A stretch of DNA of 64,000 nt from Solwaraspora sp. WMMD791. GTDB taxonomy: Bacteria; Actinomycetota; Actinomycetes; Mycobacteriales; Micromonosporaceae. A program made the translations under genes and the position numbers. Within the stretch, counting starts at the first letter, position 1; the number at the start of each line of letters is the position of its first letter. Of this stretch, positions 1 through 64,000 are shown piece after piece. The DNA is taken from contig NZ_CP120737.1 in NCBI RefSeq assembly GCF_029581195.1, positions 1,488,001 to 1,552,000 on the forward strand, in the 5' to 3' direction. Below the pieces are notes generated by a model, which saw only the letters and a list, made by a program, of their open reading frames with translations, had not been told where the DNA came from and ran no database searches.

Positions 1-96
1 CCCGCCGGAACCGGCGGGCCGGGTAAACAGCTGACGAGGTGGCACACCGCAACCACGGCGCCGGTGGCGGCGCATCGGCTGGTCGCTGACGCTCAT
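1..96 (-). CDS. Partial ORF, N-terminus only, runs off left edge
   Basis: An ATG at 96-94 overlaps the TGA of the upstream methyltransferase (95-93) as ATGA, the coupling used by many gene pairs in this window. The frame stays open to the edge for 32 codons and begins MSVSDQPMRRHRRRGCG. The visible part is Arg-rich with no recognisable domain. In related genomes this locus continues toward pheS, but no function can be read here. The sequence 1-18 also forms a perfect 7-bp hairpin with a GAAC loop, so the alternative is a short spurious ORF ending in a terminator. Confidence 0.45.
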   Translation of the reverse strand, partial: MSVSDQPMRRHRRRGCGVPPRQLFTRPAGSGG

Positions 97-989
97 CGCG
101 TGGGCCTTCCTGGGCGCTGTGCTCTGGCCGAAGTGTACAGGCAGACGGCAGCGGCAGCAGCCAGGTTCAGGCTCTCGGCGCGCCCGTACAGCGGAACCCG
201 GACCCGGGCGTCGGCCCGGTCGACCAGCTCGGCCGGCAGGCCGTGCGCCTCGGTGCCGAACAGCCAGGCGGTCGGTGCGGCCAGCGCCCCGGAGTCGGCG
301 AGGTCGTCGAGGTCGGTGTCGCCGTGGCCGGTGGTGGCCAGCACCCGCAGGCCGGCGGCGCGTAGCGTGTCGACGACGTGTGCCGGGTCGTCGTGGCGGA
401 CCACGTCGAGGTGGAACAGGCTCCCGGCGCTGGCCCGGACGCATTTGCCGTTGTAGGGGTCGACGGCGGCACCGGCGAAGATCACCGCACCGGCGCCAGC
501 GGCGTCCGCGGTGCGCAGGACCGTACCGGCGTTGCCGGGGTCGCGGATCTCGGCGAGGACGGCGACCAGCCCGGGGTGGCGGCGCAGCGCGGTGTCGACG
601 GTGACGTCGACATGGTCACAGACGGCGACGACGCCTTGCGGATTGACGGTCTCGGTCAGTGCCGCGAGGGCGGCGTCGTCGACCGTCGAGACGGTGGCAC
701 CGACGGCCGCCGCCGCGTCGACGAGGTCGGCGTGCCGGTGCAGGCCGGCGACGGTGCTGAACAGTTCCCGGACCACGCCGGGCGCGGCGAGGGCTTCGCG
801 GACCGCCTGCGGGCCTTCGGCGAGGAAGCGCCGCGTGGCGTCGCGGTCGCGGCGGCGGTGCAGCCGCCGCGCGGCCACGATCCGGGGGGTACGGGTGGTG
901 AACGGTGCTGCTGTCCGCCCGCTCGGGGGCTGGCCAGGCGCCGCGGTCGGAACACGGTCGAGGCGTCCGGCTGGCCGTGGTGCGGTCAT
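93..989 (-). CDS. TrmH/SpoU-family RNA 2'-O-methyltransferase
   Basis: A 298-residue SAM-dependent ribose methyltransferase of the SPOUT superfamily, probably acting on 23S rRNA or tRNA in the cytoplasm. An N-terminal substrate-binding region of about 120 residues precedes the three SpoU motifs: EIRDPGNAGTVLRTADAAG (motif 1), LFGTEAHGL (motif 2) and a final VPLYGRAESLNLAAAAAVCLY (knot and SAM site). It is the last complete gene of the infC-rpmI-rplT operon, the usual actinobacterial position for tsnR-like genes. I chose ATG 989, which has a GAGG 8 nt upstream, over the in-frame ATG at 1013, which lacks a Shine-Dalgarno. An inverted repeat brackets this start. The exact target nucleotide cannot be assigned. 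Confidence 0.9.
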   Translation of the reverse strand: MTAPRPAGRLDRVPTAAPGQPPSGRTAAPFTTRTPRIVAARRLHRRRDRDATRRFLAEGPQAVREALAAPGVVRELFSTVAGLHRHADLVDAAAAVGATVSTVDDAALAALTETVNPQGVVAVCDHVDVTVDTALRRHPGLVAVLAEIRDPGNAGTVLRTADAAGAGAVIFAGAAVDPYNGKCVRASAGSLFHLDVVRHDDPAHVVDTLRAAGLRVLATTGHGDTDLDDLADSGALAAPTAWLFGTEAHGLPAELVDRADARVRVPLYGRAESLNLAAAAAVCLYTSARAQRPGRPTR

Positions 990-1000
990 GCCGGACGCCT
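961..1000 (-). promoter_or_regulatory. Hairpin enclosing the methyltransferase start codon
   Basis: AGGCGTCCGG at 961-970 and CCGGACGCCT at 991-1000 are perfect 10-bp complements separated by 20 nt. In the minus-strand transcript the stem includes the GAGG-like ribosome site and the loop holds the ATG at 989. This could modulate translation of the methyltransferase relative to rplT. There is no U-run, so a terminator is less likely. Confidence 0.5.
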
Positions 1001-1051
1001 CGTTTCGTGCCATGTGCGGTTGCGCTTGCGGCTGGTGCTGCTTCGTGCGGG

Positions 1052-1444
1052 TCAGGCGGCCTGGGCCGCCGCGCCGCCGGTGCCTTCCGCGGCGACCGCG
1101 GTACGGGCCACCTCGACCAGCGCCGCGAAGGCGGGGGCGTCGTTGACCGCGAGATCGGCGAGGATCTTGCGGTCGACCTCGACACCCGCCAGGCGCAGGC
1201 CCTGGATGAGCCGGTTGTAGGTCATCCCGTTGGCGCGGGCCGCCGCGTTGATCCGGGTGATCCACAGCTGCCGGAAGTCGCCCTTACGGTCGCGACGGTC
1301 CCGGTAGGCGTACTGCATGGAGTGCAGCACCTGCTCCTTGGCCTTGCGGTACAGCCGGGAGCGCTGGCCCCGGTAGCCGCTGGCGTCCTCCAGCAGGGTA
1401 CGGCGCTTCTTCTGAGCGTTGACGGACCGCTTGACGCGTGCCAT
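1052..1444 (-). CDS. rplT: 50S ribosomal protein L20
   Basis: A 130-residue L20 that binds 23S rRNA domain I early in large-subunit assembly. It opens with the hallmark [15 protein letters not shown] and contains [16 protein letters not shown] and [18 protein letters not shown]. The Ala/Gly-rich tail is typical of actinobacterial L20. The start is preceded by GGAG at a proper distance. It follows rpmI by about 30 nt. Confidence 0.98.
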
Positions 1445-1475
1445 TTCACCTACTCCTTCAGGTCAGTGGCGCGCG

Positions 1476-1670
1476 TCAGCGGCCGAGCAGCTTCTTGATG
1501 CGCTTGACGTCGGCCGGGGACACCTCGACGGTGCCGGTGAGCCGACGGGTCCGGGTGGAGGGCTTGCCCTCCAGCAGGTGGCGCTTGCCGGCCTGCTCGG
1601 ACAGGATCTTGCCCCGCCCGGTCACCTTGACCCGCTTACCCATGCCGGTGTGCGGCTTCATCTTTGGCAT
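1476..1670 (-). CDS. rpmI: 50S ribosomal protein L35
   Basis: A 64-residue basic L35 beginning [18 protein letters not shown], the family signature, and ending [13 protein letters not shown] use the internal ATG at 1670, because upstream codons in the same open frame belong to the infC tail and its spacer. It lies between infC (stop at 1690) and rplT in the canonical order. Confidence 0.97.
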
Positions 1671-1689
1671 TTGTTGCGTCTCTCCCCTG

Positions 1690-2322
1690 TCACTCGCCGG
1701 TGTTGCCGGCGGGTTCGACCTCGGCGGTCGGTGGCGCCTCGGCGACACCGTCGCGCGGTTCGCGGCCGGGTCCGACCCGGGCCGCGGTGGCGGCGGCCGC
1801 CGCTGCCTTGGTGGCCCGGTGCGGGGCCAGCACCATGATCATGTTCCGGCCGTCCTGCTTGGGGGCGGCCTCGACGTACCCCAGATCCGAGATCTCCGAT
1901 TCGAGCCGGCGCAGCAGCCGGTAGCCCAGCTCCGGTCGGCTCTGCTCCCGACCACGGAACATGATCGTGACCTTGACCTTGTCGCCGGCCTTGAGGAACC
2001 GCACCACGTGACCCTTCTTGGTCTCGTAGTCGTGCGGGTCGATCTTGGGCCGGAGCTTCATTTCCTTGATGACGGTCTGCTGCTGGTTACGCCGCGCTTC
2101 GCGCGCCTTGAGTGCGCTCTCGTACTTGAACTTGCCGAAGTCCATGAGCTTGCACACCGGCGGGCGCGCCATTGGCGCAACCTCAACCAGGTCCAGGTCG
2201 ACGTCCGCGGCCAGCTGCAGGGCGCGCTCCAGCGGGACGATGCCCACCTGCTCACCTTCAGGGCCGACCAGTCGGACCTCACGTGCCCGGATCTGCTCGT
2301 TCACGCGTGGTTCGACGCTGAT
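1690..2322 (-). CDS. infC: Translation initiation factor IF-3 with ATC start codon
   Basis: A 210-residue IF-3, which binds the 30S subunit, monitors start-codon and initiator-tRNA pairing and prevents premature 50S joining. The N-domain begins [19 protein letters not shown]. The linker and C-domain include [33 protein letters not shown] and [13 protein letters not shown]. An Ala/Pro-rich tail of about 30 residues is typical of actinobacteria. No ATG or GTG fits the conserved N-terminus. A GAGGAGG lies 4 nt before an ATC (2322-2320) that reads Ile-Ser-Val-Glu-Pro. infC is known to use AUU or AUC starts for autoregulation, so ATC is my choice. A GTG at 2304 is the alternative but would trim conserved residues. 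Confidence 0.95.
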
Positions 2323-2500
2323 GGGGCCTCCTCGAGTCGGAATCTGCGTGGTGCCGTCGCCCGCCGCAGGCATCCCCCGGGTGGGGACGTCTGGGGAAAG
2401 CAGAAGGCCCTGGCACACATGCCAGGGCCTGCTCGACCGGTCAGCTGACGCCATCGACGGCGTCGACCCGACAGGCGGCGGGGAGCCGCCGCGTGTCGGG
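2323..2500 (-). promoter_or_regulatory. infC 5' leader with two hairpins
   Basis: The leader upstream of the ATC start contains two strong structures. The first, at 2467-2500, is a compound hairpin with a 7-bp CCCGACA/TGTCGGG outer stem and a GGCGGC/GCCGCC inner stem. The second, at 2405-2430, is a perfect 11-bp stem. This resembles the attenuated leaders of infC-rpmI-rplT operons, where an anti-terminator/terminator choice or L20 binding sets expression. Nothing recognisable as a gene lies between 2501 and 2706, which probably holds the promoter. Confidence 0.6.
2405..2430 (-). terminator. Attenuator-like hairpin in the infC leader
   Basis: AGGCCCTGGCA (2405-2415) and TGCCAGGGCCT (2420-2430) form an uninterrupted 11-bp stem with a 4-nt loop. 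In the transcript it is followed by the pyrimidine run TCTGCTTTCCCC. It sits 80 nt before the infC start, so it would stop transcription ahead of the operon rather than after a gene. Confidence 0.55.
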
Positions 2501-2706
2501 TGACCGGACCCGACCGCTGGAGGTTGATCCGCGATGCGGGTGGGAGCAGGCGCTCCGCTTTCGTTACCGCCGCCAGCCAGGCTCCGACAGGAGCGCAGGA
2601 CGGCGACAGCGTGGTCGACTCGGTCAACGATACCAGGCGCCACCGCCAACCGTGGGCCAGGTCCGCCCTCGACCTGGCGAGTTCACCACCTGGTGACGAT
2701 GTGGTG

Positions 2707-2848
2707 GGCTCAGCCCCGCTCGTGGCGGCGCGGCGGGGCTCAGCCGCTCGTGGCGGCGCGGCGGGGCTCAGCCGCTCGTGGCGGCGTGGCGGGGCTCAGC
2801 CGCTCGTGGCGGCGTGGCGGGGCTCAGCCGCTCGTGGCGGCGGCGTGC
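2707..2848. repeat. 28-bp tandem repeat across the PH-protein stop
   Basis: Copies start at 2707, 2737, 2765, 2793 and 2821 (first interval 30 bp, then 28 bp). The core on the plus strand is GGCTCAGCCGCTCGTGGCGG. The copy at 2821-2848 encodes the last residues (Ala-Thr-Ser-Gly-stop) of the minus-strand PH-domain protein. The other copies repeat that codon block, including TGA, downstream of the gene. The units are identical enough to suggest recent slippage or unequal crossover. Confidence 0.9.
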
Positions 2849-3321
2849 AGCGCCCGCAGGGCGCGGACGGCCTCGACGGCATGCTCCCGGTCGACCGCCT
2901 GCAACGCCAGCACCGGGACCAGCTCGTCGTCGCGCAGTTCCAGGCTGGCCCAGGCGGCGTCCCGGTCGAACCGCACCGCGACCACGAGCTCCCACGGCAG
3001 CTCGTACGAGCGCAGGACGTTGCGAACCCGGATCCCGGCGAGGTCGGCGGCGACCCGGGGCCGGGTGAACATCAGGATGATCAGTGCGCCGAGCACGCCC
3101 AGGCCGATCATCGCCGCCTGGTCGCCGCGTTGGAAGGTGCCGAGGTTCTCCCCGGTGGAGCCGGTCAGGCCGAAGCTGACGGTGGTGAACACCACCAGCA
3201 GCGCGGCCGCCAACGACCAGCACATCACCCGGATCCGGCGCGGTCGGACGACCACGCTGCCCGTACCCCGCTGGGCGGGCGTCGCCGTCGGCGAGGACTC
3301 CTTCGTCAGCTCGTCTGCCAC
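2824..3321 (-). CDS. PH domain-containing two-TM membrane protein
   Basis: A 165-residue protein with a polar N-terminus and two adjacent transmembrane helices: RVMCWSLAAALLVVFTTVSF (about 31-52) and AAMIGLGVLGALIILMFT (about 68-86). A C-terminal bacterial PH-like (CFP-6/bPH) domain starts near VAADLAGIRVRNVLRSYELPW. Family members are small actinobacterial membrane proteins of unknown role, sometimes seen as antigens. The GTG start at 3321 is inferred from protein layout, as the ribosome site is weak. The stop lies inside the 28-bp repeat array. Confidence 0.8.
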   Translation of the reverse strand: MADELTKESSPTATPAQRGTGSVVVRPRRIRVMCWSLAAALLVVFTTVSFGLTGSTGENLGTFQRGDQAAMIGLGVLGALIILMFTRPRVAADLAGIRVRNVLRSYELPWELVVAVRFDRDAAWASLELRDDELVPVLALQAVDREHAVEAVRALRALHAAATSG

Positions 3322-3378
3322 CCGCCCAAGTCTGCCACCCGTCGACACAGCACCGATCACAGCAGGGCCCCGCCACCG

Positions 3379-3436
3379 CGATCTTGCAGTTATCGAGAAT
3401 TTTTGTCGCTTTTGTCTATCGATTTCTGCAAGATCG
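3379..3436. repeat. AT-rich inverted repeat in the DMT gene tail
   Basis: CGATCTTGCAG (3379-3389) and CTGCAAGATCG (3426-3436) are perfect 11-bp arms around a 36-nt AT-rich core containing TTTTTGTCG and TTTTGTC. The right arm continues into a second hairpin, CAAGATC-GTCGT-GATCTTG (3429-3447). Base composition is unlike the neighbours. It encodes the odd Lys/Ser/Asp-rich tail of the transporter, as expected for a REP or MITE-like palindromic element that landed at a gene end. Confidence 0.65.
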
Positions 3437-4427
3437 TCGTGATCTTGGAAGTCGGACGGGTGGCGCGGGCACCCCGCCCGGAGACGACCACCGCGACGAT
3501 GATCATCGCCGCGCCGACCAGCAGGCCCCAGCTGGCACCGGGGCCGCCGGGGACCAGTACGTCGATCAGCAGCGCGCCGACGAGCTGCCCGGCGACCACC
3601 CCGAGACCGGTCCGCAGCACCCCCACCGACCGGACCCCGACCAGCAGCGCCACCACGATGCCCACCCCGAACAGCCCACCCAGGTAGAGGTACCACTCGC
3701 CCGGCCAGGGGCGGCCGGCCGCCGCCTCGTAGGCGCCGAACAGGCCGGCGGCGATCAGCACCAACGGGGTGCTGACCACGAAGTTCGCCACGATGCCCAT
3801 GGCGGTGGTGCTGGCCGCCGACACCCGGCCGTTGAGCGCGGACTGGATCGACACGGCCAGCCCGCCGACGACGGCGAGCACGATCAACCCGACCGCCAAC
3901 TGCCCCACCGGCCGGCCGAGCTGGGCCACCACGACCGCGCCGACGCCGAGCAGCGCCCCGGCCAGCCGGGGACCGGTGACCGCGAGCCGGCCGGCCGGCG
4001 CCAGCCCGACGCGGTCCACGACGAGCCCGCCGAGGCTGTTGCCGGCCACCTGAGCGATGGTCAGTACCGCCACCCCGAGCACCGGCACCGCGTAGGTGGC
4101 GGCGGTGACGAAGAACGCCCCGCCGATCCCGCCCAGGTAGGTCCACCAGGGCAGCCGAGCCGCCCGCAGGGTACGCAGCCCGGACCGCATCGACGGCAGG
4201 AGCACCAACCCGGCGGCGACCAGCAGCGAGCCGCCGATGTTGTTGGCGACCGCGCCGATGGCGGCGCTGCCCATCCGGGCACCGAGTTCGGCGTTGACCG
4301 CGCTCTGCGAGGCGGACGCGACACCGCCGAGTCCGGCGACGACCAGCGCCAGCCAGGGCGCAAGCACCCCGGGAAGGCGGCGCGCCGCCGGCCGTACGGT
4401 GGTTGGCGGATCGTCCGGTGTGCTCAC
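3390..4427 (-). CDS. DMT-family transporter (YdcZ/DUF606 type)
   Basis: A 345-residue inner-membrane protein with about ten hydrophobic helices in two homologous halves. Each half begins with an Ala/Ser/Gln/Asn stretch (ASQSAVNAELG near 35, SIQSALNGRVS near 190), typical of duplicated DUF606 drug/metabolite transporters. Substrate is unknown. The GTG at 4427 (VSTPDDPP) is chosen over GTG 4454, and both have poor ribosome sites. The last 20 residues (SKITTILQKSIDKSDKNSR) are hydrophilic and come from an AT-rich inverted-repeat element, so the original C-terminus was probably shorter. Confidence 0.8.
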   Translation of the reverse strand: MSTPDDPPTTVRPAARRLPGVLAPWLALVVAGLGGVASASQSAVNAELGARMGSAAIGAVANNIGGSLLVAAGLVLLPSMRSGLRTLRAARLPWWTYLGGIGGAFFVTAATYAVPVLGVAVLTIAQVAGNSLGGLVVDRVGLAPAGRLAVTGPRLAGALLGVGAVVVAQLGRPVGQLAVGLIVLAVVGGLAVSIQSALNGRVSAASTTAMGIVANFVVSTPLVLIAAGLFGAYEAAAGRPWPGEWYLYLGGLFGVGIVVALLVGVRSVGVLRTGLGVVAGQLVGALLIDVLVPGGPGASWGLLVGAAMIIVAVVVSGRGARATRPTSKITTILQKSIDKSDKNSR

Positions 4428-4519
4428 CCGCCCACTGTCACAGCCGGCCGCCACCGGTGTCTGTGACCGAGATCGCCGCCGGGTCGGACCGTGCCGGTGT
4501 CGGTGCCGTGCCGAAGCCG

Positions 4520-4551
4520 GGTGGCGCGGCGTACCGGTGGCGCGGCGTACC
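4520..4551. repeat. Two 16-bp tandem copies after the GH30 gene
   Basis: GGTGGCGCGGCGTACC occurs twice back to back, at 4520-4535 and 4536-4551. It lies 6 nt beyond the glycosidase stop on the minus strand, in a spacer that otherwise shows nothing. Confidence 0.8.
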
Positions 4552-4556
4552 GCCGG

Positions 4557-7500
4557 TCACTGGAAGTCGATCCGGTAGGTCCGGGTCCGGGTACCGTCCT
4601 CGCTGGTCACCACGACGGTCGCGGTCGGTTCGCCGGGCTGCGCCTGGGTGACGGTCAGGTCGGCGTACGGGTCGGCGGGGGTCGCGGTGACCTGCCCGGG
4701 CCGCTCTCCCGCCGGTACGGCGTACTGGGTCCGCTCGGGGTCGAAGTCGGCCAGCGGCACCCCGTCGACCGCGATGCCCTCGGCGTCGGCGACCGCCGAG
4801 GTACCCGGGGCGGCCACCACGACCTCGATCTCGCTGAGCGTCATGTGCCGGTCCGGGTGGGCGGTGAGGAGCAGCCGGACCGCGTCGGTGGTGGCGGTGA
4901 CCGGCACGTCGACCACCGGCGCGGTCGGCGTCGGCGTGGGTACGGTGACCGGCTCCCCGGCGTCGACCCAGTTGCCGGCGTCGTCGCGGAGCTGGGCGGT
5001 GACGCTGCGGGCGTAGCTGTCCGAGCCGTCGCGGTAGAAGTGGACCCGGACCCGGTTGAGGGTGTGCGCCCGGGGCAGGGTGACGGTGAGCGTGTCGGTG
5101 GCGTTCTTGGTGCCGGAGCGCCAGTTGGACCAGGCCTTGTCGGTGAGGTTGCCGTTGGTCAGGCCCACCGTGGAATAGCCGGGTTCGGTGAAGCTGGCCT
5201 CGATCCCGGCGACCGTCGTGGTCGCCTCGACCGGCGCGGTGACCTGGACCCGTACCGTCGCCGGCAGGGTGACGCCGGCACCGGCGTCGGCGCGGCCGGT
5301 GAGGGTGACCACGCCGACCCGGTCGAAGGCCCCGGGCGGTGCGGCGTCCCAGTCGACCGGCCGGGTCACCGTGACTCCCTGGCTAGAGGTCGCGGTGACG
5401 GTGGCCGGCAGGTCGGGGGTGCCGCCGACGAACGTCTTGGCCCGGCTCGGCGCGGTGGATTCGAGGGTGTCGACCACGACGGTGGCCCGGGCGAGGTGGG
5501 TGCGGCCCTGGGCGTCGACCACCCGACCGGTGACCGCGACGGTGCCGGTCTCGCGCCACCGTACCGGGGCGATGTCGCGCCAGGTCACCGGCAGGGTGCC
5601 CCCGGGTCCGTCCGGGTGCACCGGCACCACGGTCGCCGGCAGCGTCGGCGCGACCCCGGGGGTGGTGAACAGCTCGACCGGGGTGAGGCCGACCACCCGT
5701 TCGTCGATGATCCGCCAGCGCTGGTTGGCGCCGGAGTTCGGCAGCCAGACGGAGACGGCGGCGCCGTCGTTGGTGGCCTGACCGCCGACGTCGAGCAGCC
5801 GGCCGGTGGCGACGTTGACGACGGTGTACGTGCCGTCGCCGGTGGTGGAGAGGATCCACTGCGCGGGTGGGCCGGGCGTGCCGGTGGCGTCGACCAGGGT
5901 GGCGGTGTCGTCGACGACGGCGAGCCAGCGGTCGCCGCCGACGGTGCCGACGGTGTAGCGGGCCCGGTTGTCGTAGCCGTCGGTCAGCCGGGTGAGCTGC
6001 CACAGCTGTTCGGGGGCCTGCGGCACGTCGGTGCGGATCACCAGGTCGGAGCCGGACGGGGTCAGCGACCGTCCGCTCGGCACGCCCTGCAGCCGGTAGA
6101 CGTGGGTGTCGCGGATCAGGGTCTCGTCGAGCAGGACGCCGGAGACGCCGTCGATCAGGAAGGTGGTCACCGACTGGGCCGGCACGTCCAGGCTGGCGGC
6201 GCGGTCGCGGACGGGCACCGGGGTGCCGGTGCGCAGCGCCCCGTCGGCGCTGGTCACCACCGGGGTGACGGTGGCGTCGGCGGTGACGGTGCGAAACGCC
6301 GACAGGTCCAACCGGACGGTACGGGCGGCGGTGGTGGCGTTGACGTGCACGACGGTGGCCTGTTTGCCGGTGGCGAGGGCGGCGACGCTGTCCGGGTCGT
6401 CGACGGCCATCAGCCGGTCACCGGGGCGGATGTGGTGGGTGAAGTTTCGCAGCGTGTCGAACTTGGTGTTGGTGTAGATGGGGCAGGTCTGCAGGGTGTC
6501 GGCGGCCGTGCAGTCGAACGGCACCTGGATGCTGCCCCAGTTGGATCCGGCCGGGAACTCGCCGCCGGGGGCCATGTTGTCGTAGTCCTCGACCGGCTGC
6601 CAGAGCACCCAGGCCGCCGGTTCCAGCTCCCGCAGGTCGTCGACGACGTTGCGGGCGATGCCGAGGCCGGGCAGCATGCTGGTGAAGTCCTGCCCGCCGC
6701 TGCCGTAGGAACCCTCCACCTCGCTCATCCACAGTGGCTTGCCTTCGGCCTTGGCGATGTCGCGGACGGCGGTGCGCTGCCCGGTGCCGTACGTGTGGAC
6801 GTTGAGCTGGGCGATCCGCGCGCGGGTGGCGGCGCTGTAGACGTTCCAGTTGGTCAGGAACGTGCCCGGGTTGGTCTCGTCCATAGCGGCGATCGCGGTG
6901 TCGCTGCCGGCGGCCCGCAGCGCGGCGTCCACGGCGGCGATGACCTGCTGCTGGCTGGTCGGACCGGCGTGGGCGCCTTCCTGGCGGCCGCCGACCGGCT
7001 GGCCGTCGGGGCCGAGCCGGGTCGACCAGTACGGCGTGTTCGGCTCGTTGAGCGGGTCGATGGTGGCGACGTCGATGCCGTGTGCCTGCTCCAGGTGCTC
7101 GGTGACGCGCACCAGGTAGGTGGCGAAGTCGTCGACGGTGTCCGGGCGGATCTGGTCGGTGGTGGCGTCGAAGCCGCCGGAGACGTACCCGCTGACGGTC
7201 TGGAACCACGGCGGCGAGTTGCTGAACGTCTCCCAGTGGGTGACGTCGGCCTTGATCCGGTCGACCCACCAGCGTTGCGCCGGGTCGGCGGCCCAGTTCC
7301 AGTGGGTCGGGTCGTCCGGGTCCCACCAGTCGCGGTCGGCGCGGGTGGTGCCTTCGGGCGCCTGCCACCAGCCGGGTACGGCGCCGCCGGGGCGCAGGTA
7401 GTCGGCCACGTCGGGGGCGTTGCCGCCGCCGATGTTGTAGCGGGCGATGTTGAGGTTGAGTCCGTCGTCACCGAAGAGCAGGTCGGCGAGTTCGTCGCGG

Positions 7501-7748
7501 ATCTCGTCGGGGTAGTCGCCGGTGGCGTTGGCGAACCAGACCAGGCTGGTTCCCCAGCCCTGGAACGGCTCTCCGAGGTAGGCCGGATCCGGTCGGACGG
7601 TGACCACCGCCGCGTCGGCGTCAGCGGGGGTGTCAGCCGCAGAGGTGTCGGTGGCGGCGTGGGCGGGTCCGACCACGCTGGCACCGACACCCACGACCGC
7701 CGCGCTGACCGCCGTGACGAATCGCCGGGTGGTGCTGTGTCTGTTCAC
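4557..7748 (-). CDS. Secreted GH30-type glycoside hydrolase, multidomain
   Basis: A 1063-residue exported enzyme. The signal peptide ends near AHA-AT (31/32). A (beta/alpha)8 GH30-like domain spans about 45-430, with FQGWGTSLVWFA, acid/base Glu235 in DPLNEPNTPYW and nucleophile Glu343 in PLWMSEVEGSYG. It is closest in pattern to beta-1,6-galactanase-type GH30. Then come a ricin-type beta-trefoil (about 550-690, with a QRW motif), two bacterial Ig-like domains, an F5/8-type C (CBM32-like) domain (ASFTEPGYSTVGLTNGN) and a final cadherin-like beta sandwich. The GTG at 7748 has GGAGG 9 nt upstream. Two operator-like dyads upstream suggest sugar-responsive LacI control. Exact substrate is inferred only as a galactan or similar polysaccharide. 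Confidence 0.87.
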   Translation of the reverse strand: MNRHSTTRRFVTAVSAAVVGVGASVVGPAHAATDTSAADTPADADAAVVTVRPDPAYLGEPFQGWGTSLVWFANATGDYPDEIRDELADLLFGDDGLNLNIARYNIGGGNAPDVADYLRPGGAVPGWWQAPEGTTRADRDWWDPDDPTHWNWAADPAQRWWVDRIKADVTHWETFSNSPPWFQTVSGYVSGGFDATTDQIRPDTVDDFATYLVRVTEHLEQAHGIDVATIDPLNEPNTPYWSTRLGPDGQPVGGRQEGAHAGPTSQQQVIAAVDAALRAAGSDTAIAAMDETNPGTFLTNWNVYSAATRARIAQLNVHTYGTGQRTAVRDIAKAEGKPLWMSEVEGSYGSGGQDFTSMLPGLGIARNVVDDLRELEPAAWVLWQPVEDYDNMAPGGEFPAGSNWGSIQVPFDCTAADTLQTCPIYTNTKFDTLRNFTHHIRPGDRLMAVDDPDSVAALATGKQATVVHVNATTAARTVRLDLSAFRTVTADATVTPVVTSADGALRTGTPVPVRDRAASLDVPAQSVTTFLIDGVSGVLLDETLIRDTHVYRLQGVPSGRSLTPSGSDLVIRTDVPQAPEQLWQLTRLTDGYDNRARYTVGTVGGDRWLAVVDDTATLVDATGTPGPPAQWILSTTGDGTYTVVNVATGRLLDVGGQATNDGAAVSVWLPNSGANQRWRIIDERVVGLTPVELFTTPGVAPTLPATVVPVHPDGPGGTLPVTWRDIAPVRWRETGTVAVTGRVVDAQGRTHLARATVVVDTLESTAPSRAKTFVGGTPDLPATVTATSSQGVTVTRPVDWDAAPPGAFDRVGVVTLTGRADAGAGVTLPATVRVQVTAPVEATTTVAGIEASFTEPGYSTVGLTNGNLTDKAWSNWRSGTKNATDTLTVTLPRAHTLNRVRVHFYRDGSDSYARSVTAQLRDDAGNWVDAGEPVTVPTPTPTAPVVDVPVTATTDAVRLLLTAHPDRHMTLSEIEVVVAAPGTSAVADAEGIAVDGVPLADFDPERTQYAVPAGERPGQVTATPADPYADLTVTQAQPGEPTATVVVTSEDGTRTRTYRIDFQ

Positions 7749-7810
7749 GATGGCGGGCCTCCGTCCGCTGGTTCCGGCCACCAGGGGGAGCCCGGTCGCC
7801 ACCACAGTCC

Positions 7811-7826
7811 ATGTTTGCGTAAACAT
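7811..7826. promoter_or_regulatory. Operator-like dyad 1 upstream of GH30
   Basis: ATGTTTGCGTAAACAT has 6-bp inverted arms ATGTTT/AAACAT around a GCGT centre, the size and layout of LacI-family operators. It lies 63 bp before the glycosidase start. The first 15 bases recur exactly at 7907-7921. Confidence 0.7.
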
Positions 7827-7906
7827 CGCCGGGCCGGTGGCGGCAGAGGGGTCTCCCCCGCGACACCACGGATGGCCGCCGAACGCGCTACCGAAACACG
7901 CCGGCA

Positions 7907-7921
7907 ATGTTTGCGTAAACA
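7907..7921. promoter_or_regulatory. Operator-like dyad 2 upstream of GH30
   Basis: ATGTTTGCGTAAACA is identical to the first 15 bases of the dyad at 7811. The copies start 96 bp apart, close to nine helical turns, which would suit looping by a tetrameric regulator. No LacI gene is in the window. Confidence 0.7.
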
Positions 7922-7978
7922 GTGGTGCAGATGGTTGCACCACCACCGGACACCGTCAACCCCCGCGACCGGCCGGGA

Positions 7979-9790
7979 TCAGCTGCCGACCGCGAGAACG
8001 TGCCGCAGCGCCGTACCGAGCGCGTGGCGCGGATCCGCCGGCAGCCGGACGCAGCGCCAGCCCACGTAGTTGTCCGGACGCAGCAGCACGCATCCGGCGT
8101 CCTCGACCTCGCGCAGCCGGGCCCAGTCACCGTAGCGGTCCTCGTAGTCGCCACCGGGGCCGATCACGTGACCGACGACGTCGACACCCAGATCGGCGGC
8201 GAGCGCCGTGGCGGCGGCCAGCCACGGCCGACCGCCCACCCCGGTCAGTACGGCGAACCGACCCCGGCCGCCGAGATCCAGGGTGGAGACGGCCGCGGTG
8301 CCCCGGCCCAGCCAGGCATGCGGCACCTTGGCACCCGGCCAGGTGGTGGGGTGGTGGTACAGCTCGGCGTCGCGGGGGTTCACCGGCGGCGGCGTACCGT
8401 CGGACAGCACCGCGCCGGAGGCGTACCGCTGATCCAGCTCCACACCGTGCGTGTTGAACTCGTAGTCCTTGACCGCGATCGCCTCACGCAGCTCCCGCCG
8501 CTGTGTCTCGAACGCCGCACCGGCCCGGGTCCGGGCCGCCATGTTCGCCCGCATCTGCTCGGGGTCCTCGGTCGACAGCAGCCCCAACGCCTGGAAGATC
8601 CGGCCGGTATCGCCGATGCTCCGGTTCGCCCGGTCGACGATCTGCCGCCCGACCGGCACGCGCTCGGCCGAGTACGAATCCAGCAGCCGTGGGTCGGCCG
8701 CGCCGGAGAGCACCAGCTTCAACTTCCAGGCCAGGTTGTACGCGTCCTGGATGGAGGTGTTGCTGCCCAGCCCGTTCGACGGCGGATGCCGGTGCACGGC
8801 GTCGCCGGCGCAGAAGACCCGACCGCTGTGGTAGCGCTCGGCGTACAGATGGTTGACCGTCCAGGCCGACGACGACGTGATCCGCAGCGGGATCGACTCG
8901 TCGCCGATCAGCCGGTACGCCACCTGCCGCGCGTACTCCTCGGTCAGGTCCGGCGGCGGGCCGTCGATGTCGTAGCCCCACACGATCAGCCATTCGTTCC
9001 ACGGCCGCACGCAGCGCACCAGGCCCATGCCGATCCCGCCCACGTCGGCACCGGTCTGCAGCACCCAGTAGAGCGTGCTCGGCCGGTGTGCCACGTACCG
9101 GCTCAGATCCGCCTCGAAGACGATGTTGATGCTGCCAGCGACGCCCATCCGGCCGACCATCGGCAGCCCGATGTCCTCGGCGACCCTGCTGCGCCCGCCG
9201 TCGGCACCGATCAGATACCGGGCACGGATCTGGTACTCGTCGCCGCGCAGCCGGTCCCGGACGGTCGCGGTCACCCCGTCGGCGTCCTGAACGAGCGAAA
9301 GGTACTCGGTGTCGTAGCGCAGCCGGGTCCCCCGGGCCACCGCCGCGTCGACCAGCACCGGCTCCATCAGGTGCTGCGGCATGTCACAGATCGCCGTCGG
9401 CGAGGCGAGGTCGTGGTCGGCCTGCCGCGCCGGGTGGGTGTACCAGGTGTGCAGCCGACCGAACTCCTCCCCGGCCAGACTGGTGCAGAACGGGGTCTGC
9501 CCCATCAGCCGCTGCGGGGTGGCCTGCGCGACCACCCGCTGCTCGATTCCGACGTCGCGCAGCACCTCCATGGTGCGCTGGTTGGTGATGTGCGCCCGTG
9601 GCGTGTCGGCCAGCCGGCCGTACTTGGTCACCACGATGTTCGGCACGCCGTACGTGCTCAGCAGCAGCGCCGCCGCGCCACCGGCCGGACCGGAACCGAC
9701 GATCAGGACGTCGGTCTCGACGGGTCCGCCGCCGGCGGAGGGCGGCACGGGGCGACTGGCGGAGGGGCCGCTGGCGGAGGAGGTCGTCAC
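7979..9790 (-). CDS. FAD-dependent aromatic hydroxylase (TfdB-like)
   Basis: A 603-residue class A flavoprotein monooxygenase that uses NAD(P)H and O2 to ortho-hydroxylate phenols. An N-terminal GSGPAGGAAALLLS dinucleotide fold (near 30) is followed by TPRAHITNQRTMEVLRDVG and a LMGQTPFCTSLAGEEFG block characteristic of 2,4-dichlorophenol 6-monooxygenase relatives. The FAD GD motif is FCAGDAVHRHPPSNGLGSN, and a thioredoxin-like C-terminal domain ends the protein. GTG 9790 has GGGAGA upstream. It is 17 nt downstream of the fusion gene that opens and reduces hydroxyquinol, so it probably makes hydroxyquinol from a resorcinol-type phenol. The real phenol is unknown. Confidence 0.88.
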   Translation of the reverse strand: MTTSSASGPSASRPVPPSAGGGPVETDVLIVGSGPAGGAAALLLSTYGVPNIVVTKYGRLADTPRAHITNQRTMEVLRDVGIEQRVVAQATPQRLMGQTPFCTSLAGEEFGRLHTWYTHPARQADHDLASPTAICDMPQHLMEPVLVDAAVARGTRLRYDTEYLSLVQDADGVTATVRDRLRGDEYQIRARYLIGADGGRSRVAEDIGLPMVGRMGVAGSINIVFEADLSRYVAHRPSTLYWVLQTGADVGGIGMGLVRCVRPWNEWLIVWGYDIDGPPPDLTEEYARQVAYRLIGDESIPLRITSSSAWTVNHLYAERYHSGRVFCAGDAVHRHPPSNGLGSNTSIQDAYNLAWKLKLVLSGAADPRLLDSYSAERVPVGRQIVDRANRSIGDTGRIFQALGLLSTEDPEQMRANMAARTRAGAAFETQRRELREAIAVKDYEFNTHGVELDQRYASGAVLSDGTPPPVNPRDAELYHHPTTWPGAKVPHAWLGRGTAAVSTLDLGGRGRFAVLTGVGGRPWLAAATALAADLGVDVVGHVIGPGGDYEDRYGDWARLREVEDAGCVLLRPDNYVGWRCVRLPADPRHALGTALRHVLAVGS

Positions 9791-9807
9791 GGTCGTCTCC
9801 CTGGGGG

Positions 9808-11718
9808 TCAGGTCGTGGGGGCGATGCGGAACGTGTACGTGACGGTGCGCCAGTCGGTCACCGCCCGCCCGTGCGGCGGGGTGCCGGCACCGGGCGGGAA
9901 CTCGACGATGAGGTCCTGCTTGACCCCGAAGACCGCGTCGGAGTCCAGGTAGGCGCCGCCGGCGACGAAGAGCTGGGTGACCAGCCGGCGGTGGCCCGGC
10001 GCACTGATCATGAAATGCAGGTGCGGAGCCCGGTACGGGTGCCGACCGGTGGCGGCGAGCAGCTGCCCGACCGGGCCGTCGTCCGGGATCGGGTACTCCG
10101 ACGGCAGGATCGACCAGAAGTACACCCGGCCGCCGGGGTCGGCGTGGAACCGGGCGCGCAGCACCGGACCGGCGAGCTCCGGCAGCTGTACGTCGTAGAA
10201 TCCGTCCTCGTTGGACTGCCAGACGTCGACGACGGCACCGCCCACCGGCGCACCGGTCAGGTCGACGATCCGCACGTCGGCCCAGAGCGGGACGCCGGGC
10301 AGCCCGCCGGCGATGTCCGCGCCGAGCGCCTCGGCGGGCGGCCCGGGCAGGTAGAACGGGCCGAGCACGGCCGACGGGGTGGTCTGCGGGGTCCGGGAGT
10401 TCGCCAGCAGGTCCACCACGCTGGACACGCCCAGCGCGTCCGACAGCAGCACGAACTCCTGGCGGCGGTCGTCGCAGAGCTGCCCGGTACGGGTGAGGAA
10501 GTCGATCGCGTACTGCCACTCGTCCTGGGTCACCTCGTTGCTGGCGACGAAGTGGTGCAGGTGCCGGACCAGGTCGGCGGCGAGCCGGCCGACCCGGGAA
10601 TCCGGCGCGGCGGCGAAGCTCGCCACCACCTCCTCGGTGAGCCAGCCGACGTCGGGCGGCCCGGCCGGGCGGATGCCGGCCCAGGCGTCACGCAGCAGCT
10701 GCCCGACACCGGCCTCGGTGACCTCCCGGGGGTTCGGGTACGGCCGGTCGGTGGCGGCCCGCGCGACCGACGGCAGGTCGTCGACGTCCAGTCCGAGTTC
10801 GCGCAACGATGTCGGGCCGCCCAGCGACGCGATCAGCTCGTACATGCCGCTCGGTGCGTCTGACCGGCCCAGGGCCGCCGCGACCCGGCGCATCGCCTGC
10901 GGCGCGGCGGCCGCGTTGTACGCCATCGCGTACGGCAGGACGACGGTGTGCGTCGGCGCGTGGGCCAACCCGTACGACCCGCCGAGCAGGTGACACAGCC
11001 GGTGGTGCAGGCCCATGCCCACCGCGCCCAGGCAGACACCGGCCAGCCAGGCACCGAGCAGCGCGTCGGTGCGGGCCGGCCGGTCTGCGGGGTCGGCGAC
11101 GATCCGGGGCAGGGCGGCGGCCAGCCGGGTGATCGACTCGACGGCGAGGGCGTCGACCATCGGGTTGGCGCTCGGCGCGTAGAGCGCCTCGACGGCGTGG
11201 GCGATCGCGTTCACGCCGCTGGTCACGGTCAACGGCACCGGCAGCCCGACGGTCAGGTCGACGTCGTAGATGACGGTCTCCGGCAGGATCCGCTCATCGG
11301 TACGGGTGACCTTGCCGGTGGTGTCGGTCTCGCCGAGCACCGGGGTCACCTCCGACCCGGCGTACGTGGTCGCGACGGCGATCTGCGGCAGACCGGTCCG
11401 CACCGACAGCGCCTTGCCGAGTCCGGTCGCTGAGCCGCCGCCGAGGCTGACCACGCAGTCGGCGCCGGTGTCGTGCAGCAGGCGCAGCGCCGACTCGGTG
11501 ACGTCGACCGGGGTGTGCATGGCGACCCGGTCGAAGTGGCCGGCGTGCAGCGGCCCGAGCAGGTCGGCGACGTACGCCGCGAGCTCGGGCCGGCCGGAGC
11601 CGGCTACGGTCAGCACCCGGCCCCGGCCGAGCCGGTCGACCTCGGCCGGCAGCTGGGTGATGCTGCCGGCGCCGAACACGACGCGGTTGGCGGTGCCGGT
11701 GTGCACGAACGACGTCAT
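9808..11718 (-). CDS. Maleylacetate reductase / hydroxyquinol 1,2-dioxygenase fusion
   Basis: A 636-residue two-enzyme protein. Residues 1 to about 350 are an iron-type alcohol dehydrogenase of the maleylacetate reductase group (TGTANRVVFGAGS, GGGSATGLGKAL, ATTYAGSEVTPVLG, and HAVEALYAP and GLHHRLCHLLGG near the metal site). Residues about 355-636 are a complete intradiol dioxygenase with its helical N-domain (EVVASFAAAPDSRV), GPFYLPGPP, VDVWQSNEDGFYD and the iron-binding HPYRAPHLHFM. Ring cleavage gives maleylacetate, which the other half reduces to 3-oxoadipate, so consecutive steps share one chain. The domain order is reversed relative to pathway order. The start ATG 11718 follows a leader with five 22-bp direct repeats. 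Confidence 0.92.
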   Translation of the reverse strand: MTSFVHTGTANRVVFGAGSITQLPAEVDRLGRGRVLTVAGSGRPELAAYVADLLGPLHAGHFDRVAMHTPVDVTESALRLLHDTGADCVVSLGGGSATGLGKALSVRTGLPQIAVATTYAGSEVTPVLGETDTTGKVTRTDERILPETVIYDVDLTVGLPVPLTVTSGVNAIAHAVEALYAPSANPMVDALAVESITRLAAALPRIVADPADRPARTDALLGAWLAGVCLGAVGMGLHHRLCHLLGGSYGLAHAPTHTVVLPYAMAYNAAAAPQAMRRVAAALGRSDAPSGMYELIASLGGPTSLRELGLDVDDLPSVARAATDRPYPNPREVTEAGVGQLLRDAWAGIRPAGPPDVGWLTEEVVASFAAAPDSRVGRLAADLVRHLHHFVASNEVTQDEWQYAIDFLTRTGQLCDDRRQEFVLLSDALGVSSVVDLLANSRTPQTTPSAVLGPFYLPGPPAEALGADIAGGLPGVPLWADVRIVDLTGAPVGGAVVDVWQSNEDGFYDVQLPELAGPVLRARFHADPGGRVYFWSILPSEYPIPDDGPVGQLLAATGRHPYRAPHLHFMISAPGHRRLVTQLFVAGGAYLDSDAVFGVKQDLIVEFPPGAGTPPHGRAVTDWRTVTYTFRIAPTT

Positions 11719-11795
11719 CGCAGGCTCCGATCCGCTGCCGTCCCCGTCGGACGGGTCAGACGAGTATCGGCCGCGTCACCGGAGCATTTCCTGCA

Positions 11796-11905
11796 CGATC
11801 CTGCTGCCACGTCGGCACGTTCCTGCTGCCGTACGGGCCGGATCCTGCTGCCGCACCCGCCGGATCCTGCTGCCGCACCCGCCGGGTCCTGCTGCCGCAC
11901 CGGCT
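11796..11905. repeat. Five 22-bp direct repeats before the fusion gene
   Basis: The anchor TCCTGCTGCC begins at 11799, 11821, 11843, 11865 and 11887, exactly 22 bp apart. The central units read GGATCCTGCTGCCGCACCCG. An inverted copy, AGCAGGATCC, follows at 11911-11920. The block occupies the spacer between the AraC-family gene and the fusion gene it probably controls. Two helical turns per repeat matches how AraC-family proteins bind direct half-sites. It is not CRISPR, because there are no spacers. Confidence 0.85.
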
Positions 11906-11939
11906 CGGTCAGCAGGATCCGGCGACGACGACGCGCGGC

Positions 11940-12839
11940 TCAGGAACCGCGACGCAGCGCGGCCGGCGTCGTCTGCAGACGGGCCCGCATCACCCGGGTC
12001 AGGTGCTCCTGGTGGGAGAACCCGCATCGCAGCGCGACCGTGGCGATCGGCAGGGTCGGGTCACGCAACAGCCGGCAGGCCGCCTCGACCCGCAGGTTCA
12101 GCAGGTACTGGTGCGGCGCCACCCCGGTGCGGGCCTTGAACTGCCGGGAGAACTGGCTGACGCTGAGCCCGGCCGCCGCCGCCATCTGCGCCAGCGGGAC
12201 CGGCTCGGCGAGCCGGTCGGCCAGCAGCGCGCGGACCCGGGCGAACTGCCGGTCGCCGAGCCCGCCCTGACGTCGGGCCGCCGCTTCGTCGCGACCACGG
12301 CGCACGCTGTGCCGGCGGGCCAGCTGCCCGGCGAGCAGCGTCACCACCTGGTCCAGATAGGTACGCCCGGCCGGTTCCCAGGTGCGGATCGTCTCGTCCA
12401 GGGTCAGCACCAGTTGCCGCAGCAGCGGGTCGACGACGCCGAGCTGCTCGGTCAGCTCGACCGGGGCACCGTCGTGCGCGGCCTGCAGCGCCTCGTCGCG
12501 CAGGTAGACGTGCACCGTGTCCAGCGGGCCGCCCAGTTCGACGGTGAGGTCCTTGCCGGCGGGGTGGACGAAGAACCCGCCGGGTGCCACCGTGCACGAC
12601 GAGGTCAGCCCGAGGTGACCGCGGCGCACCCGGACCGGCCCGTCGCGGTGCAGGATCAGCAGGTGGCTCGGGGCAGGGTCGAACTCCGCCCGGTACGGCT
12701 GCTCCCGCTGGGTCGACACGTACAGGTCGGACCAGCCGAGCCCGGCGCTGGTCCGGTCCGGCCGGACCCAGGGTTGGCGGAGCATGCCGGTGGTGTCCTG
12801 GAGCGACAACTCCCGCACCGGGTGGTGCCCGGTACGCAT
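11940..12839 (-). CDS. AraC-family transcriptional regulator
   Basis: A 299-residue regulator. An N-terminal cupin-like sensor region (APSHLLILHRDGPVRVRRG, about 50-130) precedes a double helix-turn-helix of about 100 residues: FARVRALLADRLAEPVPLAQM, AAGLSVSQFSRQFKARTGVAP and VALRCGFSHQEHLTRVMRA. It starts 19 nt after the aldehyde dehydrogenase stop and precedes the hydroxyquinol genes on the same strand, so it is probably the pathway activator responding to an aromatic inducer. ATG 12839 is chosen because upstream in-frame codons overlap the dehydrogenase. Confidence 0.88.
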   Translation of the reverse strand: MRTGHHPVRELSLQDTTGMLRQPWVRPDRTSAGLGWSDLYVSTQREQPYRAEFDPAPSHLLILHRDGPVRVRRGHLGLTSSCTVAPGGFFVHPAGKDLTVELGGPLDTVHVYLRDEALQAAHDGAPVELTEQLGVVDPLLRQLVLTLDETIRTWEPAGRTYLDQVVTLLAGQLARRHSVRRGRDEAAARRQGGLGDRQFARVRALLADRLAEPVPLAQMAAAAGLSVSQFSRQFKARTGVAPHQYLLNLRVEAACRLLRDPTLPIATVALRCGFSHQEHLTRVMRARLQTTPAALRRGS

Positions 12840-12858
12840 CGGACGGCTCACCGGGCGC

Positions 12859-14319
12859 TCAGAACGGGAACCGGCTGATGGTGCCCTGCATGGTGAGCCA
12901 CTGGGTTTCGGTGAACGCCTCGATGTTCGCCGCTGGCCCACCGAACCGGCTGCCGGTGCCGGAGGCCCCCACCCCGCCGAAGGGTGCGACCGCCTCGTCG
13001 TCCACCGTCTGGTCGTTGATGTGCACGATGCCGCTGGGGATCCGGTCGGCCAACGCCATCGCCGTCATCACGTCCCTGCTGAGGATGCCCAGCGACAGGC
13101 CGTACTCGGTGTCGCCTGCCAGCGCGACGGCCTGGTCGAGGTCGGCGAAGGTCGCCACCGGTGCGACCGGGCCGAACACCTCCTGGGCGAACGCCGGGGT
13201 GGCCGGGGTGACGTCGGCGAGCACCGTCGGCCGGTAGAACAGCTCCTCGTAGGTGCCGCCGGCGGCCAGCCGGGCACCGGCGTCGACGCTGGCCGTGACC
13301 AGCGAGTGGATCTTGTCCCGCTGGTGTTCGTCGATGATCGGGCCGAGCGCGACCTGCCCCTTCGCCGGGTCGCCGACCGGCAGGTGATCGGCCTTGGCCG
13401 CCAACTGTTCGACGTAGCGGTCGGCGATCCGCTCGTGCACCAGATGCCGGCCGGTGGCCATGCAGATCTGCCCCTGGTGCAGGAACGACCCCCAGGCGCC
13501 AGCGGAGACCGCGAGGTCCAGGTCGGCGTCGTCGAGCACGATCAGCGCCGAATTGCCGCCCAGCTCCAGGTGGGCCCGCTTGAGATGACGGGCGGCCGCC
13601 TCACCGACCTTGCGGCCGGCGGCGGTGGAGCCGGTGAAGCTGATCACCCGGACCCGGGGGTCGGCGACGATCGCCTCACCGACGTCGGCGCCGCCGGGCA
13701 GCACGTGCAGCAGCCCGTCGGGCAGACCGGCTTCCTGGAACACCCGGGCGATCGACACCCCGCCGCAGACCGCCGTACGCGGATCGGGTTTGAAGACCAC
13801 CGCGTTGCCCAGCGCCAGGGCCGGCGCGATCGACCGGATGGACAGGATCAGCGGAAAGTTGAACGGTGCGATGACCCCGACCACTCCGACCGGCAGCCGA
13901 CGGGCCAGGCTGAGCCGGGGCTGCCCGGTCGGCAGGATCTCACCGAGCGGCTGTGAGGCGAGCGCCGCCGCCTCGTAGCACTCCTGGGCGGCGGTGGTGG
14001 TCTCGACCACTGCCTTCGGCGGTACGGACCCGGCCTCCCGGACCAGCCAGTCGCCGATCTCGTCGGCGTACTGCTCGAACAGCGCCCCGGCGCGGCGCAG
14101 CACCGCCGCCCGGTCGAGGTAACGGGCACCCGCCCAGTCCCGCTGCGCGACGGCGGCCCGGGCACACGCCCGCGCCACGTCGTCGGCGTTGCCGACGCCG
14201 ACCCGGCCGATCTCCTGCCGGGTGGCCGGGGACATCACGGCCATGGTGCCGCCGGCCGCCTCGGTCCAGCCGTCGCTGTAGACGGCACCGTGCCACATCG
14301 TCGTGTCGAGCAGAGCCAT
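12859..14319 (-). CDS. Aldehyde dehydrogenase (aromatic aldehyde type)
   Basis: A 486-residue NAD(P)-dependent ALDH. The cofactor-binding region includes VGVVGVIAPFNFPLILSIRS and FTGSTAAGRKVG. The general-base Glu is in HLELGGNSALIVLDDAD, and the catalytic Cys is in GQICMATGRHLVH. The pattern fits benzaldehyde or vanillin dehydrogenases. It is first in the aromatic cluster and preceded by a perfect AGGAGG six bases before ATG 14319. It would oxidise an aromatic aldehyde before ring hydroxylation. The spacer to 14492 presumably holds the promoter, but no clear boxes were found. Confidence 0.9.
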   Translation of the reverse strand: MALLDTTMWHGAVYSDGWTEAAGGTMAVMSPATRQEIGRVGVGNADDVARACARAAVAQRDWAGARYLDRAAVLRRAGALFEQYADEIGDWLVREAGSVPPKAVVETTTAAQECYEAAALASQPLGEILPTGQPRLSLARRLPVGVVGVIAPFNFPLILSIRSIAPALALGNAVVFKPDPRTAVCGGVSIARVFQEAGLPDGLLHVLPGGADVGEAIVADPRVRVISFTGSTAAGRKVGEAAARHLKRAHLELGGNSALIVLDDADLDLAVSAGAWGSFLHQGQICMATGRHLVHERIADRYVEQLAAKADHLPVGDPAKGQVALGPIIDEHQRDKIHSLVTASVDAGARLAAGGTYEELFYRPTVLADVTPATPAFAQEVFGPVAPVATFADLDQAVALAGDTEYGLSLGILSRDVMTAMALADRIPSGIVHINDQTVDDEAVAPFGGVGASGTGSRFGGPAANIEAFTETQWLTMQGTISRFPF

Positions 14320-14492
14320 GGTGAACCTCCTGTCGAACCGGTTGCCGTAACCTTCCCGGAACAACGGGGAATCCACCACCGGAACCGGCATCCATCGGCA
14401 GGACCGGCGCGGCCGGTCACCCGGCCGTGGCCAGCCGGCGGCCCGCCCGGTCGACGCCGACCGACCGCGCTCAGCGGAGATCGGCCCGGCTG

Positions 14493-15341
14493 TTACAGGC
14501 GGCAGGCGTGGATGGAGGTGACCAGGATGGCGCGGGCGCCGACCTCGTACAGCTCGTCCATGATCCGGTGCACCTCGACGCGGCGGACCATCGCCTGCAC
14601 CGCGACCCAGCCTTCCCGGTGCAGCGGCGAGATGGTCGGCGACTCGATGCCCGGGGTCAAGGCGCTTGCCTGTTCCAGCAGGTCGGCGCGCACGTCGTAG
14701 GCGAGCATCACGTACCGGCGGGCCACCAGGACGCCCTGCAGCCGGCGGATCAGCTGCTCGGCCTGCCCGGTGGTGGCGGTGCCGGCCGGGTGCACCAGCA
14801 CCGCCGAGGAGCGCAGGATCGGATCGCCGACGGTGACCAGGCCGGCCTGGCGCAGCGTCGCCCCGGTCTCCACCACGTCGGCGATGACGTCGGCGACGCC
14901 GAGCCGGATGGCGTTCTCCACCGCGCCGTCGAGCCGGATCACGTCGGCCTTCAGGCCGTGTTCGCCCAGGTAGCGTTCGACCACCCCGGGGTACGCGGTG
15001 GCGATGCGCCGCCCGGCGATCTCCTCGGGCACCCGGGTCAGGGTCTCGGGTCGGGCGGCGAACCGGAACGTCGCCCCGCCGAAGTCCAGGTCGAGCAGCT
15101 CCTCGGCCGGGCTGGCCGAGTCGATCAGCAGGTCCCGGCCGGTGATGCCGAGCTCCAGCTCACCGGTGCCGACGTAGGTGGCGATGTCGCGGGGGCGCAG
15201 GTAGAAGAACTCGACGTCGTTGGCCTCGTCGCGGCAGACGAGGTCCTTGGGGTCGGTGCGCTGGCGGTAGCCGGCCTCGCGCAGCATGTCGGCGGCCGGT
15301 CCGGAAAGGGTGCCTTTGTTGGGTACGGCGATGCGCAGCAT
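14493..15341 (-). CDS. hisG: ATP phosphoribosyltransferase, long form
   Basis: First enzyme of histidine synthesis, joining ATP and PRPP. At 282 residues with a C-terminal PII-like regulatory domain (about 205-282, VMLAYDVRADLLEQA), it is the long, histidine-inhibited form. The family signatures LRIAVPNKGTLSG, LGITGRDLLID and GAVENAIRLGVADVIADVV are clear. ATG 15341 has AGGAG upstream. It lies 48 nt downstream of hisE, the usual actinobacterial pairing. Confidence 0.97.
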   Translation of the reverse strand: MLRIAVPNKGTLSGPAADMLREAGYRQRTDPKDLVCRDEANDVEFFYLRPRDIATYVGTGELELGITGRDLLIDSASPAEELLDLDFGGATFRFAARPETLTRVPEEIAGRRIATAYPGVVERYLGEHGLKADVIRLDGAVENAIRLGVADVIADVVETGATLRQAGLVTVGDPILRSSAVLVHPAGTATTGQAEQLIRRLQGVLVARRYVMLAYDVRADLLEQASALTPGIESPTISPLHREGWVAVQAMVRRVEVHRIMDELYEVGARAILVTSIHACRL

Positions 15342-15389
15342 CTCGGTCTCGCTCCTGATCGATCGACGGTTCACGGTCGCAAGGGCGGG

Positions 15390-15653
15390 TCAGAGATGTC
15401 GGTAGACGTCCTTGAGTTCCAGTCCGGTGGCCAGCATCAGCACCTGCGCCTGGTAGAGCAGCTGGGAGATCTCCTCGGCGGCCCGGTCCGGGCTCTCGTG
15501 CTCGGCGGCCATCCACGCCTCGGCGGCCTCTTCGACGACCTTCTTGCCGATGGCGTGCACCCCGCGCTCCAGCGCGGCGACCGTCGACGAGCCGGGGGTC
15601 CCGGCCGCCGCCTTGGCCTGCAGCTCGGCGAACAGCTCCTCGAACGTCTTCAC
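15390..15653 (-). CDS. hisE: Phosphoribosyl-ATP pyrophosphatase
   Basis: An 87-residue all-alpha NTP pyrophosphohydrolase for the second histidine step. It begins [18 protein letters not shown] and contains [18 protein letters not shown] and [15 protein letters not shown], with the metal-binding acidic residues. I use GTG 15653, because the upstream ATG at 15713 would add residues absent from the family. It pairs with hisG downstream. Confidence 0.96.
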
Positions 15654-15757
15654 GGTGCCCGATTGTGGCAGCCCGGTGACGGGCGGGTCGGCACCGGGTC
15701 CGCACCGGTCCATCTGCTGATCACGGTACGCCCGGTCGGGCCGGTCGCCAGGTGACG

Positions 15758-16900
15758 TCAGCGTACGGTGATCACCGCGTCGACGAGGTGCCGTGCGCCT
15801 TCGCCCTCGACCATCGACTCCTCGTACGCCTCGATGGTGTAGTCGCCCGGCGGCAGGGTCAGCTCGGCGAAGCCCTCGCCCCGGCCCGGCGCGCCCGCGT
15901 CGAGGGTGACGTACCGCCGGTGGACGATCTTCTCACCCTGTCGGACCCGCAGCTGGGCGGTGGCCTCATGGACGCTGCCGGCGAGGCGCACGGTGAAGGT
16001 CCGCCCGACGGTCTCGCCGTGCTGCGGGTCGATCAGCCAGAGCATGGCCAGGGTGTCCAGCGCGGCCCCCTTGGTGATCTCGTCGCGGGTGTCGACGTGA
16101 CCCCACAGCCTGGGCACCGGTTCGCCGTCGAGCAGCAACCGGATCCGGGGGTCGCCGCCGACGACGCCGGCCACGGTCCAGGCGAGCTGCTGTACGGCGG
16201 CGGCGGCCCCGGCCGCGTCGAGGTTGGCGACATTGGCGCCGCTGATGTTCACCCCGACGATGTCGTACTGGGTCCAGACGCTGGTCAGCTCGGCGCCGAC
16301 CGGCCAGAGGGTGCGGTAGTCGGGGTCGCGCAGCCGGGTGCCGGTGAGCATTTCGCCGAGCGCGGCGCGCAGTTCGCCCAGGGTCCCGGCGCCGGTGGCG
16401 GTGAACCGGTGGTACTCGCGGTAGAGCCGCAACTGGCCGTCGTCCCCGCCGACGTAGTAGACCGGCAGGGTCGCCATCGTGTCGCCGGCCTGGTCGCCGG
16501 CGGTGCCGGCGGTCGGGGCGTCACCGGTCGACGCGGGGCCGACCGGGCCGGTGGCGCTCGTCCCAGGGGTGACCGGGCCGTTGCTGCTCGCGGCGGGTGG
16601 TGGGCCGGAGTGCGGCATCGTCGGTAGGCAGCCGACCACGCCGACCAGGGTGGCGGCGGCGGTCGCGGCGGCGGTGCCGGCCAGGGCGACCGGGATGCGG
16701 CGTCGCTGCCGGGCGTCGACCTTCTCGCGGATCGCGGTCAGCGCGTCGGGCCGTACGTCGACCCGGTCGGCCTCGACGCGCAGCGCCTGCCGCAGCACAT
16801 CACCGGTACGGGCGTCGTCGCCGCGGGCGTCGAGGGTGCGGGCGTCGTCGGGACGGGCGGCACCGGTACGGGCGTCGCCAGGGGTGTCGTCGGTGTCCAT
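15758..16900 (-). CDS. Membrane-anchored GerMN/Gmad2 protein, sigma-factor partner
   Basis: A 380-residue protein with a cytoplasmic Asp/Arg-rich segment (1 to about 65), one transmembrane helix ([20 protein letters not shown], about 70-93), a Pro/Ser/Thr/Gly linker, a GerMN domain (about 145-290, [20 protein letters not shown]) and a C-terminal Gmad2 Ig-like domain (about 295-380). Its ATG overlaps the stop of the ECF sigma gene as TGATG, so translation is coupled. By position and topology I infer it holds or senses for the sigma factor. No canonical zinc anti-sigma motif is present. Confidence 0.75.
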
Positions 16901-17424
16901 CACAGGCCGTCCAGGCTGGTGCGCAGCGCGGCGATTCCGCGCGCGGTGTGGCTCTTGACCGCTCCCCTGCTGACCCCCATCGCGTCGGCGATCTGCGCCT
17001 CGGACAGGTCGGCGTAGTAGCGCAGGACGATCGCCTCCCGCTGGCGGGGCGGCAGGGCACGCAGTGCGGTGATCACGTCGTCGTGGCGCAGCTGATCGAG
17101 GGCGCCGGCCTCCGCGCTGGGGGCGTCCGGGCCGGGCCGGGCGGCGGCCAGGTGGGCCTGTACGACGCGCCGGTGCCGGATCGCCGACCGGCACCGGTTG
17201 ACCACGGTGACCCGCAGGTACCCTACCGCCTTGTCCGCGTCGCGCAGCCGCCACCAGCGGCTGTGCAGGGCGACGTAGGCGTCCTGCACGATCTCCTCCG
17301 CCATGCCCGGTTCCCGCAGCAGCAGGGTGGCGAGGCGCACCAGCGGACGGTAGTGCGCGGCGAACAGGGCGGTGACCGCCTCGTCCGCCGCCCACGTCGA
17401 CGTCGGTGTCCGCTGTCGCAGCAT
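16900..17424 (-). CDS. ECF RNA polymerase sigma factor, SigE-like family
   Basis: A 174-residue ECF sigma. Region 2 is FAAHYRPLVRLATLLLREPGMAEEIVQDAYVAL, here split by about 20 residues from WWRLRDADKAVGYLRVTVVN. Region 4 is ALRALPPRQREAIVLRYYADLS followed by the helix-turn-helix AQIADAMGVSRGAVKSHTARG. I chose ATG 17424 with GGGGAGG upstream over GTG 17466. It lies downstream of ribH and is coupled to the GerMN membrane protein. Confidence 0.9.
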   Translation of the reverse strand: MLRQRTPTSTWAADEAVTALFAAHYRPLVRLATLLLREPGMAEEIVQDAYVALHSRWWRLRDADKAVGYLRVTVVNRCRSAIRHRRVVQAHLAAARPGPDAPSAEAGALDQLRHDDVITALRALPPRQREAIVLRYYADLSEAQIADAMGVSRGAVKSHTARGIAALRTSLDGL

Positions 17425-17549
17425 CGTCCTCCCCGGGTGCAGGCCGGTGACCAGTTCGGGTGCCACGTCAGCTACGACGTGTCACCGGCGCATCTGGTTT
17501 ACCGCGCGAGCGACGGGAACGTGACGGGTATGGACCGGTTGCGTCGTGG

Positions 17550-18035
17550 TCAGCCGGCCGGTACGGCGTGCACCGCGCGCAACGCCAGGGCGGCGTCGAG
17601 GACGGCGACCATCGACGACCATCCTTTGTCTTCGGCCGAGCCGGGCAGTCCGGCCCGGTCGCGGGCCTGCGCGATGGTCTCGACGGTGAGCACCCCGTGG
17701 CCGACCGGTGTGGCTTCGTCCAGTGACACCCGGGTCAGCCCGTCGGTGACCGACCGGCACACGTAGTCGAAGTGCGCGGTGGCGCCGCGTACCACGACGC
17801 CGAGGGCGACCACCGCGTCACAGCGACGGGCCAGCGCCTGGGCGAGCACCGGCAGTTCGACCGAGCCGGCCACCCGGGCGACCTGCACCCCGGCGACGCC
17901 GCAGGCCTCGGCGGCGGCCAGGGCCCGGCCGAGCATGACGTCGACCAGGTCGGCGTGCCAGCGGGCGGCGACGACGCCGACCCGTAGTCCGGCGGCGTCG
18001 ACGCGGATCACGCCTGGTTCGCCGAATCCCGCCAT
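17550..18035 (-). CDS. ribH: 6,7-dimethyl-8-ribityllumazine synthase
   Basis: A 161-residue lumazine synthase that condenses DHBP with the aminouracil intermediate. Motifs are VGVVAARWHADLVDVML, VAGSVELPVLAQALA, VVALGVVVRGATAHFDYVC and GVLTVETIAQARDRAG. The ATG overlaps the ribBA stop by one base (TAATG), with GGAGG 9 nt upstream. It is the last riboflavin gene of the operon. In place of the usual GGTPHFDYV it has GATAHFDYV, a minor substitution. Confidence 0.96.
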   Translation of the reverse strand: MAGFGEPGVIRVDAAGLRVGVVAARWHADLVDVMLGRALAAAEACGVAGVQVARVAGSVELPVLAQALARRCDAVVALGVVVRGATAHFDYVCRSVTDGLTRVSLDEATPVGHGVLTVETIAQARDRAGLPGSAEDKGWSSMVAVLDAALALRAVHAVPAG

Positions 18036-19282
18036 TACGCCCTACCTCCGGACAGTTCGCCGACGGGGTCGAGCCCGTCGAGCAGGTGGCCCATCCGGTC
18101 GCGCTTGGTCCGCAGGTAGCGCAGGTTCTCCGGGTGGGGGTGGATGGTCAGCGGTTCCCGGCCGACGACGGTCAGCCCGTACCCGACCAGCCCGGAGAGC
18201 TTGTCCGGGTTGTTGGTGAGCAGCCGGATCGACCGCACACCGAGGTCGTGCAGGATCTGCGAGCCGGTGCCGTAGTCGCGGGCGTCGGCGGGCAGCCCGA
18301 GCTCCAGGTTGGCGTCGACGGTGTCACGGCCCTGGTCCTGCAGCTGGTAGGCGCGCAGTTTGTGGGCCAGTCCGATCCCGCGTCCCTCGTGGCCGCGCAG
18401 GTAGAGCACCACGCCGCGGCCTTCGCTGGCGACCCGGCCCAGCGCGGCGTCCAGCTGCGGGCCGCAGTCGCAGCGCAGCGAGCCGAACACGTCACCGGTG
18501 AGGCATTCGGAGTGCACCCGGACCAGCACGTCGCGGCCGTCGTCGATGTCGCCGAGGACCAGGGCGAGGTGTTCGGCGGGGTCGTGGGCGACCCGGTAGC
18601 CGTAGGCGCGGAACACCCCGTACGCCGTCGGTAGCCGGACCTGCGCGACCCGCTCGACGTGGGTCTCGGTCCGTCGCCGGTGGGCGATCAGGTCGGCGAT
18701 GGTGATCAGGGTGAGCCCGTGGTCGGCGGAGAACTTCTCCAGGTCGGGCAGGCGCATCATGGTGCCGTCGTCGTTGACCAGTTCGCAGAGCACCCCGGCG
18801 GGGTGCAGGCCGGCAAGGCGGGCCAGGTCGACGGCGGCCTCGGTGTGGCCGGGCCGGTGCAGGACACCGCCGGCGCGGGCCCGCAGGGGCACGACGTGGC
18901 CGGGTCGGGCCAGGTCGGCCGGGCTGGTGGCCGGGTCGGCGAGCAGCCGCAGGGTGTGTGCCCGGTCGGCTGCGGAGATGCCGGTGCTGACCCCTTCTCG
19001 GGCGTCGACGGTCACCGTGTACGCGGTGCCGCGCCGGTCCTGGTTGGTGTGGTACATCGGCGGCAGTTCGAGCCGGTCGCAGTCGGCTTCGGGCAGCGGC
19101 GCGCAGATGTAGCCGGAGGTGTAGCGCACCATGAAGGCGACGAGTTCGGCGGTGGCGTGTTCGGCGGCGAAGATCAGATCGCCTTCGTTCTCCCGGTCGG
19201 CGTCGTCGACCACCACCACCGCCCGGCCGGCGGCCAGGTCGTCGAGGGCCTGTTCGACGGTGCCGAACCCGGCGGCGGTCAC
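18035..19282 (-). CDS. ribBA: Bifunctional DHBP synthase / GTP cyclohydrolase II
   Basis: A 415-residue two-domain enzyme. The N-terminal RibB domain (about 1-205) makes DHBP from ribulose 5-phosphate and shows [33 protein letters not shown] and [16 protein letters not shown]. The C-terminal RibA domain (about 210-415) opens GTP and has the zinc site [16 protein letters not shown] and [18 protein letters not shown]. The GTG start overlaps the riboflavin synthase stop by 4 nt (GTGA). Confidence 0.97.
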
Positions 19283-19950
19283 GGGCGGACCCCGGTGGTG
19301 GGTGCCGGCTGGCGCAGTTGTTTCGCCACGTACTTCGCGATCACGTCGACCTCCAGGTTGACCAGGGACCCGACCGGTTTGCGGCCGAGTGTGGTGAGTT
19401 GCAGGGTGGTGGGGATCAGTCCGACGCTGAACCAGCCGGCGTCGTCGCCCGTCCCGGCGGGACCGTCGGCGGGTTCGCCGTCGGCGGGTTCGCCGTCGGA
19501 CACCTCCATCACGGTCAACGAGACGCCGTCGACAGCGATCGAACCTTTTTCCACGATGTAGCGGCCCAGGCCGGCGGGGAGGCTGAACCGCACCTGCTCC
19601 CACCGGTCGCCGGGGACGCGCTCGACGATGGTGGCGACGCCGTCGACGTGGCCCTGCACCAGGTGTCCGCCGAGACGGGTGGCGAGGGTGGCGGCGCGTT
19701 CCAGGTTGACCGGATCGCCGGGGCGCAGCCCGCCCAGCGCGCTGCGGTCGAAGGTCTCCTTCATGACGTCCACGGTGAACCGTGCGCCGTCGACGGCGAC
19801 GACGGTCAGGCAGACCCCGTCGACGGCGATCGAGTCGCCGTGGCGGGCGTCGGCGGCGACCAGCGGGCCGTGGATCGTGAGCACGCCGCTGTCGCCGTGC
19901 CAGTCCAGGGTGCCGGCCTCGCCGCGCTCCTCGATGATGCCGGTGAACAT
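19279..19950 (-). CDS. ribE: Riboflavin synthase
   Basis: A 223-residue protein with two lumazine-binding barrels. It begins [13 protein letters not shown] and carries [13 protein letters not shown] (first barrel) and [15 protein letters not shown] (second barrel). It dismutates two lumazines to riboflavin. Between them, [21 protein letters not shown] is an inserted low-complexity loop from a 15-bp repeat, unusual for the family but in a surface position. It lies 4 nt after ribD. Confidence 0.95.
19470..19500. repeat. 15-bp repeat inside riboflavin synthase
   Basis: GGCGGGTTCGCCGTC recurs in tandem and encodes the repeated pentapeptide DGEPA in the second barrel. The period is a multiple of three, so the frame is kept. 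Confidence 0.75.
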
Positions 19951-19954
19951 CGGC

Positions 19955-21019
19955 TCAGCCTTCCTTCTTCTGTCGGGGTTCGGCGGTGATCCGCAGGTCG
20001 GGACCGACCTGGGTGACGTCGACGATGGTCAGGTCGAGGGCGTCGCCGATGGTGCGCACGCCCGCGTCGCCGAGCGCGGCGGGGCCCGCGCCGAGGAGTC
20101 TGGGCGCGAGGTAACCGACGACCCGGTCGACCAGGCCGTCACGCAGGAACGCCCCGGCCAGCGTCGGTCCGCCTTCGAGCAGCGCGCAGCGCACCCCCCG
20201 GTCGTAGAGGCCGGTCAGCAGGGCGCTGAGGTCGACCCGCCCCCGGTGGTCCGTACCGACTTCGGCGGCGGTGGCGATCCAGGTGTCGGCGGCGCCGTCG
20301 CGGACCCGGGCGTCGGCCGGGGTACGCCCGTGGCTGTCGACGACGACCCGTAGCGGCTGGCGGATGGCGAGGGTGCCGTCGCGCAGGTTGCGCACGGTGA
20401 GCCGGGGGTCGTCGGCGAGCACGGTGCCCACCCCGGCGATGATCGCGTCGGTGGTGCCGCGCAGCGCGTGGACGTCGGCGCGGGCCGCCTCCGAGGTGAT
20501 CCACATGCTGGTGCCGTCGGCGGCGGCGGAGCGTCCGTCGAGGGTGGCGGCGTACTTCCAGATCAGGTAGGGCCGGCGGCGGCGGACCGCGGTGAGCCAG
20601 GCGATGTTGGCGGCCTCGGCCCGGTCGGCGTGCAGGCCGACGGCGACGTCGATGCCGGCGTCGCGCAGCGTCTCGGTGCCGCCGGCGGCGATCGGGTTGG
20701 GGTCCGGCACGGCGAGTACGACCCGGGCCAGGCCGGCGTCGACCAGGGCGGTGGAGCAGGGTCCGGTCCGGCCGACGTGGTTGCACGGTTCGAGGGTGAC
20801 CACGGCGGTGCCGCCCCGGGCCCGTTCGCCGGCCTGGGCCAGAGCGACGATCTCGGCGTGCGGGCCGCCGGCGTAGGCGTGGAAGCCTTCGCCGACGACG
20901 TGGCCGGCCGGGTCGAGCAGGACGCAGCCGACGATCGGGTTGGGGCTGACCGCGCCGAGGCCGCGCAGGGCGAGGGCGATCGCGCGTCGCATCGCCTCGT
21001 CTTCGGTGAGGGTCGCCAT
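19955..21019 (-). CDS. ribD: Riboflavin-specific deaminase/reductase
   Basis: A 354-residue bifunctional enzyme. The N-terminal zinc deaminase (about 1-150) has GGPHAEIVALAQAGE and TLEPCNHVGRTGPC. The C-terminal NADPH reductase (about 150-354) has PYLIWKYAATLDGRSAAADG, WITSEAARADVHALR and CALLEGGPTLAGAFL. ATG 21019 follows GAGGAG at about 12 nt. It is the first gene after the FMN riboswitch. Confidence 0.96.
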   Translation of the reverse strand: MATLTEDEAMRRAIALALRGLGAVSPNPIVGCVLLDPAGHVVGEGFHAYAGGPHAEIVALAQAGERARGGTAVVTLEPCNHVGRTGPCSTALVDAGLARVVLAVPDPNPIAAGGTETLRDAGIDVAVGLHADRAEAANIAWLTAVRRRRPYLIWKYAATLDGRSAAADGTSMWITSEAARADVHALRGTTDAIIAGVGTVLADDPRLTVRNLRDGTLAIRQPLRVVVDSHGRTPADARVRDGAADTWIATAAEVGTDHRGRVDLSALLTGLYDRGVRCALLEGGPTLAGAFLRDGLVDRVVGYLAPRLLGAGPAALGDAGVRTIGDALDLTIVDVTQVGPDLRITAEPRQKKEG

Positions 21020-21227
21020 CGCCGTCGTCGTCTCCTCGCCAGCCGGGCCGGGTACGCGCGACGGGTGGCGGGAGGTGCCGGGCCCCGGGGCGGGGTGCCG
21101 GCGACAGCGATGCGGCGGCGGGTGCGACCCCGGGGTCGTCACCGGCCCACGTGAGGCCGGCACCGGGGTGCCGCACGGGCATGGCGGTGCCGTTTCGGGC
21201 ACGCCACACCTGGGCGTCCGTGTCCGC

Positions 21228-21442
21228 GCGCTGTCTCCCATCCGGACTGTCTGGGCCGGTCCGTGCCGTGGTGGCACGATCTGGCCCAACCGTCGGCCCC
21301 GGATTTTCACCAGGTCCACCGGGCGTCGTGTCGACGACCGGGTCGCGGGCTGACCACGACTGGTGCCGTGGATCACCGCCGGTTCGGAATTTCACCGAGT
21401 CCCGCCAGCGCGTGGTGGGTGCTGGTTCCGAGTCTTACACGG
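21228..21442 (-). ncRNA. FMN riboswitch (RFN element)
   Basis: In the minus-strand transcript the conserved RFN elements appear in order: an opening ACTCGGAACC helix, GGTGAAATTCCGAACCGGCGG, GGTGAAAATCCGGGGCCGAC (read on the complement of 21285-21315), and the closing AGTCCGGATGGGAGA at 21248-21234. It sits about 210 nt before ribD. FMN binding would lower rib expression. The GC-rich spacer 21020-21227 has several inverted repeats that could be the expression platform, with no clear U-run terminator. Translational or Rho-type control is therefore plausible. Confidence 0.93.
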
Positions 21443-21529
21443 ATCCCGGTGGCCTCGGCCAGGGACGCGGCGGACATCACAACTGTCGGATAGCTGACAG
21501 ATTCCCGTCGCGGAGAAGGGATTCCCAGC

Positions 21530-22492
21530 TCAGCTGGGCGACAATCGCCGATCGACCGCGATGTACGACCCGGGCTGGCTCTTGGCCACCGACTTCATCT
21601 CGTTCGCCACGGTGATGATCTCGCGGGGTTCACTGAACCGACGGGGACCGGCCGACACCGCGACCCCGACCGAGAGGGTGACCAGCGCCGCCTTCTGCAG
21701 GTTGCCACGGCGGTCCTTGACCTCGACGTAGCCGCGTGCGGCGTCGCCGGGGTCGTACAGTTCGTCGGCGGCCTTCTCGAAGTCGACGATCGCCTTCTCG
21801 ATGATCGGCCGCACCTGCTCCGGCGCGCAGACCACCACGAAGTCGTCACCGCCGATGTGGCCGAGGAAGGCCGGCGGCAGTCCCACCGACATCACCGCCC
21901 GGTGCATGCAACGGGCCAGGGTGGAGATGAACTCGTCGCCGCGGCCGAACCCGTACACGTCGTTGACGCTCTTGAACCGGTCGATGTCGACGTACCCGAC
22001 GGCGTAGTCGGCACCGCTGCGGACCCGGTCGGTGATCTCCCGGCTGACCCGGGTGTTGCCCGGCAGGCCGGTCAGCGGTGACACCTCGCGGTACTCGCGG
22101 TTGCGCCGCAACGTGGAGGTCACCCGGGCGATGAGCTCCGAGGTGTCGAAGGGTTTGACCAGGTAGTCGTCGGCCCCGGCGGTCAGCCCGTTGACCTTGT
22201 CGGCGGTCATCCCCTTCGCGGTGAGCATGATGATCGGCAGCGCGGCGGTCATCGGATCCGCGCGCAGCTTGCGGGTCAGCTCCAGACCGGTGATGCGGGG
22301 CATCATCAGGTCGACCACCGCCAGGTCCGGGCGGTGGCGTTCGATGACCTCGATCGCCTCCTGCCCGTCGTGGGCCAGAATCACGTCGAAACCGTGCAAC
22401 CGCAGATTGACCTCGACGAACCGGGCGATGTCGACATCGTCGTCGACGACCAGGATCAGATCGGGCCGGGACTCGGCCCCGTCGGGGCTCAC
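21530..22492 (-). CDS. Response regulator with degenerate GGDEF domain
   Basis: A 320-residue protein. The REC domain (about 8-125) has DDD near 18-20, phospho-acceptor Asp in [11 protein letters not shown] and Lys in [10 protein letters not shown]. The GGDEF-type domain (about 140-315) has [24 protein letters not shown] and the signature GGDDF instead of GGDEF. The GTG overlaps the rpe stop as GTGA, so the two are co-translated. The Glu-to-Asp change in the metal-binding position leaves diguanylate cyclase activity uncertain, and it may be a signalling or nucleotide-sensing domain. It sits directly upstream of the FMN riboswitch. Confidence 0.85.
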
Positions 22493-23169
22493 CACCGTGG
22501 CGCGGTCCGCTCGGCGGTCTGCCGGAGTTTGCGTACCGCCTCGGCGGGGTCGGCCGCGCCGTATACGGCGGTGCCGGCGACGAAGGCGTCGGCACCGGCG
22601 GCGGCGGCCTGCTCGATCGTGTCTGCGGCGATCCCGCCGTCGACCTCGATCCGCAGTTCCAGGTGGCCGCTGGCCACGTGCCGGCGGGCGGCGCGGACCT
22701 TGTCCAGCATCTCGGGGATGAACCGCTGCCCACCGAAACCGGCCTTGATCGTCATGATCAGCAGGGTGTCGAAGCTGGGCAGCAGGTCGAGATAGTCGTC
22801 GACCGGGGTGTCCCGGTCGATCGCCAGCCCGGCCTTGGCCCCGGCCGACCGCAGCTCCTTGGCCAGCGCGACCGGGTCGTCGCACGCCTCGGCGTGGAAC
22901 GTCACGTTGTACGCACCGGCGTCGGCGTAACCCGGCGCCCAGCGGCGCGGGTCGGTGATCATCAGGTGCACGTCGAACGGCAACGTGGTGGCCGGCAGCA
23001 GACTCTGCACCACCGGCAGGCCGATCGTGAGGTTCGGCACGAAGTGGTTGTCCATCACGTCGACGTGCAGCCAGTCGGCGGCCCCCTCGACCGCGCGCGC
23101 CTCGTCGGCCAGGCGGGAGAAGTCTGCGGCCAGGATGCTGGGTGCGATGATCGGCGCTGGTGCGGTCAC
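22489..23169 (-). CDS. rpe: Ribulose-phosphate 3-epimerase
   Basis: A 226-residue TIM barrel interconverting ribulose and xylulose 5-phosphates. Metal and catalytic residues are in [34 protein letters not shown] and [13 protein letters not shown]. The flexible loop reads [13 protein letters not shown], where most family members have VEPGFGGQ. Its substrate is the precursor for DHBP synthase, so the riboflavin neighbourhood makes metabolic sense. GTG start. Confidence 0.95.
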
Positions 23170-23315
23170 CGCGCCAGTCTACGAACGTGAGCAAGCGTTC
23201 CACATCCGCCACCGCGGATCACCCGTACGGTGGATGGCCGGCCCCTCGGATCGGCCATCATCGCCTTCGCCTAGCCTCACCGGACCTGGCGGGAGCAGGA
23301 AGGCGGCGGTGGATC

Positions 23316-24233
23316 GTGACTCGGACCCGGCAACAACTCCGGGTGGCGGCCGGCGCACTGACGGTTGTCGTGCTGGCGTTGACCGGCTGCACCGCCGGCT
23401 CCGTCGACGGCGACGGTGGTGACGTGACCGACGCGCGAACGCCGTCCGACGGACCGGTCACCGTGACACCACGGGAAGGCACCTGTCACCACACCGATGA
23501 GCTCGTCGCCGACGCCGCGGCGTACCAGCCGGTCGACTGCGACCGGCCGCACCTCACCGAGACGGTGCACGTCGGCGTCTTCACCGGTGAACACGCCGCC
23601 CACCCCACCGTCCCGTCGACCGGGTCCACCGGACGCGGCGCCGCCCGCGCGGAATGCGACCAGCGGGCTGCCGAGTTCCTCGGTGACGTGTGGCAGGCCG
23701 GCCGGCTGAGCCTGCGCGTGGTCGTACCGTCGCAGGCCGCGTGGAACGGCGGCGACCGCTGGTTCCGCTGCGACCTCGGCGAGGTCGGACTTGACGACGG
23801 TGAACTGGCGGCACGGTCCGGCAGCCTCGCCGGCACACTGTCCGGGGAGGCGCCACTGCGGCTGGGCTGTTTCGCACCGGAGTTCACCGATGACGGCAGC
23901 TTGGACGCGCTGCCACCGACCAGCTGCGACGAGCCACACAGCAGCGAGTTCGTCGGCACGTACGTCGAGGACGGACAACTCACCCTCGACGAGGCGTTCA
24001 GCCGCTCCGACGCGGTCAACGACCGGTGCCTGGGCGTTGTCGCCGCGTACGCCAACGTGCCGGCCGATGCCGACCTGCAGTACCGGGTCGGCTCGTTCTA
24101 CGTCCTGCCGTACGAGAACGAATGGGACGAGGGTGACCGGCGGATTCGCTGCTTCGCCTGGCAGTCCGATCCACCGCTCACCCGGTCGGTGCGCGGCGGC
24201 GGTACCCCGGCGTTGCCGATCCGGTACGGCTGA
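23316..24233 (+). CDS. Septum_form-family lipoprotein, paralogue 1
   Basis: A 305-residue exported lipoprotein with lipobox VLALTGC near Cys27 after a basic N-terminus. It contains two copies of the septum-formation (Septum_form) module. The first has TCHHTDELV, PVDCDRPHLTETVHVGVFTG and GDRWFRCDLGEV. The second has LGCFAPEFT, TSCDEPHSSEFVGTYVEDG and DRRIRCFAWQ. Paired cysteines in each module suggest disulfides. The family is linked to cell division or the envelope in actinobacteria, but its mechanism is unknown. The GTG at 23316 precedes VTRTRQQLR. Two close paralogues lie at 28071 and 29003. Confidence 0.82.
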   Translation: MTRTRQQLRVAAGALTVVVLALTGCTAGSVDGDGGDVTDARTPSDGPVTVTPREGTCHHTDELVADAAAYQPVDCDRPHLTETVHVGVFTGEHAAHPTVPSTGSTGRGAARAECDQRAAEFLGDVWQAGRLSLRVVVPSQAAWNGGDRWFRCDLGEVGLDDGELAARSGSLAGTLSGEAPLRLGCFAPEFTDDGSLDALPPTSCDEPHSSEFVGTYVEDGQLTLDEAFSRSDAVNDRCLGVVAAYANVPADADLQYRVGSFYVLPYENEWDEGDRRIRCFAWQSDPPLTRSVRGGGTPALPIRYG

Positions 24234-24325
24234 ACAATCATCTTCTTTCCGACATGACTGATTGATGTTGCGCTAATCACGCAAACAACCTCAAAAATCC
24301 ATCAACAGAAATGTCCAATCTCTTA

Positions 24326-24355
24326 TTGTTACGCAGTCCCTACATTCGGTAGGGT
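24326..24355 (+). promoter_or_regulatory. Putative promoter and dyad before the terpene operon
   Basis: The spacer 24234-24519 is markedly AT-rich for this genome. TTGTTA (24326-24331), an 18-bp spacer and TAGGGT (24350-24355) fit a vegetative-like promoter. A dyad CCCTAC-ATTCG-GTAGGG (24338-24354) overlaps the spacer and the -10, as an operator would. Confidence 0.4.
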
Positions 24356-24519
24356 GATCGCCATGCGGCTGTCGAGAGCGACACGCCACGACCAGATCTG
24401 CATCCCTGAATAACCGATTCGAAACCACGGCGACATCTGCAGGATACATATCTGCGCAGGGCAGCCTCCGACACCACATCACATTCACCAGCACCTCCGG
24501 CCAGGGGAGGCGAGACATC

Positions 24520-25965
24520 ATGCCCGCAGAACCGATCAATCGCATCACGACCGACACCAGGGAGATTCCTACCGTCGGGTGGAGCAGCGGCGTCGGCGGG
24601 ACCCTGGCCTTCAAACGCGACCAGCTCGCCTTCCTCCGCCGCGGCATCGACCGGTACGGCGACATCTTCCGGTTCCGCCCGCTGGGCATCCCGATGGTGC
24701 TGGTCAACCACCCTGACTACATCCGACACGTCCTCGTCGACGAGGGGGAGAAATACGACAAGAACGCCGTACTGTTCAAAGTGGTCCGGCCGGTGCTCCG
24801 CAAGGGCCTCATCGCCAATCCGGACATGGAGCTGTGGCGCCGGCAACGCCGAATGATGGCACCGCACTTCACGCCCCGTACCGTCGCCACGTTCACCCGG
24901 AACATGACCGACGAAACCGAACAGATGCTTGACCGGTGGGAGCGGAACTACGGCTCCGGCGGCACCATCGACGTCACCGACGAGATCGGTCAGCTCGCGC
25001 TGCGAATCGTCAACCGCTCGTTGTTCAGTGCCCAGGTCGGTGCCAGTGCCCAGGCGTTCGAACGCGCATTCGGCGAGGCCAACACCATTCTCGGGGCGTT
25101 CTTCCGGTTCCCGTTCCCGCCGCTGACCGTACCGATCCGCCGGCACCGTCGGCTGCGCGCCGCGATCGCCGCCATGGACGAGTTCGTCTCCGCCTTCATC
25201 CACCGTCGGCTGCACGAAGAACTGCCGGGCACCGCAGCGGACCCGGCCGCGCCGGCGGGCACCGGGACAGGCCCGGCCCCGCAGGCGGAGGCCACCGACC
25301 TGCTCACCCTGCTGTTGCACACCGTCGACGTCGAGGACGGCAACGGCATGGACCTCGAACAGCTCCACCACGAGGTGCTCAACATCTGCATCGGCGCGTA
25401 CGAGACCACCACCAACACCCTGTCCTGGGCGTTCTACCTGCTCGCCCGCCACCCGCAGGCCGAGGATCGGCTGCACGCCGAGGTCGACACCGTCCTCGCC
25501 GGACGGCTGCCGACCGTCGACGACCTGCCCCGGCTGCCGTACACCCGGATGGTCGCCGACGAGACGCTGCGCATCTACTCCCCCGCGTACCAGTTCATGC
25601 GTCGGGCCAGCGCCGACGACGTGATCGACGGCTACCGGGTGCCGGCCGGCACCAACATGCTGATCAACAGCTACTTCCTGCACCGCCACCCCGACTTCTG
25701 GGACGACCCGGAACGCTTCGACCCGCTGCGGTTCACCCCCGAGCAGATCGCCCGCCGACCGAAACACGCCTACGTGCCGTTCGGCAGCGGTCACCGGGTC
25801 TGCATCGGCAAACACTTCGCCCTCGCCGAACTGGTGCTGGTGCTGGCCACCGTGGCCAGCCGGTACCGGCTGGTGTCGCCGCCGGGCGCACCCGAGGTAC
25901 GACCCGAGGCCCTGATCACCCTGCACCCCCACGGCGGGGTCCATCTCACCCTGGAGCGCCGGTGA
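24520..25965 (+). CDS. Cytochrome P450, terpene-operon oxidase
   Basis: A 481-residue soluble P450. The I-helix has GAYETTTNT (oxygen activation), the K-helix ExxR is DETLR, the PERF-type motif is DPERFDPLRF, and the heme loop FGSGHRVCIGKHFA places the axial ligand at Cys428. The length and lack of a membrane anchor are bacterial. A Pro/Ala/Gly-rich loop near 240-265 is probably disordered. ATG 24520 follows GGGGAGG. Its stop overlaps the terpene synthase start (GTGA), so it very likely oxidises that enzyme's hydrocarbon or alcohol product. Confidence 0.93.
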   Translation: MPAEPINRITTDTREIPTVGWSSGVGGTLAFKRDQLAFLRRGIDRYGDIFRFRPLGIPMVLVNHPDYIRHVLVDEGEKYDKNAVLFKVVRPVLRKGLIANPDMELWRRQRRMMAPHFTPRTVATFTRNMTDETEQMLDRWERNYGSGGTIDVTDEIGQLALRIVNRSLFSAQVGASAQAFERAFGEANTILGAFFRFPFPPLTVPIRRHRRLRAAIAAMDEFVSAFIHRRLHEELPGTAADPAAPAGTGTGPAPQAEATDLLTLLLHTVDVEDGNGMDLEQLHHEVLNICIGAYETTTNTLSWAFYLLARHPQAEDRLHAEVDTVLAGRLPTVDDLPRLPYTRMVADETLRIYSPAYQFMRRASADDVIDGYRVPAGTNMLINSYFLHRHPDFWDDPERFDPLRFTPEQIARRPKHAYVPFGSGHRVCIGKHFALAELVLVLATVASRYRLVSPPGAPEVRPEALITLHPHGGVHLTLERR

Positions 25966-26993
25966 CCCTCGACCCCGTCCAGCAGATCCTCGACCGCTTC
26001 CCGTACCAGGTCAACCCGCACGTCGCCCAGGCCCGCGCGCACCTGACCGAGTGGGTACGCGACACCGGCCTGGTGCTACGCGACACCGCCCGCGCCCGCT
26101 TCGACCACGCCGATTTCGGCTGGTTCGCGGCCATGGTCTACCCCCGCGCCGACGCCCGGCACGTCGAGTTGACCGCCGACTGGTTCGCCTGGCTGTTCCT
26201 GGTCGACGACCAGCTCGACGACGGCGCGGAGGGGCGCGACCCGCAACGGCTGGCCGAGGTGATGGCCGCGATGCGGGCGGTGCTGACCGCCGCCGACCAC
26301 GGTGCCGCGCTCGCCCGACGCCGCGACGTGCCCCGGGCGGTGTCGTCGCTGGCCGACCTGTGGCAGCGGACCGCCCCGGACGCCTCGCCCCGCTGGCGGC
26401 AGCGGTTCGTGCAGCACTTGCAGGAGTGCCTGACCACCGCAGCCACCTGGGAGGCCGGCAACCGTCTCGCCGGCATCGTGCCCGACGAGGCGACCTACAT
26501 CGCGAACCGCCGGCACACCGGGGCGATCTACGTCTGCATGGACCTCATCGAGATCGTCGAGCGGATCGACGTACCCGACGTCGTCCACGACAGCCCGCCG
26601 GTACGTACCGCGCTCGACGCCGCCTGCAACGTGGTCTGCTGGACCAACGACGTCTACTCGTTGGACAAGGAACGCTCCCTCGGCGAGGTGCACAACCTGG
26701 CGTACATCGTGCAGCACCACCACGGGCTGGACCGGGACGCGGCGGTGGACCGGGTCGTCCGGGCGATCGAGGCCGAGACCGCGCTGTTCCTCTCCGTCGA
26801 AGCGGCGGCGCTGGCCGACCACCCCCGGCACGCGGCGGTGCTGGTGCCGTACCTGGCCGGGATGCGCAGCTGGATGCGGGGCAACGTCGACTGGTCCGCC
26901 CGGACCCGCCGCTACCGCCCCACCGGGTCGGTCGACGCCACCGCGCCGCCAGCCGAGTACCTGGAGGCGGCCCTGCTCGGGAGCCAGCATTGA
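25962..26993 (+). CDS. Class I terpene synthase
   Basis: A 343-residue all-alpha cyclase. The metal motifs are the Asp-rich DDQLDD at 82-87 and the NSE triad NDVYSLDKE at 229-237. The C-terminal Arg-Tyr pair (ARTRRYRP) that caps the active site is present. It cyclises an allylic diphosphate through carbocation chemistry. The neighbouring prenyl synthase suggests it is supplied locally. Sesqui- versus diterpene product cannot be read from the sequence. GTG 25962 overlaps the P450 stop. Confidence 0.93.
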   Translation: MTLDPVQQILDRFPYQVNPHVAQARAHLTEWVRDTGLVLRDTARARFDHADFGWFAAMVYPRADARHVELTADWFAWLFLVDDQLDDGAEGRDPQRLAEVMAAMRAVLTAADHGAALARRRDVPRAVSSLADLWQRTAPDASPRWRQRFVQHLQECLTTAATWEAGNRLAGIVPDEATYIANRRHTGAIYVCMDLIEIVERIDVPDVVHDSPPVRTALDAACNVVCWTNDVYSLDKERSLGEVHNLAYIVQHHHGLDRDAAVDRVVRAIEAETALFLSVEAAALADHPRHAAVLVPYLAGMRSWMRGNVDWSARTRRYRPTGSVDATAPPAEYLEAALLGSQH

Positions 26994-28009
26994 CCGCGGC
27001 GGCCACCACGCGACGTGACGTCCGGGCCCGGCTGGCGACCGCGCGGTCGCTGCTCGAACCCCCACTGCGCCATGCGGTACGCCGCCTCGCCACCCCGGTG
27101 CGCACCGTCGCCGAGTACCACTTCGGCTGGTGCGACGCCGCCGGTGACCCCACCGACGCCGGCTGGGGCAAAGGGCTGCGGGGCGGGCTGACCCTGGCCG
27201 CCGCCGACGCGGTCGGCGGGTCGGCCGCGTCAGCGGTGCCGGCGGCGGTCGCGGTCGAACTCGTCCACAACTTCACCCTGCTGCACGACGACGTGATGGA
27301 CCACGACCAGGTCCGCCGGGGGCGGCCCACCGCCGGCGCGGTGTTCGGTGACGCGCAGGCCATCCTGGCCGGCGACGCGCTGCTCGCGCTGGGCCTCGAC
27401 ACGGTACGCGCACAACCCGCCGCCACGGCGGAACTGTGCCGGGCACTGCTGGACCTGGTGGGCGGGCAGAGCGCCGACGTCGCCTTCGAGTCCCGTACCA
27501 CGGTGGGGTTGGATGCCTGCCTGACGATGGCGGCCGGCAAGACCGCGGCGCTGATCGCGGCCGCCTGCGCCCTCGGCGCACTCAGCGCCGACGCCGACGC
27601 CGACCGGGTCGACGGGCTGCGCGGCTACGGCCACCACCTCGGGATGGCGTTCCAGTTGACCGACGACCTGCTCGGCATCTGGGGCGACCCGGCGGTGACC
27701 GGCAAGCCGGTCGGTGCCGACCTGCGGCGGCGTAAGAAGTCACTGCCGGTGGTGTACGCGTTGACCAGCGGCACCGCCGCCGGTGCCGAGCTGGCGTCGC
27801 TGTACGCGATCCCGGGCGCGTCGACCGACACCCAGGTACGCCGCGCGACGCAGCTGGTCGAGCAGAGCGGCGGGCGGGACTGGGCCCGGCGGGAAGCCGA
27901 CCGCCACCGGCTCGACGCCCTGGCCTGCCTGGCGGCGGCACGGCCGGGCCGGGACGGCGCGGCGGTGCTCGCCGGTTTCGCGGACCTTGCCACCACCCGC
28001 GACCATTGA
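26990..28009 (+). CDS. Polyprenyl diphosphate synthase (FPP/GGPP type)
   Basis: A 339-residue trans-prenyltransferase. The first Asp-rich motif LLHDDVMDHDQVRRGRPT has Asp100, Asp101 and Asp104. The second region, AFQLTDDLLGIWGDP, carries the DDLLG variant common in actinobacterial enzymes. KPVGADLRRRKKSLPVVYAL is the lysine/arginine-rich segment. The TTG start at 26990 overlaps the terpene synthase stop as TTGA, an infrequent start supported by the coupling. It makes the substrate for the synthase upstream. Chain length (C15 or C20) is not certain. Confidence 0.92.
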   Translation: MTAAATTRRDVRARLATARSLLEPPLRHAVRRLATPVRTVAEYHFGWCDAAGDPTDAGWGKGLRGGLTLAAADAVGGSAASAVPAAVAVELVHNFTLLHDDVMDHDQVRRGRPTAGAVFGDAQAILAGDALLALGLDTVRAQPAATAELCRALLDLVGGQSADVAFESRTTVGLDACLTMAAGKTAALIAAACALGALSADADADRVDGLRGYGHHLGMAFQLTDDLLGIWGDPAVTGKPVGADLRRRKKSLPVVYALTSGTAAGAELASLYAIPGASTDTQVRRATQLVEQSGGRDWARREADRHRLDALACLAAARPGRDGAAVLAGFADLATTRDH

Positions 28010-28070
28010 CCCGACGGGGCGATGCCGTAGGCTCGCCGGCCGGGTCACGGCGACGGAGGGCAGGCAGGGC

Positions 28071-29006
28071 ATGGCACGACAGTGGATCGTCGGGTCCGGC
28101 AACGGACGACGAGCTGTGCTGGCCACGGCGCTGACGCTGACGGTGGCGACCGTCGCCGCGTGTGGACAGCTGCCGGACGGAGTGGACGGTGAACTGACCG
28201 GCGGGTGGACTCCACTCGCCGAGCCGGTCCCGTTCGTGCCCGAGGCCGGTGTCTGCCACAACCGGGAAACGACCTCCGGTGCCATGGTCGACTACATCCC
28301 GATCGACTGCGCCCAGATGCACCTGCTGGAGATCGTGCACGTCGGAGAGTTCACCGGCGAGCACGCCGCGGCCGACACCGCGCCGGAGCCGGGGTCGGCC
28401 GCCCGGCTCGCCGCTCGCGCCGAGTGCGATCAGCGGGTCACGGAGTTCATCGGCGGCTCCTGGCGGTCCGGGACCCTGCGGCTGGTGGTGGTCACCCCGT
28501 CGCAGCAGGCCTGGGACGGCGGTGCCCGGTGGTTGCGCTGCGACCTCGGGGAGACCCAGGGCACCGACTTCGACAACATCATCTTCCGGTCGGTCACCCT
28601 TGCGGGTGTGCTGACCGACGCCGAGAGTTCGGTGCCGCTGCGCTGCTTCGACTCGGCGTCCGTCGCCAGCGACGGCGAACTGCTCGTCGAGCGCGTCGCC
28701 TGCGACGCACCGCACCAGTCTGAGTTCGCCGGGACGTACGTCGAGGACAAGCTCAGCTATCAGGAGGTACGGTCGAACGCCGACGAGGTGCACCGCCGGT
28801 GCAAGACGGTGGTGGCTGGGTTCGCGAAGGTGCCGGATGACGGTGACCTGCAGTATCGGGTCGGCACCGTCTACAGCTACCCCGGCGCGTCGGACTGGGC
28901 CGACGGTGACCGGACCATCCGCTGCTACGCCTGGCGGGCCGATCCGCTGCTGACCCGGTCGGTGCGCGGCGGCGGCACCAGCGCTCTGCCGGTGCAGTAC
29001 GCATGA
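28071..29006 (+). CDS. Septum_form-family lipoprotein, paralogue 2
   Basis: A 311-residue exported lipoprotein. The signal peptide ends at VATVAACGQ (lipid Cys near 31). There are two Septum_form modules: GVCHNRETT with HLLEIVHVGEFTGEHAA and ARWLRCDLGET, then LRCFDSASV with VACDAPHQSEFAGTYVEDK and RTIRCYAWRAD. It ends LTRSVRGGGTSALPVQYA, almost the same as paralogue 1 (LTRSVRGGGTPALPIRYG), so the two descend from one gene. Its stop overlaps paralogue 3. Confidence 0.82.
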   Translation: MARQWIVGSGNGRRAVLATALTLTVATVAACGQLPDGVDGELTGGWTPLAEPVPFVPEAGVCHNRETTSGAMVDYIPIDCAQMHLLEIVHVGEFTGEHAAADTAPEPGSAARLAARAECDQRVTEFIGGSWRSGTLRLVVVTPSQQAWDGGARWLRCDLGETQGTDFDNIIFRSVTLAGVLTDAESSVPLRCFDSASVASDGELLVERVACDAPHQSEFAGTYVEDKLSYQEVRSNADEVHRRCKTVVAGFAKVPDDGDLQYRVGTVYSYPGASDWADGDRTIRCYAWRADPLLTRSVRGGGTSALPVQYA

Positions 29007-29938
29007 CGCGACGGCAGACTCCCGCACCGGTACGGGCCCGACTGGCGGCGCTGCTGACCGCCGCCGTACTGTCCGTGGTGGCCGGCTGCGCACCGCCGCC
29101 GTTGGAAGGTGTCGACGGTGATCTCGCCGACGGGTGGGCCGGCTTCGACACACCGACCGTCTTCGTCCCGGCGAACGGCGTCTGCCATCGCAGCGAGGCG
29201 GTCTCCGGCAGCGCCCAACGCTACGAGCCGGTCGACTGCGACCGGCTACACCGGGTCGAGACGGTGCACGTCGGCACCTTCACCGGTGCAGACGCGGAGC
29301 TGACGATCGTGCCGGCGCCCGCAACGCCGACCCGGGTCTCGGCGCGCGCCGAGTGCGACACCCGCTCCGCCGAGTTCCTCGGGCAGCCGCTGCAGCACGG
29401 CCGGCTCACCCTCCGGGTGGTGGTGCCGACGCAGCAGGCCTGGAACGCCGGGGCGCGCTGGTTCCGGTGCGATCTGGCCGAGATCAGCAGCGTGTTCCTC
29501 GGCCAGGTGGTGCCGCGCACCGGGAGTCTGCGTGGCGCCCTGACCGGCGAGGCGCCGCTGGCGCTGGGCTGCCACGAGCCGATCTGGGACAGCTCCGACT
29601 ACCTCGAAGCGATCGATCCGGTCGCGTGCAGCGAGCCGCACTACAGCGAGTTCGTCGGCGCCTACGCGGAGAGCGACGCCTTCGACTACGACGATTTCAA
29701 CGTGGCGGACGACGTCGTCCACGAACGGTGCCTCCAGTTGATCGCGCGTTACGCGGCACTGCCGGTCGACGACGACCTGCCGCAGCGGGTCGGCACGCTC
29801 TACTTCGAGCCGAGCCGGCAGGAGTGGGTCGACGGAGACCGTCAGGTCCGCTGCTTCCTGTACCTGTGGGACTACTATCCGCCGCTCACCCGGTCGGCCA
29901 GGAACGGCGGACCCGACCTGCTGCCGGTGGTGTCCTGA
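29003..29938 (+). CDS. Septum_form-family lipoprotein, paralogue 3
   Basis: A 311-residue lipoprotein with lipobox VVAGC near Cys29. Module 1 has GVCHRSEAV, PVDCDRLHRVETVHVGTFTG and ARWFRCDLAEI. Module 2 has LGCHEPIWDS, VACSEPHYSEFVGAYAESD and RQVRCFLYLWDYYPP. It is the most diverged copy (LTRSARNGGPDLLPVVS). The ATG overlaps the stop of paralogue 2 (ATGA). A weak 6-bp hairpin at 29938-29955 follows. Confidence 0.82.
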   Translation: MTRRQTPAPVRARLAALLTAAVLSVVAGCAPPPLEGVDGDLADGWAGFDTPTVFVPANGVCHRSEAVSGSAQRYEPVDCDRLHRVETVHVGTFTGADAELTIVPAPATPTRVSARAECDTRSAEFLGQPLQHGRLTLRVVVPTQQAWNAGARWFRCDLAEISSVFLGQVVPRTGSLRGALTGEAPLALGCHEPIWDSSDYLEAIDPVACSEPHYSEFVGAYAESDAFDYDDFNVADDVVHERCLQLIARYAALPVDDDLPQRVGTLYFEPSRQEWVDGDRQVRCFLYLWDYYPPLTRSARNGGPDLLPVVS

Positions 29939-29973
29939 CCTGGTGCGGGCCAGGTGTCTCGTTGCACGCCTGC

Positions 29974-31587
29974 TCAGCGCGGCAGCGTGATCGACATGGC
30001 GTGATGGAACACGTCACGGGGGTCCCAACGGGCCTTGACCCGCTGGAGCCTGCGGTAGTTGTCCTTGTAGTACAGGGTGTGCCACCCGACTCCGGAGGTG
30101 TTCCATCGCGGGTCGGTGGTGTCGACGTCCGGATAGTTGATGTATGAGCCGTCGTTCACGCTGTTCGGGACCGGCACACCGCCGGTGTCGGCGTACATCG
30201 CGGCGTACCACCGGCGGATCCAGTCCAGGTTCGCCTGCTCGCGCTCCGGGTCGGTCCAGATGACGACGTACACCGCTTTCATGATGCTGTCCCGCTGGGG
30301 CATGGCGGTCGCGTCCGGTGCCACGGCGTTGACCTTGCCGCCGTACGACACCAGCAGCAGCATCGCGGTCTCGTTCTGGTGGTCCGTGCTGGTCAGGTAG
30401 GTGTAGGCGGTGGCGATCTGCGCGTCCGTGAACCTCTTGCGCAGGTAGGCCGCCTTCAGCTTGTGCATCCCGGACTCGTCGGCCTGGCTCAGTGACTGGG
30501 CCTTCACCCCGGCAAGCCACGGCAGCCGGCGGGGCGGCTGGACCGTGATCGTGCCCGGTACGCCTGCGGTGACCTCGGCGATGTGGTCGCGGAGCAGCCG
30601 GTCGGCGTCGGGCAGGGTGCCGTCCAGGGCGGTCACCATGGCGAACGCGCCGGGGTCCGCGCCGGCGTTGCGGCGGGTGATCGGCAGCAGGCTGAAGAGA
30701 CTGGCGTACGGGGAGTCGGGCGCGCTGTGGCGCTCGTGCCATTGCCCGTAGTTGCGCAGCAGCCGGTGGAACGCCTCCTCGGTCATCGCGTCCCAGCTCC
30801 ACGCGATCGTCGTCTCCAGCGTCACGGCGGGTGGCCTGGGCAGCAGGCGGGCGGGATCGGTGCCGGTGGCCCCGGGTGTGCGCATCCAGTACCGGGTGAC
30901 GACACCGAAGTTCCCACCCCCGCCCCCGGTGTGCGCCCACCACAGGTCACGATTGGCGTCATCCGGTTCGCGGGTCGCCACGACCGCCCGTGCCCGTCCG
31001 GCACGGTCCACGACGACGACCTCCACCGCGTACAGGTAGTCGACCACCGAACCCAGCTGCCGCGACAACGCGCCGTACCCGCCGCCCTGGATGTGTCCGC
31101 CCGCCGCGACGCCGCCGCACTGGCCGCCGGGGATGGTGACGCCCCAGCCGAGGTAGAGCCGCTCGTACACCGTCCAGAGGCTGGCACCCGACTCGATCAT
31201 GAACGCGGTGCGGCGCCGGTCGAACGTGACCTGCCGCATCGCGGACATGTCGATGACGACCTCCGCGCCGGCACCGACGAAGTTCTCGTAGCAGTGTCCG
31301 CCGCTACGCACTGTCACCCGCTTACCGGCACGCACCGCGTCCTGCACGGCACGCACCACCTGCTCGGTGGTCGTCGGCAGCCGGAACGATCCGGGCCTCG
31401 GGAAGAAGCGCTCGTTCGTCCGGCGCAGCACCAGGTCCTCGTAGCGGGGGTCGTCCGGCAGGATCACCGGAGACTCCCGTACGCCCACCTTCGACGGCAC
31501 CCCCGCTGCCGCCGGAGCGCCGATCAGCGTCACACCTCCGAGTGCCGCAGCGCTGGCGATCAATCCACGACGGGTCGGACCAGACAT
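29974..31587 (-). CDS. Secreted FAD-binding oxidoreductase (BBE-like)
   Basis: A 537-residue PCMH/BBE-type flavoprotein oxidase. The N-terminus MSGPTRRGLIASAAALGG is Tat-like and ends near GAPAAAG. The FAD domain has VTVRSGGHCYENF, whose His is a flavinylation site. GGQCGGVAAGGHIQGGGYG supplies the second covalent Cys, predicting bicovalent FAD. A C-terminal BBE motif (DPRDVFHHAMSI) ends the protein, where typical members have NxxQSI. Such enzymes oxidise sugars, alkaloids or secondary metabolites. ATG 31587 has GGAGAAGG upstream. It is convergent with the Septum_form genes. Confidence 0.88.
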   Translation of the reverse strand: MSGPTRRGLIASAAALGGVTLIGAPAAAGVPSKVGVRESPVILPDDPRYEDLVLRRTNERFFPRPGSFRLPTTTEQVVRAVQDAVRAGKRVTVRSGGHCYENFVGAGAEVVIDMSAMRQVTFDRRRTAFMIESGASLWTVYERLYLGWGVTIPGGQCGGVAAGGHIQGGGYGALSRQLGSVVDYLYAVEVVVVDRAGRARAVVATREPDDANRDLWWAHTGGGGGNFGVVTRYWMRTPGATGTDPARLLPRPPAVTLETTIAWSWDAMTEEAFHRLLRNYGQWHERHSAPDSPYASLFSLLPITRRNAGADPGAFAMVTALDGTLPDADRLLRDHIAEVTAGVPGTITVQPPRRLPWLAGVKAQSLSQADESGMHKLKAAYLRKRFTDAQIATAYTYLTSTDHQNETAMLLLVSYGGKVNAVAPDATAMPQRDSIMKAVYVVIWTDPEREQANLDWIRRWYAAMYADTGGVPVPNSVNDGSYINYPDVDTTDPRWNTSGVGWHTLYYKDNYRRLQRVKARWDPRDVFHHAMSITLPR

Positions 31588-31737
31588 GCCTTCTCCGATC
31601 TGGAGCAGATGTGCCGTACGAAGCGATGCTTGCATCGACCGCGCGGCGAATCGTCGTCCGAACGCAGGCGGGCCGATACCGCGAACGCAGTAGCCACGTC
31701 GGCGTTTTTGTCGGTGGCGGCCCGTAGGGTGCGAGGC

Positions 31738-32097
31738 ATGGCCAGCATTCAACCGATCATCAGTACGCCGGACGTGCCCCGTCTGCAGAAGTTCTACGAG
31801 ACGCTGCTCGGTGCCGAACAGATGCTCCGGCAGCCGGAGGACGGCCCGGTCTTCTACGTCGGGCTGCGGCACGGCGAGTCGGAGTTCGGCATTGTCAACG
31901 AGGAGGGGGACGAGCTGTCCGCGCCGTCACGGGTCCTGCTCAGCATCGACGTCGACGACGTGGACGCGCTGCTCGACCGGGTCGAGGCGGCCGGCGGCAC
32001 GATCCTCGCTCCGCCGAACGACATGCCGTGGGGTCAGCGGGTGGCGCACCTCGCCGACCCCGACGGCAACCTGATCAACCTGACCCACCCGCTCTGA
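31738..32097 (+). CDS. Glyoxalase/dioxygenase-fold (VOC) protein
   Basis: A 119-residue vicinal-oxygen-chelate protein beginning MASIQPIISTPDVPRLQKFYETLLG and ending WGQRVAHLADPDGNLINLTHPL, both family hallmarks. Metal ligands of a classical enzyme are only partly present, so binding or resistance functions are possible. It is divergent from the flavoprotein with a 150-bp spacer. Confidence 0.85.
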   Translation: MASIQPIISTPDVPRLQKFYETLLGAEQMLRQPEDGPVFYVGLRHGESEFGIVNEEGDELSAPSRVLLSIDVDDVDALLDRVEAAGGTILAPPNDMPWGQRVAHLADPDGNLINLTHPL

Positions 32098-32109
32098 CCA
32101 CCGCACCAG

Positions 32110-32472
32110 TCAGTACAGCCAGATGAGGTCCAGCTCGTCGATGGTGGTGCCGACGTGGACCTCGGCCAGGAATCGGCGCATCAGGCTGCCCGGGTCGGCG
32201 GCGTCCTCGATCTGGATCAGCATGCCGCGTCCGCGCGCGACGACCGCGTCGAGCACGAGACGTTCGAGCTTCTCGGCGTTGACTGGGCCGGGCCGGCAGC
32301 CGCACGGAGCGCCGTACGCCCGGCCGCTGAGCGTCTGCAGGCAGGCGAGCCGACGGTCGCAGCCGGCGCAGGTCAGCAGCCCGTCGAGCGGAAACTCGGA
32401 CCGGCCCGCGCGGTCGACGCGGGACATACTCCTCGGCGGTACGTGTCCGTCGTTGGCGGTGCGCTCGCTCAT
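32110..32472 (-). CDS. Small zinc-ribbon protein, recombinase-like
   Basis: A 120-residue protein with LLTCAGCDRRL and YGAPCGCRPGPVNAEKLERLVLDAV. The pattern and the following helix match the zinc beta-ribbon of large serine recombinases, but there is no catalytic or recombinase domain. GGAGG stands 8 nt before ATG 32472. It may be a domesticated remnant of an integrase or a stand-alone DNA-binding protein. Confidence 0.6.
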   Translation of the reverse strand: MSERTANDGHVPPRSMSRVDRAGRSEFPLDGLLTCAGCDRRLACLQTLSGRAYGAPCGCRPGPVNAEKLERLVLDAVVARGRGMLIQIEDAADPGSLMRRFLAEVHVGTTIDELDLIWLY

Positions 32473-32679
32473 GTTGGCAACCTCCGTCATGAGATCCGGA
32501 ATCCATGAATTGACCCCTGTGGCGGACCACATTTCCAACCCGCGTACGGCAGACTCAATCGTGGAAGCCGGTTCGTCTCCACTGTGATGTGGCGATTTCG
32601 GCGACCAGCCCGACCAGCGGTTTCTGTCTGAAACATTGGCGCGGGTGCTGGGTGTGTCGGATGAGAGGAAGGTGAAGCG

Positions 32680-33507
32680 ATGCCGGTCACCGGACCGACT
32701 GTGGTGCGTCGTCAGCTGGGGCGACGGCTGCGCCGGCTGCGGGAGGAGTCGTCCCGCACCGAGCAGGAGGTGGAGCGGGCGAAGGTCTGTTCGCGTACAA
32801 CGTTGTGGCGCATCGAGACCGGCAAGTTCCCGGTCAAGATGAACACCGTTCGGGGGTTGTGTTGGTTCTACGGTGCCGACCCGGAGACGACGGACGCGCT
32901 GACCCGGCTCGCCGCCGCCAGTGATGATCACGGGTGGTGGGAGTCGCACGGCGACGCCGTACCGGATTGGTTCCGCCTGTACGTCGGTCTCGAAGCCGCC
33001 GCCACCGAGATCGGGGTCTATGACCCCGAGGTGATCCACGGCCTGCTTCAGACGCCGGACTACATGCGCGCGGTGTTCCGCGCCACCTATCCGGACGCGC
33101 CGCAGGAGAAGATCGAGCGGCTGGTGTCGCTGCGGCTGGACCGGCAGATCTCCTACTACGACCGCGAGCAGCCGGCCCGGATCGTCGCGATCCTCGGGGC
33201 CGGTGCGCTGGTCCGCGAGGTCGGTGGCCCGGCGGTGATGGCCGAGCAGCGCGCCCACCTGGCCAGCCTGGGTCGACGGGTACGGGTGGAGATCCGTGTC
33301 CTCCCCTGGTCCGTCGGTGCCCACCCGGCCTTCTCTGGCCAGTTCATCTTGCTCGACTTCGCCGACCCGGACGACCCGGACATCGCCTACGTCGAGTCGC
33401 ATATGGGCGCTCGTTACCTGGAGCGCCCGGAGGAGTTGGCGGAGTACCGTCGAATTTTCCGGCTGATCCGTGAGCAGTCGGTCCCGATCGAGGAGCACCT
33501 GCGATGA
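32680..33507 (+). CDS. XRE-family regulator with DUF5753 domain
   Basis: A 275-residue protein. The N-terminal helix-turn-helix (about 8-68, RRQLGRRLRRLREESSRTEQEVERA, CSRTTLWRIETGKF) and the C-terminal DUF5753 (about 90-270, YVGLEAAATEIGVYDPEVIHGLLQTPDYMRAV) match the WhiJ-like regulators of actinomycetes. Its ATGA overlap with the DUF397 gene defines the classic pair. These pairs influence development or antibiotic production. Ligand unknown. Confidence 0.92.
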   Translation: MPVTGPTVVRRQLGRRLRRLREESSRTEQEVERAKVCSRTTLWRIETGKFPVKMNTVRGLCWFYGADPETTDALTRLAAASDDHGWWESHGDAVPDWFRLYVGLEAAATEIGVYDPEVIHGLLQTPDYMRAVFRATYPDAPQEKIERLVSLRLDRQISYYDREQPARIVAILGAGALVREVGGPAVMAEQRAHLASLGRRVRVEIRVLPWSVGAHPAFSGQFILLDFADPDDPDIAYVESHMGARYLERPEELAEYRRIFRLIREQSVPIEEHLR

Positions 33508-33698
33508 AGCCTGACACCCCCTGGTTCACCTCCAGCCGCAGCGCGGGCAACGGCGGGGCGTGCGTCGAGACTCGCCGGCACGCCGGCCACGCCGAGGTAC
33601 GCGACAGCAAGGACCGCACCGGCCCCACCCTCACCTTCACCACGACCCAGTGGGGCACCTTCACCACCGCCCTGCAGACCGGCACCCTCCCGCGCTGA
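33504..33698 (+). CDS. DUF397 protein
   Basis: A 64-residue partner of the preceding XRE regulator. It begins TPWFTSSRSAGNGGACVET and ends LTFTTTQWGTFTTALQTG, both conserved. DUF397 proteins may act as toxin-like or antagonist partners of DUF5753 regulators. Start overlaps by 4 nt. Confidence 0.92.
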   Translation: MKPDTPWFTSSRSAGNGGACVETRRHAGHAEVRDSKDRTGPTLTFTTTQWGTFTTALQTGTLPR

Positions 33699-33847
33699 CC
33701 GTCCGGCGGAACGACATCCCGCAGGCCGGATGTGGCGCTCCGCTGTCCATCTCCGACCATGTGCCCGGCTCGCCAGGACGGTGGCGGCCGGGCACGACAA
33801 TCAGCTCGACCTCTGTGGAGCCGGCGGAGCGGCACTCGCCAGCGTGG

Positions 33848-34414
33848 TCACCGTTCGTACCCGGACCTCTGTTCCAGGGCCGCACCCGCAGCTGACCCGA
33901 AACGCTGGTTGATCTTGGAACCGCTGATCGTGTCCTGCAGGATCCGGTGCAGCGCCTCGACCATCGTCTTGCGCTGTTCATCGTTGAGCTGGCTGCCGAT
34001 CGACTCGTTCAGCGCGTGGTTGATCGCGTTGACGTCATCCAGCATCTTGGCGCCCAGCAAGGTCAGCCGCAGGTGCACGACGCGCCGGTCGACCTGACCC
34101 GCTTCCCGCTCGACCAGGCCCCGCTTGAACAGGGTCTCGACGATCCGGCTCGGGCTTCCCGTCTCGCACACGATGTACCGCCCGAGTGCGGCGAGGGTCA
34201 GCGGCTCACGCTCCGCGAGCACCGAGAGGATCTCCGCCTGCGCCGGCGTCAACCCCAGTGGGCGCAGTGCCTGCGCCAGGAGGCGGTTGCCTTCCCGTTG
34301 CGCGGCAAGGATCAGATACCGCAGTTCGGCGATCGGATGCTCGTCCGGGTTGCCGCTGAACCTGGCGTCGCCGTCGACCCCGCCAGGGTCTTCGCTACGT
34401 AGAGTAGCCGTCAT
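33848..34414 (-). CDS. MarR-family regulator of the RibB/acyl cluster
   Basis: A 188-residue winged-helix protein. The core is LRYLILAAQREGNRLLAQALRPLGLTPAQAEILSVL, the recognition region is LGRYIVCETGSPSRIVETLFKRGLVERE and the wing is DRRVVHLRLTLLG. It is divergent from the RibB-like operon, with a motif-rich spacer that probably holds its operators. I choose ATG 34414, two codons after a GTG at 34420. An upstream ATG at 34546 would run through the operator sequences and is less likely. Confidence 0.88.
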   Translation of the reverse strand: MTATLRSEDPGGVDGDARFSGNPDEHPIAELRYLILAAQREGNRLLAQALRPLGLTPAQAEILSVLAEREPLTLAALGRYIVCETGSPSRIVETLFKRGLVEREAGQVDRRVVHLRLTLLGAKMLDDVNAINHALNESIGSQLNDEQRKTMVEALHRILQDTISGSKINQRFGSAAGAALEQRSGYER

Positions 34415-34495
34415 TTTCACTGTCCCAGCACCTTCCCTCGGTGGTAGTCGGGCCCGTCCCCGGCACGGTTCGGCCGAGATCCCCCATGTCGCCCT

Positions 34496-34634
34496 CATCG
34501 ATGTTACGTCATCGATTTTGATTTGTCCCATCTCCGCCAAGATCACAGTAACACAAAGTTAGTTGTTGCAACATCGATGTCGTGCGGTTGATAATATGAC
34601 ATCGATGGCGCAACATCGATGTGGCAGCATCGAT
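34496..34634. promoter_or_regulatory. Array of six ATCGAT-core operator-like motifs
   Basis: CATCGAT starts at 34496, 34510, 34572, 34600, 34614 and 34628. The steps are 14, 62, 28, 14 and 14 bp, so all but one are multiples of 14. The copies at 34571-34580 and 34613-34622 are perfect ACATCGATGT palindromes. The array fills the spacer between the divergent MarR and RibB-like genes and overlaps the predicted promoter. It is the most likely MarR binding region. Confidence 0.75.
34566..34595 (+). promoter_or_regulatory. Putative promoter of the RibB-like operon
   Basis: TTGCAA (34566-34571), an 18-bp spacer and GATAAT (34590-34595) lie among the ATCGAT motifs, which would place them under repressor control. 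The transcript would start near 34602, leaving a leader of about 75 nt. Confidence 0.45.
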
Positions 34635-34677
34635 CTACCCCCCTCGCGTCATCCACCACGTGACAGGAGAGTTCCCG

Positions 34678-35370
34678 ATGACCCTGCAGATGCTCCCCCC
34701 CGCCGCCCAGGACACGCTCGTCTCGCTGCTCCCGACCCCCGAGAGGATCGAGCTCCAGGAGGCCGAGGAGGCCATCGCCGCGATCGGACGCGGTGAGCTC
34801 GTCGTCGTCGTCGACGACGAGAACCGCGAGAACGAGGGCGACCTGATCGTCGCGGCCGAGTACGCCGACGCGGACGCCATCAACTTCATGATCACTCACG
34901 GTCGCGGGCTGGTCTGCCTGGCGATCACCGCCGCCCGCGCCGCCGAGCTGGACCTGCCACCGATGGTCGAGCGCAACGAGGACCACCACGGCACCGCCTT
35001 CACCGTCAGCGTCGACGGGACACCCGAGCACGGCGTCACCACCGGCATCTCCGCCTACGAGCGGTCGCGTACCGTGCAGTTGGTCCTCGACGGCAAGGCC
35101 AGCGACCTCGCCCGTCCCGGCCACATCTTCCCCCTGGTCGCCCGGGACGGTGGGGTCCTCGAACGGCCCGGCCACACCGAGGCCTCGGTGGACCTGGCCC
35201 GGCTGGCCGGGCTGAAGCCCGCCGGCGTGATCGTCGAGATCATCCGCCCGGACGGGACGATGGCCCGGCTGCCCGACCTGGTGCGTTTCAGCCGCGAGCA
35301 CAACCTGGTCCTGACCAGCATCGAGAAGCTGCGGGAGTACTCGGCGCGGCGTCAGGGCGGCAGGCCGTGA
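34678..35370 (+). CDS. ribB: Stand-alone DHBP synthase (RibB-like)
   Basis: A 230-residue 3,4-dihydroxy-2-butanone-4-phosphate synthase making a C4 keto-phosphate and formate from ribulose 5-phosphate. Active-site elements are complete: [20 protein letters not shown] (acidic Mg site), GVTTGISAYERSRT, ARPGHIFPLVAR and [16 protein letters not shown]. No RibA domain follows. AGGAGAG precedes ATG 34678. The window already has ribBA under an FMN riboswitch, while this copy is under a MarR and heads an acyl-chemistry operon, so it probably supplies DHBP to a different product rather than riboflavin. Confidence 0.92.
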   Translation: MTLQMLPPAAQDTLVSLLPTPERIELQEAEEAIAAIGRGELVVVVDDENRENEGDLIVAAEYADADAINFMITHGRGLVCLAITAARAAELDLPPMVERNEDHHGTAFTVSVDGTPEHGVTTGISAYERSRTVQLVLDGKASDLARPGHIFPLVARDGGVLERPGHTEASVDLARLAGLKPAGVIVEIIRPDGTMARLPDLVRFSREHNLVLTSIEKLREYSARRQGGRP

Positions 35371-36647
35371 ACCTGATCGACCGGGCCTGCGTCGCGGCGA
35401 CGACCGCTGTCACCCGCCGAACGGTCGTGCACCGCCACCTTGCCGCGGTGGAGGGCATCGAGCACGTACCGATGGACCGGCCGTTCATCCTGGCACCCAA
35501 CCACCGCAGCTTCGCCGACCACTTCCTGTTCGAGACGCTGCTCTTCGCGATCCAGGGAAACCGGGCCGCCTTCCTGACCAAGGCGGAGAGCTTCACCCCG
35601 GTGAAACGGATCTGGTTCAACGCGATGGGCGCGGTGCCGGTCGACCGGGCACGACCGGTCCGCGAACTGCTTGCCACAGTGGATGACCTGCTCGACTCCG
35701 GTCGGGTGGTGGTGGTCTACCCGGAGGGGACCCGCAACCCCGACGCGCAGCTGATGGCGTTCAAGGACGGGGCGTTCCGGTTCGCCGAACGCGCCGGCGT
35801 GCCAGTCGTCCCCGCCGCGCTGGTCGGCACCGAACGGATCCTGCCGATCGGTGCCAGCTGGCCACGCGGTCACCGGGCCAGGGTGCATTTCGGGCCGGCG
35901 CTGCACGCCGACATGGCGCTGCCCCGGGCCGCCCGAATCCGCGACCTGGCCGAACGGACCCGGGTGGCGATCGACGGGTTGCTGACCGACGCCACGACGG
36001 CCGCAGCGGCACGGGTCGGGAACACCGATCCGGACACCGCCCACCGACACGTCGTCGCCGCCGGGCGGACGGCACAGCACGCCGAGGCGCTGCTGGAGCG
36101 GTCCCTCAGCGGTACCGACACCACGCCGGCCGCGGTGCGCCACCGGCAGGCCGAACTGCTCTACACGGTCGCCCTACGGACCGATCCGGGATCGCTCGAC
36201 GCCGCTGTCGGGCTGCTGCGGGTGGCCGGGCTCCGCGCGCTCACCGCACCCGCCGCCCACCGGGCCGTACTGCTGCGCCGGGTCCGCGTCGGATGCGAGA
36301 ACGCGCTGGCCCGCGACCCCGACCACCTCACCGCCAACTACCTGCTCGGTCGGTGGCACCTGCTCATCCCGAAGGCCCTGGGCGGCCGGCGGGAACGGGC
36401 GGTACACCACCTCGGCCTGGCACACCGACTCGCGCACGGGGACAACCGCTACGCGATGGCGTACGCCGAAGCCCTGATCGCGGCCGGACGGCCCGACGCG
36501 GCCGTCACCACCCTACGCGGGGTCATCGCCGACCCCGTCACCGACCAGCGCGGCGACCGCCGCCGTGACCGGGCGATCGCGCTCCTGGCGTCGATCACCG
36601 GCGCACCCGCCGAGCGCCGCCCGGTGATGGACCCCCAACCGACCTGA
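35367..36647 (+). CDS. PlsC-type acyltransferase with TPR-like C-terminus
   Basis: A 426-residue protein. The N-terminal glycerol-phosphate acyltransferase-like domain (about 35-210) has the HX4D motif NHRSFAD and VVVYPEGTRNPDAQLMAFKDGAF. It would transfer an acyl chain to a hydroxyl of a phosphorylated polyol at the membrane face. The C-terminal 200 residues are helical and Ala/Arg-rich (HRQAELLYTVALRTDPGSLD, ALARDPDHLTANYLLGRWH, RYAMAYAEALIAAGRPDAA), resembling TPR units. That extension is not normal in PlsC. GTG overlaps the RibB-like stop by 4 nt. Confidence 0.85.
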   Translation: MNLIDRACVAATTAVTRRTVVHRHLAAVEGIEHVPMDRPFILAPNHRSFADHFLFETLLFAIQGNRAAFLTKAESFTPVKRIWFNAMGAVPVDRARPVRELLATVDDLLDSGRVVVVYPEGTRNPDAQLMAFKDGAFRFAERAGVPVVPAALVGTERILPIGASWPRGHRARVHFGPALHADMALPRAARIRDLAERTRVAIDGLLTDATTAAAARVGNTDPDTAHRHVVAAGRTAQHAEALLERSLSGTDTTPAAVRHRQAELLYTVALRTDPGSLDAAVGLLRVAGLRALTAPAAHRAVLLRRVRVGCENALARDPDHLTANYLLGRWHLLIPKALGGRRERAVHHLGLAHRLAHGDNRYAMAYAEALIAAGRPDAAVTTLRGVIADPVTDQRGDRRRDRAIALLASITGAPAERRPVMDPQPT

Positions 36648-36655
36648 GTTTCCGT

Positions 36656-36698
36656 GCGGACGGGTCCGTCCGGGCACGCACCGACCGGACCCGTCCGC
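36656..36698 (+). terminator. 13-bp inverted repeat between acyltransferase and MMPL genes
   Basis: GCGGACGGGTCCG (36656-36668) and CGGACCCGTCCGC (36686-36698) pair perfectly over 13 bp with a 17-nt loop, 8 nt after the acyltransferase stop. There is no U-run, so it may be a partial terminator or an mRNA-processing or stability hairpin within the operon. Confidence 0.5.
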
Positions 36699-36752
36699 CC
36701 ACACCGGACTCCCACCACCCACCGCCCTACCCGACTCCAACAGGGGAAGATC

Positions 36753-39083
36753 ATGAAGAAACTCGCTCGCCTGGCCGTGGAACGCCCCAAGCTCATGGTG
36801 GCGCTGTGGCTGATCGTCATCGCGCTCTCCGTACCGTTCGCCGCCCAGCTCGACGGGGCGCTCAAGGCGGGTGGCTTCTCCGACCCACGAGGTGAGGCCG
36901 CCATCGGTCAGGAGGTCGTCGAGGACGCCTTCCGCGAGGCGCCGAACAGTCTCCTCGTGGTGCTGAGCAGCACCGACCGGGAGGTGTCCGGCGCGGTCGA
37001 CACCGCGCGGGCGGCGGTCGACCGGCCGGGGGTCGCCCAGCTCACCGACTACCGCGACAACCCGGCGTGGCTGTCGGCCGACGGCCGCACCACCTTCATC
37101 CAGGTCGGCTTCACCAGTTCCAACACCGAGGTCCAGAACCTCGTGCCGGACCTGCGCGAGGACGTCGCGGCGGCGGTGGGTGACGGCGTGGACATCAACG
37201 TCACCGGGGCACCCGCGTTGGACTACGCGCTCAACGTACAGTCCAAGGAGGACGTCCTCCGCGCGGAGATGATCGCCTTCCCGGTCCTGTTCGTCGTACT
37301 GTTCCTGGTCTTCCGCTCGGTGGCGGCGATGCTGGTGCCGCTGGTCCTCGCCGGCGTCACCCTCGCGGTCACCAGCGGCCTGGGCTACTTCGTCGCACGC
37401 GGCACCGACCTGTCCATCCTCTACACCAACATCGTGTCGATGATCGGCCTGGCGGTGGCGGTGGACTACTCGCTGTTCATCGTCAAACGCTTCCGGGAGG
37501 AACTGGCCGAGGGACGCACGGTCCCGATGGCGCTGGAGCGCACCCTGACCACGGTCGGCCACTCGGTCATGTTCAGCGGGCTCGCCGTGGTGGTCGCGCT
37601 CTCCGCCCTGTTCATCCCCCGGGCCATGTCGTTCACCAGCATCGCGTTCGGCGGGGTGATGGTCACCCTGGTCGCGATGGCGGTGTCGCTGACCCTGCTC
37701 CCGGCGGTGCTGAGCCTGCTCGGACACCGGATCAACTGGGGCTCGCTGCGGTCGCGGCGGGTCCGGACGGCGACCACCGGCTACCGCTCCACCAGCGTGG
37801 TCTACCGCCGGGCCGGAGTGGTCCTCGCGGCGCTGGTGATCGCCTTCGTCGCACTCGGCCTCCCGGCCACGCAGCTCAACCTGCAGGTTCCGGTCGCCAG
37901 CGCCGACATCCTGCCCGAGGACGACGACGCCCGGCAGGGCATCGAGAAGATCCAGGAGGAGCTGGGTCTACGGGAGATGTTCCCGATCCAGGTGGTGCTC
38001 ACCGCCGAGCCGGGGCAGACCAGCGCAGTGCTCGACTCGGTCGACCGGATCGTCGATCAGGCCAGCGACGACGAGCGTACCGCCGATGTCCGGGCCGTCA
38101 CCACGCTCGGGCTCGCTCCCGACGTGGTACGCCAGGCGACCGTCGGCGACACCGCCGGGCTGCCGGCCGAGGCGGCGACCGTGTTCGGCGCGCTCTGGGT
38201 CGACGACGGCGAGCGGATCGTCACCCGGGTCCTGGTCATCGCCAACGACGACCCCGACACCACCGAAGCGCACGAACTGGTCGAGAACCTCCGTGCGACG
38301 ACCGACTCCCTGGCCGGCGACGGTGTCGACGTACGGGTGACCGGTGCCACCGCCACCGGTGCGGACTTCGACGACCTGGTGACCCGGTCCATCCCGATCG
38401 TGGTCGGCGCGGTCACCCTGGTGACCTTCCTGATCCTGATCCTCGCCTTCCGCTCGGTGATCCTGCCGCTGCTCGCCCTGGCCTTCAACGCCGCCGTGGT
38501 CTGCGCCAGCCTCGGCGCGCTGGCCCTGCTCTCCCGCTTCACCTCCGGCGACACGATCAACAGCGTCACCCCGCTGATGCTCTTCGCCGTGATGTTCGGC
38601 CTGAGCATGGACTACATGGTGATCATGATTTCCCGGATGCGGGAGACCTACGCCGAGGGGTACTCGCACCGCGAAGCGGTCCTCGGTGGCCTGGCCCGCA
38701 CGGCCGGCATGGTCAACGGTGCAGCGGTGATCATGGTCGCGGTCTTCGCCTCGTTCGGCAGCGCCGAGATCAGCATCGTCCGGGAACTCGGCATCACACT
38801 GGCGATCGCGGTGGTCCTCGACGCCATGGTCGTCCGTCGGCTGGTCATGCCGACCACCCTGCTGCTGCTGGGCGACCGGGTCTGGGGCCGTCGGCGGCCG
38901 TCGCCCACCGGCGACACCGGTCAGTCGTCGGCTCACGACGGCGAACCGGGGCAGTCCGACGGTGCGGTGCAGTCCGACGGCGGGGCAGCGCAGTCCGAGG
39001 GCGGGGCGGACGCCGCGGCCGCCACCACCACGGGAAAGGCGGAGGAGGTGTCCGGTGTCCTCGCCGATGCGACGCGCCGGTGA
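36753..39083 (+). CDS. MMPL-family RND lipid exporter
   Basis: A 776-residue inner-membrane transporter with about 11-12 helices in two halves, each with an extracytoplasmic porter loop. The proton-relay motifs are VAVDYSLFIVKRF (first half) and LSMDYMVIMISRM (second half). Members move lipids or glycolipids in actinobacteria. AGGGGAAG precedes ATG 36753. The Gly/Ser/Gln-rich tail after about 705 is disordered. It is inside the cluster and probably exports the acylated product. Confidence 0.92.
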   Translation: MKKLARLAVERPKLMVALWLIVIALSVPFAAQLDGALKAGGFSDPRGEAAIGQEVVEDAFREAPNSLLVVLSSTDREVSGAVDTARAAVDRPGVAQLTDYRDNPAWLSADGRTTFIQVGFTSSNTEVQNLVPDLREDVAAAVGDGVDINVTGAPALDYALNVQSKEDVLRAEMIAFPVLFVVLFLVFRSVAAMLVPLVLAGVTLAVTSGLGYFVARGTDLSILYTNIVSMIGLAVAVDYSLFIVKRFREELAEGRTVPMALERTLTTVGHSVMFSGLAVVVALSALFIPRAMSFTSIAFGGVMVTLVAMAVSLTLLPAVLSLLGHRINWGSLRSRRVRTATTGYRSTSVVYRRAGVVLAALVIAFVALGLPATQLNLQVPVASADILPEDDDARQGIEKIQEELGLREMFPIQVVLTAEPGQTSAVLDSVDRIVDQASDDERTADVRAVTTLGLAPDVVRQATVGDTAGLPAEAATVFGALWVDDGERIVTRVLVIANDDPDTTEAHELVENLRATTDSLAGDGVDVRVTGATATGADFDDLVTRSIPIVVGAVTLVTFLILILAFRSVILPLLALAFNAAVVCASLGALALLSRFTSGDTINSVTPLMLFAVMFGLSMDYMVIMISRMRETYAEGYSHREAVLGGLARTAGMVNGAAVIMVAVFASFGSAEISIVRELGITLAIAVVLDAMVVRRLVMPTTLLLLGDRVWGRRRPSPTGDTGQSSAHDGEPGQSDGAVQSDGGAAQSEGGADAAAATTTGKAEEVSGVLADATRR

Positions 39084-39684
39084 CGCACTCGTGGTCTTCG
39101 ACGGCCAGCGCCGGCTGGTCTGGCGCCGGGACAGCCCGTCCGCCTGGAATCCCGTGGCGCTCTGGCCGAACGAGCAGGAGATCCACACCATCGAACGGCA
39201 CCTGTTGGAGGGGAGGCACCTTCTGGTGATCATCGACAGTGACACCGGGCCGGTTCCCCTGCTGACCGAGGAGGCCGAGGAGATTCCGGTACGGATGCGC
39301 CCGTTCCTCGGCTTCGACGGCGACCTGCCGCACCTGACCATCCCGCTGCTCGACTGGCTGCCGCCGGACCTGCGCAGCCGGGGCCACCGGTTCCAGGAAC
39401 AGACCGCCCGCCGGGTCGCCACCGTCCCGGCACCGCTGCTGCCGGATCTGCTCATCGAGGAGCAGGCGGCCAACTGCCCGGTCCGCTTCGCCCGAAAGAC
39501 CTCCGGACGGGCGCTCAGCGACCACCATTTGACCGCACTGGTCGCCACCGTGTTCGCCGATGTCGGCACCACCGCCGGCATCGATGGAGCCGTCCCCGGT
39601 CCTCGTGACCGGGGCGGCCCCGCCCTCATCTCCCGACCCCGACCCGCCGGGCGGGCCGCTCTCAACACCGGAGCTCTACGATGA
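39055..39684 (+). CDS. Unrecognised protein of the RibB/acyl cluster
   Basis: A 209-residue soluble protein that I do not recognise. It starts at a GTG 6 nt after GGAGGAGG, inside the last 29 nt of the MMPL gene, and ends in an ATGA overlap with the SDR gene, so it is a real operon member. Features: ALVVFDGQRRLVWRRD, LLVIIDSDTGPVPLLTEEAEE, HLTIPLLDWLPPDLRSRGHR and IEEQAANCPVRFARKTSG. The N-terminal part looks beta-rich, and the last 40 residues are Arg/Pro/Gly-rich. No signal peptide or membrane segment. It does not resemble the AfsA hotdog domain. Confidence 0.75.
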   Translation: MSSPMRRAGDALVVFDGQRRLVWRRDSPSAWNPVALWPNEQEIHTIERHLLEGRHLLVIIDSDTGPVPLLTEEAEEIPVRMRPFLGFDGDLPHLTIPLLDWLPPDLRSRGHRFQEQTARRVATVPAPLLPDLLIEEQAANCPVRFARKTSGRALSDHHLTALVATVFADVGTTAGIDGAVPGPRDRGGPALISRPRPAGRAALNTGALR

Positions 39685-40445
39685 CCACCACCGTCCCACC
39701 CCCCGCCGACATCCACACCCCACTGACCGGCCGGGTCGTCGCCATCACCGGGGCGGGCAGAGGACTCGGCCTGTTGACCACGGAGACGCTGCTGAGGCAG
39801 GGAGCGCGCGTCATCGCGAACCACCGCTCCCCCTCGTCGAGTCTGGAGGAGTTCCGCAGAAAGTTCCCCGGGCAGCTGCAACTGGTCCCCGGTGACATCG
39901 GCGAGGAGTCCACGGCGATCGCCCTCGCCGACGCCGCCCGCAACGCCGGCGACCTGCACGTGCTGATCCACAATGCCGGCGTCACCCGGGACCAGCTGCT
40001 GGCACACATGCCGGTGGAGGACTGGGACGAGGTACAGCGGGTGAACCTGCGCGGTGGCTTTCTCGCCACCAAGCACGCGGTGCGGATCATGCTACGCCGG
40101 CGGTACGGCCGGATCGTCTACATTTCATCGATCGCGGCGGTGATGGGCAACACCGGCCAGGCGAACTACGCCGCGTCAAAGGCGGGGCTGCACGGTCTGG
40201 CGCGTAGCGTGGCTCAGGAGTACGCCTCGTACAACATCCGGAGCACGGTGCTCGCCGTCGGCGTGCTGGACGTGGGACTCGGTGCGGCGATGAAGCCCAA
40301 CACCCAACGCCGCAAGGTCGACCGGTCCCTGCTCGGCCTGATCGACGGTGCCTCGGTGGCGGAGACCCTCGCCTTCCTCGCCGGGCCGAAGGCGGACTTC
40401 ATCAACTCGGAGATCATCCGACTCGACGGTGGAGTGAGGTACTGA
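39681..40445 (+). CDS. FabG-like short-chain dehydrogenase/reductase
   Basis: A 254-residue NAD(P)-dependent SDR. The nucleotide site is AITGAGRGLGLLT, then HNAGVTRD, and the catalytic Ser-Tyr-Lys set is in VYISSIAAVMGNTGQANYAASKAGLHG. It ends IIRLDGGVRY as in 3-oxoacyl-ACP reductases. It overlaps both neighbours. It could reduce a beta-ketoacyl-ACP or the ketone of a DHBP-derived moiety. Confidence 0.9.
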   Translation: MTTTVPPPADIHTPLTGRVVAITGAGRGLGLLTTETLLRQGARVIANHRSPSSSLEEFRRKFPGQLQLVPGDIGEESTAIALADAARNAGDLHVLIHNAGVTRDQLLAHMPVEDWDEVQRVNLRGGFLATKHAVRIMLRRRYGRIVYISSIAAVMGNTGQANYAASKAGLHGLARSVAQEYASYNIRSTVLAVGVLDVGLGAAMKPNTQRRKVDRSLLGLIDGASVAETLAFLAGPKADFINSEIIRLDGGVRY

Positions 40446-40900
40446 TGAACGAACAGACCGCAAGTCGCCTGATCGGCGCAGCCGTGGACCAGGTACGCGG
40501 CGTGCTCCTGGAACCCCTGGCCCTGGCCGACTGGAATCCCGCCATCCTCTCCATCACCGGCCCGACGCAGGCACAGATCGCGACCCGGTACCCCATCGTG
40601 GCCAAGGGCGGCCTGCGGGGCACGTTCCACTACTCGGCCATCGACGACCTGCGCATCCTGACCACGATCAAGGTGACCGGGTTGGAGGAACAGGGGTGGT
40701 GGAACCTCGAACCACGGGGCGACACGACGCTTGTCGAGCATGGCTTCTCCCACCGGGGCGCGCTCGCGTTGCTGCTCTCCTCGGCTTTCCAGGGCGTGGC
40801 CGAGCTGCGGCTGGACCGGCTCTCCACCCGTAGCCGCCGGCCACCGGCCAGTTCCGGGCAGCCGCCAACGCCGCCCGTACCCCCGATGGAGTCCGCATGA
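40445..40900 (+). CDS. SRPBCC/START-like protein, possible cyclase
   Basis: A 151-residue protein with a short helix-grip pattern: VRGVLLEPLALADWNPAILSI, RGTFHYSAIDDLRILTTIKV, WWNLEPRGDTTLVEHGFSHRG and ALLLSSAFQGVAELRLDRL. This is the layout of SRPBCC polyketide cyclase/dehydrase-like proteins. The Pro/Ser-rich tail is disordered. It starts with TGATG coupling to the SDR gene and stops in ATGA with fabH. In this context a cyclase, dehydratase or lipid-binding role is inferred. Confidence 0.72.
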   Translation: MNEQTASRLIGAAVDQVRGVLLEPLALADWNPAILSITGPTQAQIATRYPIVAKGGLRGTFHYSAIDDLRILTTIKVTGLEEQGWWNLEPRGDTTLVEHGFSHRGALALLLSSAFQGVAELRLDRLSTRSRRPPASSGQPPTPPVPPMESA

Positions 40901-41901
40901 GCACTCGGATCCGTACCGCGACGGGCACCCGGCACACCCGGATCCTCGGGGTGGGCGCCTACCGTCCGGCACGAGTGGTCACCAACCACGAGATCGCATC
41001 CCGGATCGACTCCAGCGACGAGTGGATCAGCAGCCGCACCGGGATCCGGACCCGGCGCTGGGCCGGGCCGGACGAGACCCTGACCGAGATGGGCGCGGCG
41101 GCAGCAGGCAAGGCGATCGCCCACGCGGGTCTGTCGCCGGGCCAGATCGACGCGGTGCTGGTGGCCACCATCACCCACTTCAAACAGACGCCTGCGGCGG
41201 CGACCACGATCGGCCACCGCGTCGGCGCCGACGCCGCCATGGCGCTCGACATATCCGCCGCCTGCGCCGGTTTCAGCACGGCCCTCGCTCTCGCCTCGGA
41301 CCTGGTCCGCGCCGGCAGCGCCGGGCATGTGCTGGTCATCGGCGTGGAGCGGCTCAGCGACCTGCTGAACCACGACGACCGGGGCACCGCGTTCCTGTTC
41401 GGCGACGGGGCCGGTGCGGTCGTCGTCGGCCCCGCCGAGACACCTGGCATCGGACCGGTGGCGTGGGGTGCGGACGGCAGCCAGTCCGACATCATCACGC
41501 AGAGTGTGTCCTGGCAGGAGTTGCGGCACGACCGGGAGGTCACGTTCCCGTTCGTGCAGATGGAAGGCCAGGCTGTCTACCGGTGGGCTTCCCGGGCCGT
41601 CGCCCAGGTGGCCCGGACCGCACTCGACCTGGCGGGGATCACCGGCGGGCAGCTCGACGCCTTCATCCCGCACCAGGCCAACCTCCGCATCACCGACGCC
41701 CTGGTCAAAGCCCTCGACCTGCCCACCAGCGTCGCCGTCGCACGGGACATCGTGGACGCCGGCAACACGTCCGCAGCGTCGATTCCCCTGGCGATGGACC
41801 AGATGCTCGCCAGCGGCGAGGTGAACAGCGGGGACACCGCCCTGCTGCTCGGCTTCGGCGCCGGTCTCGCGTACGCCAGCCAGGTCGTCACGCTGCCCTG
41901 A
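40897..41901 (+). CDS. fabH: Beta-ketoacyl-ACP synthase III (FabH-type)
   Basis: A 334-residue thiolase-fold KAS III. The full Cys-His-Asn triad is present: Cys123 in DISAACAGFSTAL, His in FIPHQANLRI (near 255) and Asn in DAGNTSAASIPLA (near 285). DEWISSRTGIRTRRW is the substrate-side signature. It condenses acyl-CoA with malonyl-ACP to start a chain, or in secondary metabolism joins acyl units. No KAS II partner is nearby. Its own ACP is 90 nt downstream. Confidence 0.93.
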   Translation: MSTRIRTATGTRHTRILGVGAYRPARVVTNHEIASRIDSSDEWISSRTGIRTRRWAGPDETLTEMGAAAAGKAIAHAGLSPGQIDAVLVATITHFKQTPAAATTIGHRVGADAAMALDISAACAGFSTALALASDLVRAGSAGHVLVIGVERLSDLLNHDDRGTAFLFGDGAGAVVVGPAETPGIGPVAWGADGSQSDIITQSVSWQELRHDREVTFPFVQMEGQAVYRWASRAVAQVARTALDLAGITGGQLDAFIPHQANLRITDALVKALDLPTSVAVARDIVDAGNTSAASIPLAMDQMLASGEVNSGDTALLLGFGAGLAYASQVVTLP

Positions 41902-41991
41902 GCCCCGGTCCCCCTTACCCCACCCGACCACCCGGTTTTCGAGCCATCGCCACCTTCAACCCCCTCTTCAGTTCAGAGACAGGAGCAAGCC

Positions 41992-42249
41992 GTGAGCACC
42001 AGCACCCTGACCGCCATCGCCGAGATCGTCAGCGAGATCTCCGGAGTGCCCGCCGAGGACGTGCAGCTGGGCAGGAAGCTCAGCCAGGACCTCGGGATCG
42101 ACTCGCTGTCCATGGTCGAGATCGCCGTCGCCCTGGAGGAGCGGTTCGGCATCGAGGTCTCCGACGACCAGATCAAGGATCTCGTCACCGTGGCCGACGC
42201 GGTCGTCTACGTCGAAGCGCGCGGCGGCCGGATCCCGGCCGACGCCTAG
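41992..42249 (+). CDS. Acyl carrier protein
   Basis: An 85-residue ACP with DLGIDSLSMVEIAVALEE. Ser38 is the phosphopantetheine site. Helices II-IV follow the usual acidic pattern. The GTG at 41992 has AGGAG 8 nt upstream. It is the last gene of the RibB/acyl operon, before a strong terminator, and presumably carries the chain made by the KAS III. Confidence 0.95.
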   Translation: MSTSTLTAIAEIVSEISGVPAEDVQLGRKLSQDLGIDSLSMVEIAVALEERFGIEVSDDQIKDLVTVADAVVYVEARGGRIPADA

Positions 42250-42333
42250 GTCCTCCCGATACTCACCGTCGGTAGGCCCATCAGCCATCCCACTGCTGCA
42301 CCGGGCCTACCAGACCCTGATCCGCCTGGACGC

Positions 42334-42370
42334 GAGGGCGCCCGCCGGCACACCGCCGACGGGCGCCCTC
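42334..42370. terminator. Terminator between ACP and aldo/keto reductase genes
   Basis: GAGGGCGCCCG (42334-42344) and CGGGCGCCCTC (42360-42370) form a perfect 11-bp stem with a 15-nt loop that can pair internally. It lies between convergent genes and ends both units. Confidence 0.75.
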
Positions 42371-42376
42371 GGCTGG

Positions 42377-43237
42377 TCAGGCCTGGTCGAGTCGGGCCAG
42401 GTGTGCGGCCGACAGTTCGAGGTCGGCCGCCGCGACAGAGTCACGGATCGTCTCCGGGCGCGACGACCCGGGGATCGGGATCACGACCGGCGCCTTTGCC
42501 AGCATCCAGGCCAGGCAGACCTGTTGCGGGCTGACCCCGTACTCCTTGGCGACCTGCGCGAACGCCGCGAACCGCGACCCCAGGTCGGCGGCGCTGGAGA
42601 TGCCACCGAGCGGGCTCCACGGCAGGAACGCGATGCCGAGTTCGGCGCACAGCCGCAGTTCCGGTTCGCTGGAGCGGAAGGCCGGGGAGAACTGATTCTG
42701 TACGCTGACCAGCCGCCCGCCGAGGATGTCGTTGGCCAGCCGGATCTGCTCCGGGTTGGCGTTGGAGATGCCGGCGAGGCGGATCTTCCCGGCGTCGAGG
42801 AGGTCACGGATCGCGCCGATCGAATCCGCGTACGGCACGGTGGGGTCGGGCCGGTGGAACTGATAGAGGCCGATCGCCTCGACGCCGAGCCGTTTCAGCG
42901 ACGCCTCGCAGGCGCTCTTCAGATACTCCGGCGAGCCGTTCTGCGTCCACGAGCCGTCGCCCGGCCGCAGGTGACCGCCCTTCGTGGCGATCAGCACGTC
43001 TGAGGTGTCGCCGCCGTAGGTCGCCACGGCGCGGGCGATCAGCGACTCGTTGTGTCCGACGTCGTTGGCGTACAGGTGGTAGGCGTCGGCGGTGTCGATC
43101 AGGGTGACACCGGCGTCCAGCGCGGCGTGGATCGTGGCGATCGACCGCTGCTCGTCGGGCCGGCCCTCGATCGACATCGGCATTCCGCCGAGGCCGATCG
43201 CGCCGACGCCGACCTCACCGATGTGGCGGGTGTGCAT
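42377..43237 (-). CDS. Aldo/keto reductase
   Basis: A 286-residue NADPH-dependent AKR barrel. It has GLGGMPMSIEG, LIDTADAYHLYANDVGHNES (Asp/Tyr catalytic pair), LIATKGGHLRPGDGSW (Lys), GLYQFHRPDP (His) and IPIPGSSRPETI for cofactor. AGGAGGAG precedes ATG 43237. It is divergent from the LysR gene, which probably regulates it. Confidence 0.92.
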   Translation of the reverse strand: MHTRHIGEVGVGAIGLGGMPMSIEGRPDEQRSIATIHAALDAGVTLIDTADAYHLYANDVGHNESLIARAVATYGGDTSDVLIATKGGHLRPGDGSWTQNGSPEYLKSACEASLKRLGVEAIGLYQFHRPDPTVPYADSIGAIRDLLDAGKIRLAGISNANPEQIRLANDILGGRLVSVQNQFSPAFRSSEPELRLCAELGIAFLPWSPLGGISSAADLGSRFAAFAQVAKEYGVSPQQVCLAWMLAKAPVVIPIPGSSRPETIRDSVAAADLELSAAHLARLDQA

Positions 43238-43371
43238 GCAGACTCCTCCTGGAAGCGGTTCGGTGCGTGCGGGTCGACGTACCCGCTCCGCCCGGATTCC
43301 ACCCTTCTCCCCCACGGCTAAGCTGTCCAACAGAAGGATCCGATCCCGGCGATCAGTGTTGGTGATGAATC

Positions 43372-44274
43372 GTGGAGCTGCGTCAGCTCGAGTACTTCGT
43401 GGCGGTCGCCGAGGAGCGGCACTTCACCCGCGCCGCCGAGCGGATGCACGTCGCGCAGTCCGGCCTGTCGACCTCGATCCGCTCACTGGAACGGGAGCTG
43501 GGCGCGAGCCTGTTCGTCCGTAACACCCGTAGCGTCGAGCTGACCAACGAAGGCCGGGCGCTGCTCACCCAGGCCCGGCACACGCTGGCCACCGTCGCCG
43601 CCGCCAAGGACGCCGTGGCCGCGGTCCGGGGGCTGCTGCGCGGCAAACTGGCCGTCGGCACCCTGCAGTGCCTCGGTGCCGTCGACCTGCCGGCAGCGCT
43701 GGCCCGCTTCCACGCCGAACACCCCGGCATCGAGATCCGGCTCCGTCAGGGCGGCTCACCGGACCTGATCGAACGGGTCCGTACCGGCGATCTCGACCTT
43801 GCCTTCGTGTCGGCACCGGCCAGCCCGGTCTCCGGGGTCGCCCTGGCCCCGATCCGCGCCGAGCCGATGGTGCTGGCCTGCGGGCCGGACCATCCGCTGC
43901 GCGACCGCTCCGGCGTCGCCCTGCGTGACCTGGCCGGCGCGACGTTCGTCGACTTCTCCCCCGGCTGGATCACCCGGGACGTCGTCGACCAGGCGATGGC
44001 CACCGCCGGAGTGGACCGGCGGGTCGCGTTCGAGGTCAACGACGTGCACTGGCTGCTCGACCTGGTCAGTCACGGGCTCGGCGTCGCCGTCGTACCGCAG
44101 TTCTTCAGCACCAAGCGGACCGCCGCGCGCTTCGTGCCCCTCACCGACGCGCCGCGCTGGAATCTGGCGGTCGCGACCGCCAGCGGCCGACACCCGAGTA
44201 CGGCAGCGACCGCGCTGCTGGCCCTCGATGACATCCGCCCCCACCCGACCACCCACGAGCCGGGTACGGCCTGA
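43372..44274 (+). CDS. LysR-family transcriptional regulator
   Basis: A 300-residue LTTR. The N-terminal winged helix is MELRQLEYFVAVAEERHFTRAAERMHVAQSGLSTSIRSLERELGA (about 1-60, split here by function only). The co-inducer domain spans about 90-290 with LAVGTLQCLGAVDLP and HGLGVAVVPQFF. GTG start. The 134-bp divergent spacer with the aldo/keto reductase should hold its T-N11-A site, but I could not single one out. Confidence 0.92.
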   Translation: MELRQLEYFVAVAEERHFTRAAERMHVAQSGLSTSIRSLERELGASLFVRNTRSVELTNEGRALLTQARHTLATVAAAKDAVAAVRGLLRGKLAVGTLQCLGAVDLPAALARFHAEHPGIEIRLRQGGSPDLIERVRTGDLDLAFVSAPASPVSGVALAPIRAEPMVLACGPDHPLRDRSGVALRDLAGATFVDFSPGWITRDVVDQAMATAGVDRRVAFEVNDVHWLLDLVSHGLGVAVVPQFFSTKRTAARFVPLTDAPRWNLAVATASGRHPSTAATALLALDDIRPHPTTHEPGTA

Positions 44275-44310
44275 CATCTTCTCCGCTCTGAAGCGTTTCA
44301 CGCGCCCCTC

Positions 44311-44326
44311 GGGACCGCGTGGTCCC
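44311..44326. terminator. Weak hairpin between convergent genes
   Basis: GGGACC-GCGT-GGTCCC is a perfect 6-bp stem in the 98-bp spacer between the convergent LysR and MarR-GNAT-HIBADH genes. Suggestive only. Confidence 0.35.
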
Positions 44327-44372
44327 TGCCTCGACGGCGATGGCCGGGGCACTCACGGTCATTGCCGCGATG

Positions 44373-46142
44373 CTACTGCCCGGCCGCGATGGTGCGGATG
44401 ATGCCGACCATGTCGAGGGCTCCGTCGCCGCGCCGCACGGCGTCGGCGTAGAGGGCACGGCACAGGTCGCTGAGCGGGACGCCCGCGCCGGCGGAAACGG
44501 CCGCGTCGACGATGAGCTCGGAGTTCATTCGCACGTCGGAGATCGCCGCCTGCGCGGTGAGGTCGCCCGCGACCAGTTTCGCGGTCTTGACCCGGGAGAT
44601 CGGGGACGACATCTGGCCCGCGTCGAGAATCTCGCGGAGCAGTCGTGGGTCGAGACCGTGCCTGTCCGCGAAGTGGAACGCCTCGGCGAGGCCGGTCACG
44701 AGAGCGATCAGGAACACGTTGACGGCGAGCTTCATCGTGATCCCGGACGGCACCGGCCCGCAGATGGTGATCTGCGCGCACATCGGGTCGAGCAGCGGGA
44801 CGACGCGTCGGACGACGTCGGGCCGACCCGCCACCATCGCGACGAGGTTGCCTTCCTCGGCCGGTACCCGAGAGCCGGAGACCGGGGCTTCGACGTAGTG
44901 TCCGCCGGCGCTCTCGACCTCGTCGGCCAGCGCCTTCGAGTATTCGGGGGAGAGAGTTCCCATGTTGACGATCGTGCGCCCGGCGACGAGGTGGGCGAGT
45001 CCCCCGGGGACGTCCCGGAGGACCTGATCGACGGCGGCCGCGTCGCGCAGCATCACGAGCACCGTGTCGCACCGGGCGAACACCTCCGCGACGGTGGCGG
45101 CGGTCCGGGTCCCGGCTGCGACGAGTTCCTCGTCGGCCTTCGGGGTACGGCTCCACACGGTCAGCCCGACGCCGCCGCCCACGAGCCGGCGGGCCATGGG
45201 CAGGCCCATGATGCCCAGGCCGATGAAGCCGACGCCGCCAGGCGGGGCACCGGTGCCGTCGTCGTGCAGTGACTTCACGAACCAGTGGTGTGCGTACGGC
45301 TCGTCGTTGAACGGGGCGACCTCGTCGTACCCGGCGGCCCGGTACAGGCCGATCGCCTCGGTGAGTGACTTGTTGGTCTCCAGCCGGACGATGCTCGCCC
45401 CGAGCGACGCGGCCGCTTCCTCGGCCGCGTCGATGAGCCGCCGGCCGACTCCCAGCCCGCGCAGCTCGGGCGACACCCAGAGTCGTCGGATCGCCGCCGC
45501 CGCACCGTCGACCTTCGTGACGCCGACGCATCCGACGGGGCGGTCCTTCAGCGTCGCCAGCAGGAACTGTCCGGACGGGGGACGCAGTGCGTCATCGGCG
45601 GCGGGAAGGCTGCGCTCCGGCCGGAACCCGCCGTCGAAACGCTCGTCGAGCGTGCGGTGGTAAGCGTCGACTGCCCACCGTGCCGCGTCTGTGGCCGGAT
45701 CGACCGCAGCGATCGTGACCGCGGAGGCGGTGAACATGCGCCGCACGGTCACCGCCGCCGCGACGAGCTCATCTCGCTGACGCTCGGTCAGCGGATCCAG
45801 GATCGTTTCGACCAGTTCGTCCGAAAGCCGGTCCAGCACGGTCCGCTCCGCCAAACCCGCAGGTGTGAGCGTCGCTCGGCGGACCCGGCTGTCATGTTCC
45901 GAAGGGGACACGACGACCAGACCCTCCTGCTCCAGGGCTCGGAGCTGCCGGCTGGTGTAGCCGGAGTCGAGTCCGAGACGGCTGCGCAGCTCGCGCACGT
46001 CGATGCCGTCCTCGCCGATCTCCCACAGCAGACGGTCAAGGCTCAGTGGCCGGTCGCGCGCGAGGTAGCGGTCCTCCAGCACCCCGAGTCTCTCGGTGAC
46101 GATGCGGTTGAACGCGCGGATGCTCTGAATCCGGGACTTCAT
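44373..46142 (-). CDS. MarR-GNAT-HIBADH three-domain fusion
   Basis: A 589-residue single frame with three domains. A MarR winged helix (about 1-140) has VRELRSRLGLDSGYTSRQLRALEQEGLV and DSRVRRATLTPAG. A GNAT acetyltransferase (about 145-290) has LWVSPELRGLGVGRRLIDAAEE for acetyl-CoA and EAIGLYRAAGYDEV. A full 3-hydroxyisobutyrate/6-phosphogluconate-type dehydrogenase (about 300-589) has GFIGLGIMGLPMAR, GHYVEAPVSGSRVPAEEGNL and the catalytic Lys in SGITMKLAVNVFL. MarR-GNAT fusions are common, but the added dehydrogenase is not one I know. ATG 46142 is chosen, with GTG 46148 the alternative. A 24-bp palindrome abuts the start. Confidence 0.9.
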   Translation of the reverse strand: MKSRIQSIRAFNRIVTERLGVLEDRYLARDRPLSLDRLLWEIGEDGIDVRELRSRLGLDSGYTSRQLRALEQEGLVVVSPSEHDSRVRRATLTPAGLAERTVLDRLSDELVETILDPLTERQRDELVAAAVTVRRMFTASAVTIAAVDPATDAARWAVDAYHRTLDERFDGGFRPERSLPAADDALRPPSGQFLLATLKDRPVGCVGVTKVDGAAAAIRRLWVSPELRGLGVGRRLIDAAEEAAASLGASIVRLETNKSLTEAIGLYRAAGYDEVAPFNDEPYAHHWFVKSLHDDGTGAPPGGVGFIGLGIMGLPMARRLVGGGVGLTVWSRTPKADEELVAAGTRTAATVAEVFARCDTVLVMLRDAAAVDQVLRDVPGGLAHLVAGRTIVNMGTLSPEYSKALADEVESAGGHYVEAPVSGSRVPAEEGNLVAMVAGRPDVVRRVVPLLDPMCAQITICGPVPSGITMKLAVNVFLIALVTGLAEAFHFADRHGLDPRLLREILDAGQMSSPISRVKTAKLVAGDLTAQAAISDVRMNSELIVDAAVSAGAGVPLSDLCRALYADAVRRGDGALDMVGIIRTIAAGQ

Positions 46143-46148
46143 GCTCAC

Positions 46149-46172
46149 GATCTCTGACTATAGTCAGAGATC
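46149..46172. promoter_or_regulatory. 24-bp perfect palindrome, autoregulatory operator
   Basis: GATCTCTGACTA and TAGTCAGAGATC form a perfect 12+12 palindrome directly before the start of the MarR-containing fusion. On the minus strand it includes TGACTATAGT, an extended -10 about 18 nt before the ATG, so the mRNA would be nearly leaderless and repressor binding would mask the promoter. Confidence 0.85.
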
Positions 46173-46220
46173 AGCCGACCAGGGTGCTGGCGCGACCGTC
46201 GAGCTGGTCCAGATTCCCGG

Positions 46221-47561
46221 TCAGCGTCCCAGGTCGAGTCGGGGGACGGTGAAGGTGCCGTTGCCGACGGAGTGCACCAGCGGCCACAGTTCACGCGGCC
46301 AGCCGGCCTGCCGGGCCGACCGGATGCCCAGGCCGACCGCCACCTCCTGCGGAACCTGCGCGCCCAGCAGGATCGTCGCGCCCGGCACGCTGGCTGCCTG
46401 GTCGGCGATCCACTGGGCCGCGGTCGCCACGATCTGCGGATAGTCCCGCCAATGGTGGTGCGTCTCCCCGGGCCGGGGCAGGTAGCGCCATTCGCGCAGC
46501 GTCGTCGACACGGTCTCCGGCAGGCCCAGCCCGGCGGCGTCGTGCAGCTCGACGACGAGCGGTTCCCGGTCGCTGGCGGCGGCCGCGTCGTCGTGGGCGG
46601 CCCGCTGCGTCAGGTCGGCCGGCAGTCTCGGCAGCGGGCCGAACTCGTGGTGGTTGGTCCGCAGCACCAGCAGCAGGATCTCTCGCGTCGCCCCGTCGTC
46701 GTCGACCCCGGCCGAGGAGGCGACACCGTCTGTGGTGACACCGTCTGTGGCGACACCGTCTGTGGTGACACCGTCTGTGGTGACCCGCAGCCGCGCCGGG
46801 TGGCGCTGCACCCGCAGCTCCCCGGAGAGTCCGCCGTCGGGCCGGTCGGCCGGGCCCTGGAAGGTGTGCCCGTCGTCGACCGGGCCGACCCGCAGCGGCC
46901 CCTGCCGGCCGAAACCGTCGCGCTGGCGGACCTGCAGCGCCCGGCCCCGTTCGGCCGCGGTCACCCGGTGGCCGAAGGCGACCGCGACCGGCCACGGCGC
47001 CCAGACGAACAGTGACCGGTCCAGGGCGGTGTCCCGGCCGTCCGGGTCGTAGCTGGCCACCTGGAAGTGGCGGACCAGGCTGTCGACGTCGCGGCCCCAG
47101 CGGGTCGCCTCCGTCCCCTGCGGCCACACCGCCGCCCGGTCGAAGGTGCGTAGCGGCGGCACCGGCCGAAACACGGCGAACCGGTCCCGGACGTCGCTGA
47201 GGAACCCGTCCTTCTGCTCCGGGGTCCAGCCGGCCGCCACCTCGTTGACGACGTAGGCGACGCCGAGGCGGTCGCGGAGCCGGTTACGCCACCACCAGAG
47301 GCCGACGCCGGCGGCAAGGGTGACGACCCCTGCCAGGGTGAACGCCACCAGCCAGCCGCCCCGGCCGCCGGTCCAGCCCTCGGCGGCCAGGTCCGGTGCG
47401 ATACCGCCGGCCGCGCTGAACGCGGCCGTCGCGACCGTGAAGAAGACCCCGATGACACCGGCGCCCGCCGGGCCGGTCAGCCACCGTCCCACCCGGGCCA
47501 CGTCGACGGTACGGCGGACAGCTCGCGCCTGCTGCGGCTGCTTCTGATCCACCTCGGACAC
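46221..47561 (-). CDS. Two-TM protein with large soluble domain, possibly SAVED-like
   Basis: A 446-residue protein. Two helices near the N-terminus (GVIGVFFTVATAAFSAAGG, about 35-53; GGWLVAFTLAGVVTLAAGVGLWWW, about 68-91) are followed by a soluble part of 350 residues. Its C-terminal half (REILLLVLRTNHHEFGPLP, PLVVELHDAAG, AAQWIADQAASVPGATILLG, QVPQEVAVGLGIRSAR) vaguely recalls the SAVED sensor fold of two-TM CBASS effectors. No nucleotide cyclase is nearby, so this is speculative. A five-residue repeat (TTDGV) sits near 260-282. Function not recognised. Confidence 0.7.
   Translation of the reverse strand: MSEVDQKQPQQARAVRRTVDVARVGRWLTGPAGAGVIGVFFTVATAAFSAAGGIAPDLAAEGWTGGRGGWLVAFTLAGVVTLAAGVGLWWWRNRLRDRLGVAYVVNEVAAGWTPEQKDGFLSDVRDRFAVFRPVPPLRTFDRAAVWPQGTEATRWGRDVDSLVRHFQVASYDPDGRDTALDRSLFVWAPWPVAVAFGHRVTAAERGRALQVRQRDGFGRQGPLRVGPVDDGHTFQGPADRPDGGLSGELRVQRHPARLRVTTDGVTTDGVATDGVTTDGVASSAGVDDDGATREILLLVLRTNHHEFGPLPRLPADLTQRAAHDDAAAASDREPLVVELHDAAGLGLPETVSTTLREWRYLPRPGETHHHWRDYPQIVATAAQWIADQAASVPGATILLGAQVPQEVAVGLGIRSARQAGWPRELWPLVHSVGNGTFTVPRLDLGR
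46722..46781. repeat. Four 15-bp tandem repeats in the two-TM protein gene
   Basis: GACACCGTCTGTGGT repeats four times from 46722, the second copy ending GGC. On the minus strand it encodes TTDGV/ATDGV pentapeptides. The frame is preserved, consistent with slippage in a surface linker. Confidence 0.9.
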
Positions 47562-47661
47562 GGGTCACCTCGTCGTCGTCACCGGTACGGTCAACCGACC
47601 GTAACCACTGTGCCGGCGGGCGCAATCCTCCGGGTGGATCTTCCGTTGCCGCGCTCGTCAC

Positions 47662-48339
47662 TCAGTGGGCCGGACCAGAGGGCGGATCCAGCAGACCGGC
47701 CCGTTGGGCGAGCATGGCCGCCTGGACCCGGTTCTCGCAGCCGAGCTTGGCGAACACCCGGTACACGTGGGTCTTCACGGTGCCTTCGGAGACGAACAGC
47801 TGTTGGCCGATCTCGGCGTTGGACAGGCCCTGGGCCAGCAGTACCAGGACTTCGCGTTCCCGATCGCTGAGCATGTCGACTCTTTTCAGGTCCTCTTCTG
47901 GACGTACAGTGACAGTAGGTAGCCGATTGAGCACCTGACGGGTGATCTTCGGCGACAGGTAGGCGTTGCCGGCCGCGGCGGCGCGCACGGCGTACGCGAG
48001 TTCGTCGGCGGCGGACTCCTTGAGCAGGAAGCCGGCGGCTCCGGCGGCGAGTGCCTGCGCGACGTACTCGTCCTCACCGAAGGTCGTCAGCACCACGATC
48101 TGGACCGCCGGGGCCAGCCGGCGGATCTCCCGCAGCGCCGCCAGGCCGTCGAGGACCGGCATCTGGATGTCCAGCAGTGCCACGTCCGGTCGGTGCCGTA
48201 CGGCCAGGTCGATCGCGGTCCGCCCGTCGGCGGCCTGGGCGATCAGCTCGATGTCGGTCGCCGGTCGCAGGACCGCGTCGATCGCGGTACGGATCAACGA
48301 GTCGTCGTCAGCCAGGAGCACCCGTACGGGGTCGGCCAT
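47662..48339 (-). CDS. NarL/LuxR-family response regulator
   Basis: A 225-residue protein. The REC domain (about 4-120) has LLADDDSLIR, phospho-acceptor Asp in VALLDIQMPVLDGL, LTTFGEDEYV and FLLKESAADE. The C-terminal LuxR helix-turn-helix (about 150-215) is LSDREREVLVLLAQGLSNAEIG, SEGTVKTHVYRVFAKLG. GAGGGA precedes ATG 48339, and an ATG at 48354 is possible. It is 25 nt after its kinase. Confidence 0.95.
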   Translation of the reverse strand: MADPVRVLLADDDSLIRTAIDAVLRPATDIELIAQAADGRTAIDLAVRHRPDVALLDIQMPVLDGLAALREIRRLAPAVQIVVLTTFGEDEYVAQALAAGAAGFLLKESAADELAYAVRAAAAGNAYLSPKITRQVLNRLPTVTVRPEEDLKRVDMLSDREREVLVLLAQGLSNAEIGQQLFVSEGTVKTHVYRVFAKLGCENRVQAAMLAQRAGLLDPPSGPAH

Positions 48340-48364
48340 CGTGTCGTCCCTCATCGTCGTCGGA

Positions 48365-49978
48365 TCACTGTCGCGGTTCCTTGACGATCTGTTTGTCGAC
48401 GAGCGTTGCTTCGCGGAAACAGAACCGGTACATGGTCCGTTCGGTGTCGGAGTCGGCCTGGTCCAGGATCGACGAGTCGTAGTCGACGCAGGTGGCACCG
48501 GGTGGTGACCGGCGACCGGCACCGTCGGCGTCGACCACGCCGACGTCGACGTCGGGCAGCACCGCCCGGACCTCGTCCTCCGGCTGGCCGATCCGCACCG
48601 CGTCGTAGGTGTCGCGGTCGACCACGACCAGCGTGGTGGCCAGCCAGGCCCCGGCCAGACACAACGCCAGGCAGGCGGCGATGACCAGCCCGGTGACCGC
48701 CAGGGTGAGCCGGGACCCGCGCTGGTGCCGCTCGATCAGGCCGTCGAAGTCGGCCCCGGCCACCGGTGGGGGACGGTGCTCGGCGGCAGCGGGTTCGTCA
48801 CCCAGGTACGGCAGGGTGGCCGCCAGCCGGAACCCGCCGTCGGGCGTCGGACCGTGGTAGAGCATGCCCTTGGCGATCCGGACCCGTTCGGCCAACCCGA
48901 TCAGTCCCTGCTGGGAGGTGGACCGGGCGACCCGGTGCCCGGCGGTGTTGGTGACGGCGGCCACCAGCGCGTCGGTCTCGTAGCGCAGCAGCAGGACGAT
49001 CGCCCCACCTCGAGCGTGCCGCAACGCGTTGGTCAGGCCTTCCTGGATCACCCGGTACGCCGCGTGTTCGGTCAACGCCGCCAGCGGTCGGGGTTGACCC
49101 TGACGGACGACCTCCACTTCGGCGCCGCCGGCCCGGGCCTGCGCTGCCAGCTCGTCCAGGCCGGTCAGCGGCCGCACCGCGGACTGGCTGTCGTCCTGGC
49201 CGAGGATGCCGAGAATCTGCCGCAGCTCGGTCATCGCCGCCGAGGAGGTCTGCCTCACCAGGTCGGCGGCCTCGGTCCGCTGGTCGCCCTCGGCGGTCCG
49301 CAGCATCCCGGCGTACAGCGAGATCAGGGTGAGTTTGTACCCCAGCGAATCGTGCAGGTCCCGGGCGATGCGGGCCCGTTCCCGGGTCTGCGCCTGACGG
49401 GCGATCTCGCCCTGCTCCCGGTGCAGTTGCATGTTTCGGTGGTGCAGCGCCGCCAGCAGGCGCCGTCGCCGCCGGACCAGCCGGGCCACACCGGCCGGGA
49501 AGATCGCCAGCAGGACGAACAGCGCCGAGTACGCGACGGCCAACTCCACCGTCACCGGTTCCGACCAGCGGATCGACCCGACGTAGCTGGCCCAGGCGAC
49601 GGCCAGCGCGGCGCCGACCTGCCACCATCGGGCGACCCGGTACGCCAGCGCGGCGCTCAGCACCGCCAGCAGCAGGCTGTTCTGTCCGCCGGTGGCGAGG
49701 CCGATCAGTGCCGCGGCGACGTACGCGGCCGTCGGGTGGGGCAGCCGCAGCACCACCAGCACCGGTGTGGAGAGCGCGACCAACCAGGGCGCGAGCGGGT
49801 ACCAGTCGGCGCCGACGGCGGCCAGGGTCGCCATCACGGTGACCAGCGCCACCAGGCAGATCTCGTAGAGCAGGCGCCACGGCCCGACCCGGGCCGCCCG
49901 CGTCCGCCACCGCCGTGCCCGTGCGGGCCACCGGGCTGTCCGGTCGTGCCACCACGCCGCCCACCGGAACGTCGTCAT
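48365..49978 (-). CDS. Sensor histidine kinase with C-terminal extracytoplasmic domain
   Basis: A 537-residue NarL-type kinase. About five to six N-terminal helices (about 35-165) precede a coiled coil, the dimerisation box RARIARDLHDSLGYKLTLISL with His209, N-box EGLTNALRHARGG and G-box QGLIGLAERVRIA. Unusually, another transmembrane helix follows the ATPase (about 424-452), then an 80-residue outside domain: YDAVRIGQPEDEVRAVLPD, PPGATCVDYD, MYRFCFREATLVDK. That domain is homologous to the small membrane protein encoded just upstream at 50088-50456. Two conserved Cys may form a disulfide. Confidence 0.92.
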   Translation of the reverse strand: MTTFRWAAWWHDRTARWPARARRWRTRAARVGPWRLLYEICLVALVTVMATLAAVGADWYPLAPWLVALSTPVLVVLRLPHPTAAYVAAALIGLATGGQNSLLLAVLSAALAYRVARWWQVGAALAVAWASYVGSIRWSEPVTVELAVAYSALFVLLAIFPAGVARLVRRRRRLLAALHHRNMQLHREQGEIARQAQTRERARIARDLHDSLGYKLTLISLYAGMLRTAEGDQRTEAADLVRQTSSAAMTELRQILGILGQDDSQSAVRPLTGLDELAAQARAGGAEVEVVRQGQPRPLAALTEHAAYRVIQEGLTNALRHARGGAIVLLLRYETDALVAAVTNTAGHRVARSTSQQGLIGLAERVRIAKGMLYHGPTPDGGFRLAATLPYLGDEPAAAEHRPPPVAGADFDGLIERHQRGSRLTLAVTGLVIAACLALCLAGAWLATTLVVVDRDTYDAVRIGQPEDEVRAVLPDVDVGVVDADGAGRRSPPGATCVDYDSSILDQADSDTERTMYRFCFREATLVDKQIVKEPRQ

Positions 49979-50087
49979 CGCGGCGGTGCTCCTTCGGTGG
50001 TGTCAGGCGTGGTTGGCGACGGGTCGGTGGGATTCTGGCCGATCGCCGGCGGCACCCCTGTCGGGGGCCGGCGGAGGGCGGGCGGCG

Positions 50088-50456
50088 TCACTGCGGGATC
50101 GTGATGGCGCTCTTCTCCGCCAACGCGCCGTCGACGAAGCAGAACCGCCACAGGTCCGGGCCTTCGGCCTCGAACGGGGTGATCGTGTAGTAGACGCACG
50201 AGGCACCAGCGGGCATCCCGAGTTTGTCCGGGTCGTCGCCGTACAGTTCGTGGTCCTTGATGTCGGACAGCGGCTCCGGTAGCGCGGCCCGCACCTCCGC
50301 TTCCGGCGTGCCCACCCGTTGGACGGCGAACTCGTCCCGGCTGACCCCGGCCTCGATGATCTCCCTACCGAGGTCGACCGCCTGGTACGCGATCCAGCCG
50401 AGACCGCCGCACAGGACGACGACCACGACCGCGACGACGATTGCCACCTTGCGCAT
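50088..50456 (-). CDS. Small membrane-anchored protein, paralogue of the kinase C-domain
   Basis: A 122-residue protein with one N-terminal helix (VAIVVAVVVVVLCGGLGWIAYQ) and an outside domain: VQRVGTPEAEVRAALPE, PAGASCVYYT, LWRFCFVDGALAEKS. The order RxGxPExEVRAxLP, GAxCVxY, RFCF and LxxK matches the kinase C-terminus step by step. GGAGG precedes ATG 50456. Probably a co-sensor, decoy or accessory of the two-component system. Confidence 0.85.
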   Translation of the reverse strand: MRKVAIVVAVVVVVLCGGLGWIAYQAVDLGREIIEAGVSRDEFAVQRVGTPEAEVRAALPEPLSDIKDHELYGDDPDKLGMPAGASCVYYTITPFEAEGPDLWRFCFVDGALAEKSAITIPQ

Positions 50457-50672
50457 TGACTGTTCCTCCGTCGTTTGTGGGTGGCTCAAGCGTGCCGAGA
50501 ATCGGCGCGCGAGTCGTCATCGGTTGGTGGTAACTCCGACGGTGGCGGTCTACGACGAAAGTCGTAGGTGAGCCGGGGAATCGCCGGCCGGTGGTCGACG
50601 GTCAGTTGGGTTGACCGCCCCCGGTACTATGCCGGCCGATCATCTGAGACAGCTGAACAGGGAGTTCACTTC

Positions 50673-51518
50673 GTGTCGACACTGAACAGGGCCACCTCCG
50701 TGGCGGTGGCCTCGGTCGCCGTACTCGCCCTCACCGCCTGCGGTGCCGCGCAGCCCGCGGCCGAGGTCGCCGCCGGCGGTGGGTCGGGCGTGCTGACGCA
50801 GCTCGCCACCGACGCGGTCGGGTCGCTGCAGCGCACCATCGAGACCACCAACAAGGCCACCTCGGTGAAGGTGACGATGACCGGCACCGCCGGTGGTGAG
50901 TCGATGGACATGAGCGGCGTCATCGCCTTCGGGGACGAGCCGAAGGCCGAGCTGACGATGGTCGACCCGGAGGACGGGGAGATCACCGTACGCACCATCG
51001 GGACCACGTACTACGTGAGCATCCCGGAGGCGGAGCAGGCGTCGATGGAGGGCAAGAAGTGGTTCAAGATGGACCTCGCCGCGCTGGGCGCCGGCTCTGA
51101 GGAGCTCGCCAAGCAGGTCGAGGACATGGACCCGGTCAAGGGCGTGCAGACCCTCCTCGAGGGCAAGGAGGTCGTGGTCGTCGGTGAGGAGACCATCGAC
51201 GGTGTCAAGACGGTGCACTACACGTCGACCAGCCCGGTCGAGACCTACCTGGGGCAACTCGACGCCGAGCTGCGCGAGGGCGTCCAGGAGCAGTTCGCCG
51301 CCGCCGGCGTGACCGAGGTCAAGGCCGACGTGTGGGTCGACGAGCAGTACCAGCCGCGCCGGGTGAAGATGGTCATGGGAACGATGAGCGACATCACGGT
51401 CGACTACACCGACTACGGCACCCCGGTGTCGATCGAGGCACCGGCGGAGGCGGAGACGCTGGACTTCGCGGAGATGTTCGGTGACCTGCAGGACCTGCTC
51501 GCCGACGTCGAAGGCTGA
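50673..51518 (+). CDS. LppX/LprG-type lipoprotein
   Basis: A 281-residue exported lipoprotein. Signal peptide ends at lipobox VLALTACG (Cys near 23). The rest has the half-barrel pattern of the LppX/LprAFG lipid-carrier family: VKVTMTGTAGGESMDMSG, VRTIGTTYYVSIPEAE, KKWFKMDLAALG, VHYTSTSPVETYL and ADVWVDEQYQPRRVKM. Members shuttle lipids across the periplasmic space in actinobacteria. GTG 50673 follows GGGAG. A strong terminator follows the gene. Confidence 0.88.
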   Translation: MSTLNRATSVAVASVAVLALTACGAAQPAAEVAAGGGSGVLTQLATDAVGSLQRTIETTNKATSVKVTMTGTAGGESMDMSGVIAFGDEPKAELTMVDPEDGEITVRTIGTTYYVSIPEAEQASMEGKKWFKMDLAALGAGSEELAKQVEDMDPVKGVQTLLEGKEVVVVGEETIDGVKTVHYTSTSPVETYLGQLDAELREGVQEQFAAAGVTEVKADVWVDEQYQPRRVKMVMGTMSDITVDYTDYGTPVSIEAPAEAETLDFAEMFGDLQDLLADVEG

Positions 51519-51527
51519 GCTGATCCG

Positions 51528-51566
51528 ACGCCGCCCGGATCCCGCGCTGCGGGGTCCGGGCGGCGT
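51528..51566 (+). terminator. Strong terminator after the LppX-like gene
   Basis: An 18-bp stem (51528-51545 with 51549-51566, one G-T wobble) closes on a 3-nt loop, 10 nt after the stop, and is followed by CGTTTGCG. Confidence 0.85.
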
Positions 51567-51873
51567 CGTTTGCGCATCCCCTCGGTGGACCACACCGCAC
51601 CCCGAATGGTGACACGTGGCAATTGGCCTAACGACGATCAGTGACGACCACTCCGGTAGCTGCCCACATCTGATGTGGACGTCGGAAATCAGACGGCAAT
51701 CACCGTTGTCTACTGTCCTGACTGGGTGGACACTCAGCTCACCTCACGAAGCCGACAATGCCACCGTCCGCGCCCGTGACCAGGGTTTCGATGCTGCGTT
51801 CCGTACTGCCCGTTCTGCCACGGAATGCGGTCCCCCACGGCGGGTGTGGATCGTGCCGAAAGAAAGGGAATTG
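51567..51873. other. Intergenic stretch without a supported gene
   Basis: About 300 nt between the LppX terminator and the next secreted protein. An open frame runs through it but lacks coding bias and family sense. It should hold the promoter of the downstream gene. I found no convincing boxes or repeats. Confidence 0.5.
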
Positions 51874-53700
51874 ATGCGCTGGCCCCTGATATCCCGACGG
51901 CGACTGATTTCCGCCATCGCACTGTTCGTCCTACCGGCCCTCGTCGTGGCCCCGGCACCGGCGGTCGGCCAGCAGGCGGTGCCTGCCGGATCACCGGCGT
52001 TCGCGCACGAACTGCTCGCCAAGGCCACCCCTGAGGAGTGCTTCGTCGGCATCGGACTGCCCTACCCCGCCGGGCCGCCGTGTGCGCAGGGCCAGGCCAA
52101 GGTCAACCAGGCGTACGTGTGGTCGCTCGCGAAGGCCGACGACCGGCTCTGGTTCGGCACCGGGGCGAACGTCCACTGCATCGTGACCGGGGCGACGCTG
52201 GCCCTGCCGAACCCACGGATCACCGACGACTACGTGTGCGAGTTCGCCGAGAGCCAGGTGGTCAAGCAGAACCCGACGATGCCGGTCAGCGTCGGCGACC
52301 ACCGGCAGCCCCGGGCGTACGTCTACGACCTGGCCTCGGCGACGTTGACGGAGAAGACCGCGGAGATCACCGGCGCGTCCGCCGACGACCTGTCGCGGCT
52401 ACGCCGGACGCTGGGGCTGCGGGCCGGTGGCACGCACAACGGCGTCGTCCTGCTGGCCGGGCCGGCGCTCGGCGCGACGGTCAACATGTTCGCGTTCGAC
52501 ACGGCCACCGGCGAGTACCTGGGGTCGGCCAACTTCGCCAAGTACGGCAACATCCGCCACTTCGTGGTCGCCCACAACGTGCTGTACGCCGGGGTCGGCG
52601 TCGGCCCGAACGGCCGCGACGGCGGCTACATCCTGCGTTGGGCCGGCGACCGCGACGACCCGTTCAACTTCGTCGAGGTCGGCAAGCTGCCGGCGCAGGT
52701 GGCCGACCTGGAGGTGCACGACGGTCGGGTCTTCGTCAGCACCTGGTCGGCGGCGGGAGGGTCGTCCTCGGCGGGGGCACGCCCGGGCCCCGACGCGGAG
52801 CCGGTCCGCGTCGGCGTCGTCCCGACCGCCCAGGCCGATCCCGGCATCGCCGGGGTGTGGATGAGCCCTCGGCTGCTCGACGGCGAGCCGGGGCTCACCC
52901 CGGACGACGCCGAGGGGTGGACCCAGGTGTGGAGTGCGGCGTCCTACGAGCCCGACCCGGTCATCGCCGGCTCGTACGGCCTCGGCGCGCTGGCCTCGTA
53001 CCGTGGGTACCTCTACTGGGGCACCATGCACGTGCCGATGAAGTCCACGGCGATGGTCGCCGAGGCGTACCCGCCGGCGGACGAGCCTGCGGCCCGCGCG
53101 ACCCTGGAGCGTTCGCAGCGGGCGGTGAGCATCTTCCGGGGCAGGTCGTTCGGCACCGCGCAGGCGAGCACCGAGCTGCTCTACGGCCAGGCGGTCCTGC
53201 CGGTGTACGACCCCGCCGCGGACTACGGCGTCGGTGCCTGGCGGTGGGCCCTCACCGGCTACCGGCCGAAGTACGGGCGGATGGGATTCGGCAACATCTA
53301 CACCAACTACACCTGGACGATGGCGGTCTCGAACGGGCGGCTGTTCGTCGGCACGATGGACTGGAGCTACCTCGCCAAGGACCTGCTGCCGCAGGCGGCG
53401 GCTGAAACGGGGTTCCGGGGGGCGGCCACCGGGCTCAGCGACGAGTTGAACCCGATCACCATCGACCCGGCGCTCTACGGCGGTGACCTGTGGATGTTCG
53501 AGTCGAACAACAAGCCGGCGACGGCGGTCGACACCCAGGGGCTGGGCAACTACCTCAACTACGGCTTCCGCACGATGGTCGCCGACGGGTCGACGCTCTA
53601 CCTCGGCATGGGCAATCCGATGAATCTGCGTACCGACCCGACCGACGACGTACCGGAAGGCGGCTGGGAGCTGATCGAGCTGACGCCCGCCGGCGGCTGA
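51874..53700 (+). CDS. Large secreted protein, beta-propeller-like, unknown
   Basis: A 608-residue exported protein with signal peptide RRRLISAIALFVLPALVVAPAPA, then repeated beta-rich segments of propeller type: YVWSLAKADDRLWFGTGANV, HNGVVLLAGPALGATVNMFAFDTATGEYLG, HNVLYAGVGVGPNGRDGGYILRW, GYLYWGTMHVP, NGRLFVGTMDWSY and GSTLYLGMGNPMNL. AAAGGGAA precedes ATG 51874. A few Cys in the N-terminal part may be disulfide-bonded. I do not recognise a catalytic signature or a named family. Confidence 0.8.
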   Translation: MRWPLISRRRLISAIALFVLPALVVAPAPAVGQQAVPAGSPAFAHELLAKATPEECFVGIGLPYPAGPPCAQGQAKVNQAYVWSLAKADDRLWFGTGANVHCIVTGATLALPNPRITDDYVCEFAESQVVKQNPTMPVSVGDHRQPRAYVYDLASATLTEKTAEITGASADDLSRLRRTLGLRAGGTHNGVVLLAGPALGATVNMFAFDTATGEYLGSANFAKYGNIRHFVVAHNVLYAGVGVGPNGRDGGYILRWAGDRDDPFNFVEVGKLPAQVADLEVHDGRVFVSTWSAAGGSSSAGARPGPDAEPVRVGVVPTAQADPGIAGVWMSPRLLDGEPGLTPDDAEGWTQVWSAASYEPDPVIAGSYGLGALASYRGYLYWGTMHVPMKSTAMVAEAYPPADEPAARATLERSQRAVSIFRGRSFGTAQASTELLYGQAVLPVYDPAADYGVGAWRWALTGYRPKYGRMGFGNIYTNYTWTMAVSNGRLFVGTMDWSYLAKDLLPQAAAETGFRGAATGLSDELNPITIDPALYGGDLWMFESNNKPATAVDTQGLGNYLNYGFRTMVADGSTLYLGMGNPMNLRTDPTDDVPEGGWELIELTPAGG

Positions 53701-53790
53701 CCCCGGGATTCAGCCCACGGTGACGGCGGGTGCGCCCGGGCAGGGAACGGCCCCGGGCACGTCCCGCCGTCACCGGCACGGTCGCGGAGG

Positions 53791-54171
53791 TCAGAGCGGC
53801 CACAGGATCGTCGGGAGGCCGGTGCCGGTCACCACGAACCCGATGGTGACCGACTGGCCCGGTGCGAGTGAGCCGTTCCAGCTCGTATTGATCATTGTGT
53901 AGTGCGGCGTGGTCGTCGCGACCTGGGTGCTCCACGCACTGGACACCGACGATCCGGCCGGCAGCGTGAACGCCACCTCCCAGCCGGTGATCGGCACGGT
54001 GAAGTTGTTCGTGACGACCACCTCGCCCACGTACCCGGTGGACCAGGCACTGGTCTGGGTGAAGGTCGCCGTCGTCGCCTGCGCCGGTGAGGTGAGGGCC
54101 AGGGTCGCCGCCACACCCACCGCCAGAGCCACGAGCACGCCGATGAACTTCCGCACGGGGATCACCACCAT
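53791..54171 (-). CDS. Secreted single-domain CBM2-like protein
   Basis: A 126-residue protein with signal peptide KFIGVLVALAVGVAATLALTSPAQA, then a lone carbohydrate-binding module family 2 sandwich: FTQTSAWSTGYVGEVVVTNN, GWEVAFTLPAGSSVSSAWS and SWNGSLAPGQSVTIGFVV. Conserved Trp residues (GW, AW, SW) would stack on cellulose or chitin. No catalytic domain is attached, so it may be a chitin- or cellulose-binding protein or a remnant. ATG 54171, with a GTG five codons downstream as alternative. Confidence 0.85.
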   Translation of the reverse strand: MVVIPVRKFIGVLVALAVGVAATLALTSPAQATTATFTQTSAWSTGYVGEVVVTNNFTVPITGWEVAFTLPAGSSVSSAWSTQVATTTPHYTMINTSWNGSLAPGQSVTIGFVVTGTGLPTILWPL

Positions 54172-54394
54172 CCATTCGATTGTCCGAGGTGACCCACCAT
54201 ACGACATTCAATCGCCATCCATGGATGTCATTTTGTTCGCCATAGTCGAATGTTCAAATGCCGTGGCGAATCAGCCCGGCAAGCATTCGGCATATCAGCC
54301 AAAGTACGCCGACTGATCACCCATACCCGACATGCGGTGGCAGTGAGGGTGCGCGAATCGCAGAACAAGCGGTTATGCGTCCGGCCGCGCGAAA

Positions 54395-54430
54395 CGCCCG
54401 GAGCCCGGCGGTGTGCCGGAGCTCCGGGCG
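54395..54430 (-). terminator. Terminator of the S8 protease gene
   Basis: CGCCCGGAGC (54395-54404) pairs with GCTCCGGGCG (54421-54430), with an inner CCGGC/GCCGG stem and a GGTGT loop. On the minus strand TTTCGC follows. It lies 15 nt past the protease stop. Confidence 0.8.
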
Positions 54431-54445
54431 GTGTTCGGCGCCCGA

Positions 54446-56317
54446 CTACAGGTTCAGCGTCCAGCTGTCCAGGTAGCCGGTGTCCAGGCTGGCCGAGTCC
54501 TGCACCCGCAGCTTCCAGGTGCCGTCGGCGACCTCGCTGGACAGGTCCCGGGTGTAGGTCTGGAAGATGTTGTCGGTGCTGCTGCCGGTCCGGCTGTGCA
54601 GCACGTAGGCGCTGCCGTCCGGAGCGATCAGCGAGACCGTCAGGTCACCGATCCAGGTGTGGTAGATGTTGACCTCGATGGTGCTGGCGGCCCGGGCGTT
54701 GCCGGCGCAGCCGTTGATGACGATCGCGCTCTCGGTCGTGCTGTTGTCGCTGATCGGGAAGTCGGTGGAGTTGGTCTGCGAGCAGCCGGGCGGACCGTTG
54801 ACGGTGAGCGTGAACGGTGCCGACTGCGACGTCTCCGGACCGGTGCCGACGATGGTCAGCCGGTAGGTGCCGGGTTCCGTCGACGCGGCGGTGTCCAGGG
54901 TCAGGGTCGTCGCGCCGCCGGAGGTGACCGACGCCGGGCTGAACTCGGCGGTGACGCCGGCCGGAGCTCCGGTCACGCTGAAGGTGACGGTGTGCGGGTC
55001 ACCGACGGCGGTGGTGGTGCTGACGGTAGCGCTCGCCGGGTCACCCGGGTCGACCGTCGCGCCGGCCGGGGCCACCTCGACGGTGAAGTCCTGGGTGGGC
55101 GGGACGATGTTGCCCACGTACAGCAGCTTGTTCGGCGAGCCGGTGCCCGGGTTGGTGACGACGCCGTCGGTCGCGTCTGCGATCAGCAGGTTGCCGATCT
55201 GCGCCGGGGTGTAGCCGGGGTTGGCCGCCAGGGCCAGGGCGGCGGCACCGGCGACGTGCGGCGCGGCCATCGAGGTGCCGTTGATCGTGTTGGTGGCGGT
55301 GTCGCCGGTGTGCCAGGCCGAGGTGATGGCGCTACCCGGGGCGAAGATGTCGACGCAGGTGCCGTAGTTGGAGTAGCTGGCCCGTGCGTCGGTGCTGGTG
55401 GTGGCTCCGACGGTGATCGCGGCCGGGGTGCTGGCCGGCGAGTAGTTGCAGGCGTTGGCGTTGCTGTTGCCGGCGGCCAGAGAGTAGACGACGCCGTCGT
55501 CGATGGACCGCGCCACGGCGTCGTTGACCGCCTGGTCGAAGCCGCCGCCGAGGCTCATGTTGGCCACCGCCGGCTCACCCGGGCCGTGGTCGGCCGTCAC
55601 CCAGTCGATACCGGCGATGACCCCCGCGTAGGTGCCGCTGCCGCTGTTGTTGAGCACCCGTACGCCGACCAGCGTGACGTCCTTGGCGACGCCGTACGCG
55701 GTGCCGCCGACGGTGCCGGCGACGTGCGTACCGTGGCCGTTGCCGTCGTCGGCGCTGCCGCCGTCGACCGCGTCGAAGCCGGTGACCGCCCGCCCGCCGA
55801 AGTCACTGTGCGAGAAGCGGATGCCGGTGTCGATGATGTACGCGGTCACACCTGACCCGGAGTTCGGGTAGGTGTAGCTGTTGTTCAGGGGCAGCGCGGA
55901 CTGGTCGATCCGGTCGAGCCCCCAGGACGGGGTGGGGGTCTGGGTGGCCGCGAGGGAGACGGTCCGGTTCTGCTGGACGTACTTGACGGCCGAGCTGGCG
56001 GCGAGTCGCTTGGCTGCCTTCTCGCTCATCCGCGCTTCGAATCCGCGCAGCGCCTCGGTGTAGGTGCGTACCACCGCGGCGTCGTGACGGGCGGCGACGG
56101 CGCGGGCGGCAGCGGGCACCCCGGTGCGGGACACCCGCTCGTCCTTGAACACCACGATGTAGGAATCGGCGACGGTGGTGGACTCACCGGCGTACAGGAC
56201 AGGGCCCTCGGCCGGCGCGGCGTTGGCCGGCGCGGCGAAGGCGACCGTGGCTGCGGCGACCGCGGTGGCGGTGAGGGCGAGGCGCCAGTGGCGCCGGGAC
56301 GGCCGGGAGAAGGTCAT
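54446..56317 (-). CDS. Secreted subtilisin-like protease with P-domain
   Basis: A 623-residue exported S8A protease. Signal peptide to about 34. Inhibitor I9 propeptide is about 50-120 (DSYIVVFKDE). The catalytic domain (about 130-395) has Asp163 in AYIIDTGIRFSHSDF, His195 in DGNGHGTHVAGTVGG and Ser349 in NGTSMAAPHVAGAAAL. An Ig-like beta domain follows (about 410-505), then a proprotein-convertase P-domain (about 515-623, TIEVNIYHTWIGDLTVSL, GTWKLRVQDSA). It autoprocesses outside the cell and degrades proteins. Preceded by GGAGG at ATG 56317. Confidence 0.96.
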   Translation of the reverse strand: MTFSRPSRRHWRLALTATAVAAATVAFAAPANAAPAEGPVLYAGESTTVADSYIVVFKDERVSRTGVPAAARAVAARHDAAVVRTYTEALRGFEARMSEKAAKRLAASSAVKYVQQNRTVSLAATQTPTPSWGLDRIDQSALPLNNSYTYPNSGSGVTAYIIDTGIRFSHSDFGGRAVTGFDAVDGGSADDGNGHGTHVAGTVGGTAYGVAKDVTLVGVRVLNNSGSGTYAGVIAGIDWVTADHGPGEPAVANMSLGGGFDQAVNDAVARSIDDGVVYSLAAGNSNANACNYSPASTPAAITVGATTSTDARASYSNYGTCVDIFAPGSAITSAWHTGDTATNTINGTSMAAPHVAGAAALALAANPGYTPAQIGNLLIADATDGVVTNPGTGSPNKLLYVGNIVPPTQDFTVEVAPAGATVDPGDPASATVSTTTAVGDPHTVTFSVTGAPAGVTAEFSPASVTSGGATTLTLDTAASTEPGTYRLTIVGTGPETSQSAPFTLTVNGPPGCSQTNSTDFPISDNSTTESAIVINGCAGNARAASTIEVNIYHTWIGDLTVSLIAPDGSAYVLHSRTGSSTDNIFQTYTRDLSSEVADGTWKLRVQDSASLDTGYLDSWTLNL

Positions 56318-56496
56318 CTCCCGCCTCCTTTCGATACCCGGCCGACCCGATTGTGACAGACCGACCGATGACCGTGAATCTGACTGACACAGATGCTAGG
56401 CCGAAATCAGATCGATGTAGAGATATGTGATTCGGTCTCATGTTCCCGTATCCTGACCCTTTTGGCCACGGCGCCGCCTCGGCACCCTCGGCAGCA

Positions 56497-56522
56497 ATTA
56501 GATCGGCATGCATCGATCTAAT
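56497..56522. promoter_or_regulatory. Interrupted palindrome upstream of the protease
   Basis: ATTAGATCG (56497-56505) and CGATCTAAT (56514-56522) are perfect 9-bp arms around GCATGCAT, in an AT-rich island of the 56318-56625 spacer. A related AGATCGATG occurs near 56410. The spacer has no gene, and these are operator candidates for the protease promoter. Confidence 0.55.
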
Positions 56523-56578
56523 AATACCTATTTGCTGGCCGAATTCTGGCGGCGGACCATCGGACGGCGGGCGGAATG

Positions 56579-56633
56579 GGATTCAGCCCGGATTCAGCCC
56601 GGATTCAGCTCCGGTTCGGCCCGGTTCAGCCGA
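56579..56633. repeat. 11-bp degenerate tandem repeat at the dapF end
   Basis: GGATTCAGCCC at 56579 and 56590, GGATTCAGCTC at 56601, then two decayed units to 56633. On the minus strand each unit contains TGA, and the unit nearest the gene provides the dapF stop at 56626. This echoes the 28-bp array at 2707. Confidence 0.75.
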
Positions 56634-57621
56634 CCGACGGATACACCCCGGCGGCGTGCAGCACACCGTGGTTGTTCCGCCGCAACTGGGCGAATGCCTC
56701 GACTTCGTCGACGAACGTGTCGCGCTCAACACCGCCGACCACACCGGAAACGACCGCTGCGAGGTCGACGTCGGCGCGGTAGACGTACGACGCGTTGCCC
56801 TGCAGGGTGGCCTGCCAGGCGGATCCCGCACCGGTCAACCAGGCCGTCGCGACCCCACCCGGATTACGGACGGTGATCCGCTCCCCCGCGTCGGCGTACC
56901 CCAGTCGGGACCAGACCGCCCGCGAGGCGACCACCCCCGAGCCACACGACGGGGTCAGCCCGGCCCCCCGCTCGTACGTCTGCACGTAGATCTCGTCGCC
57001 GCCGAGCGCGAACACGAACGACAGGTTCGCCCCCCGTGGCACCACGTCCGTGGCCGCGACGATCCGCAGCCCGGTTGCGACCAGCTCGGCCTCGTCGAAC
57101 TTCTCCACCACCGCGACCAGATGGTCGTTCGGTACGGCGAGCGCGGTCAGCCCCAGTGTCGGGTGCAACGCCGGTACCGGCGTGTCGAGGTGCGGCTGCG
57201 CCAGGGCCAGCACCGGCTCGGCCGGGTCGAAATCCACCTTCGGCATCTCGACGGCCGTCTGCCGGACCCCTTCCGGGGTGGATTCCGCCCGCAGCACCAC
57301 GAAATCGCTGCCGCCGGCCCGCACCACCGCCCGATCGGTCTCCCGGGTGTCCAGCACCAGCCGACCGACACAGCGCATCCCGTTGCCGCACAGCTTCGCG
57401 AACGACCCGTCCGGGTTGAAGAACGCCGCCTGCGGCACCGCCGGCGCGAGGTCGACGAAGTAGACCCCGTCGCCGCCGCCGAGCGGACCGGACCGGTCGC
57501 ACAACTGGCGTACCAGGTGCGGCACGTCCGCGTCGGCGGCGTAGTCACCCGGCCGGCCCTCGATGACGAGGATGTCGTTCTGCGAACCGTGCGCCTTGAG
57601 GATCGGCAGGTGTGACCTCAT
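56626..57621 (-). CDS. dapF: Diaminopimelate epimerase-like protein, divergent
   Basis: A 331-residue PLP-independent epimerase with both catalytic cysteines: Cys78 in FAKLCGNGMRCVGR and Cys226 in GLTPSCGSGVVASR. It converts LL- to meso-diaminopimelate for peptidoglycan and lysine. It is longer than the usual 270-290 residues, and the conserved N-terminal HGxGNDF reads AHGSQNDILVI. It could be the housekeeping enzyme or a paralogue for another amino acid. ATG 57621 has GGGGGAG upstream. Confidence 0.88.
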   Translation of the reverse strand: MRSHLPILKAHGSQNDILVIEGRPGDYAADADVPHLVRQLCDRSGPLGGGDGVYFVDLAPAVPQAAFFNPDGSFAKLCGNGMRCVGRLVLDTRETDRAVVRAGGSDFVVLRAESTPEGVRQTAVEMPKVDFDPAEPVLALAQPHLDTPVPALHPTLGLTALAVPNDHLVAVVEKFDEAELVATGLRIVAATDVVPRGANLSFVFALGGDEIYVQTYERGAGLTPSCGSGVVASRAVWSRLGYADAGERITVRNPGGVATAWLTGAGSAWQATLQGNASYVYRADVDLAAVVSGVVGGVERDTFVDEVEAFAQLRRNNHGVLHAAGVYPSVG

Positions 57622-57806
57622 CCGTACCCGCTCCCCCGCCCGCGACCCGCCGCCGCTACCGTCCGACACCGGCGACCAGTGTACGGCGGCCGCACCGGCC
57701 GCCGTCCGGTATCCGACCCGGTGAACGTCACACCTGTTCGCGCCGTGCCTTCCGGTAGGGCGTCGACCGGTCCAGGCGGTCGGCCGGAGCACAGGAGGCA
57801 TCACCG

Positions 57807-58805
57807 ATGGTGAACCGCAGGCGTACCGCGATCGGCGCGACGGTGTCGGCGGCGGCCCTGGCCGGCGCGCTGGCGCTCGCCACCGGCCTGGCCACCGCCG
57901 GCCAGCATGGCAGCGACCCGGTCGGTGCCGCCGGTGGCAGCGTCGACCTGGTCGACACGGTACGGCTACCCGACGGGTTCGCCCCCGAAGGCATCGCGAT
58001 CGACGCCGAGCGGCACACCGCGTACGTCGGATCCCTCGCCGACGGCGCGATCTTCCGTGCGGACCTGGCGACCGGCGTCGGTGAGCTGATCGGCGACGCA
58101 CCCGGCACCGCGTCGGTAGGCCTGGCCCTCGACGCACGGGGCCGGCTCTTCGTCGCCGGCGGCGCGGCCGGCGACGCCCGGGTGATCGACGCCGACACCG
58201 GCGACCTGCTCGCCCGCTACGAGCTCGCGACCATGTCGGAGAGCTTCGTCAACGACGTCACCGTCACCGACGCCGGCGCCTTCTTCACCGACTCCACCAA
58301 CCCGGTCGTCTACCACCTGCCGATCGACGCCGCCGGGGCGCTGCCCGACGCCGCGCAGGTACGCCGGATCCCGCTCACCGGCGACATCGTCTACGGCGAC
58401 GGCATCAACGCCAACGGCGTCACGGTCAGCCCCAGCGGCGCCAACCTGATCATCGTGCAGTCCAACACCGGTCTGCTGTTCACCGTGGACCCGGCGACCG
58501 GGGTCACCGGCCGCACCGGCGTCGTCGACGTCAACGGCGACGGACTCCTGGTCGGCGGCGACGGGCTCCTGGTGGTCGACCAGACCCTGTTCGTCGTGCA
58601 GAACCGGGCGAACACCCTCGTCGAGCTGCAGATCAACGCCGCCGGCAGCCAGGGCGACATCGTCGGGCGGAGCACCGACGAACGGTTCGACGTGCCGACC
58701 ACCGTCGCCGCCGCCGGCGATCTGCTCTACCTGCCGAACGCCCGGTTCGGCGTCGAGGTCACCCCGGAGACGACGTACGAGGTGGTGGCGGTGCCGCGAC
58801 CCTGA
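57807..58805 (+). CDS. Secreted SMP-30/gluconolactonase-like propeller protein
   Basis: A 332-residue exported protein. Signal peptide MVNRRRTAIGATVSAAALAG to about 33. Then a six-bladed propeller: GFAPEGIAIDAERHTAYVGS, TASVGLALDARGRLFVAGG, SFVNDVTVTDAGAFFTDS, INANGVTVSPSGANLIIVQS and VGGDGLLVVDQTLFVVQN. The Asp/Asn-rich blade starts fit the SMP-30 calcium site, but an enzyme activity is not certain. AGGAGG precedes ATG 57807. Confidence 0.85.
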   Translation: MVNRRRTAIGATVSAAALAGALALATGLATAGQHGSDPVGAAGGSVDLVDTVRLPDGFAPEGIAIDAERHTAYVGSLADGAIFRADLATGVGELIGDAPGTASVGLALDARGRLFVAGGAAGDARVIDADTGDLLARYELATMSESFVNDVTVTDAGAFFTDSTNPVVYHLPIDAAGALPDAAQVRRIPLTGDIVYGDGINANGVTVSPSGANLIIVQSNTGLLFTVDPATGVTGRTGVVDVNGDGLLVGGDGLLVVDQTLFVVQNRANTLVELQINAAGSQGDIVGRSTDERFDVPTTVAAAGDLLYLPNARFGVEVTPETTYEVVAVPRP

Positions 58806-58846
58806 CGGCGACAGCGGTCGGGGCACCCGACCGCACGAAGGTCAGG

Positions 58847-59965
58847 TCACCAGCGCAACGGCAGCTCGTCGAGCACGGCGCTCAGGCGGTCGGCGAGCAG
58901 TTGATGGTCGGCGACCGACGGATGCCAGTGGCAGCCGAGGGAGTCCAGGCCGGCACTCTCGACGTACCACATCCGGACCCGGTCGTCGCCCCGGTCGTTG
59001 CGCTCGGCGACGACCTGGGTCACCGCGTCCCGGAAGGCGGTGGTGTTCCACATCTCGTTGGCGGTGACGACGATGTGGGTCCGGTCGCCGTACCGGGCGC
59101 GCAACTGGTCGAGGAAGCCGTGGTAGGCCTCGCGGTAGGCGGCACCGAGCGTCTCCGGCGTCCACGACTCGCCGGGGGCGATGTCGGTGGAGAAGTCGTT
59201 GAGCCCGAGGCCCACCACGACGACCTGCGGTCGCCAGCTGCGCGGCTGCGGCCAGACGTCGCCGTCGACGGCGAGCAGCGCCCGGTCGTAGTACGTGCGG
59301 TAGGTGGTTCCCGGTGAGTGGCCACCGTAGTTGCGCACCATGCCGAGCCCCGAGTACCCGTTGATCTGGTAGTCGGCGCCGTATCGGCGGGCCGTGATCG
59401 CGCCGAAGCTGCGGTCGGCGTTGGTGGTCCGGTGCACCTCGTCGCCGGTGCAGTCCCGGCTCGTCGACTCGTTGCCGTACCCGGCGGTGTGCGAGTCGCC
59501 GATGAACTCGATCTGCCGGTGCCGTGGCGCCGGTGCGGGCAGGACGGCACCACCGGGTACCGGCACGAAACCGCCGAACGTGCTGGTCGCCCACTGGCTC
59601 TCGCTGCGCTTGACCACCCGTACGGTGTGCCGGCCGGGCCGTAGCCCGTCGACCCGGTGGGTGATCGCGCCCGGCGTCACCAGGGTGGCGACGGTCCGGC
59701 CGTCGATCTGGACGTCGTAGTCGGCGTGCGGGTCGTCCAGGACGATCCCGATCCCGCTGCCCCGGAACCGGCCCTCGAAGTAGACGCCGGGCCAGCTGTA
59801 CCGTGCGGTGGCACCGTCGACGACGACCCGACCGGCGGTGTGCACCCGGTCAAGACCACCATGCCGGTGGTCGGGGCCGCCGGGACCGGCGACGGCCGCG
59901 GTCGGCACGGCCGTCCCGAGCAGTACGGCCGCCACCACCACGGCCACCGGAACCCTTCGCGCCAC
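58847..59965 (-). CDS. Secreted SGNH/GDSL esterase, CE2-like
   Basis: A 372-residue exported enzyme. Signal peptide to about 27. An N-terminal jelly-roll (about 40-145, YSWPGVYFEGRFRGSGIGIVLDD) precedes an SGNH hydrolase (about 150-372): nucleophile Ser in FIGDSHTAGYGNE, GYSGLGMV, VVGLGLNDFS (Asn) and the Asp/His pair in GCHWHPSVADHQ. This two-domain layout is that of carbohydrate esterase family 2, which deacetylates polysaccharides. GTG 59965 follows GGGGGAG. Confidence 0.92.
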   Translation of the reverse strand: MARRVPVAVVVAAVLLGTAVPTAAVAGPGGPDHRHGGLDRVHTAGRVVVDGATARYSWPGVYFEGRFRGSGIGIVLDDPHADYDVQIDGRTVATLVTPGAITHRVDGLRPGRHTVRVVKRSESQWATSTFGGFVPVPGGAVLPAPAPRHRQIEFIGDSHTAGYGNESTSRDCTGDEVHRTTNADRSFGAITARRYGADYQINGYSGLGMVRNYGGHSPGTTYRTYYDRALLAVDGDVWPQPRSWRPQVVVVGLGLNDFSTDIAPGESWTPETLGAAYREAYHGFLDQLRARYGDRTHIVVTANEMWNTTAFRDAVTQVVAERNDRGDDRVRMWYVESAGLDSLGCHWHPSVADHQLLADRLSAVLDELPLRW

Positions 59966-60090
59966 TGGCTCCCCCTACCGGATCCCAATGATCGACCACT
60001 GTCGACTGAACTCTGGCACGGTATCACGAACATCGATATAAATCGCTGGTGGGCGGCGGATGTCGGTGGGCGTGGGTAACGTGCGCCGGC

Positions 60091-61425
60091 GTGAGCACCA
60101 CGGCGACGTACCAGTATCTTCGCCCCTCCGCCCTGGCCGACCGGGCCCTGACCCTGCAGACCAGCGGCGGGCCGGCCGCCAACCCCCGGTTCTTCACCGG
60201 GTTCCTCACCGCGCCGACGGCTGCCGCCGCCGGGCTGCTGGCGGTCGCCGAGGTGGCCCGCACCCGCTACCACCGGCCGGTCGACCCGGCCAGCCTCGAC
60301 CCGGTGGTCACCGGCAGCCGGGACCGGCTGCGGTTCGAGTCCTTCTCCGGCTGCTGCGGCGTGTACGCCCGACTCGATGTGACCCTGGACGGGCTGGACG
60401 GTGACATCGTCGCGCACGGCACCACCAACTTCGACGTCAACCCGCCGTTGCGCGAGGCCCTGGCCCGGGTCGGCGGGCTGGACCCGCTGCACCTGTCGGT
60501 CGGCCCGGACGATGTGACGGTGTCGACCATGGACGGGCGGGTCGTCGAGCGCACGGTACCGCTGCCGCGCCGCTGGCTGCGCGGCTTCGCCGAGGTGCAG
60601 GTGGTCGCGGCGGCGATGGATCTGCGGGCGGAGATCCCGGTTGCCGAGGCGGCGACGTTCCTGCGGCGGCTGCCCGGCACCGGCGACCGGTCGGTGCTGT
60701 GGGCGGTGCCGGCCGGCCGGTCGCTGCGGCTGACCTCCCGCGCCGCGCCAGGTGCCGTGTGCCTGGCCGGCGCCGGTCGGCTGGTCACGCTGCGCGGCCT
60801 GCTGCGGCACGCCGTCGCGTTGCGGGTGTACGGACCGGCGGTAGCAGCCGGTGCCGCACCGGTGGCCAGCGTCTGGGAGGTGGACCTGGGCGGGATGAGC
60901 CTGTCGCTGACCCTGTCACCGGACCCGGCACGGGGCTTCTCCGGTGAGGGCGGCGTGCTGCGTGATCTCGCCAGTGACAAGGTCGCCGACGACAGCGAGC
61001 TGGTCGGGGCGCTGCTCGACTGGGATCCGACGGTCGACGTCGACGCGCTGGCCGGCGCGGCCGGCATCACCGCTCAACGGGTACGCGCGGCGCTGGCGCT
61101 GCTGGGCACCGCCGGACGGGTCGGCTACGACGTCGCCCGGGCCGGCTACTTCCACCGGGTGCTGCCCTACGACCCCGGCCGCGCCGAGCGGGACAATCCT
61201 CGGCTGGCCGGCGCCCGTGCGCTGGTCGAGACCGGCGCGGTGACCCCCGACGACGCCGGAGCCACGGTACGCCACCGCGACGAAGTGTACCGGGTACGGC
61301 GGCTGCCGGACGGCTCGCACACCTGCACCTGCGTCTGGTGGGCGCGGCACCGGGGCGGCCGGGGGCCGTGCAAACATGTCCTGGCGACCACGATGGTCAC
61401 CGCACCGGTGGAGGCGACGGCGTGA
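60091..61425 (+). CDS. SWIM zinc-finger protein
   Basis: A 444-residue protein that ends with a SWIM motif, HTCTCVWWARHRGGRGPCKHVLA (CxC...CxH), expected to bind DNA or protein through zinc. The rest is an alpha/beta scaffold of no named domain: YQYLRPSALADRALTLQTSG, FFTGFLTAPTAAAAGLLAVAEVART, FESFSGCCGVYARLD. In actinobacteria this family is encoded with DUF6493 and often with MoxR/VWA genes. GTG 60091 is inferred. The stop overlaps the next start (GTGA). Confidence 0.88.
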   Translation: MSTTATYQYLRPSALADRALTLQTSGGPAANPRFFTGFLTAPTAAAAGLLAVAEVARTRYHRPVDPASLDPVVTGSRDRLRFESFSGCCGVYARLDVTLDGLDGDIVAHGTTNFDVNPPLREALARVGGLDPLHLSVGPDDVTVSTMDGRVVERTVPLPRRWLRGFAEVQVVAAAMDLRAEIPVAEAATFLRRLPGTGDRSVLWAVPAGRSLRLTSRAAPGAVCLAGAGRLVTLRGLLRHAVALRVYGPAVAAGAAPVASVWEVDLGGMSLSLTLSPDPARGFSGEGGVLRDLASDKVADDSELVGALLDWDPTVDVDALAGAAGITAQRVRAALALLGTAGRVGYDVARAGYFHRVLPYDPGRAERDNPRLAGARALVETGAVTPDDAGATVRHRDEVYRVRRLPDGSHTCTCVWWARHRGGRGPCKHVLATTMVTAPVEATA

Positions 61426-64000
61426 CCGACATTCTCGGCTTCCTCGACACCGGCGACGTCGATGCCGCCACGGCCACCGTCGACGGCCTCGACGAGACGC
61501 AGCGCCGCCGACTCGGCACCGACCTGGTGGCCCACGTTCGTCGCCGCCACGACGAGTGGTGGAGCAACTGGCAGGCCACCGCCCTGGCCGTCGGCGCGGT
61601 CGGCTGCCTGCCGAGCGCCGCCCAGGTCGCCGAGGTGTTGGGCCGACGCAACGTCTCGCTGCGGCAGGTGCCCGCGACCCCGGTGATCGAGGTGGCCCGC
61701 CGCCGGGGCGTCACCTGGCTGGCAGACCTGGCGTACCGGCTCTGCGCACGCGTCGACCGGTCCACGCCCGGTGACAGCTGGCGGTTCGTCGCCGACCTGC
61801 TGCACGCCGAGCAGGCACCGCCACCGGCCGGGGACCGGTTCGTCCTCGGTTGGACGGCGATCGTCGGTCGGCCCACCGAGGACGAACGGCGGGACGCGCT
61901 GGTCGATCGGCTGCGCCGGGATCCCTGGCTGGATTCGCTGACACCACGACTGTTCGAGGTGGACGGTTTCGGCGACCAGTGGTCCTGGGCCCGGCTCCAG
62001 CAGGACGATCAGGTCGGCACGGACGCGCCGCTGAAGTTGCCGGCGGCGTTGGCGCAGCTGGCCGCCGACGGCCGGCTCGACCGGTCGATGCTGATCGACG
62101 GCACGCTCGGCCGGCTGCTACGCGGCGAACGGCCGGCCGCGCTGCGGGTCTTCGTCGCGCTGCACGAGGCGCTGGCACCGACCGCGGACGAGGTCCGTGA
62201 CCGGCTGCCGGCCTACCTGCGGTTGCTGGCCGACGGGCCGTCGACAGCGGCCGCGGCGGCCCAACGGAGCCTGCGGGCGGTGCCGGACATCGACCTGGAC
62301 GCGCTGCTCGACACCGCACCCGCCGTCCTGGTCCGGCCCGAGAAGACCCTGGTACGGGCCCAGCTGACCTGGCTGGACCAGACGGCCCGCCGCGACAGGG
62401 CCCAGGCGGCGCGGATCGCCCGGGTGCTGGCGGTCGCCGCCGACCACCCGGAGATCGACATCGCCGAGCGGGCCAGCGCGCTCGCCACCCGGCACGGCCA
62501 CCGGGTGAGCGCACCCGCCGAGGTGCGGCACGTCGGTGACACCCTGCCAGCGGTGGCGGCACCGGCGCCGCCGCCGCCGATCACCGCCCCGGACGAGTTG
62601 GCCGAGCAGGTCGCCGCGATGTTCGCCGCCGAGTGGACCGCGCCGCTGGAGCTGGAGCGGATCCTGGCCGGCGTGGTCCGGCTGGGCCGCGCCGACCGGG
62701 CAGCCGTCGCGGCCGCGCTGACTCCGGTGCTCAACCGGGCGCACGCGATGGTCTGGCCGTCGCTGCCCGAGACCAGGTTCGGCGGCCTCACCGTGGTGCT
62801 GCGGGTCCTCGCCGGGGCAAGCGACCCGATCGTCGCCGGCACCGACCAGACGGTCTCGGCGCGCGCCTGGTCGTCGCTGTCGGCGGCGTGGGGCCGGGAG
62901 CCGACCAGTGGGCAGCGGCCCGCCGACCCGCAGGGGGAGATCCTGCGCCGGCTGCTGCGAACCCGGGTGGCCGAGATCGGGCAGTTCGTCGCGGGGCACG
63001 GGACCACGGAGCGGGTCGCTGGACCGACCCTGGCCGCCCCGACCCTGGCCACCGGTGCGATCGAGCCGGAAGCGCTGTTCGAGCGGCTTGCCCGGCTCGA
63101 CGGGCAGCCGCCGTGGCCAGCGGACCTGGCCCAGGCGTTGCTGCGGCTGCCGGCCAACGTCGACGAGCCGTTGGCGGCGAAGGCGGCGGCACTGGGCACT
63201 CCTGCCGGGCAGGAGTTGGCAGCCTGGCTGCGCGCCGGCGGCCTGCCCCGACCGCGCTACCAGGTGGTGACGGTGGCCCGGCGCGACCGGCACGGCGGCT
63301 ACGACTACCGGCACGACCGGCTGCCGCAGCGGCGACGCCTCGTCGACGTGGCCGCGCCGCCGGGGGCCGGCGACCCGTACGGCCTGCTCGACGTGACGCC
63401 CCGCCCGGTCGACGTCAGGTTGCTGCTCGACGAACGGCTCTGGCCGGCGCAGCTACCCGGCTACCGGGGGCTGGTCGCCGCGTACACCCTGCCGTTGGTC
63501 GCCGGGTGCGCGGACCTCGACGAGCCGGGCGGTGCCGTGCTGCTGCCGATGCTCGCCGAACGCACCGGCGCCGCCGGTCCGGCGCTGGACCTCGCGGTGG
63601 CGTACGGGCTGGCCGCCCGGCACGAGGCCGACCGGGTGGCGACCGTCGACGCGCTGCTGATGCTGGCCGCCGACGGCGGGCTCGACCCGACGGCGGTCGG
63701 CACCCATCTGGGGTCGCTGACCGCCGACGGGATGATCACCCTGTCCCGGGTCGTCGGGCCGCTGCGGGACGCGACCGCCGCCGGGGCGCCGCTGACCGTC
63801 TGGCGGATCCTGGCCGCCGCGCTGCCGGCGTTGCTGACCTGCCGACCCGCGCCGCGCGGCCTGCCGGACCTGCTGGCGCTGGCCGCGCAGAACGCGGCGA
63901 CCACCGGTGTACGTATCGAGGTGCCGGGGCTCGCCGACGTCGCCGGCCGGGGCGGGTCGAGCCGGCTGGTCACCGAGGCCCGCCGGCTGCGGGACGCATC
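61422..64000 (+). CDS. DUF6493-family protein, C-terminus beyond window
   Basis: An open frame from GTG 61422 to the window edge (859 codons) with no stop. It begins VTDILGFLDTGDVDAATATV and is mostly helical, with HEAT-like alternating Ala/Leu/Arg segments: AALAQLAADGRLDRSMLIDG, LRVFVALHEALAPTADEVRD and AAKAAALGTPAGQELAAWL. It matches the DUF6493 partners that follow SWIM proteins. No catalytic motif is seen. The pair may belong to a MoxR/VWA-linked system beyond the edge, which is inference. Confidence 0.85.
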   Translation, partial: MTDILGFLDTGDVDAATATVDGLDETQRRRLGTDLVAHVRRRHDEWWSNWQATALAVGAVGCLPSAAQVAEVLGRRNVSLRQVPATPVIEVARRRGVTWLADLAYRLCARVDRSTPGDSWRFVADLLHAEQAPPPAGDRFVLGWTAIVGRPTEDERRDALVDRLRRDPWLDSLTPRLFEVDGFGDQWSWARLQQDDQVGTDAPLKLPAALAQLAADGRLDRSMLIDGTLGRLLRGERPAALRVFVALHEALAPTADEVRDRLPAYLRLLADGPSTAAAAAQRSLRAVPDIDLDALLDTAPAVLVRPEKTLVRAQLTWLDQTARRDRAQAARIARVLAVAADHPEIDIAERASALATRHGHRVSAPAEVRHVGDTLPAVAAPAPPPPITAPDELAEQVAAMFAAEWTAPLELERILAGVVRLGRADRAAVAAALTPVLNRAHAMVWPSLPETRFGGLTVVLRVLAGASDPIVAGTDQTVSARAWSSLSAAWGREPTSGQRPADPQGEILRRLLRTRVAEIGQFVAGHGTTERVAGPTLAAPTLATGAIEPEALFERLARLDGQPPWPADLAQALLRLPANVDEPLAAKAAALGTPAGQELAAWLRAGGLPRPRYQVVTVARRDRHGGYDYRHDRLPQRRRLVDVAAPPGAGDPYGLLDVTPRPVDVRLLLDERLWPAQLPGYRGLVAAYTLPLVAGCADLDEPGGAVLLPMLAERTGAAGPALDLAVAYGLAARHEADRVATVDALLMLAADGGLDPTAVGTHLGSLTADGMITLSRVVGPLRDATAAGAPLTVWRILAAALPALLTCRPAPRGLPDLLALAAQNAATTGVRIEVPGLADVAGRGGSSRLVTEARRLRDA

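What the first reader, a model, noticed from the sequence alone, without database searches (positions are those of the whole stretch)
33848..42249. MarR-controlled RibB/PlsC/MMPL/SDR/SRPBCC/FabH/ACP cluster: candidate new metabolite pathway
A DHBP synthase outside the riboflavin operon heads an apparent operon with KAS III, ACP, FabG-like SDR, a possible cyclase, a PlsC acyltransferase and an MMPL exporter. Seen: most junctions overlap by 1-29 nt, the active-site motifs are intact, and a strong terminator closes the set. Known: DHBP is a C4 keto-phosphate made from ribulose 5-phosphate. Inferred: a fatty or ketoacyl chain is joined to the C4 unit, analogous to AfsA joining ketoacyl and DHAP but without AfsA, giving a furanone, butanolide or acyl-tetritol lipid that is exported. 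I know of no described pathway with this gene set.
Basis: partly seen in the sequence, partly recalled or inferred. Interest (0 to 1): 0.9.

Follow-up and report, generated by a model that had tools for sequence, protein, structure and literature searches.

The report
Conserved RibB–acyltransferase lipid-pathway operon
An actinobacterium carries a second copy of a vitamin-B2 enzyme inside a compact, separately regulated operon that recurs in other actinobacteria, apparently to build and export an unknown fatty molecule made on a four-carbon sugar-phosphate that normally goes into vitamin B2.

Summary
The operon is real and conserved, with nine genes rather than eight: MarR(-), then RibB, PlsC, MMPL, an orphan protein HYP (no Pfam, NCBIfam or PHROGs hit, no PDB fold match), SDR, SRPBCC, KAS III and ACP. 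Its RibB is not the riboflavin enzyme: an intact RibBA lies 15 kb away. A scan seeded with PlsC found 14 full-length relatives; 13 have RibB next to PlsC, and those 13 genomes each carry two DHBP synthases. Cassette RibBs form one clade (100/99) apart from RibBA. RibB and PlsC overlap by 4-8 nt in 15 of 15 cassettes. A 14-bp-period array of ACATCGATGT-like sites sits before ribB and, in 8 of 8 Streptomyces-type loci, also before the unlinked MMPL gene, tying the exporter to the regulon. Gene sets are nested around MarR-RibB-PlsC-MMPL. Best reading (inferred): PlsC, an LPA-acyltransferase fold with a TPR tail, acylates L-DHBP, whose C3 hydroxyl matches the sn-2 position of glycerol 3-phosphate; KAS III/ACP supply a chain in fuller versions; SDR, HYP and SRPBCC modify or cyclise it; MMPL exports it. 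The product is unknown. Main rival: RibB as a self-resistance copy. My ten literature searches found no described pathway with this set.

The parts
33848..34414 (-). MarR-family regulator, divergent from the operon; invariant Cys (C83) in the ..CE[ST].SPSR stretch
   Evidence: PF01047; 46-52% identical to 12 of 14 cassette MarRs, 37% in L028 and L029
34495..34636 (.). operator-like array: ACATCGATGT-like 10-mers (<=2 mismatches) at 34495, 34509 and 34571, 34599, 34613, 34627 (multiples of 14 bp within each of two blocks)
   Evidence: in the 6.93-Mb genome the 14-bp-spaced pair with <=1 mismatch occurs at 3 places, all here
34566..34595 (+). promoter-like TTGCAA-18-GATAAT inside the array
   Evidence: only sigma-70-type match in 33700-42500; shuffles mean 0.4
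34678..35370 (+). cassette RibB (stand-alone DHBP synthase)
   Evidence: PF00926; own clade 100/99; only 53-55% identical to this genome's RibBA domain
35367..36647 (+). PlsC-type acyltransferase with C-terminal TPR-like superhelix
   Evidence: PF01553; AF2 best model pLDDT 86.2; Foldseek: T. maritima PlsC 5kym E 7.5e-8, TPR proteins from E 4.9e-4
36753..39083 (+). MMPL-family exporter (ATG that relatives align to; upstream GTG 36654 possible)
   Evidence: PF03176; 42-64% identical to 11 other MMPLs
39055..39684 (+).
   Evidence: no Pfam/NCBIfam/PHROGs hit; AF2 pLDDT 83.7; no PDB fold match at E<=0.001
39681..40445 (+). FabG-like SDR
   Evidence: PF00106/PF13561; below the FabG equivalog cut-off, 194 against 298 bits
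40445..40900 (+). SRPBCC / polyketide-cyclase-like protein
   Evidence: PF10604; aligned in 11 loci incl. window
40897..41901 (+). beta-ketoacyl-ACP synthase III; nearest solved relative 1mzj
   Evidence: TIGR00747 over cut-off; 1mzj E 6e-104
41992..42249 (+). acyl carrier protein
   Evidence: PF00550
42250..42400 (+). GC-rich hairpins after ACP, possible terminator
   Evidence: -85.9 kcal/mol, z -5.4; no T run found
18035..19603 (-). housekeeping RibBA (context, not part of the cassette)
   Evidence: NF006803 equivalog over cut-off

Best explanation
[quoted passage not shown] Shown: the gene set, its conservation, a separate RibB clade, an intact-looking housekeeping RibBA, RibB-PlsC gene overlap, and a shared operator-like array at ribB and MMPL. 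Inferred: RibB makes L-DHBP; PlsC-TPR transfers an acyl chain to its C3 hydroxyl. That -CH(OH)-CH2-OPO3 end has, by my stereochemical reasoning, the same spatial arrangement as sn-glycerol 3-phosphate, so an LPA-acyltransferase could accept it. In the fuller versions KAS III and ACP (plus FabF in some Streptomyces) supply a special, possibly beta-keto, chain. SDR, HYP and SRPBCC reduce or cyclise the adduct; with a beta-ketoacyl ester an intramolecular aldol would give a 3-acyl-4-methyl-5-(phosphoryloxymethyl)butenolide, akin to the AfsA type but reached without AfsA. MMPL exports the product; MarR senses the product, a precursor or an electrophile. Likelihoods: dedicated pathway using the RibB product about 0.8; acyl-DHBP as core about 0.55; butenolide as end product about 0.3.
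For: PlsC-seeded scan: 13 of 14 full-length relatives have MarR<>RibB-PlsC. Two DHBP synthases in 13 of 13 of those genomes, one in the genome without a cassette RibB. RibB tree: 15 cassette and 16 housekeeping rows split by one 100/99 branch. Overlap RibB-PlsC in 15 of 15. Array: the two best places of each whole locus are before ribB and before MMPL in 8 of 8 Streptomyces-type loci that hold MMPL (scores 29-34 of 40; maxima of 10 shuffles per locus 22-26). PlsC fold. Nested gene sets, smallest = MarR, RibB, PlsC, MMPL. dN/dS 0.04-0.47 for RibB, PlsC, HYP, SDR, SRPBCC and KAS III in the pairs computed. L-DHBP stereochemistry from PMC12268802 passages.
Against: No product or enzyme activity is known. 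No phosphatase is in the window's set. L031 has long PlsC, HYP and MMPL without RibB, so PlsC-type enzymes may use other acceptors. HYP-SDR also occurs without RibB: beside phosphonate genes (L012-L014) and beside FabF and KAS III (L017). No array stands at the ribB promoter of L028 and L029 or in L031, and it is weak in L019 (25 of 40). SDR could simply be a ketoacyl-ACP reductase. Array score does not prove that this MarR binds it.
Confidence: 0.55

Rival explanations
1. RibB is a self-resistance copy: the operon makes a RibB inhibitor (or a DHBP mimic) and the spare RibB keeps riboflavin synthesis running.
For: Precedents: the flavophos cluster carries a spare lumazine synthase that gives resistance (PMC12871164 passages), and phosphonothrixin inhibits DHBP synthase (PMC12268802 passages). 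RibB duplicated in 13 of 13 cassette genomes. HYP-SDR also sits in phosphonate-type clusters.
Against: RibB overlaps PlsC in 15 of 15 and stays in the smallest version, where among the nine cassette genes only MarR, PlsC and MMPL accompany it. 47 columns incl. the motif residues are invariant in all 31 RibB domains and six separate the two groups by my criterion. PEP mutase and phosphonopyruvate decarboxylase relatives were not found in the window or the 15 cassette loci. None of this excludes it: resistant copies usually stay active.
Confidence: 0.2
2. RibB only boosts riboflavin or flavin cofactor supply for neighbouring enzymes.
For: RibB catalyses a riboflavin step.
Against: Relatives of the window's RibD, RibE, GTP cyclohydrolase II part and RibH were not found in the 15 cassette loci; none of the window's cassette proteins matched a flavoenzyme family in the rows shown; intact-looking RibBA 15 kb away; separate clade.
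Confidence: 0.06
3. The product is a reduced, uncyclised phospholipid: 3-O-acyl-DHBP reduced by SDR to an acyl-deoxytetritol phosphate, an exported lysophosphatidate analogue.
For: Of the cassette genes L028/L029 have only MarR, RibB, PlsC and MMPL; Glycomyces L026 and MAG L027 add HYP, SDR and SRPBCC without KAS III; no phosphatase in the window's set.
Against: KAS III and ACP in the fuller versions suggest a special acyl chain; SDR is FabG-like.
Confidence: 0.25
4. An AfsA/AvrD-type butenolide pathway with the synthase encoded elsewhere.
For: AfsA homologues sit beside two cassettes, L009 and L018 (PF03756).
Against: No AfsA hit in the own genome nor in the genome of L022, which has the full cassette; no AvrD hit among the ten scanned window proteins.
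Confidence: 0.06

Closest known systems
AfsA gamma-butyrolactone / butenolide pathways (A-factor, gladiostatin)
   Same: Proposed logic: a beta-ketoacyl chain joined to a small keto-phosphate with ring closure; AfsA joins DHAP and beta-ketothioesters (PMC7756379, passages seen)
   Different: C4 DHBP instead of C3 DHAP; LPA-acyltransferase instead of AfsA; MMPL export; MarR regulator. Chemistry here is inferred
Methylenomycin (MmyD) and syringolide (AvrD) pathways
   Same: A beta-ketoacyl-ACP and a pentose-derived unit; MmyD proposed to condense acetoacetyl-MmyA with a pentulose (PMC12593393, passages seen)
   Different: No AvrD-like protein in the set; pentose phosphate would first be cut to C4 by RibB
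Flavophos and phosphonothrixin
   Same: Natural products aimed at the DHBP branch of riboflavin synthesis; spare lumazine synthase as immunity in flavophos (PMC12871164 and PMC12268802, passages seen)
   Different: Those are phosphonates; no relatives of the two phosphonate proteins tested lie in the window or cassette loci; here the spare enzyme is coupled to an acyltransferase
PlsC, 1-acylglycerol-3-phosphate acyltransferase (5kym)
   Same: N-terminal fold (Foldseek E 7.5e-8) and NHx4D/E and EGTR motifs
   Different: About 220-residue TPR-like C-terminal superhelix; lies in a RibB operon

Membership tests
DHBP synthase (RibB) | full domain with motif residues conserved | tested here: met
   PF00926 1-191/191; 16 columns identical in 16 of 16 rows; solved relatives, best E 1e-61
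DHBP synthase (RibB) | turns ribulose 5-phosphate into DHBP | not testable with these tools
   needs assay
riboflavin operon member | clusters with other rib genes or is the only DHBP synthase | tested here: not met
   second DHBP synthase is RibBA; window RibD/E/A/H relatives absent from 15 cassette loci
AfsA butenolide/GBL pathway | AfsA domain PF03756 | tested here: not met
   0 in own genome (whose 14 control genomes also gave 0); positive control 3 of 4 Streptomyces genomes
AvrD/MmyD butenolide pathway | AvrD-like synthase in the cluster | tested here: not met
   no AvrD hit among 10 window proteins at E<=0.1; rest of the genome not searched
LPA acyltransferase (PlsC) | fold and HX4D / EGTR motifs | tested here: met
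   rows L026 and L027 read HX4E
LPA acyltransferase (PlsC) | acylates 1-acylglycerol 3-phosphate | not testable with these tools
   needs assay
self-resistance duplicate | spare target enzyme confers resistance to the product | not testable with these tools
   duplication shown; resistance not testable
MarR-controlled regulon | divergent MarR with shared repeated sites at target promoters | tested here: met
   for the Streptomyces-type, Glycomyces-type and window loci, not for L028/L029; binding itself not tested

The most novel reading that the evidence does not exclude
A previously undescribed class of bacterial natural product or signal: acyl-DHBP lipids, closing in the fuller clusters to 4-methyl-butenolides, in which a riboflavin enzyme is a dedicated precursor supplier and an LPA-acyltransferase-TPR protein replaces AfsA/AvrD as the condensing enzyme, with an orphan-fold partner (HYP) and a MarR receptor that reads a 14-bp-phased operator array.
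Probability: 0.35. Interest if true: 0.9.

Novelty: categorically new. Interest (0 to 1): 0.74.

Why it matters
If right, DHBP, known to me only as a riboflavin intermediate, is also a building block of specialised lipids, and LPA-acyltransferases can serve as condensing enzymes in small-molecule pathways. The operator array gives a handle for genome mining, and the locus is small enough (8.4 kb) to express whole. It would also help to assign a function to an orphan protein family (HYP) that recurs in phosphonate-type and other acyl-chain clusters.

Tried and rejected
AfsA or AvrD synthase hidden in the set: not found. HYP as a known fold: the profile search of PDB sequences gave nothing credible (best E 0.097), Foldseek no match at E<=0.001; the second structural aligner was unavailable. 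RibB variant making deoxyxylulose phosphate (E. coli G108S/D113G, PMC3424233 passages): the glycine of the TTG motif is kept in all 31 domains; numbering against E. coli is recalled, and at the D113-like place the window row reads E. Viral contigs: none. Rows dropped before counts: of 22 loci, eight (L032-L039) were short generic acyltransferase matches and were left out. L019 and L021 end at contig edges and cannot show later genes; no MMPL was seen in the parts held. L010 and L026 (Glycomyces, G150), and L011 and L027 (G162), are the same places and are counted once. Bias: the seed alignment A2 came from loci first found through HYP and already holding RibB, so the scan favours the cassette clade. 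Unseeded views are less one-sided: 6 of 300 same-family genomes have HYP (self, 2 with RibB cassettes, 3 without), 2 of 396 (self and one without RibB; only 8 candidates per genome were scored). Own genus: 1 of 7 genomes has a second RibB. The HYP-SDR overlap of L027 printed (26 nt) used a mistyped start; the GTG checked gives 17 nt; all other starts and stops in that table were clean. The same start entered the SDR row of L026/L027 (in frame, three codons too many). Literature: ten searches of an open-access library listed no paper recognisable as describing this gene set; subscription papers, MIBiG and antiSMASH were not available. Seven papers were seen as found passages; two of them, PMC11195616 and PMC12301235, are not used as evidence. 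All other papers were seen only as search listings.
Full report
What is there. The window is 64 kb of a 6.93-Mb single-contig genome, placed in the same family as the Glycomyces genome G150/L026. Between 33848 and 42249 lie a MarR gene on the minus strand and eight plus-strand genes: RibB, PlsC, MMPL, an unnamed protein (here HYP), SDR, SRPBCC, KAS III and ACP. Five of seven junctions overlap. A strong GC-rich structure follows ACP, though without a T run.

Not the riboflavin enzyme. The genome has two DHBP synthase matches, both in this window. The other is a 522-aa RibBA 15 kb away, between frames that read as RibH, RibE and RibD (named by eye), over the equivalog cut-off for the bifunctional enzyme. 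The cassette RibB is 53-55% identical to it but 71-81% (local matches) to 12 of 14 other cassette RibBs and 58% to L028 and L029. The six other genomes of the genus that are held have only one match each.

Conservation. HYP led first to a Streptomyces coelicoflavus plasmid with MarR, RibB, PlsC, HYP, SDR, SRPBCC, KAS III, FabF and MMPL in one stretch, and to two same-family genomes. A scan of the 84,980-species collection with a PlsC alignment gave 22 loci; 14 match PlsC over most of its length. Of these 14, 13 have MarR divergent from RibB-PlsC. Seven (L018, L020, L022-L025, L030) hold MarR, RibB, PlsC, HYP, SDR, SRPBCC, KAS III and MMPL; a recognisable ACP follows KAS III in four of the seven. 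L019 and L021 are cut by contig ends. Glycomyces L026 and MAG L027 show no KAS III or ACP. MAGs L028 and L029 show only MarR, RibB, PlsC and MMPL. L031 has PlsC, HYP and MMPL without RibB or MarR. The sets are thus nested around MarR-RibB-PlsC-MMPL.

Genome and tree tests. DHBP synthase counts are two in 13 of 13 genomes with a cassette RibB and one in the genome of L031. In a maximum-likelihood tree of 31 domains, 15 cassette and 16 housekeeping rows are separated by one branch with support 100/99, and in 100% of 200 bootstrap trees; the program warns that long branches (L028/L029, one housekeeping row) may be misplaced. dN/dS is 0.04-0.47 for RibB, PlsC, HYP, SDR, SRPBCC and KAS III in the pairs computed. 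Relatives of the window's RibD, RibE, RibA part and RibH, and of two phosphonate proteins, were not found in the 15 cassette loci.

Regulation. The 263-bp gap between MarR and RibB holds ACATCGATGT-like 10-mers at 14-bp multiples. Each whole locus was scanned for a four-unit 14-bp array with no position given. In all eight Streptomyces-type loci that also hold MMPL (L009, L018, L020, L022-L025, L030) the two best places are the ribB promoter and a place 125-231 bp before the aligned MMPL start, with scores 29-34 of 40 against maxima of 22-26 in ten shuffles each. Window, L021, L026 and L027 have a clear array at ribB (32-34). L019 is weak (25, shuffle maximum 21); L028 and L029 have none at the promoter and L031 none. 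In the window's genome the paired site with at most one mismatch occurs only here; 38 other places have two or three mismatches. The single promoter-like match of the region lies inside the array. This ties MMPL to the pathway even where it is not in the operon. MarR binding is inferred.

Enzymes. PlsC models as an LPA-acyltransferase (5kym) plus a TPR-like superhelix (best of five models pLDDT 86.2, worst 59.4). KAS III is closest among solved structures to 1mzj, labelled beta-ketoacylsynthase III (that it is the R1128 priming enzyme ZhuH is recalled). HYP has a confident model (pLDDT 83.7) but no sequence or fold relative in the libraries tried. Its gene precedes and overlaps SDR in 12 of 12 cassettes that show both.

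Mechanism. DHBP synthase gives L-DHBP (PMC12268802 passages). Its C3 hydroxyl next to CH2OPO3 corresponds in position and, by CIP reasoning of mine, in handedness to the sn-2 hydroxyl of glycerol 3-phosphate, the site PlsC enzymes acylate. RibB-PlsC gene overlap in 15 of 15 cassettes fits a hand-over. If the chain is beta-keto, as KAS III and ACP allow, ester formation followed by attack on the C2 ketone gives a 4-methyl-butenolide phosphate, parallel to the AfsA reaction with DHAP (PMC7756379 passages) and to the MmyD proposal (PMC12593393 passages). In loci without KAS III, an ordinary acyl chain and an open or reduced lipid is as likely. These steps are inference.

Rivals. Self-resistance is the serious one, because a spare riboflavin enzyme does serve as an immunity gene in flavophos (PMC12871164 passages). 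The smallest cassettes and the tight RibB-PlsC coupling argue against it but do not exclude it. Riboflavin supply and a hidden AfsA are unlikely.

Verdict. I call it categorically new because no family I tested, and no paper listed in ten searches, has RibB and an LPA-acyltransferase as its core; if the chemistry proves AfsA-like, 'new variant' would be fairer.

Noticed in passing
L009:16822-16995; L018, L020, L021, L022, L024, L025, L030 after SRPBCC, before KAS III: A conserved small ORF of about 50-78 aa ending ..E.HI[LV]RG[LV]D* in 8 of the 9 Streptomyces-type loci that hold the stretch (not L023); the motif search found it nowhere else in the window or the loci held. dN/dS 0.34-0.69 in three pairs. 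Function unknown.
   Followed up: partly
L009:18191-18337 and L020 up to 14869: Short ORFs ending TTVxDIMxRIFxAV* where other loci have ACP, perhaps ACP remnants.
   Followed up: partly
L012, L013, L014: HYP-SDR pair (SDR 60-64% identical to the cassette's) with a short PlsC beside PEP mutase-like and phosphonopyruvate decarboxylase/AEP transaminase-like genes in three genomes of one genus: a possible phosphonolipid cluster (only the decarboxylase is over its NCBIfam cut-off, L013 alone scanned).
   Followed up: partly
L017:7980-14634: HYP-SDR between a KAS III-like gene and FabF, with P450-like genes (recognised by eye) in genome G544.
   Followed up: partly
L009:10336-11496 and L018:6275-7249: AfsA/ScbA homologues next to two of the cassettes.
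   Followed up: partly
L026:14816-15952, L027:9590-10537: A PP2C-type protein phosphatase homologue lies downstream of both Glycomyces-type cassettes.
   Followed up: no
window MarR, residue C83: One cysteine is invariant in 15 of 15 cassette MarRs, in the ..CE[ST]..SPSR stretch; a possible thiol or metal sensor.
   Followed up: no
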